Below the pieces are notes generated by a model. It searched no databases, was not told the origin of the DNA, and saw only the letters and a program-made list of their open reading frames with translations. Of a stretch of DNA of 64,000 nt, positions 1 through 64,000 are shown piece by piece (positions within the stretch are counted from its first letter, which is position 1; each line of letters begins with the position of its first letter). The position numbers and the translations under genes were made by a program. This stretch comes from Aurantiochytrium sp. KH105 (Eukaryota; Sar; Bigyra; Thraustochytrida; Thraustochytriidae): assembly GCA_003116975.1 (NCBI GenBank), contig BGKB01000089.1, positions 1 to 64,000 on the forward strand, in the 5' to 3' direction.

Positions 1-127
1 CTCAATCTATCCTCTCACCACCCCATTATATAGAGCACAGGTCAAACCTACGCATACCGGTCGGTCTCCTCCTCGACGAGAGCTACTAAGCCAAGCCCAA
101 GCATTCCCGACTCAGGCCACGTCGCCT
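1..127. repeat. Diverged direct repeat, left arm
   Basis: This stretch aligns with about 2692-2812 in the same orientation. Both copies contain a near-identical core (agcacaggtcaaac, then tacgcataccg, then gtctcctcctc) followed by a similar tail (cgactc-ggcca-gtcgcct). The two copies bracket the ORF at 882-2135. They could be ends of an old mobile element or members of a dispersed or subtelomeric repeat family. No target-site duplication can be judged because the left copy runs into the window edge. Confidence 0.55.
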
Positions 128-552
128 TCGAAAGATAACTAACTGTAACATTTCGAGTTTTCTTCCTCTCTCTAAAACACGTTTCCTCATCTCTTTACGT
201 GGGCAAACTGGTCCTTTCACGTGTCAATGCGCGTCTCGACCATAGGCTCTTCAAGACGCTTCGACGTCGCTAGCGCAGAATTGATGTCACGTCAGGTATA
301 CCCCGGCATACGATCTGATTCGAAATTTCGAATGGAGTAGCAGTCGTCTTGCTGTACCGCCTGACGATCGCAAAGCGCTCAGGTGTTGAGGTGTTGGCGT
401 GCGAAACGTCGCCTCATCCGTCAAAGCATCCCCCAAAAGACGAGGCGTCAGGCGTCGTGCACTGCCTTTGAACACAGTTCCGGTAGACAATTCAGCGCTC
501 TGGGCATCCAACTTTAACTGCAGTGGTCAAGTGCGGCAAACACCACACGCAA

Positions 553-732
553 TGATCGGTCGCAACTGTCGATCTAACGATCCATCGCAACTATCGATCG
601 CAACTATCGACCGCAACTGTCGATCTAACGATCGATCGCAACTATCGATCGCAACTGTCGATCCAACGATCGGCTGCAATTATCGATCGCAACTACCGGA
701 TACAACTATCGATCGCAACTATCGATCAATCT
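553..732. repeat. Minisatellite of atcgcaact-type units
   Basis: About 180 bp of degenerate tandem repeats built on a 12-13 bp core (gatcgcaactatc / gatcgcaactgtc), alternating with a gatctaacgatc variant. The core is rich in the palindrome CGATCG. It lies about 150 bp beyond the 3' end of the neighbouring minus-strand ORF. No coding meaning is supported. Confidence 0.8.
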
Positions 733-881
733 GTCCAGCTTCTCGAATACCACAATTAAAGAAGCCGAAGCTGAAGCAAAACTGAAAAATCGGGTTATCC
801 CTCTGTGCTATTCGATACCGCTGAAAAAGGGAAATGACAACTCGCTCGGTGGCTTGATGTCGTGATAATTCGCGCAATCTC

Positions 882-2135
882 TTATTGACTGCTAGCACTC
901 CTTCGAAGAGCGTCTCGATGAGCGCGGAAGATAAACTGTTTCGCAACATTCTCTCTGCCATATCTTTCAATGCATTGGCGTTGCCTCGTTTCCACATTCT
1001 CCAAAGCGTCCGGCGGAGTACGATTGGAGTGCGTCTTCGTAAGGTACACCAGCTCAAGCTCGTCTAAAAAAGTGACCAGGGAGCCATTTCTTAGCTTGGC
1101 AAAGATCGAAAAGGTGAAGGTGGAGTCTTCATCTTTGAATAAGTTCACTTTGCCAATAGATTTAAAGTCCGCCTGCATCTCGAACAATAGTTCTGTATAT
1201 CTGATAATTTGAGCGGTCTGGTCACCCAAAAGAAGTTGTCCATCTTGGCGCTTGCCTCGGCTCATGAAGACGCTCGGATTGGTTGGGCACCTTGTAAGCT
1301 TTCTCCACCATGAGCACAAAGTCCGTGGGGCATTCTTTCCTTTTCCGATGCGAACCTTTCCACTCAATGCCATGATAAGGTAATTGACGTCTCCTTTGCA
1401 AGGAACAATGTTTACAAAGGATCGCGTGGTTGCAAAGCCCGAGCATATCGCATGCATAATTTTATGTATGAGATGCTGCCTGCGGTGTTGTCGACGCGCA
1501 GCAACTGATTGTGCATTGTGCGGCAGTGCACTTGTACGTTGCGTGGCGTTGTTGGCGTGTGGCTCCATACAAGTGCGCGAAGAAGGGACCATCGTCTCGC
1601 CTGACAGCGACGCCTCTTCGTCAGGAGCTTCAGATGCCTCTGCGACACGGAGGTCAGGATCAGATTCATATGCCTTGTCGTGAAACTCGTTGCGGGTGAT
1701 GGCACGGACATCACGACCATGGGCAGGAGAGACCATTCGCCCGACGTGGCGCGGTTGGCTCGGATCACGCCTGACCTGAGCGAGGCGACGGCGTTGATGA
1801 CGGCGTTGGCCCGAATCACGCCTGTATTGAGCGAGGCGACGACGGTCAGCTCGGAGGCGTAGACGGTACTGTCGAATTTGACGGTGGGGACGGAGGTTAC
1901 TGCGGCGATGAGGAAGAGGTCGTGCAGTGGCATTTGCGGCTTCGGTAGCCTTGTCATTGATCGCAGGCGCTTGTTTATCGTCCTCATCTTGCTGCTCACC
2001 CATGTCAATGTCCATGTGATCGTCATCGCAGGCCCCTCCGGCGAGGCTATGGTTGTCATCTCCGCTTCTAGGCGACATCGGAACGAAATCTTCACTGTTT
2101 AGCCAGCTTTTGTCGTCAGATTGCCCCGCGTTCAT
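882..2135 (-). CDS. Hypothetical protein, 417 aa, not recognised
   Basis: Open frame of 417 codons with an ATG start. Residues 1-75 are acidic. Residues 75-140 are rich in Arg and Gln with near-repeats (RRRLAQ.RRD), suggesting internal DNA repeats in the gene. The C-terminal half (about 215-417) has more ordinary composition, with a hydrophobic core around KGDVNYLIMALSGKV and FAKLRNGSLVTFLDELELVYL. I recognise no domain and see no transposase or reverse-transcriptase motif. It sits between diverged direct repeats (1-127 and 2692-2812), so it may belong to a degraded or unknown mobile element. Several overlapping frames are also open, which lowers confidence that this one is translated. Confidence 0.4.
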   Translation of the reverse strand: MNAGQSDDKSWLNSEDFVPMSPRSGDDNHSLAGGACDDDHMDIDMGEQQDEDDKQAPAINDKATEAANATARPLPHRRSNLRPHRQIRQYRLRLRADRRRLAQYRRDSGQRRHQRRRLAQVRRDPSQPRHVGRMVSPAHGRDVRAITRNEFHDKAYESDPDLRVAEASEAPDEEASLSGETMVPSSRTCMEPHANNATQRTSALPHNAQSVAARRQHRRQHLIHKIMHAICSGFATTRSFVNIVPCKGDVNYLIMALSGKVRIGKGKNAPRTLCSWWRKLTRCPTNPSVFMSRGKRQDGQLLLGDQTAQIIRYTELLFEMQADFKSIGKVNLFKDEDSTFTFSIFAKLRNGSLVTFLDELELVYLTKTHSNRTPPDALENVETRQRQCIERYGRENVAKQFIFRAHRDALRRSASSQ

Positions 2136-2336
2136 GCTTACTCACAGTCAGACCTGTCTGCCTTTCTTTGGAGTGTCTCTTGAAGCTTCCGAATTTTGGG
2201 TTTGTCGCCGAAGGAGGACCCTCCTCCCTCCCCTCTTGAGGTGCCCCATGACGTTGCCTACGCTTACTTAACCAAGGCCTATTGACAGGACAAGACATCA
2301 TTCAACAATACGTTTAAAGACCGCATGTTCTTCCAG

Positions 2337-2812
2337 TAAACCTTTTCAAGAAGGAAGAAGCCTGCTTGCACCTAGCTGATTGCGTCTAAAACCGATCCCC
2401 TTCTCACTCTATCGAGCATACGTCGCTGGCTGAACCGACTCCGTACCTCCGCCTCGCTCCATCCCTCCTTGAGGACACCTGCTTGCTTACCCATAATTTT
2501 TTACGTTTTCCTAGGTCTACTACAAGTTCAAGCCATCTTCCAACAAACGTATTCGAGAAGCAAGAAACCTGCGTGCCCACCATCCATTGCGGTTCGCATG
2601 CTTGTTCCAGACTGATTGCGTCTGCAATCGATCTTCTTCCTACTCTATCGAGCATACGTCGCTGGCTGCGCAGCTTTAACATTACCTTCGCTTCAATCCG
2701 TTCTCTGACCAGCGCACAGGTCAAACGTACGCATACCGTCCGTCTCCTCCTCCCCAGCGAGATACATCAGGCCCCCGCCCGAGAAACCCCGACTCGGGCC
2801 AAGTCGCCTCGG
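2337..2812. repeat. Degenerate ~235-bp tandem units and right direct-repeat arm
   Basis: A 25-bp core beginning tctatcgagcatacgtcgct occurs at about 2409 and again at about 2646. Each copy is preceded by a similar segment (aagaa-cctgc-tgc, then ctgattgcgtct, then cgatc) and followed by a similar one (acct-cgc-tc-atcc). The last unit continues into the sequence that is also found at 1-127. This is a diverged tandem array of unknown origin. Confidence 0.6.
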
Positions 2813-3435
2813 CAAACAAGGGCCTAACATACGCTTATGTTGTCGTCGAATGTTCATTATTCTTCACGTATACGTTCGTTAACCGCAACTTTGCTTGCCA
2901 GGTTGATGATCGCGTGAGCACCTGACGCGAAGCGATTCGGAAGTTCCGCGCCTTCTTCCGTACTTCTTTTCACTTCCGCGCGTTGGCCGCGACCCCAGCG
3001 CGCCCTGAAAAGGAGATTCCTCTTATATGCGTGATGAAATCGTGTCTCTGGAAGTCCTTCACCGCTCTGCCAGGTAGGCCGTGGCCGGCGGCCCACGCGC
3101 GATCGCGGACGCCTCCGCCTCGACACTGCGCAAACGCTCCGCAACGCCCACGGCCCATTCGCCACACGATCGACAGGTCCCCTCCTCTCCACGCTGCACT
3201 GCGAGTCGCCTCACATGGCCAAGCCTCGCCCCCGGACAACCAGGCTCTGACAGCTTATATGATCGAAATTAGTCGACTTTCGCGTCGCCGCCCCGCAAAG
3301 GACGCTCAGCCGAGTGCACAGAGACGGAGGCAGCCGCGACGCTTCCGGGCCGCACCAGCATTCATCCCGCGGAGAAAGGAAGTTTTTTGTTTTTTTTACT
3401 TATATATTCGGGGCATACCTAGGCTAACTCGAATG
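2813..3435. other. Intergenic, 3' side of the calpain gene
   Basis: No convincing gene. Open frames occur on both strands, but they are Arg/Pro-rich and without recognisable features; one runs on into the antisense of the calpain 3' end. A T-rich, AT-rich stretch at about 3380-3410 lies just downstream of the calpain stop on its strand and would suit the calpain 3' UTR/polyadenylation region. Confidence 0.4.
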
Positions 3436-6400
3436 TCAGTATCGCTTCCGCTGCACAGCCTGGACGCCGCGGAAACCATGGGTGGCGGTGGCTGCACCGG
3501 AAGCTGCGAGTGCGTCCGACTCTTCCATGTGGTCGCGCAGAGTATCGAGGAAATCATCGACGGCCAGCGTGCCGTCCGAATGCGTGTCGAAATGCGCCTT
3601 GAGAAGATCAAGGTCCCGGGGTGAGGCCACGAGTCCAAAGTTTGCAAGCGCCTCCTCGAATCCCTCGGCAGTAACACGCGGTTCTGGATGTGTCACCACC
3701 GCCTGCGCAAGTAAGAGCTGCTCGAACGCCTTGAGAGGCCGCCGAGGATCGTCGGGCCGACGGGCGCGCAACTGGCGCTCAACCTCGCCAACACAACCGT
3801 CGAATTCTCGGCGATAGGTTTTGTAGTCGGCCTGCAAGCGAGTTTGCAGCCACTCGTCTCGTCGTCGACGCTCACGCTCGCGCTGCTCACGAGGCTTACG
3901 CGAAATGCCTCCTCCGCGTGTAGTATTGCCAGAGGCAAGGATGTTCGCAGCCACACGAGCTGACGTACGAGCCAGCCCTTCGTGCGCCTCCGCATTGGCG
4001 CGCTCCACGGATCCCAAGAGCTCCTGCTTTTCCGTCGCTTCAACGCGAAGCTTGAGCTCAGTCTCTTGCAGCTGCGTACGCAGCTGTTGGAGCTCGCTTC
4101 GCAACTTTGTTTCGCGCGTATCCGTGACCATCCGCAGCTTCTCGTTGTCTTCGCGCAGCACATCGAGTTCCCGAAGGCGTGCTTCGTGCTCGCGCTTCTC
4201 ACGCGCGTGCTCCTCCAAGGTTTTGGCGTCAGCACCGCGTTTCGGTTTCCGGGGCTCCGCTGCACGCACTTGCGCCTCGGCTTCCCTAAGCCTCCGCTGC
4301 TGATGCTCGAGCTCGCCACGCGTCTGGCGTAGTCGATCTTCGTTTCGAGACACAGTCTGTTCCAGTTCGCCGCGAGCTCGCTCGCTCTCGGCTAGTTTCG
4401 TCTTCGCTTCGAGCATTTCTTCTCGGAGACGCTGGGCAAGCACCGCATAGTCTTTGGCGGTTTGAGCGCGGCGGTGGACGAGCTCCAAGGATGAGTCTTC
4501 CTTGCCATCGCCGCTACCTGAAATCTTGGCTGGCAGCATCTCATCCCCTCCTGCAGGAATTGCAAACTTGTCACTCGACATGCTCGAGGCGTCCTTTTGC
4601 TCCTCTTCCATCCCCTTCTTCTCTTCCTCCTTTACTTGTCCATTCACCGCACTGACGCCGCGACCTGCACCCTCGTTTCGCGAGCTAGTTTTCTTGGATT
4701 CAGACACCTTGGCGTTTTCCTTTGCAGCAATCATAGACGAATCGTCAAAGCGAAAGCTCACGCGCAATCTGCCACATTCCCCGTGCTTTGCATCGACAAG
4801 ACTCAGCCAGCGCGTGAGACCCACACCGGGGCTTTCCGTCACGATCGACAGCGGAAAGCGCGCCTTGCCAATCTCCCTCCTGGTCACAGCCTCGCCACGA
4901 CTTGCGGACCCAGCGGAGATCATGGCTTCCCCGCCAACATTATACACTGTGGCTTCAACATGAGGCGTGAGGCACGATCCGAGACACAAGTGTTCCAAGA
5001 GCTCGTCCCACGCACGATCGTCCTGCAGAGGAAACGAGGTTTCCAGCTCTACGCCTGCGGTTGAGTCGCCTTGCACGACACCGTACTTGTCCAGAACGGC
5101 AAGCGTTTCCGCGCTATATGCTCCAGGTAGCGTTTCGGACGTTTGATTCCCGGCATCATTCTGATCTCGAGACCCAAAGGGCTGTTTTTGCGCGCGCTTT
5201 TTCGGTGAACCCCAGTCCAAAAGCCTCGGACGTGCCCGCCCTCGTGCGCGTCCGTGGTCTTGGCGCCTTCTTTTTATCGTCTTAACAACGACTGCAAATT
5301 CGTTGTTTGAGCGAGGATCATAGGCGACGACCCCCAAGCGCGAGCTGCTTGGGTCTTCCACATGATGCACGAACAACACTGCGTACAATGGACGAGAGTC
5401 CATGGCAGACTTGGCAAGTCGGCAAACTCTTGTCACGACCAAGTTCCGGCTTGCGCTTGACGCTGGCGCAAAGGGCACGGCGAGTGAGGAGTCCGCAAAG
5501 ACTGGATTACGACCACCGTCAAGCGCAGTGCGGGTCACCAACGAGCGCTTGCCGGGTCGGACGCAAACTTCGACAAGAGAATTTCGCTCTTCTGCAAGGT
5601 ATGCAGCAAACTCGGCCCACGTCATCTCCTCGCGAAAGTCCCCCTGCGTCTCCTCAAACACCACTTGCAGCGTGACGTCTAACGTGCTCAGTGCAGCCGC
5701 CAAACGGCCGCCCTGCTGCTCACGCAACGCAGCAACAACGGCACTCTTGCAGCTGCCAGAGCCAGAAATGCCCGTCTCTCCGCGGTTGGCGCGAAAATGG
5801 ACCGCGACATCCGTCACTTGCACAAAGAAGGACGATTCATTCAAGCTATCGAGCATTCTTCGCACGAACTTGACCTTTTCTGGGCACTCCCGAAGATGCA
5901 AAGCCAAGCGATTCGTCTCTTCGCTGCTGGCAGATTTGCACATCGAAAGACGCGCAACGAGCTCTTGCAACACATGCACTTCACGGAGATCCGACATTGC
6001 GAACTCCTTTGGCTCATCTGAAGACATACGAACCTTGGCGTCCGATGCCACCTCATAAGTCCAACCACCCGGGCCTAGACTTGCTTTCGGTAGCTTCGCG
6101 ACAAGGTTGTCGTCAATCAAGACCTTATCCAGTTCGAGCACCCGTCCATTGCACGGATTGCGCGCGTAGATTCGCAGCGTGTTCTTGGAGGAATCCTCAT
6201 TAACTTTGTTTCGCTCGATCCTGACACTTCCTCGGTCTCGCCGATACACCACGTCCAGTTCGGGCGACACCCGTACACGTCGCTCCACGTCTCCGTTGCT
6301 TCCTGTCGTTTGTTTTTCCGTACATACATACACGTCGACTAGAAAGAGTGACGGATTGTCCCGTAGAGCTCGTTGTTGGCGCAACGCGTGACGCAATTTA

Positions 6401-9400
6401 AGTGAGACTGCCAGCACACGATCTGGTGAAAGCATGCGTGCAAGCACGGCGCGATTCACATGGCTTGCCTTGCAACGGATCAGCGCATCATCCACAAGCA
6501 TGCGCATTTCTTCTGCAATTGTCAGGGTAACGGAACCTGGTCGTCCCTCATCCTCCTCAATCCCTTCTCGACCCACATTCGAGCCCACGTCTGTTGCGTA
6601 CCGCTCGAGCACGGCGCGAACGGCCGTGTCTTCACTTTCAGCGTCGGGACTTGTTGCTTGAACGGATGCGGCCACCTCTGCTCGTGCGTAGGCTTCAAGA
6701 ATGCCACGAGCGAGCTCCCCCGACTTGATCTTCTCGCTCACGGAAACAGACGAGTGGCGAGAGAGAAACTTGGGAAGTCGCTCCAAAATCATGTCCAGGT
6801 CAAAGTCTGTTTTCCCGCCATCGCGGTTGCCAACCGGTGGCAAGGTCGCCGACACCTCGCCACCACGCTGCACAGCTTCGACGATGCAACGTAGCATACT
6901 CCGCGCACGCTCGGGTGAACGGACCGGAGGCGCTTCCTGATTTTGCTCCGAGGCATGATGTTCATGGTGTCGTGCAAGAAATGCTGCAAAGGCCTCCTTG
7001 GTCTCAAAAAGATGCGCAACGCGGTATGCGCGAATCCCCACTGCCTTGGGTGCAGCCATGAAAAGGGAACGCTGCGCAAGCAATGGACATGTCATTGTCA
7101 GCTCTCGCAGTTGCGATGCAAAATGCCGCAATTTGAACCAGTCGAGACCCACAGACCAAGGCTGAGTGAGTGCTTCGCGATTAATGCCGGAACTCGCAAG
7201 TGCCGATACCACATGCTCCAAGAGAACTTCGCTTTCCGAGAGCGCCGCAGAATCGGTCTCTGCGTTCACGAAAGCAATAAACTCATCAGGGTTGATTTGA
7301 CCGTCGCCATTCGTGTCGAGATGCGTCAAAAGGCTTTGAAGCTCCGAAGCCGAGAGTCGAAAGCCGAGCGCCTCAAGAGCGCGCTCAAACTCTCGTGGTT
7401 CAATCAGACCATTTCCATCCCTGTCGAACTTGTCAAACCATGCTTGCAAATTTGCAGACCTTGAGAGCTGATGCTTTAGCACCTTGGCTTCGCCCACCAT
7501 TGGGACCATTCCCGAGTACACGAGCCGTTCGTCTTTATTCAGTGTGACGATGGAAGACCCCACGCTCCCTTCATTCATCTCGTCGGAAGACCCGCTCGTC
7601 CAACCTCCAGCTTGAATCTCGGCGTCGCGTCCGTACATGATTGCCTCGAAGACTTGACCAAGAATGGTATCACCGAATATGCTCGAAAGAAAGAGGCTCA
7701 CCAGTGCATCGTCGGCCTTGAGGACTTCCGTCGTCGAGGCTTCCGTGTCTGACGTCTCGGGGTTTGGGGTGATCGATGCCGGATTTTCGGACACCTGCTC
7801 AATTTTTGCGAGTTCTTCGGACGACGCGGTCAATTCCTTTGGTATAATCCCCCGAGCAACAACCTTTCGCGACATGGCGCGTCGTGCAGATCCAGAATAG
7901 GACTGCAGCTTCCACAAAGCTACATTGCGCTCCCGATCAAGCGCTGCAAGTCTGTTTGATGCCGAATACAAGGTTTCTACGACTCTGAGACTTGCTGCAA
8001 GAGGATGGGTCTTTGGGCGCGGTTCAGCCCAGCTTTGCTTCTTCTCATTCATCGCAACAGCATCCTTGTCCATGGAAGTCGCAGGACTCGTGACTTCTTC
8101 ATGCCCTTGCGGGGCTTGAGTTCTGAGTTTCTCAAGGATATCATGAACGACACGTCTGCGATCCGGAACATACGCAGCGCTTCGAGGCGATGAAAACGGC
8201 TCGTTGGCCTTGTCGTGGTCCAAGGAAGACCGGAGTACATTGGGAATTGCTTCGATGCACAGTCTCGAGTCTGTGGCCCATGCTACAAAGTGATTTTTCC
8301 AGAACGCAGCGTCATGAAGCTCGTGATCAAAAACCCATAACCAGGGACTGCTCGTAAAGCTGTATTCCAGCCCACTTGCTACTTCATAGGCAACAGGGAC
8401 ACATAAATTGTCCCCGCCCTCAGGGCGACTCGCACGAAGAACCGCCGCAAGGTCTGCATTCAATGGAACGAGCCACGAGCAAAGAATGACGAGCTTGCCA
8501 TCGACGCGCATAACTTCACTTCGTTGCACAGCTCGCAATTTTTGCGATTCGTTCGATTGCGCTGGTGTGAACCGCAGAAGCTGCGTATTGTTCTGTCCAT
8601 CATCCTTCAGCACGAGATCTTGGGCCTCGTGAACCGTAATGGACAGCTGCCCCGGCGCTGTGACGGGCGGGCGAAACATGAGGTCATCGGCATGCTCTCC
8701 GGGGCGGGACTCGAAGAGTGTCTGTCTTAGCATATTCTGCTCGAAGATGCCTCGAATCTTGGCGCAGCTAACGGTTGTCTCTGGATATGCCAGGGCCTCA
8801 AAGTCAGCGTCCGGTATCTCGCTCACACTAAAGTGTAAGTCAACCATGGAACGCTTAAAGTCGACCCGGCTGAGTCTCCCATAGCCCTGAAAAGCTGCAA
8901 GGATGCTTTGCTGTGAGATGCCTCTTTCCTCAGCAATAGCTGCAAGTCTTTCCTTGAAGAGTTCCGCGCGAAGAGCCCGAGCTTGTTCGCGTTGATCTTC
9001 GTTGACTGCCAAGACAGGAGTTTCTTGATCATTCATCTCTCCCCCAGGCTGCGGCATCGACTCGTCGCCTTGGGGAACATAAGAGTCTTGAAACGGATTT
9101 CTGGTCACAACTTCCTTTTCGTCCTCGCCCAGAGCCTCGCTGTTCTCGAGGAAGATGCTCTTGTCAAAGTACATTGTGAGTACAAAGTCGTCGACGTGAC
9201 CACGATCAAAGGTATGTGGAACGAGCGCATAGTCCCCTGCAGAGAGAAAAATCTCCTTTTCGCAACTCGTGGAGTACGTGTACATGGGCTGCGCCTCCCC
9301 TGGCGAGCTGCCCGGTACTGGTTCTCGGGATACGGGTCGAACGGGGCGGGATTTGTCCTTTACGTCAAGTCTGCAGATTGTAAAGGAGTAGAGTGTATCG

Positions 9401-10908
9401 CAAAGACGGCGACCTGTCGCCATGCGATGATCGCGCAAGGAAACTTGCACGTACACTCTCGTTTGTGCGTGAACTACTCGGAAGCGGAAAAACGGATTCG
9501 TATTCCACGTCTCACGATCCGGCCCTCCTCCTGAAGAAGATTTGGTCCACCTGCCTCGCGCCACACGTGCTCCACTCCATTGTGAGCCAACACTGATGAG
9601 CTGGTCGAGAGCAAAGACGGTTTTGAGCTGAATCGTGTAAATAAGAGACGAGAACCGAGCGGTGAAGTCTTCGTAGGCCATAAGAAAGCATTCGTTGCGG
9701 TCGAGATCGCGATGAGGAAACAGGGATTGCAAGTCTTTCTCGTGTGTTGCAAACTCGGGGCTTCCACGACTCCACGGCCCCTTCCATTGTCCAAAGCCCC
9801 AAACGTTGCGCACGAGAACGACGCGGGTCGCTCGGACCGTTTTGGCTGCGACAATGCTGTACGCATGTCTAGTTTCGAGACCGCGGAGGGCAGCGGGCAA
9901 TACGCTATCCTCCTGCAGACTCGCGTTGGGGTCCGACTTTTTGCGTGCCATGGCCTGCGATGATGACTGCGAGTTATTTGGCAATTGCTGCAGCATCGTT
10001 GCAGACTCTTTTCGATCTTCGGGACGAGCGATGCATCCGATAGCTGAACCGTAGTCGAGCGCGGTGCGCAGATACCTCCAAGTAGCATCGAGGTCCTGAA
10101 GCGGAGATTCGATATCGAAAGCAGAGAGCAAGCGTTTACATGTGGCCCATCCTGAGATCTCCCGCAGAGCAACTTCAAGGTCTCCTCCGGTGAGACTGTC
10201 ATAGCTCATGTGAAGCTTGGCGTACGCTTTTTCCAAAAGGGGAAGCCACAGTTCGCTAGGATCCTTGGTGTGTGCAAAGCATGGCTGACCGTGCTCACCG
10301 GCCACCACTGGAATGCGGTCATCGACAATAACGTAATACCATGCCCCGTCTTTGAAAAAGCGACACACGAAGATGCCAAAGTCTTTGAAGTCATCGCGGC
10401 GCCAGAAGACAGACTCAATCAGACCTGCGCGCGTCGAAGCCACTGCAAGAGCATTTAAAAGCCAGCAGTCTCCGAGTTTACCCTGGACGAGCGTTGCCTC
10501 CGTTGACGGCTGACGAAACAATATTGCATTGTCGCAAAATTGGTCCTCGATTACGTCCGATTCGTCCGAGTACCCAGGGCGAAGCCATGCAATTTCATGC
10601 GGTTGCGGATAGCCTGGGGTGGACTTGCGAGGATTTCGAAAGAGCGAGCGTCGCCCGTCAGGATCACCCTCATTCGGTCCAAACTCTGGATCGGTCCAGC
10701 GTCGCGATTCGTCAAGGCGTGCATTTGCCTTGAGACTTGCTATTTGAGCTGTGACAAACTCCCGCACGCGGCCCTCGACGCTGGCTTGCCTCCTCGCGAG
10801 ACCCTTCAGGTTGTCCTCGTCAAATGCGCTCTCGCCCTCCTCATCGTCCGTGCAAAATACCGTACGTCTCCTCGCAGCAGACCATTCCATCTGCTCCAGC
10901 GGCCCCAT
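3436..10908 (-). CDS. Giant calpain-like cysteine protease with EF-hands
   Basis: A 2,490-aa single-exon protein. Residues about 70-400 form a calpain (C2 family) catalytic core with an intact triad: C148 in QGKLGDCWLLNAL, H348 in LETRHAYSI and N368 in LVRNVWGFGQWKGPWS. A calpain domain III-like beta-sandwich follows at about 470-590 (FRFRVV...DYALVPHTF). Two adjacent EF-hands lie at about 1155-1220 (DRDGNGLIEPREF; DTNGDGQINPDEF). A charged coiled coil occupies about 2150-2330, and a third EF-hand-like loop lies near 2440 (DTHSDGTLAVDDF). A C2-like segment may lie near residue 1650-1750. Classical calpains are about 700 aa with a penta-EF-hand C-terminus, so this is a much enlarged architecture with no transmembrane segments evident. 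Expected role: Ca2+-regulated limited proteolysis in the cytosol. The first ATG (MGPLEQMEW) is taken as the start. Confidence 0.9.
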   Translation of the reverse strand: MGPLEQMEWSAARRRTVFCTDDEEGESAFDEDNLKGLARRQASVEGRVREFVTAQIASLKANARLDESRRWTDPEFGPNEGDPDGRRSLFRNPRKSTPGYPQPHEIAWLRPGYSDESDVIEDQFCDNAILFRQPSTEATLVQGKLGDCWLLNALAVASTRAGLIESVFWRRDDFKDFGIFVCRFFKDGAWYYVIVDDRIPVVAGEHGQPCFAHTKDPSELWLPLLEKAYAKLHMSYDSLTGGDLEVALREISGWATCKRLLSAFDIESPLQDLDATWRYLRTALDYGSAIGCIARPEDRKESATMLQQLPNNSQSSSQAMARKKSDPNASLQEDSVLPAALRGLETRHAYSIVAAKTVRATRVVLVRNVWGFGQWKGPWSRGSPEFATHEKDLQSLFPHRDLDRNECFLMAYEDFTARFSSLIYTIQLKTVFALDQLISVGSQWSGARVARGRWTKSSSGGGPDRETWNTNPFFRFRVVHAQTRVYVQVSLRDHRMATGRRLCDTLYSFTICRLDVKDKSRPVRPVSREPVPGSSPGEAQPMYTYSTSCEKEIFLSAGDYALVPHTFDRGHVDDFVLTMYFDKSIFLENSEALGEDEKEVVTRNPFQDSYVPQGDESMPQPGGEMNDQETPVLAVNEDQREQARALRAELFKERLAAIAEERGISQQSILAAFQGYGRLSRVDFKRSMVDLHFSVSEIPDADFEALAYPETTVSCAKIRGIFEQNMLRQTLFESRPGEHADDLMFRPPVTAPGQLSITVHEAQDLVLKDDGQNNTQLLRFTPAQSNESQKLRAVQRSEVMRVDGKLVILCSWLVPLNADLAAVLRASRPEGGDNLCVPVAYEVASGLEYSFTSSPWLWVFDHELHDAAFWKNHFVAWATDSRLCIEAIPNVLRSSLDHDKANEPFSSPRSAAYVPDRRRVVHDILEKLRTQAPQGHEEVTSPATSMDKDAVAMNEKKQSWAEPRPKTHPLAASLRVVETLYSASNRLAALDRERNVALWKLQSYSGSARRAMSRKVVARGIIPKELTASSEELAKIEQVSENPASITPNPETSDTEASTTEVLKADDALVSLFLSSIFGDTILGQVFEAIMYGRDAEIQAGGWTSGSSDEMNEGSVGSSIVTLNKDERLVYSGMVPMVGEAKVLKHQLSRSANLQAWFDKFDRDGNGLIEPREFERALEALGFRLSASELQSLLTHLDTNGDGQINPDEFIAFVNAETDSAALSESEVLLEHVVSALASSGINREALTQPWSVGLDWFKLRHFASQLRELTMTCPLLAQRSLFMAAPKAVGIRAYRVAHLFETKEAFAAFLARHHEHHASEQNQEAPPVRSPERARSMLRCIVEAVQRGGEVSATLPPVGNRDGGKTDFDLDMILERLPKFLSRHSSVSVSEKIKSGELARGILEAYARAEVAASVQATSPDAESEDTAVRAVLERYATDVGSNVGREGIEEDEGRPGSVTLTIAEEMRMLVDDALIRCKASHVNRAVLARMLSPDRVLAVSLKLRHALRQQRALRDNPSLFLVDVYVCTEKQTTGSNGDVERRVRVSPELDVVYRRDRGSVRIERNKVNEDSSKNTLRIYARNPCNGRVLELDKVLIDDNLVAKLPKASLGPGGWTYEVASDAKVRMSSDEPKEFAMSDLREVHVLQELVARLSMCKSASSEETNRLALHLRECPEKVKFVRRMLDSLNESSFFVQVTDVAVHFRANRGETGISGSGSCKSAVVAALREQQGGRLAAALSTLDVTLQVVFEETQGDFREEMTWAEFAAYLAEERNSLVEVCVRPGKRSLVTRTALDGGRNPVFADSSLAVPFAPASSASRNLVVTRVCRLAKSAMDSRPLYAVLFVHHVEDPSSSRLGVVAYDPRSNNEFAVVVKTIKRRRQDHGRARGRARPRLLDWGSPKKRAQKQPFGSRDQNDAGNQTSETLPGAYSAETLAVLDKYGVVQGDSTAGVELETSFPLQDDRAWDELLEHLCLGSCLTPHVEATVYNVGGEAMISAGSASRGEAVTRREIGKARFPLSIVTESPGVGLTRWLSLVDAKHGECGRLRVSFRFDDSSMIAAKENAKVSESKKTSSRNEGAGRGVSAVNGQVKEEEKKGMEEEQKDASSMSSDKFAIPAGGDEMLPAKISGSGDGKEDSSLELVHRRAQTAKDYAVLAQRLREEMLEAKTKLAESERARGELEQTVSRNEDRLRQTRGELEHQQRRLREAEAQVRAAEPRKPKRGADAKTLEEHAREKREHEARLRELDVLREDNEKLRMVTDTRETKLRSELQQLRTQLQETELKLRVEATEKQELLGSVERANAEAHEGLARTSARVAANILASGNTTRGGGISRKPREQRERERRRRDEWLQTRLQADYKTYRREFDGCVGEVERQLRARRPDDPRRPLKAFEQLLLAQAVVTHPEPRVTAEGFEEALANFGLVASPRDLDLLKAHFDTHSDGTLAVDDFLDTLRDHMEESDALAASGAATATHGFRGVQAVQRKRY

Positions 10909-11741
10909 CTCGACTTGCGCTCTCGGAACTCGTGCGCTTCCGCGCAGACGGAGACCTTTGTGGGCAAGAACTCTGCACGGAGACGCTTTCCTTTCTCCAC
11001 CGGCATCGTCGAGCGAATCACCGTGCGTGCACTCGCGCCTTGAGAGCGCACGGAGAAGTCATCTATTTATTCATTGGAAAAAAACACGACAAGTAAACAT
11101 TCGATCAATTATTATATAAGACTGACACGGGGTCTTATGAAAACTGGTCTAACGCCACTCAACGGTCAGAAGGGCTGAAGTTTACTTGCTTGCTTGCAGG
11201 CCTAGTTCGGTGGGCTTGGGAAGACCGTCGTAATCATATCATAGGCAGGCGGTGGAAGTAGGTAAGAGGATAAGCGAAAGTGATCCTGGGCCAGACCGCC
11301 AATGTTCAGCCCCGTGGTCAAAGGCAGTCAGGACGGTGGCCAATGTGCTGGCAGTAGAACCACAACTCCAGCGAAATTTCTCTCCCACCATGGTTCTTTC
11401 AAGTGAACTTTGAATTTGCTACTTGACGGAGTCTTGTTAGGTGGAATCGTTGGCATATATCAAATGAAGCATTGGCAGCGGATGAAATTGTCGGCATATA
11501 GCAAAATGAAGCATTGGCAGCGGATGAAATTGTCTGAATAAATCAAATGAAGCATTGGCAGCGGATGAAATTGTCGGCATGTAGCAAAATGAAGCATTGG
11601 CAGCGGATTGCCTTGCGCGACTCCTCTTCAAAGAGGATCAAGAGTTTCTTTCATCCATGTATACCAGAGCGAAACTCAAGCATGAAAATCAACTAACTGT
11701 CATGAGAGTCAAAGTTGCTGCAAATTAGAGTTTGTTTATTT
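10909..11741. other. Intergenic region upstream of the calpain gene
   Basis: AT-richer than its surroundings. The calpain promoter/5' UTR should lie at 10909-11120, which includes an AT-rich stretch with TTATATAA at about 11110-11118. The rest holds a four-copy tandem repeat (listed separately) and the 3' region of the phosphatase gene. No gene is seen. Confidence 0.5.
11452..11610. repeat. Tandem repeat, 4 copies of 41-42 bp
   Basis: Four head-to-tail units share the core aatgaagcattggcagcgga followed by tgaaattgtc. Core spacing is 42, 41 and 42 bp. Units 1 and 3 carry tcaaatgaag and units 2 and 4 carry gcaaaatgaag, suggesting that a two-unit block was duplicated. The fourth copy is truncated. 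The array lies about 130-290 bp downstream of the phosphatase stop codon. Confidence 0.9.
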
Positions 11742-12750
<1,009 letters not shown>

Positions 12751-12790
12751 TGTTTTTGTTCTGGTCGTCATTCGTAGTAGGTAGTGACTA

Positions 12791-15700
12791 CTACAGGGGA
12801 GACTCGGGCGAAAGGCCAACGAGTTCATCCAGGTCAGCATCGCCGGCGTCAATACCATGAAGGAGCTCAAGGATGTCGTCGTACATTGTGGAAAGAAGTT
12901 CAAAGTCTTCCTGTGGAATCCTTGGCGCATCGCTCTCGCCTGCAGTGTCCGCCCCAGAAGACTGCGCCGCCAATTGCGCAGGAGCCACGAGCTCAGGAGC
13001 ATCATTCTCGTTTTCTTCCGTCATATTGACCTTGCCGCCCGCCCCGTGTCCTGCTGCCAGTCTGCTCGAAGTCTCCACATGCTCGGCGAGATATTGCATC
13101 GTCCCGGCAAGCCATGGCAACACCACCGCCTCCTCCCGTGCTTCCTCATCTTCAGGGAAAAGCAAGAATGGGACGGGCTGCTCCAAGTATAGACCCAAGG
13201 CAAGCCGCGTAAATTCGCACAGATAAAGAGTATCCATTGCGTGCAAGGCAACAATCTCTGCAAATGGTTGCCGCAGTGCCGCCTCGGCATGGACAAGATC
13301 ATTCGTGCCTTGCAAAACTTGCTCCAGCGTTGCAAAATACAGCGAAAGACCGTGACGCGTGGCCCCGCTAATGTGCCGCACAAGGGCGTCAAAAACAGCT
13401 GCTCTTACCTTGGCATCGTGTTGAGAAAGGGTGCCGTAAATGTCGCCGAGGGAGACTGCAGGTGTTTGACGCGGACTGCGCAAGGAATGCTCTTGCTCAA
13501 AGCGATGGAGATGCAAGAGAGACTGCTCGAGAACATCTGCGACTTGCAACGCACTCCAGCCAGGTTCGTCCAGGCTCGCCTCGCCACCCACGCAAAGCTC
13601 TCGAACAACGCCAAAGGCTTCTGTCCAGTCAGCCTCGAGCACGCCGCAAACGTCTGCCAAAAGCTCGGGCGCGGGCTCTGGGCCAAGACTCGGAAAGTCG
13701 GACCAGGCGCCGCGCAAAGGAGATGCGCTTCCCATGAACATGTCAATCACGTGCGCGATCACGCCGTGCTTGGCAAGATATTCGCGTGCCCTCGCAAAAT
13801 GCCGCGCCGCGACGTGTACAACAGACCACCATTGCGTGTGTGTGCGCAAGTTTGCGCGCACGTGGCCATTCGCAAGAGGGATCTCCACGAGCTGCGTAAG
13901 AAACGCTTCGAGACCAGACCACGCCGACTCTGGATCCGACGCATCGAGCCCGCTCGCCTCGGCCAAAAGCAGACCCAACAGCGCGCCAGCACTCTCGCGA
14001 ACATCTTCCGAGCCCTGCTGCTGCAAGAGAAGATCTCCTAGCAAGTTGTGCGATGCGCTGCGATCTGTCAAAGCTTCGAGACAGCTGCGTGCAGCCACTA
14101 CATTTCCCACGAGCAGACCTTGCAAACCCATCAAGAGGTCAGGGAGCTCGGAGCGTCCGTACGTCGCGCGCGCCAACGTATCGAGCGCGTAAACCGTGGC
14201 ATCCACGATAAACATATCACTCGGCTTGCTCGACGCGCTGCTTCCACGCGTCTCTGTCTGAGCAATCTTCTTAAACAGCATAGCAATGCCAGGCTCGAGC
14301 ACCCGCTGCACCGCGCCAATGACGCGATTCTGCTGCACCACTGCGTCTGCCATGCCTTCTGGCATAAGCCTCAGTCGCGCTGCCTCAGGAATCCCCGCGC
14401 CTTGCGCGACGTATGAAGCAGCCTCAGAGCCCATAAAGTCCGCTTCGGCCTGAACCTTTTGCCGCCGCTCGTACACCAGCATGTATGCATTACTGACGCT
14501 CGGGATCTCTACTCCATAGCTGGAGACGCGAGAACCACCGCCAAAGGTGGCCTCCTCCAAAGTGTTGATATCAAAGGGCTTTACCACACGGTCGTTGAAT
14601 TCGAACCATTGGCCCACGCCCGTGCCAAATCGCGAGCGAATGTACGAGTAATAGTGGCCGCTATTCAACGAGGCACCCGAGTGCACGACAATGCCTGCGA
14701 GCTCAAAGTGGTAATACTCTTTGCCTCGCGAACCATAACGCGCTTCATCGTTAGCATCCCCTTTCCACTCAAGACCTTCCTTGGTGTACGGGAAAAAGTC
14801 GATTTCAAGCGGAAACTCGAATCGACTGTTGATCTTCTCGGTCATGAGCGTTGCCCAGTTAAGCCGAAAGCGCTTCAGGTGCACAAAGACAACGTCCGAA
14901 AGCTCCGCAATGCACTGCCGTTTGAGAGTACGAAGCTTGGCATTATCCCGCTCTTCCCAGCTGTAGTCATTTATCACTTCGCCTCCAACAAAATTGCGCA
15001 GGCTCTCATGCAGCGAAGTGATTCCATCTCCCAGCTCTTGCGTCAAACAGTACTCGCGAACCGACGGGTTCTCGCGCTGCAAGGTCTCCCCCGAACCGTC
15101 GCCACTGATTGCAGGATCCACGCAAATGAGCTGGTTGGCAATACTCACCCCAATCGCCTTGGTCATGAGCTTCGGCTGTCCAGACTTGTCAAGCATTTCG
15201 TCAATGCGATCACATAGCGAGTTGAAAAACTCGTGCGCGTCTTGCTGTTCAAAAAGATTCACTGGCTGCCCTTGCTCGTCTTTGAAGGCTTGGCACCAGC
15301 CACTTGGGTTGTATGCCTGCTTGACACTCAGGTCCAGCGCGACCATCATGCGTTGGATCTCCTGCAGCACGTCACGCTGCACATCCGTAACTTTTCCATC
15401 TTCAGGGGACTTCCCTTCTTCGCTCACGCTACCGTTCGCATCTGCGAGCCTTGCTTGAAGAATGCCGTACCGCAAGCGCGGGATGTTGAAGACCTGCTGC
15501 ACGAGGCTGTTCATGTAGCATATAAAGCCCAAATTGACAAGGCCAACAAAACCACACGGAGCGCGGCGATCCGATCCGAGGTCAATCGACCAGCATGCAC
15601 TCGAAGAGAGCGGCTTTGCAGCCTCCTGCTGCGTCGCTGGGCCTCGCGTCGGGCGCGCCACAATGGCAGACTTTTGCACCTGGAACTCGTGCAAATCGTT

Positions 15701-18700
15701 CAGGGAGATACTGCAAACCTCGCGAAGCCGCGGACCTGCTAGCTTTTCCCACAAACTAGGATGGGCAATTACCGCCTTGGTAAGCACTTGAAAGGCGCTC
15801 ATGCGAACGCTCGGGTTCGCGGACGCCGTCACACCATGCGGAACGGACTCGGTATCATGCACGGGAAACAGACAGTCGGAGAGCAGCAGATGCACAATGT
15901 CGAGCGCCTCGTCGGGGCCGGTCTGCGACATGCCGCAGCTGAGAACGTGAAAGTAGCCCTCCAGGAGCTCTTCGTCCGTATCGGAGCTGCCAAGGACGAG
16001 ACGGACGCTTTCCATTAGAGGACCGATAAAGGTATGCTCTTGGCTGGCTCGTTTGGCAATCTCTGGGGAGCAAATAAGTTGCTCAAAGAGGCTAAAGTAT
16101 TGGTCGCTTGCGGTTGCAGGGCGCAAGGGTGGACTCACGCGCGCAAGAGCCGACAAGGTTCTTGCGCCTAGCTCCACATCGATTCGTGCGAGCCGCTGAA
16201 AAGCATTGCGAAAGGCAAATCTCGTGATTGTGGGGACAAGGCCATCAGCACGTGCAAGCCCTTCTTGAAGATACACGAGCAAACTCTCGGTTGAGGCGTT
16301 GCGAAGCGAGCTCAACGCCCACGCGCCCACACCAAAAGCACACAGGATGAGCAAAGAACGCTTGACGCCAGGCAGGAGATCTGAAGGGATGCCCGTCGGC
16401 TCCAGCGGCTTCAAGATGAAGGCCTTGAGAGCTGCCTCGGCTGCTCGCGCTGCCGTTTCGGCTTCCGCCTCCCCGGCAACAGGCGCCAGAAGCTTCACAG
16501 CGTGCCGCAGTGACGCGAGCTCGGGCGTCGCCAGATTGACTTGCTGGGAAGCTGTCGATGCTTCTTCTCCTGCATTTGGCGCGGAGTTATCATGCACAGC
16601 AGTTGCGGTAGTAGTAATGGGGCGCAATGGTTCAAACGGAAAAGCTGTGGCAATGTCCATCATGACGAGGCCAGACAAATCCACCTCCTTTTGCAGCCTA
16701 ACGAGCGTCGTCATGCGTGGCATAAGTCCCAACACGAACTTGTGCGCTTCGGAATTTTCCACTGTCGAAGCCTCTAGAGAGGCCGCAGTGATGAAAAAGG
16801 ATAAACGCACAAGTTTGCCCAGCACCGAGAGAAGTTGTGCCGCACGAAAGCCAAAGGATGCCATCTGCCCAAGCTCCGAAGGTGCCCGCGAGGTCACTTC
16901 GGTGAGACGCGCGGAAAGATGCTGAACACCATCGGATTTGATAAATTGCTGAGCCTCTGCCTCTTGGGTCGAATCGTCAGATGCAAAGAGAGACTCGACC
17001 AGCTCAACCACATAGAGAAGCTTCAAAAGCGAGCCCGATTCCTTTCGCAGCTCCTCGACAAGTCGCTCCGTGCGCTTGAAACCCTCATTGGAAGGCAAGG
17101 CCTGGAGCAGACGCCACACATCCGCAGCAAGCGCGTTCGCCACTCCCTCATGAGTAGGATCTCTACCGCGTGAGCTGCTCGCTTCAGCGCACGCATCGAG
17201 CAGCTGAAAGAGAAGCTCCGAGTATCGCTTGTTTGAAGCGAGAACCACGCTGGGCAATGCCGCCAACTTCTTTTGGGCGAGCACTTTACGCTCCGGGGCT
17301 TCGAGCTCTTCTGCACGCGGATCAGGTCGTGTGACCTCGGGCAAATCGTCAGCATTCGAGGGGCCGGGCTGCACGCCAAGTACTCGTTCCCGAAGCGCAG
17401 CGTCGGCCGCAACGGCTGCAGGAGGTTTTTCGCACGACAGGAGCGTGACGCCTGGCGAGAGACCGTGTACATCGCGAATGAGACGCGAGCCTGCCTCAAG
17501 CTTGATTTCTTTGCCGCCAACAAAGATACGCAGACGTGAGGGAGAGTCCAGCTCCAGGCAATTGGCAACTTGTTCGCGAAGCCTCCAGATTGGATCCTTG
17601 GTTGAGACCATAATGACTGACTTGGTATTGTGCCCCGGCGAACCACGAAAGTTATTCACGACCGTGACTTCGAAAGACTGGTCAACTGTAGAAGCCGCAT
17701 GCGGAGCCACGCGTCGCCAGGCATCAGCCCCGAGAATATCGCACAAGACCGAAGTCTGATGCTCTGTCAGCAAGAGCAAGGGACGGACAAGCCCAAGGCA
17801 CCGAATTGCAGCGTGAGACCCCCTTGCAAAGGACTTGGTCGCCTCTGTCGTCGATTCTTGGAGATGTTGCATGCATTTTTCTAAAAACACCTCACGGTAT
17901 TGCAAAGAAGCCTCAGGCGCAAGAACAGCACCAAGATGCAATCGGCAGAGGACGTCTGCTGCGCGACGAGCCGTGTCATCGGATCGCGCATGCAACGCCA
18001 GATACCAGAGCACATCTTCGCCTTCAAGGCTCTCTGGCGCAGTAACTCGGACAGTGTTCATTTTCGGGGCCGCTGCGTTTGCACTTGCGGGGGTCTTCAT
18101 AAAGAAGAGCTCACCCTGAGTGCCCTTTCGCGCTGCTGACGGGTCTAAATGCGAACGCTCCCAGTTCAGTCGCCCCTGGAAGCGATTAAGCTGGAGTGCC
18201 GCAAGCTGCAGACTTGTCATGGCCTCCGCAGGCCACGCGACGCTGGGATCTGGGTCCTCTTCAGCTTTTTGCCAACGAGCTCGAGACCCAAGGAGATCCG
18301 CAAAGACAGCGCGCAGCGTGGCTTCGTCCATGCCGACCATGGTCCCGCGATTTGCGCCATGGGCGTCACTTTCCACAGATTTCACTCTTTCTTCTTCTTT
18401 CTCATCTTCGTTCTCCCTGTCCATGGCGCAATACGCGAGAAATCGAAAGCAAGCTTCCCGGTCCGCACGATTCGCAGATTCGCTCGTCACTAGAGCGGTC
18501 CAGAGCTTGTGAATTTGCTCCTTTGATAAGACGAGATTGCTTTCGCTCAAAAGGACGAGCACAAAGTCGAGCTCGGCGAGTAGAACCGGCGCATGATCAT
18601 TGGATACATGAACTCCTGATCCTGATGCTGCTGCTTGTGTGGACATGCGTTCGCAGCTTTGGAAGCAAACATCAACAAGGGCATGGCGAAGCGCAAGCCA

Positions 18701-21700
18701 TTCGACCACGTCTTCTCGAGATTCTCTTCCAGACAGATGTTCCGCAAGATCGTCTTCTTTTGGTGTGCCAAGTTCGCTCCTGCGCGGATAGCTTCGCAGG
18801 ATGACTTGCAAGACGCGTAAGGCAGGTAAAACACTTGCCTGATCCTTGTCAAGTTGTGTGAGAGCGCGACGGAAAAGCGCCTCGCGAAGTGTCTTACCAT
18901 CTTCGTCAAGGCCGCATCCCGCTGTCGCTGCCTGTGCGGCAGTAAGGACATTCGTGAGCATCATGGCTGCTTGGGAGCTGACTTGCGTTTGCGAATTTTC
19001 CTGGCCCGGTTGCTGCTGAGATCCTCCCGATGCTGGCTCGACTGGCGTCTTTCTCGATTTTGACCCAAAGGCGCGCATCATGTCAACACTTGCGTGATAG
19101 GCGACGACGGCACGAAGCTCGTCAAGCGCAGCACTGGAAACCGCCTGAGCGTTTTGGCCGTCTTGAAGAGCGAGGTCAAAGAGAAGAGTGGCTGCCTTGA
19201 CACTTGGAGGTCTCCCACTATCCGGTGGGATGTGCGGACTCTTGCAAACTTCGCGCAAGACTTCCAACGCCTTGGGCGAAGCTGACTTGGCGCCGCTGTC
19301 TGCACTGAAAAGGTGCAGGACTTCTTCCGTCTCGACAAGGGACAGACTCGGGACGGTTCCAGCGATCATACGAAGGATTGCCTCGGCAAGTTCTCGATCA
19401 GAGCCCTTGGCCTCGTCAATGCCTTTCCAAATGTGCGCAAGCATGTCTTTTGGAATGCTCTTTGCCTCGCTCAAAAATACGAGAAGCCGCGTAGCTCGCT
19501 TCGCCATTTCGCTGTGCGCGAGTGGCCCACGCACGGCGTTCTCGATGACACGAGCACTAACGATCCAGTTCGAAAGAGATGTTTTCGTAATGCTCCACGC
19601 CACAGGTACGCGCGCGTACTCGTAGCAAATGTCCACTGCAGGCGCGCTTGATCCACTTGCAAAAGGAGCAGGACCAGAGCTGCTCGTGCCGCTACCATCA
19701 TCATGCGGGCGATCTCGTTTCTTTCCTACCGGACGCGGCGGCGTAGAGAACTCGTTGGTGGGACCCGAGCCCTTGGGTGTGCTCGGTCCCTCTGCCGGAG
19801 CCGCGAATCGGACTTCGGCCGCCGGATCTGAATTGGATTTTGCTTGCGGCGCCTGCATGTCGAAACTCAGTGAACGAGACACAAACAAGGACGACAAGAG
19901 ATCCCGCGTGCGAGCCTTTGCTTCGGTCGATGTTGTGTCGGCATCATCGGTGCCTGAGGAGAACTGGGGTGCGGTGTGTCGCCGATGGACAAGACCGGCG
20001 GGGTAAGCTTGTGCATTTGTCACGCGATCAATGATGTCCGCAAGCAAGTCCATGCCATCAAGTCTTTGCATGATGGCCGGACTCTGCAAACGCTTGCCTG
20101 CTAGCAAGAGTGCTACCTTTTCAACGCGCGTAGCCGCCTCGCGATGTGAAGCGAAGCGGTGTGCGATCTGGCCCATGCGCTTGAGAATACTGCTAACGAT
20201 AGACTTGCTCAATTGACGCACTTGTGATTGACCCATGTCTTCAATTGCGAGCGTGAGCGAATCGAGAAAACGTGGCAGCACGTCTCGCGCCACGCTCCGT
20301 GACAAGACCGTGCTCATGCCCGAGAACAAATTGATTCCATGCTGCAAAACGTCTACGTGACCCTTGTATCGTTTCATGTAGGCAAGCATGGTCTCCGACC
20401 CGCCATGGCGCACAAAGGTGTCGACGTTTGCAACGAAAAAAGTCGAAACCATAACATTGCGTGAGAATCGCATCACTGCGAGCGCATCTTCATCGTCATC
20501 TGCGTCATGGACCACTGCGTCTGCATAGGTCGTGTCGACGGCCTTGGAAATTTGCAAGCCGCGACGGCCAAAGGATTTGGCATTGAGTGGGGCCAGCCGC
20601 GAGACAGCTCCGCGAGCCGCCCGAGCGTCCTTGCTGGGTGGAAAGCCGACAAAGGTAAGCGTGAGAAGATCATTGGGGCTCGTTGTTTGATGGTCTGCAT
20701 CTGCCTTCTCAATGGCTACGACAATGGCTTGATACCATTGTGCGTCTTCATCAAGCTGCGCATCACACATGTCACCGATGGAAAGAGACAAGTGCCAGTT
20801 TTGATCTTTTTGTGAAAGCTGCAACCAGGCTTCCTCTTCGTATCCCAAGTCGGACTCGGAGCTGGTTGAGCCGTCGGCCGTTTCGTCCACTTGTGGTGCG
20901 TGCAGCGTCGAGTCTTCGTTAGCTGGCCCGGCATCGTCGGAACCTGTGTCTTGCGCTCGCTCGTTTCCAGTAGCGGGTTCTGGCACGAGGTCGACCTTTT
21001 CGGCGGTTTGTTCATGGTCCTGAGCAAAAGGACGAAAAAGTTTGGGATCCTTAGGAAGCCACTTTACCTCAATGACGCTGGGATTCTCGCCTAGCTCAAG
21101 AATCTCGATTTCTACTTCGGTATTCGTAGGTGAGACTTGTAGGACACGACAAGGCATCCATCGATCCAAGGCGTTGGTCTGAACAAAGCCAACATCTCCC
21201 TCACCAAACGCGTCGAGCCAGTCCTCATGCGCAGCAGGCTCGCCGGGCCCCAGGCCTCTCGCTGCACCGATGTGTCCTTGGCGTGCAAGATCCTGCCGCA
21301 TTTGAAGCTGATGAACCTCTCTTCGCCACTCTTTGGCCTCCTCGAGGCCATACGAGTAGTAAAACGAGTTGTGTGGCCGTAAAAGCTCCACGAGCGATGC
21401 CATTTCAGGTTCCGAGAAACCGTCGTCAATGATGGCTCTCAGTCTGCCGAGGAGCGCGACGACCAGTTTCTGCAAGAATTCATTGACAATGGGCAGCTCT
21501 TGGGCGTTGTAGAAGCGCTTGAGCACGGCGGTGGTCATTTGCGGGATAGCGGACCGGTAGAAGAAGGCTACATGGTCTGGAGACCCCATCCCCTGATTAA
21601 TCCAATTGATCCACGTGGTGAAGTCGGTGAGCGTCGTGTTGAGCGGGCTGTCTGGCTTGCTCACGACGCGCACGAAGAGGCTGCAGTTGTTTTGGAACTT

Positions 21701-21805
21701 GCTCAAGGACGGCATCTGCTGCTCGGCATCGCCGCCCTCGTTTCTGGTCTTTTCCTCGCAGCCGGCCTCACCATTCGCCGTCGACTCCGTCGCCGGCGGC
21801 GCCAT
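12791..21805 (-). CDS. Giant ubiquitin-specific protease, USP34/USP9X/USP24-like
   Basis: A 3,004-aa single-exon deubiquitinase. The USP catalytic domain spans about residues 2080-2430. Its Cys box is GLVNLGFICYMNSLVQQVF (C2096) and its His box is VVHSGASLNSGHYYSYIRS (H2384), followed by WFEFND..V and an FGG motif as in USP34 and USP9X. A ubiquitin-like fold candidate lies at about 1390-1460 (KDPIWRLREQVANCLEL, then RIFVGGKEI). A Tudor/agenet-like patch (DRWMPCRVLQV...VKWLPKD) lies at about 200-250. The remainder is helical, consistent with the armadillo/HEAT-like scaffold of this family. The open frame continues 331 codons upstream, but that part is Arg/Ser/Pro-rich and lies antisense to ATG16 exon 1 and intron; I therefore start at MAPPATES. 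Expected role: removal of ubiquitin from substrates. Confidence 0.9.
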   Translation of the reverse strand: MAPPATESTANGEAGCEEKTRNEGGDAEQQMPSLSKFQNNCSLFVRVVSKPDSPLNTTLTDFTTWINWINQGMGSPDHVAFFYRSAIPQMTTAVLKRFYNAQELPIVNEFLQKLVVALLGRLRAIIDDGFSEPEMASLVELLRPHNSFYYSYGLEEAKEWRREVHQLQMRQDLARQGHIGAARGLGPGEPAAHEDWLDAFGEGDVGFVQTNALDRWMPCRVLQVSPTNTEVEIEILELGENPSVIEVKWLPKDPKLFRPFAQDHEQTAEKVDLVPEPATGNERAQDTGSDDAGPANEDSTLHAPQVDETADGSTSSESDLGYEEEAWLQLSQKDQNWHLSLSIGDMCDAQLDEDAQWYQAIVVAIEKADADHQTTSPNDLLTLTFVGFPPSKDARAARGAVSRLAPLNAKSFGRRGLQISKAVDTTYADAVVHDADDDEDALAVMRFSRNVMVSTFFVANVDTFVRHGGSETMLAYMKRYKGHVDVLQHGINLFSGMSTVLSRSVARDVLPRFLDSLTLAIEDMGQSQVRQLSKSIVSSILKRMGQIAHRFASHREAATRVEKVALLLAGKRLQSPAIMQRLDGMDLLADIIDRVTNAQAYPAGLVHRRHTAPQFSSGTDDADTTSTEAKARTRDLLSSLFVSRSLSFDMQAPQAKSNSDPAAEVRFAAPAEGPSTPKGSGPTNEFSTPPRPVGKKRDRPHDDGSGTSSSGPAPFASGSSAPAVDICYEYARVPVAWSITKTSLSNWIVSARVIENAVRGPLAHSEMAKRATRLLVFLSEAKSIPKDMLAHIWKGIDEAKGSDRELAEAILRMIAGTVPSLSLVETEEVLHLFSADSGAKSASPKALEVLREVCKSPHIPPDSGRPPSVKAATLLFDLALQDGQNAQAVSSAALDELRAVVAYHASVDMMRAFGSKSRKTPVEPASGGSQQQPGQENSQTQVSSQAAMMLTNVLTAAQAATAGCGLDEDGKTLREALFRRALTQLDKDQASVLPALRVLQVILRSYPRRSELGTPKEDDLAEHLSGRESREDVVEWLALRHALVDVCFQSCERMSTQAAASGSGVHVSNDHAPVLLAELDFVLVLLSESNLVLSKEQIHKLWTALVTSESANRADREACFRFLAYCAMDRENEDEKEEERVKSVESDAHGANRGTMVGMDEATLRAVFADLLGSRARWQKAEEDPDPSVAWPAEAMTSLQLAALQLNRFQGRLNWERSHLDPSAARKGTQGELFFMKTPASANAAAPKMNTVRVTAPESLEGEDVLWYLALHARSDDTARRAADVLCRLHLGAVLAPEASLQYREVFLEKCMQHLQESTTEATKSFARGSHAAIRCLGLVRPLLLLTEHQTSVLCDILGADAWRRVAPHAASTVDQSFEVTVVNNFRGSPGHNTKSVIMVSTKDPIWRLREQVANCLELDSPSRLRIFVGGKEIKLEAGSRLIRDVHGLSPGVTLLSCEKPPAAVAADAALRERVLGVQPGPSNADDLPEVTRPDPRAEELEAPERKVLAQKKLAALPSVVLASNKRYSELLFQLLDACAEASSSRGRDPTHEGVANALAADVWRLLQALPSNEGFKRTERLVEELRKESGSLLKLLYVVELVESLFASDDSTQEAEAQQFIKSDGVQHLSARLTEVTSRAPSELGQMASFGFRAAQLLSVLGKLVRLSFFITAASLEASTVENSEAHKFVLGLMPRMTTLVRLQKEVDLSGLVMMDIATAFPFEPLRPITTTATAVHDNSAPNAGEEASTASQQVNLATPELASLRHAVKLLAPVAGEAEAETAARAAEAALKAFILKPLEPTGIPSDLLPGVKRSLLILCAFGVGAWALSSLRNASTESLLVYLQEGLARADGLVPTITRFAFRNAFQRLARIDVELGARTLSALARVSPPLRPATASDQYFSLFEQLICSPEIAKRASQEHTFIGPLMESVRLVLGSSDTDEELLEGYFHVLSCGMSQTGPDEALDIVHLLLSDCLFPVHDTESVPHGVTASANPSVRMSAFQVLTKAVIAHPSLWEKLAGPRLREVCSISLNDLHEFQVQKSAIVARPTRGPATQQEAAKPLSSSACWSIDLGSDRRAPCGFVGLVNLGFICYMNSLVQQVFNIPRLRYGILQARLADANGSVSEEGKSPEDGKVTDVQRDVLQEIQRMMVALDLSVKQAYNPSGWCQAFKDEQGQPVNLFEQQDAHEFFNSLCDRIDEMLDKSGQPKLMTKAIGVSIANQLICVDPAISGDGSGETLQRENPSVREYCLTQELGDGITSLHESLRNFVGGEVINDYSWEERDNAKLRTLKRQCIAELSDVVFVHLKRFRLNWATLMTEKINSRFEFPLEIDFFPYTKEGLEWKGDANDEARYGSRGKEYYHFELAGIVVHSGASLNSGHYYSYIRSRFGTGVGQWFEFNDRVVKPFDINTLEEATFGGGSRVSSYGVEIPSVSNAYMLVYERRQKVQAEADFMGSEAASYVAQGAGIPEAARLRLMPEGMADAVVQQNRVIGAVQRVLEPGIAMLFKKIAQTETRGSSASSKPSDMFIVDATVYALDTLARATYGRSELPDLLMGLQGLLVGNVVAARSCLEALTDRSASHNLLGDLLLQQQGSEDVRESAGALLGLLLAEASGLDASDPESAWSGLEAFLTQLVEIPLANGHVRANLRTHTQWWSVVHVAARHFARAREYLAKHGVIAHVIDMFMGSASPLRGAWSDFPSLGPEPAPELLADVCGVLEADWTEAFGVVRELCVGGEASLDEPGWSALQVADVLEQSLLHLHRFEQEHSLRSPRQTPAVSLGDIYGTLSQHDAKVRAAVFDALVRHISGATRHGLSLYFATLEQVLQGTNDLVHAEAALRQPFAEIVALHAMDTLYLCEFTRLALGLYLEQPVPFLLFPEDEEAREEAVVLPWLAGTMQYLAEHVETSSRLAAGHGAGGKVNMTEENENDAPELVAPAQLAAQSSGADTAGESDAPRIPQEDFELLSTMYDDILELLHGIDAGDADLDELVGLSPESPL

Positions 21806-22201
21806 GGTCGCCCGTCCGTCCGCTCGCTGCTTCTGCTGCTGCTCTCTCTCCAACGACGACGACGACGAAGAAGAAGAAGAAGAAGAAGAAGACCAACCAG
21901 AACTTGTCGCCGTCGTTGTCGCGCTCGTCGAGCTCCTCGAGCGCGACAGCCCCTCGCGCGCGCCGAGTCGGCCGAGGCTCGGCGCGCGGGCGGCGTGCGC
22001 GTCCGTCGCGCGGGGGCCCGGGCGAGCGCGCGGCCGCTGCTCCTGCGCCGCGGGCGGGGGGCGCGGGGTCGGGGAGTGGATGCGCGGCGGGATGGATCCA
22101 CGGATGGATGGGATGGATATTTGAACCCAGCCCGCCTCCTCCTCCTCCGCGGTTTGAAAAAGGCGGCCGCGGCGGCGCGGCAGAGCCCGAACCGCGCCGC
22201 G
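21806..22201. promoter_or_regulatory. Divergent promoter region, USP-like / ATG16
   Basis: 396 bp separate the start codons of the two head-to-head genes. The region has a (GAC)n(GAA)n trinucleotide tract at 21853-21893, a very GC-rich middle, and a ggatgg-type microsatellite at about 22087-22115. No TATA element is obvious. Shared regulation of both genes is inferred from distance only. Confidence 0.5.
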
Positions 22202-24267
22202 ATGGCGCCGGCCGCGCTGGAGGCGGAGCTGCTGCGGCGGCTGGCCGCGCGCGACGACCGGCAGGCGGCCTGCTTCGAGGAGCTCGCGCTGCTCTTCGCG
22301 TGCCAGCAGGACAAGGTGCGTGCGCCCGCCCGGGAGGGCCAGATGGGGGATGGATGGAGGGAGGGATGGATGGAGATGAAATCGCCCGAGCCAGGCACGG
22401 AGCCGCCGGAGAACCCCGCCGCCGCGCTCGGCGCGGACGCGTCGGCCTTGGCGCGGGCGCGCGGAGAGGAGGGGAGAGGACGGCAAGCTCGGAGCGAGGC
22501 GAGAGCAAGTGGAGTTTTGGTTTGAAATGGAGAGCGAGCGGTGACTGACGAAAACGCGAGCACGCACGGCAGCTTGTCGAACTGGAACGGGCCGCGCAAA
22601 GCAGGCGCGCTTCGACGCGCGGGAGCGGTGCAGATGGGGACGGACCGCGTCAGGATGCCCAGGGAGGTGAAGGGCGCCCCCGCGACGATGAGCAAGGAAA
22701 AGGTGACGAGCAGCAAAACGAAAGGCTGCAGCACGAAAAGCAGCAAAAGCAGCCTGGGACTCAAAAGTTCGAAGGAGAAGTTTCCGCAGCGACGCCACCG
22801 GCAGCGGGCTCTTCGACGTTGACGACGAAAGAATCTGGAAAAACGAAAGCCATATTCCCCAAAACCTCGTTCGAGCTTCAACGAGAACTTTTGCGCGTCA
22901 GGAACGAAGGAAGCGCTCTCAAGGCTAGCCTCACGGATACACGGGAAAGACTCCGGCAGGAACGAGCGCAACATCTTCGCGTAAAGGACGAGCTCAAAGC
23001 AACGCAAGAGTTGCTTCAAGCGACACAAAATGAGTTGCGGGCGCTCCGCTCCCAGCACAAGCATACGGAGGAAAAGTACCTCGACATCTACGCACGAAAT
23101 CACGATTTGGAAGTCCGCATCGTCGATGAAAAACGCAAAGTGGCGGAGACACTCAATGCGATGAATGAGATGATCCAGAGCCAGCAGACGCGTGGCGGAA
23201 GCCACAAGGGCGCAACATTTGACGTCGCGGCCATCATGACGCCTGCGAGCGCGGACGAGAGTACCGCAAAGGAAGACGCCGAGTCCCCGCCTCGTGGCGC
23301 GCAGCAATCCGCCAAGGCGTGGACGAGCAATGTCGGTGTTCAACTTCCAACAGACTGGCGTGTGGTCGCGGAGGCCTCGGGTGTGAGCGTGGTCTCGCTC
23401 GCGTACAATGACGACGGGACGATCCTCGTGGCCGGCGGCAGCGACGGCATTCTGCGTCTTTGGTCGCCGCAATTTTATAATGAGCTCTCTCGTTCCGAGT
23501 CTGTGCGTCAGCCCATTTTGTGCGTCGACATGAAGTCGCGGTACATTCTTGGGACCTGCGACCGCTCGTGCTATGTTTGGCAAGTGGAAGGTCCAGGATC
23601 GCCCCCCGTATTACTGCATCGTTTGTCTGGGGGGCACACGGGTTCGGTTGTTGCCGGGCGACTCACTCCAGACTGCCGTTACGCCGCGACGGGTGGACGC
23701 AAGATTAAAATATGGGATGTGGCGACCGGAGACGTTGTTCGAACGGTGGATTGTATGTCCAAGTGCCTTGCGCTCGACGTGAATGAGCAAGGGTCACTAT
23801 TGGTGTCTGGTCATGCGGATAAGGGCGTTCGGCTCTGGGATATGCGCACTGGGCAGCGTGCTGGCGTCGTGACGTCCTTGCACACGAATCCGCTGACATC
23901 CGTCAGCTTTTCAAGTCAGGGCAATATTGTCACGGTCGGCATGGACAATCGGCTTGCCATTCTCGACCAGGCCAAACTGGGTGAGGAGCCGCCGCGCTAT
24001 CTTACGGACCGCGAGTATCGTGCGAATCAATGGTGGTGCAAAGCCTGCGTGAGCCCTGGCATCTTCACTTCGGGCTCGCTTCTCGTGGCTGCAGGTTCCA
24101 AAGCTGGAAGTCTCTTCATTTGGGATCTTGATTCTCTCTCCAAAATTTACACGGAGCAAGCGCACGCCCAGCCCATCACTTGTGTGGTATGGAGTCCGAC
24201 CGGCTCGCAGCTCGCCTCAGTAGACGCAAGCGGCGCGATTGTCTGCTGGAATGCCACTGGCCGCTAG
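22202..24267 (+). CDS. ATG16: ATG16-like autophagy protein (coiled coil + WD40), two exons
   Basis: Model: join 22202-22315 and 22573-24267, giving 602 aa; an acceptor at 22560 would add four residues in frame. Exon 1 encodes an ATG16-type ATG5-binding helix (LLRRLAARDDRQ, then CFEELALLF) and ends at a gtgcgt donor. The downstream frame has an in-frame TGA at 22546, so it must be entered by splicing. A ctgac branch-like site precedes the cggcag acceptor, and both junctions are phase 0. Residues about 135-240 form a coiled coil. Residues about 290-602 form a seven-blade-type WD40 domain ending VVWSPTGSQLASVDASG, closely parallel to the end of animal ATG16L1. In the family, ATG16 bridges ATG5-ATG12 to membranes for ATG8 lipidation. 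A WD40 tail is typical of animals, plants and amoebae but absent in yeast. Confidence 0.85.
22316..22572 (+). other. ATG16 intron 1
   Basis: 257-bp intron with GTGCGT donor and CGGCAG acceptor (alternative acceptor GCGAG at 22560). It contains a ggatgg/ggaggg microsatellite at about 22345-22375 and a GC-rich body. Splicing here joins exon 1 to the coiled-coil frame in phase 0. Confidence 0.75.
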
Positions 24268-24581
24268 TGATAAATGTAAAATGGATACGAGCCGAGAGAC
24301 GAATTTGATAGGTAACACGAAAGAGAGAGAGAGAAAGAGGAGAAGGAAAAAATAGCCGTTGCCACAGTCGCAGTGCCATGTGAAGTCGAAGTTCAAGGCT
24401 CAAGCTCGGGCCGCCGCCGTGGCCCACTCACTGTGCCAAGGTTTGCGCGGGGCGACCCGGACGGACAGGAGAGCTCGAGCCCGGCGTGGCAGAGACAGCG
24501 GTGCCACGGGCAGCGTGAGTCGCTGCTGACAGACGGCCTTTTATACCGTCAAACACGGAAAGTCAACGAGCTGGCAACACC
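24268..24581. other. Intergenic between ATG16 and the polyQ gene
   Basis: 314 bp holding the ATG16 3' region and the 5' region of the next plus-strand gene. A purine run (gaaagagagagagagaaaga) lies at about 24319-24345. No gene or RNA is seen. Confidence 0.5.
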
Positions 24582-25811
24582 ATGATGGACTTGGGGGAGG
24601 ACGAGGTGGAGAGGATGGAGGAAGAACAAAAGACGGGGCTTTGTATCAATGCGGAGACAACAAGCGATGCGAAGCTGCTGCAGCGGTACCGCCAGGCGCA
24701 GCGCGCAGTCTCATCGGAGCTTGTTTCACCACCGCTGGCACTGAGTCCGAGCAATGCGAGCCTATTTTCCTCGAGCGATCTCGAGACACTGAGCGAAAGT
24801 GTTGATCTAGGCGAGGTGGTGGTGGTCAAGCGTGGCGTGCACAATGGCATACGTGATCGACTCTTCGAAATGGACCGCTGCCAACAGCGCCTGAAGACAC
24901 ATATTCATACGCAGACCGAAGAGATTCTCTTGCTTCGACGCCAAGTTTTGATTGAAAAGGCGTCGCATGCTTGCGCTATTCTTGACGCTGTGCTGCGTCG
25001 CGATGCCGCACAGAACTTGCTCAAAGTCTGGCTTGCATGGCGGGCAGGTGTTGCTTTGCAGCGCGCTGAACGGAAAACTCAGGACGATGCACTCTCGCAA
25101 GCCAAGCAGCACGAGGAACTGCGGCTTTTGCAGCAGCAGCAAATGCAACAGCAGCAACAAATGCAGCAAGAACAGCAAATGCAACAACACCAACAAATGC
25201 AACAACAGCAGCAAATGCAACAACACCAACAGATACAACAACTGCAACAGCAACTGCAACAACAACAACAGCAAATGGAACAACAACAACAGCAAATAGA
25301 ACAACAACGACAAATAATGGAACAACAGCAACAACAGCAAGAGGGTGTTCTTGAATGGGGATCTCATGATTCCAAGGAGAAGCATCGCAGCAAAGCAAGA
25401 GGCCAGGACTCGCAAGAGCCCGCGTCTCTGGAGTCCAACTCGTGCCGTAATGAGGACTGGGCCAGTATTGTCGCGCAACTTCGCGCGGAGAATCGTGAAT
25501 TGCAATTTGAGTTGGACGACCGTAATCGTGCAGCCGAGGTGCTCTGCAAAAGACTTTTGCGCGTGGACGCCACTATTCAGGGACCTCAAGGGTCCTCATC
25601 TTCGCGACGACGAAGCGGAATGACAAAGTCAACGCGCTCAGTATCGTCCACGCCTGGATCGAGCATGGTCTCGTCTTCGTCAGCTTCTTCGCTGCGGCCG
25701 TCAGGAAGATCCTCGAGGCACAACAAGACCTCGTATGGGCTGGATCCATTTGCAGCGACTACAACTTCTACATCATCACAGCGACGTGCAGGTCTGCATC
25801 GTAATCGTTAA
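24582..25811 (+). CDS. PolyQ coiled-coil protein, 409 aa, function unknown
   Basis: Starts at two adjacent ATGs (MMDLGEDE). Residues about 95-180 are helical and include NLLKVWLAWRAGVALQRAE, which resembles a single light-chain-binding or SFI1-like helix. Residues about 182-255 are a Gln/Met/His-rich tract. A second coiled coil (about 290-330) and a Ser/Arg-rich tail follow. No catalytic domain is recognised. An AATAAA signal lies 10 bp beyond the stop codon. It may be a cytoskeletal or centrosomal structural protein, but only from its coiled-coil character. Confidence 0.7.
   Translation: MMDLGEDEVERMEEEQKTGLCINAETTSDAKLLQRYRQAQRAVSSELVSPPLALSPSNASLFSSSDLETLSESVDLGEVVVVKRGVHNGIRDRLFEMDRCQQRLKTHIHTQTEEILLLRRQVLIEKASHACAILDAVLRRDAAQNLLKVWLAWRAGVALQRAERKTQDDALSQAKQHEELRLLQQQQMQQQQQMQQEQQMQQHQQMQQQQQMQQHQQIQQLQQQLQQQQQQMEQQQQQIEQQRQIMEQQQQQQEGVLEWGSHDSKEKHRSKARGQDSQEPASLESNSCRNEDWASIVAQLRAENRELQFELDDRNRAAEVLCKRLLRVDATIQGPQGSSSSRRRSGMTKSTRSVSSTPGSSMVSSSSASSLRPSGRSSRHNKTSYGLDPFAATTTSTSSQRRAGLHRNR
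25123..25342 (+). repeat. CAA/CAG/ATG trinucleotide tract inside the polyQ gene
   Basis: About 220 bp of imperfect caacag/caaatg/caccaa units encode runs of Gln with regular Met and His. The codons are mixed CAA and CAG rather than pure, so this is an older, interrupted array. It is expected to vary in length between strains. Confidence 0.9.
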
Positions 25812-25820
25812 CTTTATAAA

Positions 25821-25826
25821 AATAAA
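25821..25826 (+). terminator. AATAAA polyadenylation-type signal
   Basis: A canonical AATAAA hexamer 10 bp downstream of the TAA of the polyQ gene, in an AT-rich stretch. Use as a poly(A) signal is inferred from position. Confidence 0.4.
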
Positions 25827-26023
25827 GAAAGACCACGTACTACGTAAACTACTTTTGTGTACAATTTGCGTCGAGGCGCAATGGCCTGTAAAATGGGAAA
25901 AGCCATCCGTAAAGCATTGCGAGGTCACGAGCAGACCTAAGTGTGGAAGGAAGGAATAGCTGACTGCATGAAAGGAGAAGACGGCGATAACAAGGACGAC
26001 TGCGTTTCGTAAAATTCGCGACC

Positions 26024-26998
26024 CTACGCCCATCCGGTGCCTCGCTTGCCCTTTGTTTTGACGCGTCCACGCGACCCACCATCCCATTCTTTTGTGTCAT
26101 CAATGATCATATATTTGCCACCCTTGCGACTGACAATCTGGCCGTCCAAGTAGCGAATTTGAGAACTCGAATTGGATTCCTTGTCTTTTTTCCGAGCTCG
26201 ACGCTCGGCCTTGCGATTCTCGCGGGCTGCCGCAGCAGCGGACTTGGGTTTGGTTGAAGTTGTGACCGCTACCTCGTCAAACTTGTTCATGATGTTGCGT
26301 TTTACTCGTTCTTGCTCTTTTGCATCAAGCTCGGCCTGTTGCTTTGCGAGCGCCTCCTTGTCTTCCCAGTCACGCCGAAAGATGGCGTGTACTTGGTCAA
26401 TGCCACGGTCAAGTACAAACATTGCTGTCCGTTCAGGATCTCCCTGGCACAGCTTTCGCATCGTGTGGAGCACCGCGTCCCTATTGGCGTCTGGTGGACA
26501 CACTGCGAGCACTTGAGCGATTTTGTCAGCTTCTTCGGGGGTTGGAGGCGCAGGACCATTTTTTACGCCTTTGTTGTCCTCTTGCTCGTTTGGGTCGACG
26601 GTCGTTTTCGAAGTCTCAGCCGCGACATTTGTGGTTTCGAGCATCTTGGCAAAATCGACCTCTTGAACAGGTTGCGGGACACTGGGGGCAGCTGGCGGCT
26701 CAGGGCTGGTGGCCTCGTCGTGAGCCTCTTGGTCGCCCTGATCGCTCGTTAGTTTCGCGTACAAGGCTTGTACGTCTGGTCCACATGCGCGATCGACGTC
26801 GAGATCTGGGCAAAAGCCACTCAGGACATCGAGAAAGTCTTCGAGAGGCAAGCCTTCCTCTGCGGCCGCGTTCAGGTACGTGAGCACCTCCTCGGCGAGA
26901 ACGACTTCGAGATCGAGCCCAACACCATCCTCACCATCTCCATGTTTGTCAACGCCGTCAGCGAGCGAGCTGTGCAAGGCACGGAGGAAACCTTCCAT
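26024..26998 (-). CDS. CUEDC2: CUEDC2-like protein (CUE domain)
   Basis: A 324-aa protein that parallels animal CUEDC2 across its length. The N-terminus has a helical region (LEVVLAEEVLTYLNAA, then LEDFLDVLSGFCPDLDV). The middle carries a CUE-like ubiquitin-binding helical bundle at about 150-205 (EEADKIAQVLAVCPPD, then DPERTAMFVLDRG). The C-terminus has the family motif IRYLDGQIVSRKGGKY near 280-295, then an Arg/Lys-rich tail. In animals CUEDC2 binds ubiquitin and modulates signalling and mitotic checkpoint proteins; no such role is shown here. The gene is tail to tail with the polyQ gene, about 210 bp apart. Confidence 0.7.
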   Translation of the reverse strand: MEGFLRALHSSLADGVDKHGDGEDGVGLDLEVVLAEEVLTYLNAAAEEGLPLEDFLDVLSGFCPDLDVDRACGPDVQALYAKLTSDQGDQEAHDEATSPEPPAAPSVPQPVQEVDFAKMLETTNVAAETSKTTVDPNEQEDNKGVKNGPAPPTPEEADKIAQVLAVCPPDANRDAVLHTMRKLCQGDPERTAMFVLDRGIDQVHAIFRRDWEDKEALAKQQAELDAKEQERVKRNIMNKFDEVAVTTSTKPKSAAAAARENRKAERRARKKDKESNSSSQIRYLDGQIVSRKGGKYMIIDDTKEWDGGSRGRVKTKGKRGTGWA

Positions 26999-27214
26999 GA
27001 CGACGCGGAGGAGACACGCGAACGACTCGACGCTCTTGCTCCGCTCAGCTCGAGTCAGATCAGATCAGCTTGTGCGTATACGTTCCCAACCTGTTAAAGT
27101 TAGGCAGACAAGAGACTGGATGGCCGGTCGTTAAAGTATTTTATGATGTTTTTTGTTTTTCGTTTGTCAGACGGTCTGTCGCCAAGCATGCTTTTTTTTT
27201 CATACTACCTACTA

Positions 27215-29548
27215 CTATACAAGCGCAAAGTCCTCGGTGGGGCTGGCCAAAAGCTTGTCCTCGATTTGATCTTCCATCGACTTTTGCTCGCGTTGTGCGA
27301 CAGCAATATGCTTGCGCTGTTTCGCGACCATTTTGGCGTACAAGGACCGATTCTGCTCCAGCATGTCGCTCGAGTATGGAACGCCGGTTCCGCTGCTTTG
27401 ACGTGCGAGCGTGCGAGCGCGCGCCTGCGATTTGCTGCTCCCAGCGTCGCTTGCATTGTCGCTTGTTTCTACAGAAAGGGCTCGATGTTTCCTGAAAGTC
27501 TCTTTGTTGGAGTTTTTCGCGTCCGCGCTTTCGTGAACATCCGAATCGAGTGAGCAATCCGAATCCTCGGAAAACGATGAAGCCAATCCTCGCTTTTGCA
27601 AAAGCTCCGAAGAGAGTTCAAGGTGCTGCTGCCGAGCTCGGTATACCTTTGCACAGGCGTAGCAGACGGGGACGCGAACTTGGGGTTTTCCGTCTTGAAG
27701 TTTGCTGTCTTGGTCCTCTTTGCTCTTCTCATCTTGTCCTTGGGTGGTTTCCGTATCTTTGGCGCTCGTGGCCCCTTCGGCGCTCTCAGCACTCGTTGAG
27801 GTTGGCGATGTCGCAAAGGTTGCGCGATCATCATTAATGGTCTGCTGAAATACACGTCGGATTTGACCATCTAGTTTCCTGAGACGACCCAAGGTGTCGC
27901 AATAGTCTCCTTCACACGCGTCATGACCAGCAAGACCTGTTCGACGAGCAGTCTCTGGATAGAGTGCAATGGCACGTACCGCGCCCAACGCCTTGGGTCG
28001 GTTCAAACCTCCAAATCCTCGAACATGGATGAGCTGCCACTTTCCCGATTGTGTGCGAATAAACTCAAAGCACATCTTCTGAAATCTGGCCCCGGTGTGT
28101 CGCGCGATGTCTTGAAGGATGGCTTTGGCAATTTCGCAGGGCCGAACAAAGGTACCCGCGGCCTCTTTTTTGGCACCTCCATAGACGATCTCCGTGTCGG
28201 CTTGGTCGCGAGCTGCAGCGGACTTTCCGTGGTGCCGTGTATCCGTGAGCCATTGCGCCGCGACGACAGCGTCTGAAGTGTCATCTGCATGGGACGGGAC
28301 GCTATGCTGCGAGCTCAATGTGAAGACTTGCGCTGTTCCATTTTCCGCGTAAATGAGGCGTACAAGCCAAGGTCGCTTCCCGCTCGGTCGCACGAAGCGC
28401 TGGAGGCAAATGGCCGCGTCAACCTCGTTCTTCTCACCAGTGTCACAAGAAGGAGGTTTGGCAAGCTTAAGAAGGAGTTCTTCGACCTCTTTGGTGGAAA
28501 AGAGAAGATGTGCTCGTCGATCATCTCCATATTTGACAATAAACAGCGGCTGTCCTCGCGGTCGACGGGTCTTTCGCACCTGATACAAAAAGACGTCCTG
28601 AAAGGCAGTGTCGGCAAGCATTTCGCGCGCAATGATGAATCGCTCCGAGGTGATCTTGCGCTCTTTCGTAGCGCCAAGGGAGCCCGTGTCAACGATGAGG
28701 ACACAGGATTCGCGACCAGGTTCGATGACGAGCGTATCGGGCATGAAGCCGCCTCGCGCAAGGGCTGGATCGGTGCAAGGTAAGTGTTTCCAAAAGGCAA
28801 TCCCGGGAGCAAAATCCTGGTCGTCGTACGGAAGGTCAGCCATGGCAGAGGAGGCGAGGAGCTTGCCTCGGTTCTGTAGCCGTCGTCTGGCCCTTTCTCG
28901 GCGTTCTGCTCGCATTTGTTCCTCTGTTGGTGGGAAGTCACCTTGTTGAAGCTGGTCGAGAGCCTCCCTGACCCCGAACGCTTCGTCGAGCGATACACGT
29001 CTTCGGCCACCCTTGCTCTTCGGAAAGCCTCCGAAAGAAAAATTTGCATCATTGTCATCGTTGTCGTCGTCGTCGCCGCCTCGTTCGTCTCTATCGTCCC
29101 CACTGGGATTATGATTGTTGCTGCGGGCACGAATTTTTCTTATGTCATCGTCAACCTCCGGTTCGTCAATGGCCCGCACGGCGTCCCTGCGTAGGAGATC
29201 GCGAGCAATTTGTGCGCTTTTGCTCGTCGCTGAATCGGCAAAACGGGGAAGAGCACTGTGTCCAAGATCAGGAAAGCTCTTATCAAGATGCTCGCGCTGC
29301 GCCTCGGGCGTGTGCGGTTTGCCTTCTCTGTTTCTCCAGTCCATCTTTTGCTTGCTGTGATGCTCTTTGAGAAAGCGTTCAAAGCTCATGGACGAGGATT
29401 TTGCCAGTCGCGTGTTCCGCTTGCGGTCTTCGAGCGCAATCAGTTTTTCCGCGGCATAGTACCGGGTCGCATGTTCGCTCGCGGCGCTTTCCACGAGCTG
29501 CTCGAGTTCCTGCGCCGTGGAGCACTTGGCCACGCGCCACTGCGCCAT
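27215..29548 (-). CDS. Hypothetical 777-aa protein, not recognised
   Basis: Starts at MAQWRVAKCSTA. The first 240 residues are charged and include an Asp/Asn-rich acidic stretch (GGDDDDNDDNDAN) and a helical Arg-rich segment (RRERARRRLQNRG). Residues about 255-560 look like a folded core, with segments such as IAFWKHLPCTD, SCVLIVDTGS, LFIVKYGDDRRAHLLFS and KMCFEFIRTQSGKWQLIHVRGF. A CxxC pair in VCYACAKVYRAR lies near 650. The C-terminal 150 residues are polar with helical ends. I recognise no family. No signal peptide or membrane segment is seen. Confidence 0.75.
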   Translation of the reverse strand: MAQWRVAKCSTAQELEQLVESAASEHATRYYAAEKLIALEDRKRNTRLAKSSSMSFERFLKEHHSKQKMDWRNREGKPHTPEAQREHLDKSFPDLGHSALPRFADSATSKSAQIARDLLRRDAVRAIDEPEVDDDIRKIRARSNNHNPSGDDRDERGGDDDDNDDNDANFSFGGFPKSKGGRRRVSLDEAFGVREALDQLQQGDFPPTEEQMRAERRERARRRLQNRGKLLASSAMADLPYDDQDFAPGIAFWKHLPCTDPALARGGFMPDTLVIEPGRESCVLIVDTGSLGATKERKITSERFIIAREMLADTAFQDVFLYQVRKTRRPRGQPLFIVKYGDDRRAHLLFSTKEVEELLLKLAKPPSCDTGEKNEVDAAICLQRFVRPSGKRPWLVRLIYAENGTAQVFTLSSQHSVPSHADDTSDAVVAAQWLTDTRHHGKSAAARDQADTEIVYGGAKKEAAGTFVRPCEIAKAILQDIARHTGARFQKMCFEFIRTQSGKWQLIHVRGFGGLNRPKALGAVRAIALYPETARRTGLAGHDACEGDYCDTLGRLRKLDGQIRRVFQQTINDDRATFATSPTSTSAESAEGATSAKDTETTQGQDEKSKEDQDSKLQDGKPQVRVPVCYACAKVYRARQQHLELSSELLQKRGLASSFSEDSDCSLDSDVHESADAKNSNKETFRKHRALSVETSDNASDAGSSKSQARARTLARQSSGTGVPYSSDMLEQNRSLYAKMVAKQRKHIAVAQREQKSMEDQIEDKLLASPTEDFALV

Positions 29549-30542
29549 CTCGTCTTTTCCGCGCGCGCGCCCACCGTCGAGCGAGCTAGCTCGCTTGCTT
29601 GCTTACTTTTGCTAGCTTACTCGAGCTCGCACGTTCACAGCGCTGCTCGAGTCTGCATGCAACCAGTCTCTCACACCCTGCGGCCAGGCGCCAAAAGCTC
29701 GCCTCGTGCAGACCTGCTCCGCTCGCGCCTAGCCGTTGCCCCAAAAGGGTTGTGCACCGTCGTCGTGTGTGTGCGGCCGGAGGCAGGGGCGGGCGTCCCA
29801 GCCGCGCGATCCTGCTGGCAGTGTGGCGAGGCGCCTGCAGCTGCGTTGCGTTCCAGCGGACGGCGAGGACGCGGTGCACGCGGCAGGGCTTTTACACGCT
29901 GTCACGCGGGCGGTGTCCATCTTGCCAGCTCTCAATCAAATCTCCAACCAGACGCACACGCCGCACCGTCTCTCCCGCGCCCGGCGCTGCAGCCGCGAAG
30001 GCGCAGCCGCGAAGGCGCGACGCGCGGCAGGGCAGGGCAGGGCAGGGCAGAGCGGAGCGGAGCCGGGAGGCCTCGCTGGGTCGGTGCGGAGTCGCGAGGC
30101 GGCCTCGTTCAGCCTCCAGGAGACGGTGCACACGCGCGTGTCCGTGCACGTGCGCGCGTGCACGCGCTGCAGCGGCGGCGTCTTCTGCTTCTTCCCTAGT
30201 TACTACCAGGCCTGGCTTACAGAACGAACGACGACACAACACGCGCGACGCATACATACCGCCTCTGACCAGAGACCCAGCGCAGCGTGGGCGGCGATAT
30301 ACACCGCCGCGGGAGCGAGGAGCAGCGGCGGCAGAAAGCGTTCGCGCCTTCGCGCTTTCGCGGGCGCGGCGGGCGGCGAGTACGATTGGCGCGGGTCTGG
30401 CGGCGGGCGAGTGGGTGCGCGAGAGGCCTGCGGCTGATTGAAGGGAAGCTTACGTGGCGTGCTTGCGCTGGAGGGAAGGCGGTCAGGAGTTGGCGAAGGA
30501 GAGCAGAGAGGAGAGGGCCTCGTTGCGCGGAAAGAGGCCACC
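29549..30542. promoter_or_regulatory. Divergent intergenic region, 777-aa gene / kinase gene
   Basis: 994 bp between head-to-head start codons, strongly GC-rich. It contains gagctagctcgcttgcttgc-type repeats near 29580-29620, a (GGGCA)n stretch at about 30025-30050 and many CGCG sites. The open frames here on both strands are Arg/Ala/Ser-rich and judged spurious. The kinase start at 30543 has a good context (gccaccATGc). Confidence 0.45.
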
Positions 30543-32339
30543 ATGCAGATGGACAGGCCGGTGTCAATGACGCCCGTGCTGGACTTTGGCGACAATGACT
30601 TTGATCTGGACAAGAGCAAGGTGAAACTCCTCGACGTCCTCGGTCGGGGCGCCTTTAGTACCGTGTACAAGGCCGAGTACACGGGCCTCGTCGTGGCCAT
30701 CAAGAAGCAGAAACTGGCAGACCCGGACTTGGAAAGGTACATTCGCAAAGAGCTCGCCATTCTGCGCAGATGCAACCATCCGGGACTGGTCAAGTACATT
30801 GGCGCGTGCAAAGTGGACGAGAAGACGATTTACATTGCCACAGAATACTGTCGCGGCGGAGACCTGCGGCGGCTGCTGCAGTCCAGTCGCGCGCTGGGCT
30901 GGAAGCTGCGCGCGAACATTCTGCGCGGCGTGGCTGACGCGCTCGAGTACATGCACGATCGTGGGCTGATCCACCGTGACGTCAAGACTGAGAATGTCCT
31001 CTTGGACGAGACGCTCAATCCGAAACTGTGCGATTTCGGATTTGCCCGCGACGCCGCCCCAGGCACAGATGCGCGAGGCCGCGTCATGACCATGTGTGGC
31101 ACGGACGAGTTCATGGCCCCAGAGGTAATTTTTGGCATGGCATACGACACCAAGGCGGACATCTTTGGTTTCGGAATCATCATTGCCGAGACCATTGCGC
31201 GCAAGGTGCCGGGAAAGCGCGACAAATTCCTCGTACGGAAACCCATGACGGGATTTACGGCAGACGCTGCAGAGCTCAAAATGATCGGGGACCTGTACGA
31301 TCCGCCATCCAGCTTGCTCTTGCTCTGCGAAGAGTGTCTCGCCGACGAGGCAGAGCAGCGTCCCACCGCCAAGGACTGCAACGAGTGGCTCGAAGAGCTC
31401 TGGCAGGATCTTGAGCCCGACGATGTCACGACGAGCATTACTGAGGAGGAAATGCTTCGGGAAGTACGCGACGACCTTGCGAAGCGCGATGCAGAGGCCG
31501 AGTTGCCGGATGCGACCCTCGATGAGGATGATCACTCGAGGCTTGGTTCGAGGCGCGCCACAAAGTTTTACGAAACCACGTTGAAGCGAGCCACGCTCGC
31601 TGCGTTCAACTGGATCAACAATGATGACGGGGACGATGAGGCTGAGGGCGACGATGAGGACAGCGGTGACGAGGAGGGCGAGGAGGGCACAGGCACTCTT
31701 GTCGCGGTCGAGCAATTGACGGGGGCTCATGCTACCGATGCGCATGCCATGTCGGATCGAGCCAAGGCTGCTCGAGCCGCGGCGCGCGCAGCTCCCGCCT
31801 TTGCGGCAGCCCACAAAGCTTCGCATCGACTCCCGTTGCTTCAATCCGAGCTCACGCCCCCGGTGGACGCCGTGCAGCACCAAGATGGCCAGCGGCCAGC
31901 GGCCAAGATTATGACAATGTCGGGATATGTGGTAAAGCGTGGCGGTCGCATCAAGACATGGTATCGCCGCTTCATGGTGATCACTTCGGAGGGCCTAGTC
32001 TACTTTAAGAGCAAGGAGGACTTTATCAAGAATCCAGAAGAAATGCAAGGCAGCATTTCATTTGCCGACATGGTCGTCACTCCTGGAAGGAACTCCGTGG
32101 CGGACACAGTCGGTATTATGGTTGCCAAGCGGCAGAACGCCTTTCGTGTTCTCACGCAGTCTCGCCCGCGCTACTTTCAGACGACGGACCCGCGCCTCTC
32201 TGCCAAATGGGTACGTAGCATCAATCTTGCATACATTCAATGGGAGGCGAATCGAATTCTCGAGGCGAACGATGGCGCGACCCTTCCGCGCTCTGAAAAA
32301 AGCTCCTCGAGGACCTCCAAGCCAAGACACGGACAATAA
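30543..32339 (+). CDS. TKL-like protein kinase with C-terminal PH domain
   Basis: 598 aa from the first ATG, in context gccaccATGc; the open frame extends upstream but without an ATG. The kinase domain spans about residues 27-300: glycine loop GRGAFSTV (34-41), K54 in VAIKK, E70 in RKELAIL, catalytic HRDVKTEN (D146), DFG at 164-166 and MAPEVIFG. All catalytic residues are present, so it should be active. The ADIFGFGIIIAE segment is TKL-like. An acidic linker (about 360-385, DDDEAEGDDEDSGDEEGEEG) leads to a PH domain at about 458-570 (SGYVVKRGGRIKTWYRRFMVI, ending W.RSINLAY). Expected role: Ser/Thr phosphorylation, with membrane recruitment through the PH domain. The stop codon overlaps an AATAAA. 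Confidence 0.9.
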   Translation: MQMDRPVSMTPVLDFGDNDFDLDKSKVKLLDVLGRGAFSTVYKAEYTGLVVAIKKQKLADPDLERYIRKELAILRRCNHPGLVKYIGACKVDEKTIYIATEYCRGGDLRRLLQSSRALGWKLRANILRGVADALEYMHDRGLIHRDVKTENVLLDETLNPKLCDFGFARDAAPGTDARGRVMTMCGTDEFMAPEVIFGMAYDTKADIFGFGIIIAETIARKVPGKRDKFLVRKPMTGFTADAAELKMIGDLYDPPSSLLLLCEECLADEAEQRPTAKDCNEWLEELWQDLEPDDVTTSITEEEMLREVRDDLAKRDAEAELPDATLDEDDHSRLGSRRATKFYETTLKRATLAAFNWINNDDGDDEAEGDDEDSGDEEGEEGTGTLVAVEQLTGAHATDAHAMSDRAKAARAAARAAPAFAAAHKASHRLPLLQSELTPPVDAVQHQDGQRPAAKIMTMSGYVVKRGGRIKTWYRRFMVITSEGLVYFKSKEDFIKNPEEMQGSISFADMVVTPGRNSVADTVGIMVAKRQNAFRVLTQSRPRYFQTTDPRLSAKWVRSINLAYIQWEANRILEANDGATLPRSEKSSSRTSKPRHGQ

Positions 32340-33092
32340 ATTTGAACAGTCTACACTCAGCTACTGCGGCACTCTTTTGTCTTTTTTTGGCCTTATTTTC
32401 TTGGCCGCAAGCGCAGTTGGCCTAGAATCGTCGTATCTCTAAAACACTCCATTTGTCTCCATCTTCTTTTTGGCTCAAAAAGTTCATTCGGTCATGAGCT
32501 TACTACTCTTGATGAGGGTATTGCATAAGTTCAGGTCCAGAAGGTAAAAATAACACTTTTCTTGCGGTGAAAGGACTATACGTGATCGACCGACGGCGAT
32601 CATCAGCGCGTGCCAAAAACCTTTCCGTCTCTACCCCCTCCTAGTACATGATTTGTTATGCGACAAAGATGGCGAAGTGGGTTAGAGAGGAACTTATAGA
32701 CTCCCTAATGGGAATGCAGTCAGAAAGCACCGCGAGACAACAACCAGAGCTCGAACAGGTTGATCGTGTGAATACTGCCGCTATCGCCGCTGCCGCCAAG
32801 GCGTCTGTCTGCACGTCCAGTCGTCCTTATTAGAGGCCCGCCTCGCGCCTCCTCCTTCGTACCTCGCGCCTCGCGCTTAGCTTGACGCGACCTCGGACAA
32901 GGCATCAATCGAAACGTGTGCACGCGTCCTGGAGTAAAAGACTTGTGAAGGCGCCCCCCCTTTCCTTGTGCGCAGATATCGGCTCTTCTCCTTTCTTGCA
33001 CCACGCAGCTTCTGCTCTTCGAATCAACTTAAGGCAAGGTCGAATTTGAAGAATCAGCAAAGCCAAAGCGAAGGCAATAAAAGAGTGGGATC
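32340..33092. other. Intergenic upstream of the LRR-Roc-COR-TIR gene
   Basis: 753 bp with no supported gene. Features: T-rich runs at 32375-32400, a gcctcgcgcctc-type repeat at about 32835-32880, and a C7 run at about 32954. An in-frame TAA 15 nt before the ATG at 33093 supports that ATG as the start of the next gene. Confidence 0.5.
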
Positions 33093-36000
33093 ATGGATTA
33101 TACTGTCGCAGATGCACTCAAGAAGATGGCTGAGGGCGCCTCGTTCGTGACGTACGTTGAATAGATTGAATGAGCACTTTTTACAAATTCTTTTGCACTG
33201 ACAATGCATTCATTCAAACAAAACTCTTTTTGCCACAATTTAATGTTTGGGCACTAATCATTTCGAATTTCTAACCTGTGCCTCTCGTGGCGTTCATGAT
33301 CGCACAAACACAGCCTGTTCCAAATTGATGATGATGGCGCAAAAGCACTAGCGGACGCTCTAAAAGTGAATACGACGCTGGATTCTCTGAAGTAAGTTGT
33401 TGTGAAAACGAGAGAAGGAATGTCGGAAAGAGTGCAAAGGACTGACTTGTGCATTGATAACCTCGTATTTCAACTCTGCGTCTTTTTTGGGCTTTATTGC
33501 ACAAACACAGCCTTGATATAATCGGCGATGATGGCATGAAAGCGCTTGCGGACGCTCTAAAAGTGAATAGGTCGCTGGGTGATCTGACGTAAGTCGTTGT
33601 GATAATGAGGAAGGATTGCCGGGAAGAGTGCAAAGGACTGACTTTTACGCCTTGATCATCTCGTATTTCGAATCTGTGTCTTTTTGGGCTTAAAAATTGC
33701 ACAAACACAGTCTGCTCACAATCAGCGATGATGGCATGAAAGCGCTGGCGGACGCTCTAAAAGTGAATAGGTCTCTGGGTGATCTGACGTAAGTCGTTGT
33801 GATAATGAGGAAGGATTGCCGGGAAGAGTGCAAAGGACTGACTTTTACGCCTCGATCATCTCGTCATCCCAAACTACGTCTTTTTGGCGCTTAACATTGC
33901 GAAATCACAGCCTGGACAACATCGGCGATGATGGCATGAAAGCGCTGGCGGACGCTCTAAAAGTGAATACGACGCTGGGTTCTCTGACGTGAGTTGTTGT
34001 GAGGATTTGAGAAGGAATGCCAGAAAGAGTGCAAAGGACTGACTTTTACGCCTCGATCATCTCGTATTTCTAATCTTCGTCTTTTTTGGGCTTAAAAATT
34101 GCACAAACACAGCCTGGATAAAATCGGCGATGATGGCATGAAAGCACTTGCGGACGCTCTAAAAGTGAATGAGTCGCTGGGTTATTTGACGTAAGTCGTT
34201 GTGATATTGAGGAAGGAATGCCGGAAAGAGTGCAAAGGACTGACTTGTGCATTGATAACCTCGTATTTCAAATCTGCGTCTTTTTTGGGCTTAATTGCAC
34301 AAACACAGTCTTTCTAAAGTCGGCGATGATGGCATGAAAGCGCTGGCGGACGCTCTAAAAGTGAATAGGTCGCTGGGTGATCTGACGTGAGTTGTTGTGA
34401 GGATTTGAGAAGGAATGCCAGAAAGAGTGCAAAGGACTGACTTTTACGCCTCGATCATCTCGTCATCCCAAACTACGTCTTTTTGGCGCTTAACATTGCG
34501 AAATCACAGCCTGGACAACATCGGCGATGATGGCATGAAAGCGCTGGCGGACGCTCTAAAAGTGAATAAGTCTCTGAATTCTCTGACGTGAGTTGTTGTG
34601 ATAATGAGAGAAGGAATGCCGGAAAGAGTGCAAAGGACTGACTTATACGCCTCGATCATCTCGTATTTCTAATCTTTGTCTTTTTTCGGCTTTAAAATTG
34701 CACAAACACAGCCTGGATAAAATCGGTGATGATGGCATGAAAGCGCTTGCGGACGCTCTAAAAGTGAATGAGTCGCTGGGTTATTTGACGTAAGTCGTTG
34801 TAATAACGAGAGAAGGGATGCCGGAAAGAGTGCATAGACTGACAAACACGCACGTTGCAATGTTGTTTATCAATCCACACATGATGCTGCCATCGTTGGA
34901 AAAAACGATTGCACCATGTAACCACGTTGTGACGTTTTGTTCTTGATTGCGCGAGAACAGTCTCTCAGGCGAACAGATCGGCGATGATGGCGCAAAAGCG
35001 CTGGCGAGTGCAATCGCAGAGAATGGGTCACTGAGAAGATTTAAGTAAGTTGTTGTCAGGATGAGATAAGGTTATGGGATGCGCAAAGCTTGCATAGACT
35101 GACCAGCACGTATATTGCAATGATGTACATTGATCCACACGTGGTGCTGTCATCGTTGGAAAAAACGATTACACCATGTGGCCATGCTATGACTATTTGT
35201 TTATGATTGCACGAGAATAGACTCGACGGCGGAAATATCGGCGATGATGGCGCAAAAGCGCTGGCGAGTGCAATCGCAGCAAATACGTGGCTATGGTCTC
35301 TGAGGTAAGTGATTGTAAGGTTTTTGTTAAGGTCAAGAAATGCGCAAAGAGCGCAAAGAACTGACCAGGACGCACATTGCATTGATCTTCATTTCCCCAC
35401 ACGCTGTGGTGCCATCACTCGAATGATCGCACTATGTAACCATGCTGTGATGCTTTGTTCTTGATTGCACGAGAACAGACTCTCAGGCGAACAGATCGGT
35501 GATAATGGCGCAAAAGCGCTGGCAGGCGCAATAACGTCTTTAAACGGGTTGCGGTAAGTGATTGTGAGGATTTAAAATGGGGAATGTTGCAAGGCGTGAG
35601 GAAGACTGACCAGCACTTGTAACGATCTCACACAAATCCATACATGGCGCTGCCATCGCTTTGACCAATTTCACTATGCGCCAATGATATGACTGTTCGC
35701 CTCGCCATGTCGTCCCTATTTTCACGAAAATAGTCTTTCAGGCGGAAAGATCGGAAACGATGGCATAAAGGCGCTAGCTGGCGCACTCGCAATGACCACG
35801 TCGCTGGACACGCTAGAGTAAGTCATATTTGGACGGAAGAAGTGTGCGCGCGCGGGAGGAATGGGGGGGGGGGGGAGGATGCAGGAAGACTTATTAACTC
35901 ACGCGCTGCTACAATCCCATCAAATCAATACACGGTGCCACCATCGTTTGTCTCTTTCTACCGTGTGATCGTGCTGCACCCGTTTGATTCACCGTAATTT

Positions 36001-39000
36001 TTCATAATTCGCAAATGCAGGCTACAAGGAAACAATATCGGCGACGATGGCGCGATATTGCTTGCAGACGCGCTCGCCAAGAGCACGTCGCTGCGGACGC
36101 TAGAGTAAGCTACAATCTGGTCGTGAGAAGTGCTGGCACGAAATAGAAAAGACTGACCAGCACACGTTCATTGCCACCTCAATGCTGTCGTTCGCTCTCT
36201 TCTATCACGTGATCGTGCTACGTCCCTTCATTTCTCCACACTGTCTTTAATTACCAGCCTTTCCGACAACAGAATCGGCGACGACGGCGCAGCGGCGTTG
36301 GCGCATGCACTCACACAAAGCACGACGCTGCAGGAGCTAAAGTAAGTTATAGTCTGGACATAAGAAGTCTGGGTGCGAATCGGAAGAGACTGACCAACAC
36401 ACACATTCATTGCCACACCAATGCTGTCGTTCGCTCTCTTCTATCACGTGATCGTGCTTTGCCCCTTTATTTCTCCACATTGTCGTTATTAAAATTGCTC
36501 GAGCACAGTCTTTCCGACAATATAATCGGCGACGACGGCGCAGCGGCGTTGGCGCATGCCATCGCACAAAGCACGTCGCTGCTGCAAAAATTGTAGTACG
36601 TTGCAAAAGAAGGCCGTGGACCCGGTTATGTTGTGCACTGACGCTTGTCTTGTGGTTTCGCAGCCTTCAATGGAACAAATTTGGCAATGCAGGGGCGGGA
36701 GCCCTGGCAACAGCACTTGAAAGTAACGACACGCTTGAAGAACTGAGGTACGTTATATTATGTTGAAACAAGAGGCAACGATTGGCACCTACTAACGTGA
36801 CCATCATGACATAAAACAGTCTTGACAAAGGAGAAATTTCATCGGTGATCCTGGCTCGCATCGCGGACCATGTCAAGCTCACAGAGAAAGAGCTGGACGA
36901 TATGAGCGCAATCGCTGAAAGGGGTCTAAAGGCCAACGTGAAGGTCCGATGGGGCCGCGCCAAGCTCATGATTGTGGGCAAGTCCGCTGCTGGCAAAACA
37001 TCAACAATTCGCACGCTTTTAGACCAGCCATTTAACGACGACCACGTCTCCACAATCGGAGTCGACCTCACGCTGACCCGCACACGAGACTGGAAAGAGC
37101 GGGAGACCATTAGCAATGCTGACCTTTATGAGCAGTTTGCAAAGTACAAGTACCGTCGGCAAAGCTTTTCCCAGCGTGTCTCTCGGCGCATGTCTGGAAT
37201 TGCGGCTCGAGCGTCTGCATCTCGAAAGTCTTCTTCAAAGCGCGGTCGTGCGTCGTTTGTATTTAATGTTTATGATGTTGCGATGGCTGTGAAAAATCCG
37301 CTTCGTCTTCAGATCAAGGAAGAAGCTGGCAAACCGGACGAAGAAGTCAGTTTCACGATTTGGGACTACGGAGGACAAGAAGTCTTTTACGCTTTGCACC
37401 ATCTGTTCTTGACGCAATATGGTGTTTATGTGCTGGTCTTTGACATGCGAGAAGTGCTGGGCAAAGAGCGTTTCGAGGAAGTACTCGACGGAGATAAATT
37501 CGAGAGCCTTGCGTCGCAAAAGGATGCGTTGGATACGCTGCGCTTCTGGATCGACTCCATTCGTCTGCATGCGCCAAATGTCAGCGTTGCGCTCGTGGGG
37601 ACATACCTAGATCAGGTACCTGATGATGGGGACCACAGGGCGATCAACCAGACAATTAAAAGTGAGGTGCTCAAAGGCCTTGGCGGAAGACCAGCTGTGT
37701 TACGGAATCGTTCGTCACAACTTCAATTTTTCCCCATTAACAACAAAGACCGTGAAGACACAGATGAACACGTGTCGCACCTGCGGGAGGCGCTGTCGGA
37801 GTCCGTTGCAAACAAAGACTTTGTCAAGGACAAGGTCCCATTGCGGTGGTCATATTGTTTGGACATCCTACTCTCCGAAGAAGAGGACTTTCTGCTGCTG
37901 GATGAAGTGGAGTATATTGCTGAAGATTGGTGCAACCTTCCCAAGGAAGATGTGCACAAGATGCTGAAATACATGCATGAGCTTGGGGTGCTTATTCACC
38001 TGACAACGGGAGAGAACGATGTTCTACGTCAGCTTGTCGTAATTCGACCGCAGTGGTTGCTGGAGAACCTCTCGCGCGTCATTTGCGATCCCGATATGGA
38101 TCACATGCAGAGGCACAAGGACAACCTGCTGTATCGCCGTGGCGATGAGGATGGCGGCGAGTTTCCGAGCGAGCTCGAGGATGCGCTCGAGGAGTGGTCA
38201 GACCGTGGCGTCGCCAGTCGTGCGCTTCTGGAGAAACTATGGCAAGACCAACCGGTCGACTATTTCACGGAGCTGATGGAGTCGATGTTGCTGGCGTGTC
38301 CGAGTCCATGGATCGGCGACAAGGATGAAGAGGGCGACAAGGATGAAGAAGGCGCTCTTCTTATACCGAGCCTTTTGAAGCCTGTCGCCGAGGATACAAA
38401 GAAGAAGGCCCTCGCTGATTTGGGTCGCACTTTTGCCCTCGCTTACATTGAGTTCCGCATCCTCCCCAAGGGCGTTTTCCAACGTTTACTCGCTAGCCTC
38501 GTACAACTTCTTCCCAACCGCGTGAGTGTGGGCGATCACGGCGTGTACGCAGACTTTGCAAGCATCGTATTCGACAATGTTGATGTTGTCATGGAAACGA
38601 GCGGCAACCGCTTGATGCTCTACTTTGAGTTGCCCGCGAATCGGAGCCTCAGCAGTCATGTGGTGATTCTCAAGAACAGTCTTGACTCCATTGATTCCTT
38701 CTTCATGAAGAAAGGTCTCGACCCAAAGCTCTATGTCAGTTCTGATGGCTCTGATCACAGAGCTGCATGCGCCTCGGCGAAGGGTCTTGCAGACGCCACA
38801 AATGGCGAGGTATCTTTAGTGAAGAGGGGCAAGCGACTTCCTCTGACGTCTTTTGGGCCGTTTGTGGAGAGTCGAAGTGCGACACGGCATCCTCGTCTGT
38901 CTATCGCAAGCACTGACAAGCCTTATCACGTCTTTCTTTCGCATTCTTGGGGCGAGGGGAGAGAGACGCACGAAAAGGTCAAGGCGGTGGCTCGTGAGCT

Positions 39001-39472
39001 TGAGACGCGTGGAATTCGCTACTGGCTTGACGAGATTGAGGTCGGCCAGGAGGTACTTGATTCCATGGCTAATGGGATCGACAGGTCGAAGGCTGTCGTG
39101 GTTTTCGTAACCCGCGAGTACATGAACAAAGTGAATCGAGGCAGGTCCGAGCTCGACAATTGCCGAGACGAGTTCTGCTACGCTTTTCGGCGTTTGAAAC
39201 CCGCGAACATGATTCCTTGCATCCTGGACCAAGAGATGAGCGACATGAGCACGTGGGAAGGACGTTTTGGCATATCGTGGAGCGGCAATCCGTTATATGT
39301 GTCCATGTGGAAGGGAGGCGAACCGGACGAGATTGATGCTCTTGAGGCAGCAATCAAGGACGTTCTTGGATTGCAAAACGAAGCGGCTGTGAGGCCCGAA
39401 GACGTCCCTGCGTCGACAACACCCGCAGTGCATCGTCGAGGGACCCTTTCGAGATTGTTTGGGAAGAAGTAA
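33093..39472 (+). CDS. LRR-Roc-COR-TIR protein, 18 exons
   Basis: Spliced model, 4,002 nt, 1,333 aa. Exons: 33093-33151, 33314-33391, 33511-33588, 33711-33788, 33911-33988, 34113-34190, 34309-34386, 34510-34587, 34712-34789, 34961-35044, 35221-35304, 35479-35553, 35734-35817, 36021-36104, 36258-36341, 36509-36595, 36664-36747, 36820-39472. All 17 introns (68-203 bp) are GT-AG and phase 2. Exons 2-17 each encode one ribonuclease-inhibitor-type LRR (core IGDDG.KALA.AL). Exon 18 encodes Roc (P-loop GKSAAGKTS at 503-511, DYGGQE at 632-637, VGTYLD), COR (RPQWLLENLSRVI) and a TIR domain from about 1150 (YHVFLSHSWG, LDEIEVGQ, NCRDEF with E1234 at the usual NADase Glu position). No kinase domain or membrane segment is present. 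Likely a cytosolic GTP-regulated signalling or recognition protein; ligand and output are unknown. Confidence 0.88.
33314..36747 (+). repeat. Array of 16 one-LRR exons with copied introns
   Basis: Exons 2-9 are all 78 bp (26 residues); exons 10-17 are 84, 84, 75, 84, 84, 84, 87 and 84 bp. The 26-residue units share a nearly invariant middle (GDDGMKALADALKVN) with changes at both ends, e.g. VNTTLGS, VNRSLGD, VNESLGY, VNKSLNS. The 28-residue units have the canonical LxxLxLxxNxIG form, which the 26-mers shorten by two residues. Introns within each block are also similar: introns 2-8 share ttttttgggctt and cacaaacacag; introns 9-11 share a cgttggaaaaaacgatt-type segment; introns 14-15 share tcgctctcttctatcacgtg. 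Confidence 0.9.
33711..34789 (+). repeat. 599-bp tandem duplication of three LRR exons
   Basis: Exon starts 33711, 33911 and 34113 recur at 34309, 34510 and 34712, offsets of 598, 599 and 599 bp. Exons 5 and 8 are preceded by the same distinctive intron end (cgcttaacattgcgaaatcacag type), and exons 6 and 9 share cctggataaaatcgg. The copies are mosaic: intron 6 and exon 7 match intron 2 and exon 3 better than intron 3 and exon 4, indicating later recombination or conversion. Confidence 0.8.
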
Positions 39473-39850
39473 GATGTTTTCAAGCGTATTGTGTGTAGGA
39501 GCGACCGGTACAATCATGAAAATGCACTTTAGAAATCATAGATCCTTGACTTGACAGACCAGTGACAGGTGTAATTTAACTTGACTTGACTTGACTTTGA
39601 TTGACATGAGAAACATAAATAGGGCGTCTTCTAGCTGACAATAAGAAAGAACCCCTACTCCCGGAGAAGAGCGACGCATCTTTTCCTTCGGTTCGTCGCC
39701 ATCGAAGTCATTACGTGTTTTTAGCGCAAAAGTGACGTTTATTCTTTTCATACTTTTCTTCCTTTTCCATTTATAGTGAACACAGGCACTGCGAATGCCA
39801 CCCGAACGCGTGTCGAGGTCTTCGCCGAGGTTGCAGCTGGCAGGTTGTTT
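39473..39850. other. Convergent 3' intergenic region
   Basis: 378 bp between the LRR-Roc-COR-TIR stop and the stop of the minus-strand cytochrome b5-domain gene. It contains a short acttgacttgacttgactttgattgac repeat at about 39580-39605. No gene is seen. Confidence 0.5.
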
Positions 39851-40387
39851 TCAGAGAATGACGCAGACCTCACCACCAGCGCCATGGAGCTCGCCCGGGG
39901 GCGTCTCGCAGGGAATAATTTGACCGATGCAGAGACGCTCCCACACGGAGCGTCCGTGGCGAGAATGGAAATTCAAGTCCTCCTCACAGTCCTGGGCGCC
40001 TCCAGCCCTTCGCACAAGCGAGCGCTGGCCGCCAGGATGGTCCTCAATGTAGTTTGTGACGTCGAAGACGCGGCCCTTGGCGATGATCCAGCAGTCCTCC
40101 TTGGAGTCGTGGATGCGCACCTCGCACATGGTCACGAAGAGGTCCGGGGCTACGCCGCGGCTCCCCGACACGCGTCGCGTGCCGTGCTGCTGGCACAGCT
40201 CGCAGGCGGCGCGGTCCCCTGGCGTCTCCGGCGCAGCCGGCTGGGGCGTAGTGCGCGCGACGACGGCCGCCTCGCGCTCCGCGACGATCTTGTACTCGGT
40301 GTCCTGCGGGTTGCCCACGGACTCGAAGCGCCCGCGCATGCCCAGCGAGGACCCGTGGCGCGCGGTCCCGGACAGCGCGTGCACCAT
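39851..40387 (-). CDS. Cytochrome b5-domain protein with C-terminal CaaX motif
   Basis: 178 aa. Residues about 85-160 form a cytochrome b5-like heme-binding domain: EDCWIIAKGRVFDVTNYI, the axial-ligand motif DHPGG (H117), and the second-ligand region FHSRHGRSVWERLCIGQ (H141 the likely ligand). The N-terminal 80 residues are polar, with a CELCQQHG segment. Unlike tail-anchored microsomal b5 there is no C-terminal membrane helix. The protein instead ends CVIL, a CaaX box whose final Leu predicts geranylgeranylation, so membrane attachment by a lipid is likely but inferred. Expected role: electron donor to membrane oxidoreductases such as desaturases or hydroxylases. Confidence 0.8.
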   Translation of the reverse strand: MVHALSGTARHGSSLGMRGRFESVGNPQDTEYKIVAEREAAVVARTTPQPAAPETPGDRAACELCQQHGTRRVSGSRGVAPDLFVTMCEVRIHDSKEDCWIIAKGRVFDVTNYIEDHPGGQRSLVRRAGGAQDCEEDLNFHSRHGRSVWERLCIGQIIPCETPPGELHGAGGEVCVIL

Positions 40388-41819
40388 GCTCCCTCGCGCG
40401 CGCGCGCCGGCGCCTCGCGCGGCGGGAAGCGGTCTGCCGCGGCGCCATCGCGCGCCTCGCGTGTCTCGCGCGACAGGGCGGCAGCGCGGCGGGCAAGTCG
40501 GCTATGCGCGGCCGCAAGTGGGTTATAGGCGCGCGCGCAGTCGGGAATGGCGGGGAAGTCTCTGTGCCGGCGCGGGCGCGGTGTGGCTGGCGCCGCGGAG
40601 GAGGGAGGGAGGGAGGGACGCGTGTCTTCGTCCCTCGCCGTGACTTCCGTGGAGGGGGATCCTGGGGCGGGCGCGGAGCGCTGGCGAGAGCGGAAACGCG
40701 GAGAGGTTTGTCGGCTGCGAGGACGTTGGGGGTTTCTGGTCGTCGTTATGCAGATTGAGTTTTTGGAAGGGTATGAGATCCAGGCCGCGGCGGCGGAGAC
40801 GTAATTTCTACGAAACCGGGTCGACCGGCAACCGTTCAAAGTCCCAGGTGCAGAAGAGTCCCGTTTGATTGAGTTCGCCAGAACTGAGGTTTGCCATCCA
40901 TGAAGTACGACGACGTTTGGTGTCGGCCTGGTGACGCGAAGAGCATGCTCCACTGATCCGGCGCTCGGAGCTCAGCGGGAGAAATTGAGAGACTCTCATT
41001 CACGAAAAATAAGTGACAAACAAGTCATAGGCCTGAGCCTGAGGTGTGTCAAAAATTTGTTCAAGAGGTGAAATCGATCGTTTTCACGTACTTCCCGATA
41101 ATCTGCTTTCCCCTCTTTCTCACACGCGACGAGAGAAAAGTGCCCTTTTCTCAAGGGGGCGAATTCGGCATCCACCTGAAACATTGCGATGCTTCACGAC
41201 ATACAGAATTCGCGAGAACAGAATAGAGCGAGCAGCGAACTGGAGACCGCTTTGGAAAACCAAAGAAAATCGATAAAGACGCAAGAGACACTGTCTGTCG
41301 ATGAGAACCTGGACGGGTATATGGCGGCAAAGCCCAAGAGACGAGTTTCTGAAGGCGCGAAGGTGAACAGGCGCTTGGATAAAGTATTCTGCTTGCAAAA
41401 TGTCATGTTCGGACCGAGAGAATTGCCGACTGCTGCATGAATTGCTTCTCGAACCTCAAAAGAATATCGTGTTGTGAGTCATGGCCAGAATTTCAGTTTC
41501 CTCGTGACATGCGATACACTCCACTTCTCAGCAGAGAAGCTCTGCATGTGATAACCAAGAATCGGGTCCCAATACAGCCAGCCATGCCCGCATCGGCGGC
41601 AGAGCAGAGCCGTCAATCAAAAGCGAAAGGGATCATTCTCTCACTTGCTGTATTATGGCAAATGTATCCGTTGGGTTCGTCGTCGAGTCTCGAACTCCTC
41701 TCTCTCAGCGGACCCAAGTGGTGACCTGTTTGAGAGCGACCGCTCTCAATGCGAACGGTAGCCAGCGTTGAGTCGAGAAGCGTGAGTGCAGAAGCGAGAT
41801 CACGAGGTTGTCGCGCGAG
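40388..41819. other. Intergenic, divergent cytochrome b5 / kinesin region
   Basis: 1.43 kb. The first 450 bp are very GC-rich with Arg-rich frames on both strands, including a (GGGA)n stretch near 40600; the rest is AT-richer. A possible 83-codon plus-strand frame with an ATG at 41189 (MLHDIQNSREQ) is hydrophilic and unrecognised, too weak to call. The kinesin promoter should lie near 41650-41800. Confidence 0.45.
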
Positions 41820-44204
41820 ATGGTCTCGACTCCGACTGCGCGAAGCGCGACGTGCGGCAGCTTTGGCGACTTGAGCGCGACGAGCTCGAGCGCTGGCACG
41901 CCGACCACGCGCAAGATGAGAGCGAGCGGAAAGCCGAGTCTAGAGCGAGTCAAAGTGCACTGCAGACTACGACCGTTCCTGGGGCCTGAAGAGGAGATCG
42001 GTGGCGCAGACTCTGTCGTGCGCAAGCTCTCTGCGAAGCGAGCAGCCACGCCCAAGGATGGCGAAGATCCGCCTCCCGACGTTGTCGCGCTGCGCAACGA
42101 GACATTCCAGTTTGATTCCTTCCTTGGGGCGCAAACATCGCAAGAAACTGTGTACGAGCGAGTTGCTGCCCCGATTGTTTCAAGCGTGCTACAAGGATAC
42201 AACGGCACCGTGTTCGCGTACGGGCAGACAGGGAGCGGGAAAACGTTTAGCATGTTTGGTGGGAAATCATCAAAAGAAGCTGGCATTGTGCCACGAGCGC
42301 TCGTACACATCTTCAAGGAAATCAACGAGGATGAGGCCTTTGAGTATTCGGTGACGCTATCTTACGTGCAGCTTTATTGCGAGTTGCTGACCGACCTGTT
42401 GAGTCCCAACGGGCCCGAGGATGGTTCGAGCGACGGCGTCGGCGCGAGCGTGGGTGGAGCACCAACAAGCACGGGTCCAGGCGGCCACAAGAGCCTTCTT
42501 ATTCGCGAAGATACAAAACGAGGCATCTTTATCGAAGGCGTCAAGTGCGCAGCGGTTGAGTCTGCCGAGGAAGCCATGGCGATGATTCAGGAGGGCGATG
42601 AACACCGGGTCCGCGCTGCGACGAACATGAATGCAGCAAGCAGTCGATCGCATGCGTGCATTATTTTGAATATTACCAAGCGCAAGTGCGCAGAGAGCGC
42701 GCAGGCGGGTGGGAAGAAGTCCAAGGTCAAATTTGGCAAGCTGATCTTGGTCGATCTTGCAGGCAGTGAGCGGGTGAAAAAGGCGCTCGGGGAAAATCAC
42801 AGCCACCACGGCACGCGCTTCATGGAATCAAAGGCGATTAATCTGAGCTTGTCCGCGCTGGGTAATTGCATTTCCGCTTTGGCGCAGCGCAAACAGCACA
42901 TCCCGTACCGGGACGCCAAGTTGACGCGTCTTTTGAAAGACTCACTCGGTGGCAATTCGATGACGGCCCTGGTTCTGAATGTGGCACCGCACGAGTCATT
43001 TGCAAGTGAGACCAAATCGACTTTGACGTTTGGGCAACGCGCAATGGCCGTGCAGACGCGTGTGACGATAAATGAGCAGGTTGACTTTCAAGCGTTGTAC
43101 AGCAGTGTGCAGGCGAGTCTGGACCACAAGGACGACCGCATCCACGAGTTGGAGATTGCGTTGAGCAAGGTCCGTATCGAGCTCAATGACGCGCGACAGC
43201 AGGCGGACAAGGCGGAGCAGGAGCGTAGCATGGCGTCCATGCAACTGAGCTCCCTGTCGGTGTCTGCTGACGTGGCGGATCAAGTGGGCCTTTTGCAGGC
43301 TGAGCACGCGCGTGCTGTGGATGCCCTACGCAACGAGTTCGAGTCCAAGATTTCGGCGGAAAAGCAACGCGCTTCCAGCGCCCAGGAGGAATGGCATCGC
43401 ATCGAGTACGAGCTCAAAGACGAGCGCGAGGAGCACTTGCGCACATGTGCCTTGCTGCGTGAAAAGCAAGCCCAGCTTGCCGAGGTCGAGCAGTCAAAGG
43501 AAGATCGCATTGCTGAGCTTTTCGAGGATCTCAAGGCGTCCCAGGAACGTAGCGATGCAGCTCGGGCCGAGACGGAAGCTGTCGAAGCAGAGCGCGTTCG
43601 TCTTGCCGCTGAGAATGCGAGCATGCGCGCGGAGCTGGACAAGGGTCGCGAGTTCCAAGAGCGCGGTTTGCAGCTCATGGAGACGCTGACGAGCCGCGTG
43701 GAGTCGCTCGAGGAGCGAAAGCGTCGGGCACAGGAACCCGAGACAGGATCGCAGTCGCCTTCCTTGCATTCTTCGCGTCGGTTGGAGAGCGAGGGTCGTC
43801 ACGAGTCGCGTGCTTCGCGGCAGGCTCGGCACATATCGTCTTTGACGAAACCGAAACGACACCCTTCTCGTGTAGCGCCAGAGGTGCCAGTTGTGCCTCG
43901 CAGCAACAACAGCAGCACGAGTCGGGCGAGTCATAGGAGTGGGAGCGCTAACATGATGATGACCAGCTCAAGCAACAACAACAACAACAATAACAACAAT
44001 AATGAATACGCCGACGAGGATGGCAGTGCGACTGATCGTTACAGCGCGCGCACCAATGGTTCGTCAGATCCTGCGCGTCGTTGGAAACGTTCGTCATCTG
44101 CGGCTTCAACAGGGGTGGGACTCGGCCGAAGAGGGTCTGCGGCCGGAGGAGGGTCCTCCTCCTCGAGGGTGGGCTCTGCAACCGCGTCTATTCTGCGTTT
44201 TTGA
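41820..44204 (+). CDS. Kinesin, N-terminal motor
   Basis: 794 aa from the first ATG (MVSTPTARS); the frame is open four codons further, but only to a TTG. The motor domain spans about residues 43-425: VKVHCRLRPF, P-loop GQTGSGKT (135-142), switch I NMNAASSRSH, switch II DLAGSERV, and a neck-proximal LTFGQRAMAV. All nucleotide-binding motifs are intact. The FGQRAM ending resembles ungrouped ARK-type kinesins, but no armadillo repeats follow; subfamily is left open. A coiled coil (about 430-650) supports dimerisation. The tail is Ser/Arg-rich with a run of about ten Asn near 725. Role: ATP-driven transport or organisation along microtubules. Confidence 0.93.
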   Translation: MVSTPTARSATCGSFGDLSATSSSAGTPTTRKMRASGKPSLERVKVHCRLRPFLGPEEEIGGADSVVRKLSAKRAATPKDGEDPPPDVVALRNETFQFDSFLGAQTSQETVYERVAAPIVSSVLQGYNGTVFAYGQTGSGKTFSMFGGKSSKEAGIVPRALVHIFKEINEDEAFEYSVTLSYVQLYCELLTDLLSPNGPEDGSSDGVGASVGGAPTSTGPGGHKSLLIREDTKRGIFIEGVKCAAVESAEEAMAMIQEGDEHRVRAATNMNAASSRSHACIILNITKRKCAESAQAGGKKSKVKFGKLILVDLAGSERVKKALGENHSHHGTRFMESKAINLSLSALGNCISALAQRKQHIPYRDAKLTRLLKDSLGGNSMTALVLNVAPHESFASETKSTLTFGQRAMAVQTRVTINEQVDFQALYSSVQASLDHKDDRIHELEIALSKVRIELNDARQQADKAEQERSMASMQLSSLSVSADVADQVGLLQAEHARAVDALRNEFESKISAEKQRASSAQEEWHRIEYELKDEREEHLRTCALLREKQAQLAEVEQSKEDRIAELFEDLKASQERSDAARAETEAVEAERVRLAAENASMRAELDKGREFQERGLQLMETLTSRVESLEERKRRAQEPETGSQSPSLHSSRRLESEGRHESRASRQARHISSLTKPKRHPSRVAPEVPVVPRSNNSSTSRASHRSGSANMMMTSSSNNNNNNNNNNEYADEDGSATDRYSARTNGSSDPARRWKRSSSAASTGVGLGRRGSAAGGGSSSSRVGSATASILRF

Positions 44205-44683
44205 GCCAATGCCCTTTTTGCTGCATTCGTTGAAACATATATTTTATCACATTTTCTCAATCGTCGAGCGGCGATGTATTTGTTGCGGGTCCATGAAATC
44301 AGATGGCTTTGAAGAATAAAATTGAAGACGTCCATTGCACATGACGCAAATGCTTGGTTTGACCCAATGCACATCATAGAGTGGTGTACTTGCAGCTATT
44401 GTCTCTTCCTCATCTTCTCGGATTGACCAATTCCCAGCACATTCATCTTTTGCTACGTTCAAAGATTATGCACGCAATCTCGTAGAAGAAGAAGTCAAGC
44501 CCTTGGCTAGTCAAAAGAGGTGAACTACTGATTTCGGTCGAATAAAAAAAAAAAACACTTTTTCGTTCAATGATCATGCATGTCAAGGCTAAATGTTCAG
44601 AAATCGCGCGCGCAGCCAGCACCCTGCCGGCGTATATGGGCAAGCAAGCGAGCAAAAGAATTGCAAGGGCAAAGGGATTTGAA
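44205..44683. other. Convergent 3' intergenic region
   Basis: 479 bp between the stops of the kinesin and the Cys/His-repeat gene. It holds an AATAAA at 44315-44320 for the kinesin strand and an A12-type run at about 44545-44556. No gene is seen. Confidence 0.5.
44315..44320 (+). terminator. AATAAA polyadenylation-type signal, kinesin
   Basis: AATAAA hexamer 111 bp beyond the kinesin stop codon, followed by AT-rich DNA. Inferred from position. Confidence 0.4.
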
Positions 44684-46381
44684 TCATGTGGAGAATCCGG
44701 AAACAATGCCGTTGTCCTCACGGAGCATCCAGTGTTGCGAGCACAGGTCAGTGCCGGTCTTGACGCTGCGGATGCAAGCCGGGATGGCGCAGCGCTTTCC
44801 GCCTCCATGGGATTTGCAGTAGCCGCTACCCTGGTCTTTTTTGGTGCAGCCCTCGTGTTGGCAGCGCTTGCCTCCCCCATGAGCGACGCAATGGTAGGTG
44901 GCGCCCTCGGCGCCCTTTGTGCATCCCGGGGTCTGGCAGCGACGCCCGCCGCCATGGCTCGTGCAAAACTTGGACCCCGATCTGGCGCTGCGCAGACAGT
45001 TCTCCGACTCGCAACGGCGTCCGCCTCCATGCCTCTTGCAGTAGCCGCGGCCACGCGCGAGTTTGTCGCAGCGAATAAAGTTGCACAGCTTGCCGCGGGG
45101 CTTGCCACGCGAGAGCGCGTGCTGGCCCGAGCCCATGGGGGCGTTGGGGCCCAGGGCGTTCGAGTAGACTTGTTCTTCTTTGATGGTCCTTGCAAGCTTA
45201 CGCGCGACCTCGTACTTTGCGAGATCGGCGAGAGCCGCGGCTCTCTTCTTGCAGTAAGCATCGACCCTTCCGGTGGACCCGCTATGATCGTCGCTGCAAG
45301 TGCTCGTGCTGCTGCTGGCGCCACTGCTGTGACGGCGGTGCACCATCGAAGCAGCGGTGGCGGCTGGAGGCAGCGGTGGCTGGAGCGCCGGCGCCGAGGA
45401 GTTTTGCGAAGCGCCGGGCATCATCGATTGCGGGAGCAGGTTGAGGAGCTGTGGCAGACTGAGGTCGCGCAGCGACATTGCACTGGGTGAAGCGGCGTTG
45501 ACAGGAAAGGAGTGATGCAGCGCAGGAGCCTGAAAGGCGGCCTTGATCTCGGCTTCCGATCCGATGGAGGTCATATGGGGGGCCACGAGGTTGGCGTACG
45601 CTGCGGCGGTTGCAGGGGACATGGGGGCGTGCGAAGCGCTGGCATCGTGTTGCTCGAGAGCCTGGGTGAGTGCGCGGGCCATCATGAGGACCTGGCGCTC
45701 CTTGTCGGACGTCGCGGACGCCGCGGCAGTGGGGCTCGCATTGTTGGATGCTGCGGGGCTCGTGGCGTTGCTCCCTGGTCTGGAGGATCCCACGTACGTC
45801 TGCTGAGTTTGCTGGGGATGTTGCTGCGTGCGCATGAGTTGGCGTTGATACGCGAGGTGCTGCTGTCGTAGCATGCGTGCTTCGAGGTCGGCGTCATATT
45901 CTTCCTTGGAACGTTGGTGCTGCTGTTGCTGTGTCTGGAAAGTGGCGGCAGAAGGTTTTGCCGCTCCATAGGTTGCCGCCGTGGGCATGGCATGCTGCTG
46001 CTGCTGCTGCTGTTGCTGTTGCTTGGCGAGTCGCTCCTTTTGCTGTGCTGCGGCGAGCTGGTGCATTGCTCGCTGTACCTCTGGCGATGCGGATGCGTAT
46101 TGCTGCTGGTACGCTGCGACAAGAGCCCTCATTTCGGCGTCGCTCTGCGCGTTGGCGCCCTGCGCGAGGCCTGCTGCGACAGCCGATGAGGCCGCCGCCG
46201 CCGCCGCCGCCGCCGCTGCCGCCGCGGCCGCCGGCTGCTGCTGCTGCTGCTGCTGCTGCTGCAGCTGCATCTGGTGCATCTGCGCGAGGTACTCGCGGGT
46301 CGCGGCGCCCTGGTCCCTGGCCAGGTGTCCCTGCATGGCCATGGCCGCGCCGGGGTCCTGCCGCGGCTGCTTCACGAGCAT
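44684..46381 (-). CDS. Cys/His-knuckle repeat protein (WRKY19-like type)
   Basis: 565 aa. The N-terminal third is low complexity: polyQ near 38-47, polyA near 50-65, a second polyQ near 118-126, and Ser/Ala-rich linkers. Residues about 420-550 hold five tandem zinc-knuckle-like units of the form C-x4-C-x9-C-x2-H, spaced by HGGGKRC or HGGGRRC (e.g. CQHEGCTKKDQGSGYCKSH). This repeat type is common in stramenopile proteins that databases label 'probable WRKY transcription factor 19'. No WRKYGQK motif is present here, so that label should not be taken literally. Zinc binding, and DNA or protein binding, is a reasonable expectation. The ATG lies in a CGCT-repeat-rich 5' region. Confidence 0.8.
   Translation of the reverse strand: MLVKQPRQDPGAAMAMQGHLARDQGAATREYLAQMHQMQLQQQQQQQQQPAAAAAAAAAAAAAASSAVAAGLAQGANAQSDAEMRALVAAYQQQYASASPEVQRAMHQLAAAQQKERLAKQQQQQQQQQHAMPTAATYGAAKPSAATFQTQQQQHQRSKEEYDADLEARMLRQQHLAYQRQLMRTQQHPQQTQQTYVGSSRPGSNATSPAASNNASPTAAASATSDKERQVLMMARALTQALEQHDASASHAPMSPATAAAYANLVAPHMTSIGSEAEIKAAFQAPALHHSFPVNAASPSAMSLRDLSLPQLLNLLPQSMMPGASQNSSAPALQPPLPPAATAASMVHRRHSSGASSSTSTCSDDHSGSTGRVDAYCKKRAAALADLAKYEVARKLARTIKEEQVYSNALGPNAPMGSGQHALSRGKPRGKLCNFIRCDKLARGRGYCKRHGGGRRCESENCLRSARSGSKFCTSHGGGRRCQTPGCTKGAEGATYHCVAHGGGKRCQHEGCTKKDQGSGYCKSHGGGKRCAIPACIRSVKTGTDLCSQHWMLREDNGIVSGFST
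46191..46263 (-). repeat. GCC/CTG trinucleotide tracts in the Cys/His-repeat gene
   Basis: A (GCC)n tract at 46191-46232 adjoins a (CTG)n tract at 46233-46263. They encode the adjacent polyA and polyQ runs on the minus strand. Further CTG-type tracts lie at about 45920-45940 and 45990-46025. Confidence 0.9.
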
Positions 46382-46828
46382 CTCTGCCTCGCTCGCTCGG
46401 TGTCGCGCGCTGCGTCGGTTCGCTCGCTCGCTAGCTAGCTGCAGCTCGCTCGCTCGTTCGCTCTCGGCGCGTTGCGTGTTTGTCGCTGTCGGTCGCTCCG
46501 CTCTCGCGTGCGCGCTTTTCGCTTTTCTCCTTTGGGCTAGCAGCTGGTACTAGCAGGGCGAACTAACCAACTCGGGCTTTGCTCGTTCAGCTCCTCGCCG
46601 TCACAGGCAGGCGGGCAGGCAAACAGCCAGATGGCCGGCCGGCAGGCAGCCTTCGCAGCGCTTCCCCGGGTCCTCGCTGCATCCCGTCCGCCCACGCGTT
46701 CGGCGCCCGGAGGCCTTGCGCCCGCTCGCTCGATCGATCGACGGCGGCACCGGCCGGGCGTCGATCCTATTTCATAATATTTTTCGCCACTCCTACTCTG
46801 GTCGCGACCGTGCACTTCCCACTGCGGG

Positions 46829-47074
46829 ATGTCGACGCCGGTCCCCCGACGCCCCTACCCACATTTCCCCCAGATCATGGTAGGCTGCGGGGAACAAGCG
46901 TCTGATATGGGAGAACTGAAAGAGAGGCTGCGCGTTCTTGAGGTACGAATGAGGCAAGGCGAGCTCTTCGCAAAGGAGAAGCGCTCGGGCAGAGTAAGGC
47001 CGCTGCCGGGGCCGCCAAGCCAGCCAGCCAGCCAGCCGGTCGCAGCTGCCAGCCGCGGCCGCGGCGGAGCTTAA
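46829..47074 (+). CDS. Possible small ORF or first exon, doubtful
   Basis: An 81-codon ATG frame whose middle (MGELKERLRVLE, then VRMRQGELFAKEKRSG) has a helical, coding-like composition, unlike the Arg/Pro/Ser-rich frames around it. A gtacga donor-like site splits it after RVLE. It could be the first exon of an intron-containing gene divergent from the Cys/His-repeat gene, but I cannot find a convincing next exon. Confidence 0.15.
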   Translation: MSTPVPRRPYPHFPQIMVGCGEQASDMGELKERLRVLEVRMRQGELFAKEKRSGRVRPLPGPPSQPASQPVAAASRGRGGA

Positions 47075-50000
47075 AGGGTGAAGCGGAGTGTGCCGAGACT
47101 GGCCCGACCGGACGCACGGCGGTAGCCACGAAGAGCTGCACCTCGTCTGCAGGAGCAGTGTGGGGGCTCGTGCGGGCTCGCAGAGGGTAACAAGCAGGGA
47201 CACGGCCCGTGCGCACCACGTGCTGGGGGTGTGCATGGCACGGGAGAAAGCTGGCAGCTTCTATTTGCTGGACACCGCCGGGCAGCCCAGCTCAGCGCCG
47301 CGCCGCTCTCACGATACTCGCTCTCGCACCGCGATCGCCTCCTTGACACCATTCAAGACACCCCTCGCCGTGCCGAGACCACCCCTCCCCCCCTTTCCGC
47401 CGAGAAGGAAACCGCGGCGGCGTAGTCCTTCGTGCTCGGCTGCGTTCCTTTGCGCTCCACCTCGAGCTCGTGCTCGGCCAGAAGCGATAATGCCAGCACC
47501 CAGACAACTAGACTTAGCTGGGCTTGCAGGGGGCCCGATCCACCTCCCACAGCCCGCAACGTCTGCCTCCGCGAAGCAGCATGCGATGTGGGGGATTATT
47601 TCTCGCAGTCGCCGCGCCCCACCACCGCTGCCGCTTGATCCGGCCGGCGACCTCTCCATTCTCTGCAAGTGCGCCTCCCCCGGCGGCACCCGACTCAACT
47701 ACAACGCGCGCTGCCAGGCCTGGCGCCCCGCACGCCAGGCTCGGCGCGGCGCGACGTGGCGGCGGCCAGGGCCTCACGCCAGGCTCGCTGCAGCTGCCGG
47801 CGGCGGCGGCTCCGCGACGCTGGGGCGCGGCGGGGGCTGAATCGCGAGCTCAAGGCCAGCTGCGATGCGATGACAAACAGCTTGGCAACAGCGACAGCAA
47901 TAGCAACAAGCAGAGGCAAGCACGCAAGCAACAAGCAACGGCGAGAGTGTGCGGGCGGGAAGCGAGGCAACGAAGCATGGGGATTTCTGAAGCAGGAATT
48001 GTGATGGGAGACGCCGAGCAACTGCCGAAGAGGCGCAGGGCGAGGACGCTCGCGACTGCAGCAGCGGAACCGCGGGAGCTCGCGCGCCAATGACGCGTAT
48101 CTCCAGGTCTCGCAGCAGCAGCATCCATCCACAAAGTATCGAAGGCCAACACAGATCGAGATAGATAGAAAACTTGCTGCAGCGGCAGTCGTGGCGTCAA
48201 CGGCGGCCCAGCTCGCATGCGAGTCGCGCTGATCCTCAATCCCACCGTGGGGACTGTGGGCGGAGAGCTCCCGTCTTCTTCCTGCGGCACCTCGGGTCGG
48301 AGCCGCGTCCGTCTCGCCCTTCTCCTCTTTCTTCCCTCGCTCCCTCGCTCGCCCGCTCGCCCGCTCGCTGGGCTGCCGTCTCGCCCTGGCAGTCCGGGCG
48401 GCGACGCACGCTGCGCAGCTTCGGCTGCGGTCTGCCGCCGCCGCTGCTGCTGCTCCTCCGCGGACGGACGCCGGCGAGGAGGCGAGAGCGACGGAGTGCT
48501 CTCTGCAACATGCAGGATAAAAAGAAAGATAAGAGAGGATAAACTTACCTTCTGCGCACCCACCGTGGGGGCTGGCTGGCTCGGCAGGTGGGAGCGAGGC
48601 CGCGCGACACGCTCTGCGGACGCGGGCTGGGCCGCCCCGCCCCGCCTCGCCCCGCCCCGCCCTCGCGACCGAGACGCCCTGCCACGTGACGCCGAGCCAC
48701 GCGACGCCACGCGACGCCACGCGAAGCCAAGCCAAGCGAGCGACTGCGAGCGCTGGCGGCCGGAGGGAGCGAGGGAGCGAGGGAGCGAGGGAGGGAGGGA
48801 GGGAGGGAGGAGGGGGCGAAGAGGAGGAGGCGGCCGGACCACGCGCACTCGCTTGCGCGCTGGCCGCCGCCACACCGAGTCCAGCTCCGACCTCGCCCCG
48901 GCCCGGCACGCAATAGGGAGGAGGAGCAGGTAAGAAGTGGAGAAGAACAGCCAGAAGACGATTCCGCGCAAGTCCACGGCGCAGAGCAGAGCAGAGCAGA
49001 GCATGGAGCGGAGCGAGGCCGCGCGTCACGAGCCGAGCCGAGCCGGGACGGAGCAAGGGATGGAGGAGGATATCTTGATGAAGAGGGGGGAGAGATGACC
49101 ATTTTGTTGAGGTCACGGAGCTAGCTATCCAACGATCGATCGATGCAGCCGCGGCCAACTGGCGAAACGCCGTTCGTCTTTTAGGCGCAGGAGGTCCGTC
49201 GGCAGCGGCCAGCGGCTGTAGCGGTGGAATGGTGGATGGGTTCGTCGGCAGCGGTTCAGGCGAAGGCGGCGATAGATTCGGATCGAATTGGGAGTATCGC
49301 ATGACGTGGAAGAGGGCCACGGAGGCGGCGACGGTACAACGCGGGCCGAAGGAGGGAAGCAATCCGAGGATACTTTCGACAAGACCATGAAGGAACGACC
49401 CGGACTGACTTGGCGCGGCAGGTTGGACTGGCGGGGCGAGATCCAGCTGCCTGCCAGCCCGCCAGCCAGCCCGCTAGCTCGCTGCTCCCTTCTTGCTGGC
49501 TTTCTTCCTTTAGCACGGCTTGGAGAGCTTGCGGACCTTGACAACATGCTTCTTTTGAGGGCCCGTATCCCACCCACCCTGGCGGCCCGGCCGACTGTCC
49601 GAGTTTGAGGCGCGCGTGTTCTGGGCCAAGCTAGTTTGCAGGCCAGTCTTCGGACGCAGCCAGCTAGCCAGCCAGCCGGCCAGCCAAGCGCAAAACATCT
49701 TCATAGCAAACTGCAATAAGCCTGGCTGGTCATCCTGGAAAGTAAGGCCAAGAGCTAAACCTTGACCGTACTCGGAGAGTTTATGCATACTTGCAGCCTG
49801 TAGCTCCTGCAGAAGCTTGGTTGGTCATCCTGTTGCACGTTCTCGTACGTACATTCATCTGGCAGCTGCCCAGCGTGCCAGCGTGCCAGCGTGCCAGCCA
49901 GCCAGCTTGCGGAATGGCGGAATATCGCCGTTTGCATGTATATAGTACGTTCGAAAGGCCGAGGCGGATCGACAGCATGCAGTAGCCTCTCCTACTTCCA

Positions 50001-51354
50001 TAACGGTGGGTGTCTGTGGGACGCACGTGCCGTCAATCGAGTTCGCAGCTGTCCGAGCGGGACGGCATTTCAAGCAGCACAGTCAGCTGCTGGCTGTCTG
50101 CAGCGTGCCCGGCTCCTGCCCCGATCCGCAATCAACAAAATCGCGAGAGGCAACCGCGAGCTGCCTCGCTTCTGCCAGCTGCCCCGCTTCTACCGCCTCA
50201 ATTGTACGCACGGTCGGAGCGGGGCCGCGGAACCGCCCGAACGACGCCCAAATGTGCGAGTAGCTGTAGGTTGCCATTGGCGGACGGACGGCGACCGACT
50301 GCGCGGGTACCGCGGGTACCGAGGGGAGTGCGCGAGAAGAGAGAGGCCGGGCCAGCCGACCAGACAGGTGCAGGAAGGAACGAACGGCATTGTAGAATGG
50401 ATGGCCTGGGCTGGCTTGACTGCCTTTTTTTTATTTTTATGAAGTGCACAAACGGCAAATCGAGCGAGAGGACTAGCGAGTCAAGGAAGCAAGCGTGACC
50501 GACCGATCGACCGACTTGAGCCGGCCGCCAAGCAACTAACTTGCCTTTCATCGCGACGACTGCTGCCTGAGGTCAGAACCAGCCATGCTAGCCTTATGCT
50601 CCCTCTCTCTCTCTCGTGCACGCGCTGCCCATCGGCCACGGCCGCTGCACAACACGCATTCATGACGATCACTGTCGATCCGTGGATGCCTGACTGGTTG
50701 CCGGTGCACACCTACGCGCGCCCAGCCCGCAGCCGCTACGCTGTGGGATGCAGGGCCACGGCAAAGCTGCGTCGCGCCAACTGTGGTCGACGCGCGCGCA
50801 GCGGGGACCGAAGGGTCTTCGCTGCGGGGCGTCACGGGACCCGCAAGCGCCATGCGCAACCACCATGCGCAACCACCCGGCCTGCCTGGGCGGGCGGGCC
50901 GCCTCCGCTCGCCGATCGCCAAGCTCGCGCCCAAACTCGCCGCCGCAAGACAGACGCCACGGCCGCGATCGCCGGCGAGTTCAAGCCGCGCTCCCCTCCT
51001 CTCCCTACTCCTCTCCTCTCGGGCCGGCCGCGAGGAGAGCGTCCTCTCCTGGCGGCTCCCAGCGACGCCAGGGAAGAGAAGAGCTCGGCGGCCGGCTGGA
51101 GCTGGTCGAGGGGAGAGCGCAATCCATCTCTCCCGCTACTGCCGCGCGATGTTTGGCCTTCTTTTTTCTTTCATGGCGGCGGCAAGACGGACTTGGTTTC
51201 AACTTGAACTCGACGACAGTCCGTGGCATCGACGACTCGAGCCCGGAGGTGCGACAGGTCTCGTCCGCCTCGCCTCGCCGAAGTTCTGCACGGGATTGTC
51301 ATCGTCCGATCACCACCAGCCGATTTCACCTCGAGAATCCGCCTCGAGAAGATG

Positions 51355-51395
51355 TCTGCTCTGCTCTGCCCTGCTCTGCTCTGCTCTGTTCTGGC
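51355..51395. repeat. (CTCTG)n pentanucleotide microsatellite
   Basis: About eight imperfect tgctc/ctgct units (ctctgctctgccctgctctg type). It lies about 190 bp left of the large (GCAG)n array. Confidence 0.8.
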
Positions 51396-51584
51396 CGCGG
51401 AGGCCAAGGCAAGACGTGAGGCGAGCCGTGCGCGACGCACGTAATCGGGCGCGGCTCGCTGCAGGGCTGGCCGCGGCTGGCTCGCTGCAGGACTGTTTGT
51501 CCCGGCGCGCTGGACACCGTGGCCACTCGCCCGGACAGGGCACGCACTAGGCTGCGGAGGCCAGGCCACCGCGCGTCGAATCGC

Positions 51585-51716
<132 letters not shown>

Positions 51717-52141
51717 TCCGGCCAGCTCGCTCGTTTGGCAATGTCGCGGCGCGTCGCCATCCATCTAGCACTCGTGAAGACTGACCAGCCACCATCCATC
51801 TGCGATCAGGCGCTCCTTGTCCTCCTTTTACTTGCTCCCCTTCTTCTTCTTCTTTTTCTTCAAGTCGGTGCAAATGCACACCTTGCTACTTCTGCTCTCG
51901 CGTCTGCACACATCAATCAGTCAAGCTCTCGCACCTGCCTGCCGCACACATCAATAACCTCTCGCACCTGCTCCTGAATTAGCTCTTGCACCTCGACGAA
52001 CAAAGCGTAGCCATCATCTCGGTTCCTTTCATTGCTTACTTATGATCTCGCACGATTGAAGAGCCGGGCTCGTGTAGTAGGCGAGCCGGGCTTGTGTACA
52101 AAAACGAAGATCATGATCAGGGTTTAGAAGTCATAGATTCG

Positions 52142-55100
52142 TCACGACGCGGGAACGCGCACGCGCAGGCGCAGCGTGGCCAGCGGAGTCGCCGCAGCGA
52201 CACCCACGAGGTTCACGACGAGGCCGCCCGCAGAGACCGCCGGCAAAACCAAAGAACCCAGCGCCAAGGGCGCCTCCGCGTCCACGTCCGCGCCGGTATC
52301 GCCGCCGTCGTCAACGTTTCGCCCGGCGTCGGCGAGCGCGAGCCGAAAGTGCAGCTTGCGCGGCGCAGATGAACTCGCCACGCCGAGCATGAAGGTCACG
52401 GTCTCGTCGAGGTGAATCGTGGGCGCGTACTCGAGGCCTGCGCCGGCGCGCGGAGGAAGACTCGCGATCGGTCCCGAGTCCAAAAATTGGACGTCCAGGT
52501 GCAGCTGTGTGCGCGGTCCAGGCGCGGTACTCACCGCTTTGGATAAAGCTTCCTTCACATTCATCGATTCCAAGGTCACAACCACAGCGCTGTCGGCCTG
52601 CGCTCGTCGTGGCAGGCCAAAAAACCACTCCTCCTCGACATCCTCCTCATCCTCCACTCCAACGTGGTGGTGGTCGTCTTCCTCGCCCTCCATGAGATCA
52701 TGCTCTGCGTCAAAACGGCCGTCTTTCAATAAAGACGAAGGCGACGGCAACGCCGAAGACGCAGACGAAGGAGACGCTCGATTTTTACTCGATAGACCCA
52801 TGGCTTCGCCCACATCCTCCGTTCCAAACGTCTCTCCCGGAGAAAGCATTAGCGACGAGCCCGCAGATACGAGTGAGGGACGACCAGTACTCACAAGCCC
52901 GTCAGCGTCAGACTCCCCGCCCACAATCTCGACCTCGCCCGAGACGCCGCCACGAAAGTTCTTGCTCCCGCTCACGTCGGACTCCAAGTCTGATTCCGCG
53001 CGCCCGTACGCGTCTCCAGAAACCTCTCCGAATCCATCCCCCGAGCTCAAAAGCAGCTGCGCACCACGCGTCGGCTCCTCCGACGACATAGTCAGGGCGC
53101 TGCGAGGACTCAACATCGATCGCAAAGGATGTCGCACAGCCTCGTCGTCAGACTCGGATTCCGAAGCAGACGCAACGTCATTCTCCGACGCCCCATCCAT
53201 CTTGCGAACCTGACTCTCTTCTTCGTCGTCGCTTGCATCATCTTCGCTGGCTTCATCCCCGCTTCTGGCCCTTGGCGACTCCGCATCATCGATGCTTTGG
53301 TGAAATTGGCTTCCACTTTCTTCGCTGTTCGCACGCGATCCTCGGCCATGCCCAGCCTCGTGTGGGCTTCCGCTCGCGCTAACGCTAAGCTCCAGACTAT
53401 TCTCAGCCAGTGGAGACGCTGCATCAAGTGTCGTCGTTGGGCTCAGTTGGGTGCCTTCGTCCGCACTCGATGCGTGTGATGGTTTTCCACCTGGAAAGGA
53501 ACCTTGCTCCAGGGTGTCCGAACCCTCCAAGGTGTCTTCGTCAACCTTGAGCTCAGGAACCGTCATCTCGCTCGGTCTGCGTCGAGCCGCTTCCGCGGCC
53601 TCCGGATACATTTCAATAAAGGCCTCCAAATCCCACTTGGCCTTGGCTTGCGCCTGTGTTTCATTCTTGTGCTGTCTTGCGCTTTCTTCTTCTTCTTCTT
53701 CTTCTTCTTCTTCCGAGGCTTCGCTCCCATTCTTGCTGGCGTAATCATCCTCTTCGTCTTCGTCGATCTCGTCATTAACACGTCCAATCGTCGTGCTTCT
53801 AGCGTCTTCTTCTTCTTCTTCTTCTGCTTCTGATTCAATCTTGCTTCTTGAATCTTCCTCTGTGTCAGATTCCGACTTGCTCACTGCACCTCCATCGTTC
53901 GACATGCTTCCTGCATCTTCGTTACCTGAAGCATGACTCTCGTCTTCTTCTTCATCCTCGCTGAGATTGCGGGCTCTCGGACCACCTTGCTGACGCTGCA
54001 CGTTCTCCATCTGCGAATCGTCTCGAGTTTTGCCTTCGTATGCGTCGCTATCCTTGTCGCCGTCGAGACTATCAATCTCATTGTCCACATCGTCATCTGC
54101 TTCTTCTTCACTGCCAATATCCTCCGTCTTGCTTTCCTGAAACGGACGTTGTGGCGATTCTAGCGGATCTGCATCATCTTTCTCCTCCTTAGAAGCGACA
54201 CCAGAAAACCGCTCCTGAGCCGATTTCTCCTCGAGCGAATCTGTCTCCTGAAACGAGTCAAGTGATGCGCGAAGAGCTCCGACGTCTTCCATTTCGCTGA
54301 CTTGTTGCGTCACGAGTTCGTCCTCGAGGATACTCTGCTCTTCCTCCTCGGCTTCGTTTACCGCGTTTTCCTGAGCAACTCTGTCCTTTGCTTGCTCACT
54401 TTCATCAACTTGCACAGATGCATACATGCTATTGTCCAGGCCATCCGCGTCTTCATCTTCCTCATGCCAATCACGTGCTCTTACAGGTGCCGCAAGATCC
54501 GAATGCGGACCCTCTTGTTTCTCTCCCGCTTGGGGAGGCGGGTCCAGGGAATCGTAAATCAGTGACATCTCACTTTCCATATCGTCACAAAGGTGCAATT
54601 CATCGCGATGATTGACATCACCTTGGACGCGACTGTGCACATCACCTTGAAAGGGAATGCGCGATGGTTTGACTCGTACTTCTTTCTTCTGGAGCACAGA
54701 ATGAAGACTCTCCTCATCAAGACTGATTCGAACCATGTCAGAGTCATCATCAAAGCTTGTATGCGGGTATTTCTTCTTGCCGTGCCCACCTTGACCTGCG
54801 AATGCCTGGTTAGTCTCGAAGTCGTCATCAAAGTTTGCATGTGAATTCTCTGTCTTGACGTGTCCACCTTGATCTGCAAACGCTCGGTTGTCCGCACGTC
54901 TTTCGTCGAACGAAAGATCGTCCGCAAAGTCAGACGTCGGCGGCTGCTGCCCGGGCTCGTTAGGCCGGTGTTGGGGCGCCGATTGTCTTTGTGACTCTTT
55001 GCGAAGCCGGGCCAGTTCAGCCTCCGCAATAGCCAGCCTTTCCCGCAAAGAAGACGCGTCTTCAGCTTCCTTTCGAAATGCTGATAGTCGTGCCTCCATA

Positions 55101-55859
55101 TCCTTCATCATGCGCCAGCTCTGTGCCAGCTCTCGCTCTCGTTCAAATTCCGCTGCTGGGGATAAGCGGTCTTTCGGATCTGACGTCGACGGAGACGAAG
55201 AAGACCCAGACCCAGCCATTGCAGCGGCAGCAGCGTCCGCCGCAATCGCTTTGGAAGAAACACGAATTGCAACACTGCCATCCTCCTTGACGACAAGTCG
55301 ACGAGCAAGGTCAGGTCGCAACACCTTGAGCGTGGTGTCATACTGCGAAATGAGATCGTCAAGCTTCGATAATTCTTTTCGAAGACGTCGCTTTTGTAGT
55401 TTGCGTGCCGTGAAGCGCTCGTGCATCTCCTCTAGATGCGCAAGACCATAATCCATGTTTTGCTGCACGGCCTGAGTTTTACGCGCGAGCGCATCTTGAC
55501 AGTGCGACAGATATTGTGCAGTGTATTGCCCAAGTCTGAATGCCTTGATGACATTTTCGTCCTCTGCAAGGTTCTCGATGTCTGTTCAACGACGTCAGCT
55601 CTCGCGTCCACCGTAATGCATTTATAGATGCAAAAGCATGACCAAGGTTGATTGCACCTTTTTCCAAATTTTGGTGTTCGCCCATAAACGTACCCTCTTC
55701 GTTCTCGAGACTACCATACAGCACGCTGCCGAGGGTTTTCCGGAGCACTTTCTGCGCCTGGGCAGCTGACTTTGCCTCCTCGGCGCGCCGCAGGTCAACC
55801 TGCTGCACCAATCTCCAGTCCACGCGCCGGTACGGCTGCACAAAGCCAAAGTCTTCCAT
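52142..55859 (-). CDS. DZIP1-like protein, two exons
   Basis: Model on the minus strand: exon 1 55859-55694, exon 2 55581-52142; 1,201 aa. The junction GAG-G / AC-ATC is phase 1 and reads through as NEEDIENLAED, with GTACGT donor and GAACAG acceptor. Residues 1-130 match the DZIP1/DZIP1L N-terminal domain: RRVDWRLVQQVD (R12-V13-D14-W15) and AFRLGQYTAQYLSHCQDAL (H82-C83-Q84-D85), followed by coiled coil. The C2H2 finger of animal DZIP1 was not found. Residues about 300-900 are highly acidic Glu/Asp/Ser-rich. The last about 170 residues form a C2-like beta-rich domain (AVVVTLESMNVKEAL to the end). In animals DZIP1 acts at the basal body and centriolar satellites in ciliogenesis, so a flagellar-base role is inferred. 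Confidence 0.8.
55582..55693 (-). other. Intron of the DZIP1-like gene
   Basis: 112-bp GT-AG intron, phase 1. Reading through it would end the downstream frame at a TGA immediately upstream of ACATCGAG, so splicing is needed to join the two halves of the DZIP1-like domain. Confidence 0.75.
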
Positions 55860-56241
55860 GGCGAGAGGGCCGTCTTTGCTGGCCTCTGCACGCGAGCCGC
55901 CGCAGGCGCGCCCACGCCTGCCAGAGCTTGCTCGCCCGCCCAGACCTTCTGGGACTGCCAACTGTTTTAACGTCGGCGGGCTCCTCCTTCTTCTTCAAAA
56001 GTCTGGTCTGTCTCTCGCCCGAGTTTTAGGAGAGCCGTTGACTTTTCGTGGGACTCGCGCGGACGATCCGTGCAGTCTGGGCCACCTCTTTCGACTCGAA
56101 GCTTGCCAATGATATTGGGGCTAGCAGAAAGGTGATCCCTTGCCAGCTCGCCCGCTCGTCCGCTCGTCGCCACGCGAGCGCGCGCGCGTGCGCGTGCGCA
56201 CGCTCAACAATCACTCATTCGTTTGCTTTTCTAAAGCCCAA
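55860..56241. promoter_or_regulatory. Divergent promoter region, DZIP1-like / K+ channel
   Basis: 382 bp between head-to-head start codons. Contains a cgcccgctcgtccgctcg stretch near 56150 and a (CG)n-rich tgcgcgtgcgca run near 56185-56200. Open frames continue into it from both genes but without ATG starts. No TATA element is clear. Confidence 0.45.
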
Positions 56242-59200
56242 ATGCTTTGCGAGTTGAGACTACGCCGCCGAGGCCGTGAACGCGACGGCGCACGTTACCG
56301 ACCAGAGCAAGCTGCAAAGGTGGAGATGCAACGAGTTGCAAGGCCCGAGCAGGCTCGCCGGCATGTAGAGCAAATATTCGCAGCCGCAGCCGCGGCAGCA
56401 GCAACAGGAGACACCCAGGGACCGATGAGACGCGCTGGCCAACGTGCAAGCAACAGGGACGTTTGCAAAAGAACGGTGGACATTAATTTCGCACGACACG
56501 TCATGCTCATGCTCGCCTTTTCCATTCTTATGGCGCTGCCCCACGTAGCCCTCGCCATCTCCACATATGGTGACCCTTGCAGGGCATCCGATGTGTGCGT
56601 ATGCGATAGCCTCAGTGCAACCGACGCCGCCATGGTCGTCAAGGAATTTGGCGTCAATATAAGTCACGCGCAGGAACTCACATGGCCGTCACTCTTTTTT
56701 GGTCGAGAGAGTAACCTCCTTGTCTCCGGTGAGTACATCTACATCAAAGACCCTTACGGAGCCCTCCGAGAAACGCACCTTGATGGGTACGGCACCGAAA
56801 ACTTTGTCAACGCACGCGAGCAAATTCGATTACGCGAAGGCCCATGGCCAACCGGACCATTCCGCAGCCGCCTTGACCTTGCCTATGCATATCTCGAAGA
56901 TCCGTCAAAGGGGATTCATCAGCGAAAATGGTTCGAAGTATGGTTCACAATCGAAGCATTTGCGGTTGACATGGGCGCATGGACACCCGACTCGTACAAT
57001 CGAAGCATTGTCACCATCACGCGCGAAACAGGAATACCTACCGACGAAGCACTTCCCCAACTTGGCGTTGCGAGGCAAAATGCGACGAGATTCTCTGATA
57101 TCTCGAGCTCCATCGCATATGTTGATACCGTTTTCGATGAAGATGGGAGCAATGCCATTGTATCGAATCCCTCTGTCGCGGGACGCTACGTAGTGTACTC
57201 CAAATTCTATCCTCTTTCGGGGCGAACACATGCTCTTCTCCATGATCTTGACACAGGTGCAACCAACGCCCTCGGGGGGTCGTACCCAAGCCTACTCGCA
57301 TCCAGCCAGCTACACGCGCGCGTGGCGTGGCTTGGCGACGCTTCCGCAGGATCCGCAATAGTATTTTGGGTTGACACGAGTGCTTCACAATCCCCAACCG
57401 AGAGTCTTGTTATCGACATCAATACCACCTTTAGTCTCCTCGAGCTTCCGACGCGGAGAAAGTACGAGGTGCGTGGAATTGACATTGATCCAATGAGCGA
57501 GAGCGCGCAAATGTTCTTGTGGAACGCCCAGCTCACAGCAACAAGACTTTTTCTTCAAGTCTGCAACACAGCGATTCTTGCCTCGAATACAACGTGCAAG
57601 CTAGTAAGCTGTGACACCACTGATGGCTGCGCTACACTCTCCAATCTGTTCGAAACCACTTCGGGTCAACTACTTCGCCTACACGACGCATCTGCAGAAA
57701 CTATTCTCTACATACTGGATGACGACATGCACGTACTCGTCGACGCAAGACTCACAGACCAGCAAGGCCTCGTGTCAGCGATGGGGTGTCTCGTCCCTCG
57801 AGATTTGTTTGATTCCTTGGTCGCTGTTACACTGTATCACGATACTATCCTGGGCATCCAATCCAATGGCTCCGTCTTCAGCTTTGATCTCGACAAAGAC
57901 AACGACCAAATCATCGACGGCTTTGACGTGTTCCCCTATGACGGCGCTGAAGCCTTTGATTCAGACAACGATGGAGTTGGCAACAAGCATGATCTCGTCA
58001 ATCACTCCTCGTATACGTGCGCATCTTCTGAAGAGCTTGGTGCGTGCAACAACGACAGCATCATTCTTTACCTGTGCTTTGCCTTTGCTTTTGCTGTATC
58101 ACTCGGCATTTGTCGCAAATTCACGCTGGGCATTTGGTCTCGTTGGGAAAACATTGCTCAAGGAATTCACTATGAAGTATTTGTTCGTCATCAGGAGGAA
58201 CTACAAGCCGCCAAACGTCGTGAAGCTGCACAGCAGCAAAATAACAACAATGTATCGGGAAAGAAGAAACGTATCCGGGGCGAAACGTATGCAAGCCTCA
58301 TGCCTTCGAACTCAAGCACCTTTTCTGAGCAGGATTCTCCGCCTCAGCCCCAAATTCCAGCCATTTCGCCCTCGCGCTCAAACACTAAAGGAGTGCCGGT
58401 TCTCGAGGCCGCTGAAGGGCCGCGCGACCACCTCGTTCAATTTCGCCGCTGCCCGGAAATGATGGAGCTCAAAGAACTTGGATCAGAAATTCTTACTGGC
58501 CAAGAGGCTGCCGATACTCTCATGCCAACCTACTTGCAAAAATGCGGCGCTCTCGTGGAAAAGGTGATGCTCAGCCAGCATACCACCGCAACGCGAGCCG
58601 TCGATGTCGTACGAGGTCTCATCGATCTTTTTGCAGTAATCAGCGTCGTAGTGGCCTTCATCCCGATTACATATAGCCATGCTCTTGCCTTGGACGAAGA
58701 GACGGTGCGTCTACACGCCAAGCTCGAATGGGTTGACTGGTACATTTCTGCGGGCTTTCTGATGCGCATTATTCTCGAACGCTCAAAGCCAGATCTTTCC
58801 GTCAATGACTGGACGGGCAGCAAGTTCTGGGTCGAGATCTTGGCTCTTGTCACCATTCCGCCAGGTCTCAAAGAGTACATGACGAATTTTTACTTTGTGA
58901 GCCAAGTGCTCCGGTGCTGCATTGTATTTCGGGTCGCGCGCGCCTACCGCCGCTTCTTCATGGAAAAGCGTCTCGTTCATGTGCTCATCAACTCACCAGA
59001 CTACTTCCTGGGGGCTCTCATCATTGGATTCATGATTGTCTGCGCAGGCGCCGTGGCACAATTCGAGGCTGAGTCGGACCCATCGGGCCTTGCCGATTTT
59101 CAAATCTCCCTGTGGTTCTCTGCCGTCACAATCACCACTGTTGGGTATGGCGACTATGCGCCTCTTACCAAGCTCGGGCGCCTTCTCACCATCTTCATGA

Positions 59201-61077
59201 TGATTTTCGGCGTCGGCCTCGTCGGAACCATCTCGGGCTCCGTCGCAAAGGCTATTCAGACCGTAGGGTCTACAGAGGAAAAGGTCAAGCAGCTGAAAGC
59301 GGACAATCGCGCGCGCTATGAGCAGTACAAAGATGTCTTTGATCTCAGTGCGCTTGCTTACAACCCAATACTCATGTCTGTGGCCCCCGTTTTTATTCGG
59401 GGCGAGCTGCGTGCCAGGGCCATGGCTGCCGCCAACAAGCGAACCATAATCTCTGCCATGAGCGACCCGTCGTCTCCATCGGCCGGAGGCTTTCTCCATG
59501 GACGCGTGAGCTCCATGTGGCCCGAAGCTAATTTTCGGCGCAGATATTCCTCGACAGCGTCGGCCTCATCGGATGGGACTGCCCACACACACTCTACTTT
59601 CTCCAGCGGATCCTCGTCTCAGCACAAAGCGCCGCAGCGAATGGCATTCCCGATTAATCTCGGGGTGGGTGAGCTCGTTGCTTGCCATGATGGTTGGCGA
59701 AATCGCTCATCCCTGAGTCAGACTGCAGCCCACGTTCCGCCTCGTCGTCGCGAGGCAGCCATGGAAAAGTTTCTTGGCCATCTTGCGGACCGCAATGGAG
59801 GTTGTCCTCCCAAGGTGCGCATTCTGCTGCTCTTGCAATCATTCCAAATCGATGCGTACCACAAAATGCCAAACTTTGCAGAGTTCGCTGGCTCTTTGAC
59901 GCGTATCATTTGCGAGCCGCTGCGCCAAAACGATTCGGTGATTGAAAAGACCTTTGCTTTGGCTGCCGATGCGCGACGAAATGCCAAGCCCGCGCCTGGG
60001 GCTGACGAAGAAGGTCCACGCGTACCAGATATTGAGCGATACAGCATCGCGGACCCTCTTGACGAGAAGCTGGAAAAGATGGAAAAGCTACTTTCGGACC
60101 CGCGCTACCAGCTGCTCAAACGAGTCGACTTTGCGCTTCTCCTCAGCGAGCTTACGCTCATTGTTCTTGAGTTTGAACGCTTGGAAATGGTACAATGGGC
60201 ATTCCAAAACCTTGCGCCGCGAAAGCACGCGCGTATGCCCAGAGCGGAGCACGTCTCGCAGGCACGGTACAACCGGGTCAAGTCCTACATTTCTTCGCTT
60301 CCGGACGAAGACATGCAAATGTCTCCAGAAGATTTTGTTGACCATATGGAGACAGAAGCCGGCGTGCGTCGAGGTGGAACGTCCAAGTTTGCTGTGCGCG
60401 TCCGTCGCGCCATTGAGCGAATGAAAACGCATCCTCATTTGCTGCAAGCCGCTGGCTCAGAATCTGCCAACACTTCGCAGTCCGCAGAACCCGCTTCGCC
60501 CCCGAATGGCCGCCGACGTTCGTTGTTGGGGCGCTTCTTGGTGGCAGGCCGAAGTGTGGCACACAACACGCGGACGGGTCCAGGCGCAACCATCACTCCT
60601 CTGCCACAAGGGATGAACATGCCTCAAAGTTCGTTTCATCAAGTGACCATGCTTGCCCGTGCGCGTCAGCGCATTGTGCGTCAATCTATTCTTGCTGCCG
60701 AAAATGGCGAGAATGAAGACGATAGAAGCGAAAAGGTCAAAAATGGAGAGCCTGACACAACCAACCAGGAGGTCACAGAGAACCTCCCCGAACTTGACGC
60801 CAGAGCAAAGGAGGCGGAATTGCTTGATAACCTGCCTGCAGAAGCAGAGTCTGCAGTAGGAGCAGAGTCTGCAGTAGGAGCTTCCGTGCAGCCTGCCTCG
60901 TCACGTACAATGCAACGTCTCGTTCGAGATTCCGTTCTTCAAATTAACACCCTGGATCACGAACTTACAGAGATTGAGGACGAAACTGATCTTGGCGAAA
61001 ACATCCAGGCCCCCGCTGCTGATGCTGCTTTAGATGCCGACAGTGATCCAAAAGCTGACAAGGAAAAAGAACTATAA
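56242..61077 (+). CDS. Voltage-gated-like K+ channel with large N-terminal ectodomain
   Basis: 1,611 aa from the first ATG (56242). A start at 56425 would also fit and would put the hydrophobic segment RHVMLMLAFSILMALPHVALA (about 86-105) in signal-peptide position. Residues about 106-600 form a Cys- and N-glycosylation-site-containing ectodomain. It ends in two Ca2+-binding loops of thrombospondin type-3 style at about 549-585 (DLDKDNDQIIDGFDVFP, then DSDNDGVGNKHDL). A transmembrane helix (about 606-625) and a cytosolic linker follow. The channel core (about 790-1010) has S1-S4-like helices with a weak S4 (LRCCIVFRVARAYRR), then S5-pore-S6 with the K+ filter TVGYGD at 966-971. The 600-residue cytosolic tail has coiled-coil and Ser-rich parts. 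Predicted to conduct K+ across the plasma membrane or an endomembrane. Confidence 0.87.
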   Translation: MLCELRLRRRGRERDGARYRPEQAAKVEMQRVARPEQARRHVEQIFAAAAAAAATGDTQGPMRRAGQRASNRDVCKRTVDINFARHVMLMLAFSILMALPHVALAISTYGDPCRASDVCVCDSLSATDAAMVVKEFGVNISHAQELTWPSLFFGRESNLLVSGEYIYIKDPYGALRETHLDGYGTENFVNAREQIRLREGPWPTGPFRSRLDLAYAYLEDPSKGIHQRKWFEVWFTIEAFAVDMGAWTPDSYNRSIVTITRETGIPTDEALPQLGVARQNATRFSDISSSIAYVDTVFDEDGSNAIVSNPSVAGRYVVYSKFYPLSGRTHALLHDLDTGATNALGGSYPSLLASSQLHARVAWLGDASAGSAIVFWVDTSASQSPTESLVIDINTTFSLLELPTRRKYEVRGIDIDPMSESAQMFLWNAQLTATRLFLQVCNTAILASNTTCKLVSCDTTDGCATLSNLFETTSGQLLRLHDASAETILYILDDDMHVLVDARLTDQQGLVSAMGCLVPRDLFDSLVAVTLYHDTILGIQSNGSVFSFDLDKDNDQIIDGFDVFPYDGAEAFDSDNDGVGNKHDLVNHSSYTCASSEELGACNNDSIILYLCFAFAFAVSLGICRKFTLGIWSRWENIAQGIHYEVFVRHQEELQAAKRREAAQQQNNNNVSGKKKRIRGETYASLMPSNSSTFSEQDSPPQPQIPAISPSRSNTKGVPVLEAAEGPRDHLVQFRRCPEMMELKELGSEILTGQEAADTLMPTYLQKCGALVEKVMLSQHTTATRAVDVVRGLIDLFAVISVVVAFIPITYSHALALDEETVRLHAKLEWVDWYISAGFLMRIILERSKPDLSVNDWTGSKFWVEILALVTIPPGLKEYMTNFYFVSQVLRCCIVFRVARAYRRFFMEKRLVHVLINSPDYFLGALIIGFMIVCAGAVAQFEAESDPSGLADFQISLWFSAVTITTVGYGDYAPLTKLGRLLTIFMMIFGVGLVGTISGSVAKAIQTVGSTEEKVKQLKADNRARYEQYKDVFDLSALAYNPILMSVAPVFIRGELRARAMAAANKRTIISAMSDPSSPSAGGFLHGRVSSMWPEANFRRRYSSTASASSDGTAHTHSTFSSGSSSQHKAPQRMAFPINLGVGELVACHDGWRNRSSLSQTAAHVPPRRREAAMEKFLGHLADRNGGCPPKVRILLLLQSFQIDAYHKMPNFAEFAGSLTRIICEPLRQNDSVIEKTFALAADARRNAKPAPGADEEGPRVPDIERYSIADPLDEKLEKMEKLLSDPRYQLLKRVDFALLLSELTLIVLEFERLEMVQWAFQNLAPRKHARMPRAEHVSQARYNRVKSYISSLPDEDMQMSPEDFVDHMETEAGVRRGGTSKFAVRVRRAIERMKTHPHLLQAAGSESANTSQSAEPASPPNGRRRSLLGRFLVAGRSVAHNTRTGPGATITPLPQGMNMPQSSFHQVTMLARARQRIVRQSILAAENGENEDDRSEKVKNGEPDTTNQEVTENLPELDARAKEAELLDNLPAEAESAVGAESAVGASVQPASSRTMQRLVRDSVLQINTLDHELTEIEDETDLGENIQAPAADAALDADSDPKADKEKEL

Positions 61078-61345
61078 GAGCAAAGAACGAGGAGAAAACG
61101 AACTTGTTTCATAGTCCAACATCCACTTATGTCAGCCGCAAATAGGCCTACTTCTATTCAATTCTCTCCGTATTTGCTTATGACTCGTCACGGAAGCACA
61201 TTAGTTCTTACAGGAACGAAGCGAGCAAATAAACTCTCGAACTTATAAATATTTGAGAGCATGACTTGATCATGTGTGTCCTTTGCTTTCTTCTTCCCAA
61301 GAAAGGAATTACATTTTGCAAATGAAAAGAGAACGATCATGCGCA

Positions 61346-63970
61346 TTAATCTATAAGAAGAGCACGCAAACGCTCGAGGCGCTGACGAGGGGCATCCGGC
61401 CCGCCGCGCATCGCAAGTTCCTCATCAAGCACTATGGCACGACCAAGTGCTTCTTCAGCGCTAACCAACTTCTTCAGCTCTTCGGGGACCAAGCAGTCTT
61501 CGCGTTGAACGGCGGTTCGCAGTTGAAGCAATTTTTGCCGCGAATCAGCTTTTGAGAGGATTAGCTTGTGTGCCAAGGCAAGAGCAGGCCTCAGGTCTCG
61601 GCCTTCGACGTCGAGCATGCATGCTTTGAATTTGGCTTCTAGTGCAAACGCCAGATTGCTGCGATCGCCGACGCTTTCCGCGAGCAATTCTAGCTCCTGA
61701 ATCGCTTCCAAAGAGATCTTGAAGAGACGCGGCGATTTCATGGCCACCTGCACAAGGCAGGCAAGCATCTCTATTCGCTCCTTTCGAAGCATAATACTGG
61801 GGGATTGGGCCTGATGTTGCGACTTTTGTGCGTCGAGAAGAGTTGCAAAAGTCTTATGAGCGGACTCATTCTCGCCTGCAGCGCTCAAAGTGGTCGCCTT
61901 GTCCATGAGAGCGCGACGATGATCTTCCCAGCGGCGAGCAGCAAGCGCGTATTTCAGATGGTGTTCGTGCATCTCGATCGCCTCGTCGAACTTGCCTTGC
62001 ATGCGGAGAGCAGTGCCAATGGTTGCCAAAGATGGGCCAACGCCGGTCTGGGCGGCACGCTGAGATGGAAGACCTACCTTTCTTTCAAGGATGGGTCTGC
62101 ATTCGTCTGCGTCTTCACATTCATCTTGTTCCACTTGTGCATCGTGCAGACCATTCTTCTTGGTCTCACCGATACAATCGGTTGCGTCGCTTGTGGTCTC
62201 TCCGAGAGCGTAGCTGGTGGCAAGTGCCAATCGATCGCGCTCCGTGAGCTCGGCTTCAAGCCCAGCTCCCCTTTGCAATTGGATCTGGGCCTTTGCAGCA
62301 AGCACATGACAACGTAAAACAATGAACTCGTCATCAGCACATAGATGCAAAAGCTTTTCGGCATCAGCTTCCGCGCCGAGAAGATCCCCCTTGTGACGTT
62401 TAAGCGCAACAAGCTCACGTAGCACAGCCATTACGAGGCGCGGGTTACGATCGAGGACTTGCGAAGCCATCGCGTATGCCTTTTCCAACTTAGAAATGCT
62501 TTTGTCTCGCTTGCCGCGCTTGAAGCATGCTACAAAAGCTTCTTCGAACGGCTCCTGCTCTGCTATCGGCTCGACACACTTTGGAATCGTGCGTTGCGTG
62601 ACCGCTTTGTCCTGGTTTTTAGAAGGACGCGATGGTGCGGACTTCTTCTTGACTGTGGCTGACGAAGCCTTTCCGCCGCGAAGATGGGTAGTGCGATCCT
62701 CGATGACGAGGGCCTTGGGCTCACACTGCGCCAATGTAGTATCTATGTACACATTCTTTTCGCGATATATTTCCCCCAAAAGAGACTCGAGTCTTGCTTG
62801 GATGCGCTTTCTTTCTCCGACAAGATTGACAACGGCCCGGGAGGCCCGAACGCAGGCACTCAGTGGACGAGAGGCCTGTACAGTTTCGTGAGAAAGAGAC
62901 GGATGACGTGGACTGAGTTGTAGACCGTTCTCCTCGGCGGCATGATTGATCGCCTGAATCCCAGGGCCCTCGCAGATCGCCACAAGCTCAGCTTGAGTTG
63001 AAAGGTCTTCCTCATTCTTTTCAGTGAACTTGATGTTTCCACTACTGCTCTCATCCAAATCATCGCCTGCAGCCTTCAACACGGGCCGTGGCTTTGCATA
63101 GGTCGGCGCTGCTGCTGTTCGAAAGGTCACGCGTGGTCGATCAATTTCGCCGAATCGGTCTGCGTGCCGCTTGGCGCCCTCGCTCGATTCTAGTTCGCGA
63201 CCCATTGCTGTAATGAGCTGAAGCGAGTCGAACCGGCCATCAATTCTGAGCTTTCCTTCCTCGTCGAGAGGAAACCGAGACAGAGGCCATCGCGTGGAAG
63301 CTTCTGCTCGGGCATCGGCAGCTTCGAGCGCAGTGGGCCCCTCTTCATGGCTCGTCCAGATTACAGAGCTGTTGCTGCATATACTTGCTGCTCCGCTCTC
63401 CGCGGCGTTCGAGTCATGGCTCTGCTGGCTTGGAGTTCTGGATAAGTGGCCGACGCCCGTGAGATCCTCTTGCATGGTGAGATGAAAAACAGGTTGCGTC
63501 GTCGACGAGTCATCGGTACTATCGGCGCTAAACTGGGATCCGCGCTTGTCTATTGGATCATGCGCAACATGTGGATCTGCTGTCTTGAGGTTGCGCGCTC
63601 GTGCCCTCGGCGATTGTAACGAAGACCGAAAGCGTCGTCGATCACGAGGAGATCCTGAAGGCTTGGCAGGAATGTGAGTTTGCGCGCCGATATCCTCGAT
63701 GAGCTCTGTAAAGTCGTGATCGACTTCGTCGCGGAGCTCGCGGATATTTTCCTGCCGTGAAATTGACGAGCGGCGACGAACAGGTGACTGTGATGAGCGC
63801 TGAGACCTCCTCGAAGCTCCGCTTCCATTCGAGGCAGCGGCTTCCTGGCTGCGTTCGTTTTGTGTGAGACCTAGCAAGGCTCCCCACACCGTTTTGGAGT
63901 TGTTCGCCTCGGTCACTTGCTGAGTTGCGAGGCGTAATTTGTGGTTGTGCAAGAGTTCTTGCGGCGTCAT
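61346..63970 (-). CDS. TPR-like repeat protein, 874 aa
   Basis: Starts at MTPQELLHNHKL. The first about 420 residues are largely disordered and Ser/Arg-rich (SRRSQRSSQSPVRRRSS). Residues about 480-830 are alpha-helical with TPR-like pairs: FEEAFVACFKRGKRDKSI, PSLATIGTALRMQGKFDEAIE, then WEDHRRALMDKATTLSAAGENESAHKTF. No enzymatic motif is seen. TPR arrays usually mediate protein binding; partners are unknown. It converges on the K+ channel gene, whose stop lies about 270 bp away. The C-terminal end is helical and Arg-rich. Confidence 0.78.
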   Translation of the reverse strand: MTPQELLHNHKLRLATQQVTEANNSKTVWGALLGLTQNERSQEAAASNGSGASRRSQRSSQSPVRRRSSISRQENIRELRDEVDHDFTELIEDIGAQTHIPAKPSGSPRDRRRFRSSLQSPRARARNLKTADPHVAHDPIDKRGSQFSADSTDDSSTTQPVFHLTMQEDLTGVGHLSRTPSQQSHDSNAAESGAASICSNSSVIWTSHEEGPTALEAADARAEASTRWPLSRFPLDEEGKLRIDGRFDSLQLITAMGRELESSEGAKRHADRFGEIDRPRVTFRTAAAPTYAKPRPVLKAAGDDLDESSSGNIKFTEKNEEDLSTQAELVAICEGPGIQAINHAAEENGLQLSPRHPSLSHETVQASRPLSACVRASRAVVNLVGERKRIQARLESLLGEIYREKNVYIDTTLAQCEPKALVIEDRTTHLRGGKASSATVKKKSAPSRPSKNQDKAVTQRTIPKCVEPIAEQEPFEEAFVACFKRGKRDKSISKLEKAYAMASQVLDRNPRLVMAVLRELVALKRHKGDLLGAEADAEKLLHLCADDEFIVLRCHVLAAKAQIQLQRGAGLEAELTERDRLALATSYALGETTSDATDCIGETKKNGLHDAQVEQDECEDADECRPILERKVGLPSQRAAQTGVGPSLATIGTALRMQGKFDEAIEMHEHHLKYALAARRWEDHRRALMDKATTLSAAGENESAHKTFATLLDAQKSQHQAQSPSIMLRKERIEMLACLVQVAMKSPRLFKISLEAIQELELLAESVGDRSNLAFALEAKFKACMLDVEGRDLRPALALAHKLILSKADSRQKLLQLRTAVQREDCLVPEELKKLVSAEEALGRAIVLDEELAMRGGPDAPRQRLERLRALLID

Positions 63971-64000
63971 TTTGTCGCGTTTTCCGGAGCTGCCTCTTCT

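Follow-up and report, generated by a model that had tools for sequence, protein, structure and literature searches.

The window analysed here is the whole stretch of 64,000 nucleotides taken from contig BGKB01000089.1 of the thraustochytrid Aurantiochytrium sp. KH105. On its forward strand, at 33093-39472, lies a gene coding for leucine-rich repeats (LRRs), a Roc GTPase, a COR region and a C-terminal TIR domain (Table 1). Splicing of the window sequence gives 18 exons separated by 17 GT-AG introns (68-203 nt), with a cumulative phase of 2 at all 17 junctions and a coding sequence of 4,002 nt, which encodes 1,333 aa and has a single terminal stop, while a TAA lies in frame upstream of the ATG at 33078. 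The initial annotation, made from the letters alone, had proposed 17 introns, a protein of this length with 16 LRRs, Roc, COR and TIR, a spliced length divisible by three, an unchanging phase 2 and a stop before the ATG, and each of these features was recovered by splicing and Pfam searches. Its observation that the last exon alone reads as a long frame also held, the long ORF being confined to exon 18 (875 aa from a GTG). Exons 2-17 each code for one repeat (16/16) and measure 78 bp (eight exons), 75 bp (one), 84 bp (six) and 87 bp (one). The exon pattern goes beyond chance: in all 24 paralog loci compared, one or more LRR exons of this kind were recognised within 1.5 kb 5' of the Roc-COR-TIR exon, and in 16 of the 24 an array ending in an 87-bp and then an 84-bp exon, with an exon finder that overlooks some exons. 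An artefactual splice model was ruled out because the paralogs and the other haplotype share this exon kind, with an intact frame in the latter. The gene is adjoined downstream by a cytochrome b5-like ORF on the reverse strand (39851-40387) with an HPGGQ motif, presumably coding for a cytochrome b5-type heme-binding protein.

Table 1. Positions in the window of the LRR-Roc-COR-TIR gene, its parts and the upstream ORF
Feature	Position	Strand	Remarks
Kinase-PH ORF	30438..32339	+	Neighbouring ORF with own stop at 32339; fused to the ROCO gene in Hondaea model P0001
Exon 1	33093..33151	+	59 nt; contains the start codon and encodes the N-terminal cap
Exons 2-9	33314..34789	+	Eight 78-bp LRR exons with introns of 118-124 nt between them; most similar part of the array
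Exons 2-9, singly	33314-33391, 33511-33588, 33711-33788, 33911-33988, 34113-34190, 34309-34386, 34510-34587, 34712-34789	+	
Exons 10-17	34961..36747	+	Eight LRR exons of 75-87 bp
Exons 10-17, singly	34961-35044, 35221-35304, 35479-35553, 35734-35817, 36021-36104, 36258-36341, 36509-36595, 36664-36747	+	
Exon 18	36820..39472	+	Roc-COR-TIR, 2,653 nt, TAA at end
Roc GTPase	36947..37819	+	Exon-18 residues about 34-324; P-loop GKSAAGKT, DYGGQ; limits approximate
COR region	37820..38872	+	Exon-18 residues about 325-675; COR-A match 37871-38095; limits approximate
TIR domain	38912..39379	+	Exon-18 residues 689-844; TIR_2 match 38930-39316
Candidate catalytic glutamate codon	39170..39172	+	E775 of the exon-18 protein, E1234 of the whole protein

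The upstream kinase-PH ORF and the ROCO gene are joined in the Hondaea fermentalgiana model P0001 (1,468 aa), of which residues 1-555 match the kinase ORF (99%) and residues 561-1460 the ROCO gene (88%). A real transcript might likewise take in the kinase-PH exon and encode a kinase-PH-LRR-Roc-COR-TIR protein, a GT being located after a TGG codon at the kinase-ROCO joint and the kinase being equally placed beside the gene of the other haplotype (99%). Such a transcript is, however, very unlikely, given that the two ORFs are bounded by a stop of the kinase and by the ATG of the ROCO gene with its preceding in-frame stop, and that the joint, at about residue 591, falls inside the PH match (492-596), close to its end. 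The kinase is also present in none of the three paralog loci for which a further 3.3-3.4 kb of upstream sequence was included, and P0001, by reading, has fragments of no more than about three of the 16 LRR exons and is without part of exon 18, the protein of which is 90% identical to the remainder of the model. P0001 is read as an annotation fusion, and the kinase-PH ORF as a separate gene. The 99% identity of the kinase ORF and the 90% identity of the exon 18 protein place the window in H. fermentalgiana (Thraustochytriidae) or a strain very close to it.

Domains, fold and candidate active site

Four Pfam families match the 1,333-aa protein above their cut-offs, namely LRR_6 (E 1.5e-37), Roc (E 2.3e-17; 63.8 bits, cut-off 27), COR-A (E 1.4e-9; 38.5 bits, cut-off 35.3) and TIR_2 (E 1.2e-15; 58.5 bits, cut-off 28; residues 1154-1282), while AAA_22 and AAA_24 give weak matches under the cut-off. 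The repeats of exons 2-17 have a consensus of about L..N.IGDDGAKALADAL..N.SL..L and we take them to be of the ribonuclease-inhibitor-like type. An AlphaFold model was made of the exon 18 protein and used for fold comparison, in which Roc-COR matches the structures of LRRK2 and Roco proteins up to residue 675, and residues 689-844 match the TIR structures AbTir, RPS4, RPP1 and SPARTA TIR. The LRR-Roc-COR-TIR order proposed in the initial annotation is supported by the profile search that had been suggested as its check, by the model and by the TIR fold found after COR. With a Roc domain containing a P-loop and G3 motif and a COR region immediately after it, the gene is a member of the ROCO family. 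The P-loop and the DxGGQ-type G3 are kept among the aligned sequences. Between the P-loop and DYGGQ, the Roc domain contains a basic- and serine-rich insertion (37052-37249) which is poorly modelled, with pLDDT values below 50 at exon-18 residues 69-76 and 114-134.

The candidate catalytic glutamate, E775, is conserved in 34 of the 36 aligned sequences (two are without it) and is located in helix 771-782 of the AlphaFold model, which makes it a candidate for the catalytic glutamate that TIR NADases have in helix alpha-C. In a phmmer alignment with PdTIR, it is the adjacent RSEL rather than the conserved E775 that faces the KEL of PdTIR. Judging from this one glutamate, the TIR domain of exon 18 probably cleaves NAD.

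A family of ROCO-TIR genes

The possibility that the gene is an isolated oddity was ruled out by the large ROCO-TIR family in the same genome. In the two-haplotype assembly (76 Mb, 367 contigs), COR-A matches above the cut-off were found at 116 of 124 places, the remaining eight being dropped, and at least 86 of the 116 loci are followed within 2.5 kb by a TIR_2 match of the same strand, a lower bound since 150 of the 258 candidates in the TIR search were scored. The other 30 loci are without a TIR in range among the TIR matches listed. A narrower count, based on 83 of 150 Roc entries and 97 of 150 TIR entries, gave 61 same-frame pairs. Some close paralogs of exon 18, on contigs C101, C342, C303 and C72, contain an in-frame stop, suggesting either gene birth and death or assembly error.

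Other sensors and switches are also combined with TIR in this genome. Many ROCO-TIR frames, about 1,140-1,370 aa long, are scattered over the assembly. Among them, locus L054 (contig C84) codes for Roc, COR-A and TIR_2 in a single 1,275-aa open frame with WD40 repeats recognised by reading, and WD40, Roc, COR-A and TIR_2 are among the precomputed domains of the Hondaea proteins P0044-P0046. Contig C17 (loci L055 and L056) encodes a TIR-NTPase-WD40 ORF, in which the NTPase was judged NACHT-like and the WD40 repeats were recognised by eye. The TIR of this ORF is 35% identical to that of the window over 117 columns, and a similar output module is thus borne on another switch.

Among 62 protein-database profile matches, Roc, COR-A and TIR_2 occur together in 36, and LRR_6 with all three in four, all from Hondaea. 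Two further proteins (P0037 and P0038), among 41 database matches, likewise have precomputed LRR, Roc, COR-A and TIR_2 domains, but are only 21-22% identical to the protein encoded here (E 3.1e-12 and 1.4e-9). All TIR-bearing matches with an organism name belong to Hondaea, while named matches without TIR include Acropora, Chrysophaeum, a bacterial MAG and MMETSP transcripts. The H. fermentalgiana ROCO-TIR proteins (P0001-P0008 and others) represent the same gene or paralogs, and as members of the family have been deposited under kinase, Rab or NOD names (e.g. LRRK2, NOD2, RasGEF kinase), it is easily overlooked. Pattern scans for close prokaryotic or viral relatives, which are weak evidence of absence, returned one locus in genome contigs (alignment A2; a 20-residue match in a Flavobacteriales MAG) and no match in viral contigs (P0010).

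The LRR array on two probable haplotypes

Two 2-kb probes (window:10000-12000 and window:56000-58000) each occur at exactly two places in the assembly, on the window contig (C89) and on contig C98, at identities of 90% and 94%, and C98, which is collinear with the window contig, is therefore most likely the other haplotype. The identity around the ROCO-TIR gene is about 92-94%. This level and that at the probes represent high divergence within one species, as would be expected if C89 and C98 were homeologs of a hybrid or duplicated genome and the array difference lay between species or paralogs. That origin is nonetheless improbable, since both probes found these two copies only, and many other ROCO-TIR loci also form best-match pairs, at 89-96%, as in an unphased diploid.

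With C98 taken as the other haplotype, its gene is intact, with an in-frame start and its splice sites kept, and encodes 1,282 aa with 14 LRR exons. Roc-COR-TIR is 94% identical between the haplotypes and the TIR 97%, and both ends of the array pair. Exon 2 pairs with exon 2 of C98 (8/78 differences) and C98 exons 11-15 have their partners in window exons 12, 13, 14, 16 and 17 (11, 5, 6, 7 and 7 differences, respectively), leaving window exon 15 without a partner. A one-to-one pairing is absent among the central exons. The 78-bp exons 3-7 of C98 have their best window matches at 12, 8, 10, 12 and 6 differences, four of the five having two or three window exons as equally good matches, and the 84-bp exons 8-10 at 19, 18 and 18 differences. 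Within their own array, window exons 3-9 differ from their nearest neighbours by 2-8 nucleotides (exons 6 and 9 by 2). This pattern fits turnover by recombination inside the arrays, although the range of the central 78-bp best matches (6-12) overlaps that of the paired end exons (5-11), which counts against such a reading. Fast germline turnover of the sensor exons at this locus is the best reading of the comparison, and differing repeat sets on the two chromosome copies are as expected if the sensor evolves quickly.

The replacements are unevenly distributed over the repeat. In the 14 78-bp exons of both haplotypes, five concave-strand positions, assigned from the LRR consensus (x of LxxLxLxx, split codon included) after the exon peptides had been inspected, show a pN of 0.433 and a pS of 0.396 (ratio 1.15), against 0.085 and 0.172 (ratio 0.46) at the other 21 positions, and their mean pN is reached by 11 of 65,780 five-column sets, itself included. 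The ratio is 1.03 at the concave positions and 0.29 at the rest for the window exons alone, and 1.30 and 0.49 between haplotypes. Within the other haplotype (15 exon pairs) the contrast is nearly gone (0.91 and 0.83), with pN still about four times higher at the concave positions. Columns 8 and 19, outside the concave set, vary about as much as the concave positions (pN 0.38 and 0.48), and the concave dN/dS is only about 1. In the young exons, replacements gather on the concave face predicted to meet the ligand, which supports diversification or relaxed constraint there.

A control comparison of ten other pairs of paralog loci (nine are mutual best matches, L032/L034 is not) covered the 1.5 kb preceding exon 18. 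Eight of the ten are collinear, with 2-60 gapped columns, as against 490 for the window pair, while L043/L044 has 72 gapped columns (4 and 5 recognised exons) and L032/L034 has 1,740. A longer comparison of C5 and C21 gave seven exons each and 244 gapped columns, and in L023/L029 and L031/L033 the exon counts are equal and several exon peptides differ. The control exon finder overlooked exons of some lengths, and the exon counts for the window pair are those of the direct haplotype comparison. Since most control pairs (eight of ten) keep collinear sequence in this last 1.5 kb of the array, rapid array turnover is a feature of the 33093-39472 locus and not the rule in the family.

Proposed function and comparison with known systems

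Taken together, the data are best explained by a cytosolic LRR-Roc-COR-TIR receptor switched by a ligand, a reading considered fairly probable. The horseshoe of 16 one-exon repeats would bind the ligand on its concave face, and binding would alter the GTP state and the oligomer or dimer state of Roc-COR. This change may in turn gather the TIR domains, leading to NAD+ cleavage or to signalling by assembly, with defence against invaders inside the cell (viruses or bacteria, for example) as the most likely outcome if the receptor is expressed and coupled in this way. Because each LRR exon is symmetric, with phase 2 on both sides, unequal recombination in the array can insert, remove or merge repeats and still keep the reading frame, so that sensor specificity could change rapidly under an unaltered switch and output.

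The ROCO protein might instead act in non-defence signalling (stress, lipid or cell-cycle), with the TIR as a scaffold and the repeat turnover as neutral gene conversion in a tandem array. The collinearity of most control pairs and the concave dN/dS near 1 agree with this, as does the response of many brown algal ROCO genes to other stresses, described in the available part of a report on these genes (PMC11378527). It is considered rather unlikely in view of the rarity of column sets as extreme as the predicted ligand face, the large family joined to TIR and the conservation of E775. Under the receptor reading, a wider picture may tentatively be drawn, in which a protist has tens of intracellular receptors with one TIR output on two NTPase switches (ROCO and NACHT-like) and two sensors (LRR and WD40), the LRR members diversify by frame-safe exon recombination, and a single individual has unlike sensor arrays on its two chromosome copies. 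If true, an immune repertoire encoded in the germline and diversified through alleles would exist in a lineage that is neither plant nor animal, and alternative splicing of the symmetric exons might widen it further. The locus makes the generation of receptor alleles by exon-level recombination in a protist a testable question.

The initial annotation had likened the protein to NLRs, which in plants and animals are the best-known intracellular receptors that combine LRRs with an NTPase switch. The likeness is a reasonable analogy and does not extend to membership, as neither NB-ARC nor NACHT was among the Pfam families matching the 1,333-aa protein at E up to 0.1; the receptor may at most work like an NLR and would not be a member of the NLR/STAND group. 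It shares with plant TNLs (TIR-NB-ARC-LRR) an LRR sensor, an NTPase switch, a TIR output and the TIR fold likeness to RPS4 and RPP1, but has a Ras-like Roc-COR in place of the STAND NTPase and a reversed domain order with the TIR last. Thraustochytrids have known viruses (PMC4512727, available part), and the large ROCO-TIR family found here in one of them would represent NLR-like logic based on a Ras-like switch. The LRR-Roc-COR order and Roc-COR fold are those of LRRK2 and bacterial Roco proteins, in which COR is followed by a kinase or by no TIR.

The initial annotation had also regarded a TIR output on a ROCO protein as unusual. The architecture is present, but the gene is one of many ROCO-TIR genes in this genome, and besides P0037 and P0038 there are further precedents. 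According to the available parts of the respective reports, the red alga Chondrus crispus has a TPR-ROCO-TIR (PMC11378527), a ROCO with TIR and with TPR in place of LRR, and Aplysia has two LRR-ROC-COR-TIR proteins, called TLRs (PMC9334734), which combine the same four domains in one protein but belong to an animal, carry an extra Mbt or EF-hand domain and number two genes against tens here. The Hondaea model P0001 misses most of the LRR exons found in the window. No description of thraustochytrid ROCOs was found in the open-licence literature searched; the individual parts are already known, and their combination, the family scale in a thraustochytrid and the haplotype array difference look new within that literature.

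The nearest counterparts in exon structure are the LRR-ROCOs of brown algae (Ectocarpus, Saccharina and others; Teng et al. 2024), which, in the available part of that report, have one 23-residue LRR (LxxLxxLxxLxLxxNxL) per 72-bp phase-2 exon, with exon shuffling and selected sites on the concave face (PMC11378527, citing Zambounis et al. 2012). LRR-ROC-COR is given there as their sole structure, groups 1 and 2 being described without a further C-terminal domain, and other SAR species are credited with at most four ROCOs (PMC11378527). The gene at 33093-39472 shares with them one LRR per phase-2 exon, ROC-COR after the repeats, a probable shuffling of exons and the concentration of changes on the concave face, but belongs to another stramenopile lineage. 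Because its LRR exons measure 75-87 bp rather than 72 bp and a TIR stands at the C-terminus, it is a parallel or sister type to the brown algal groups and not a member of them.
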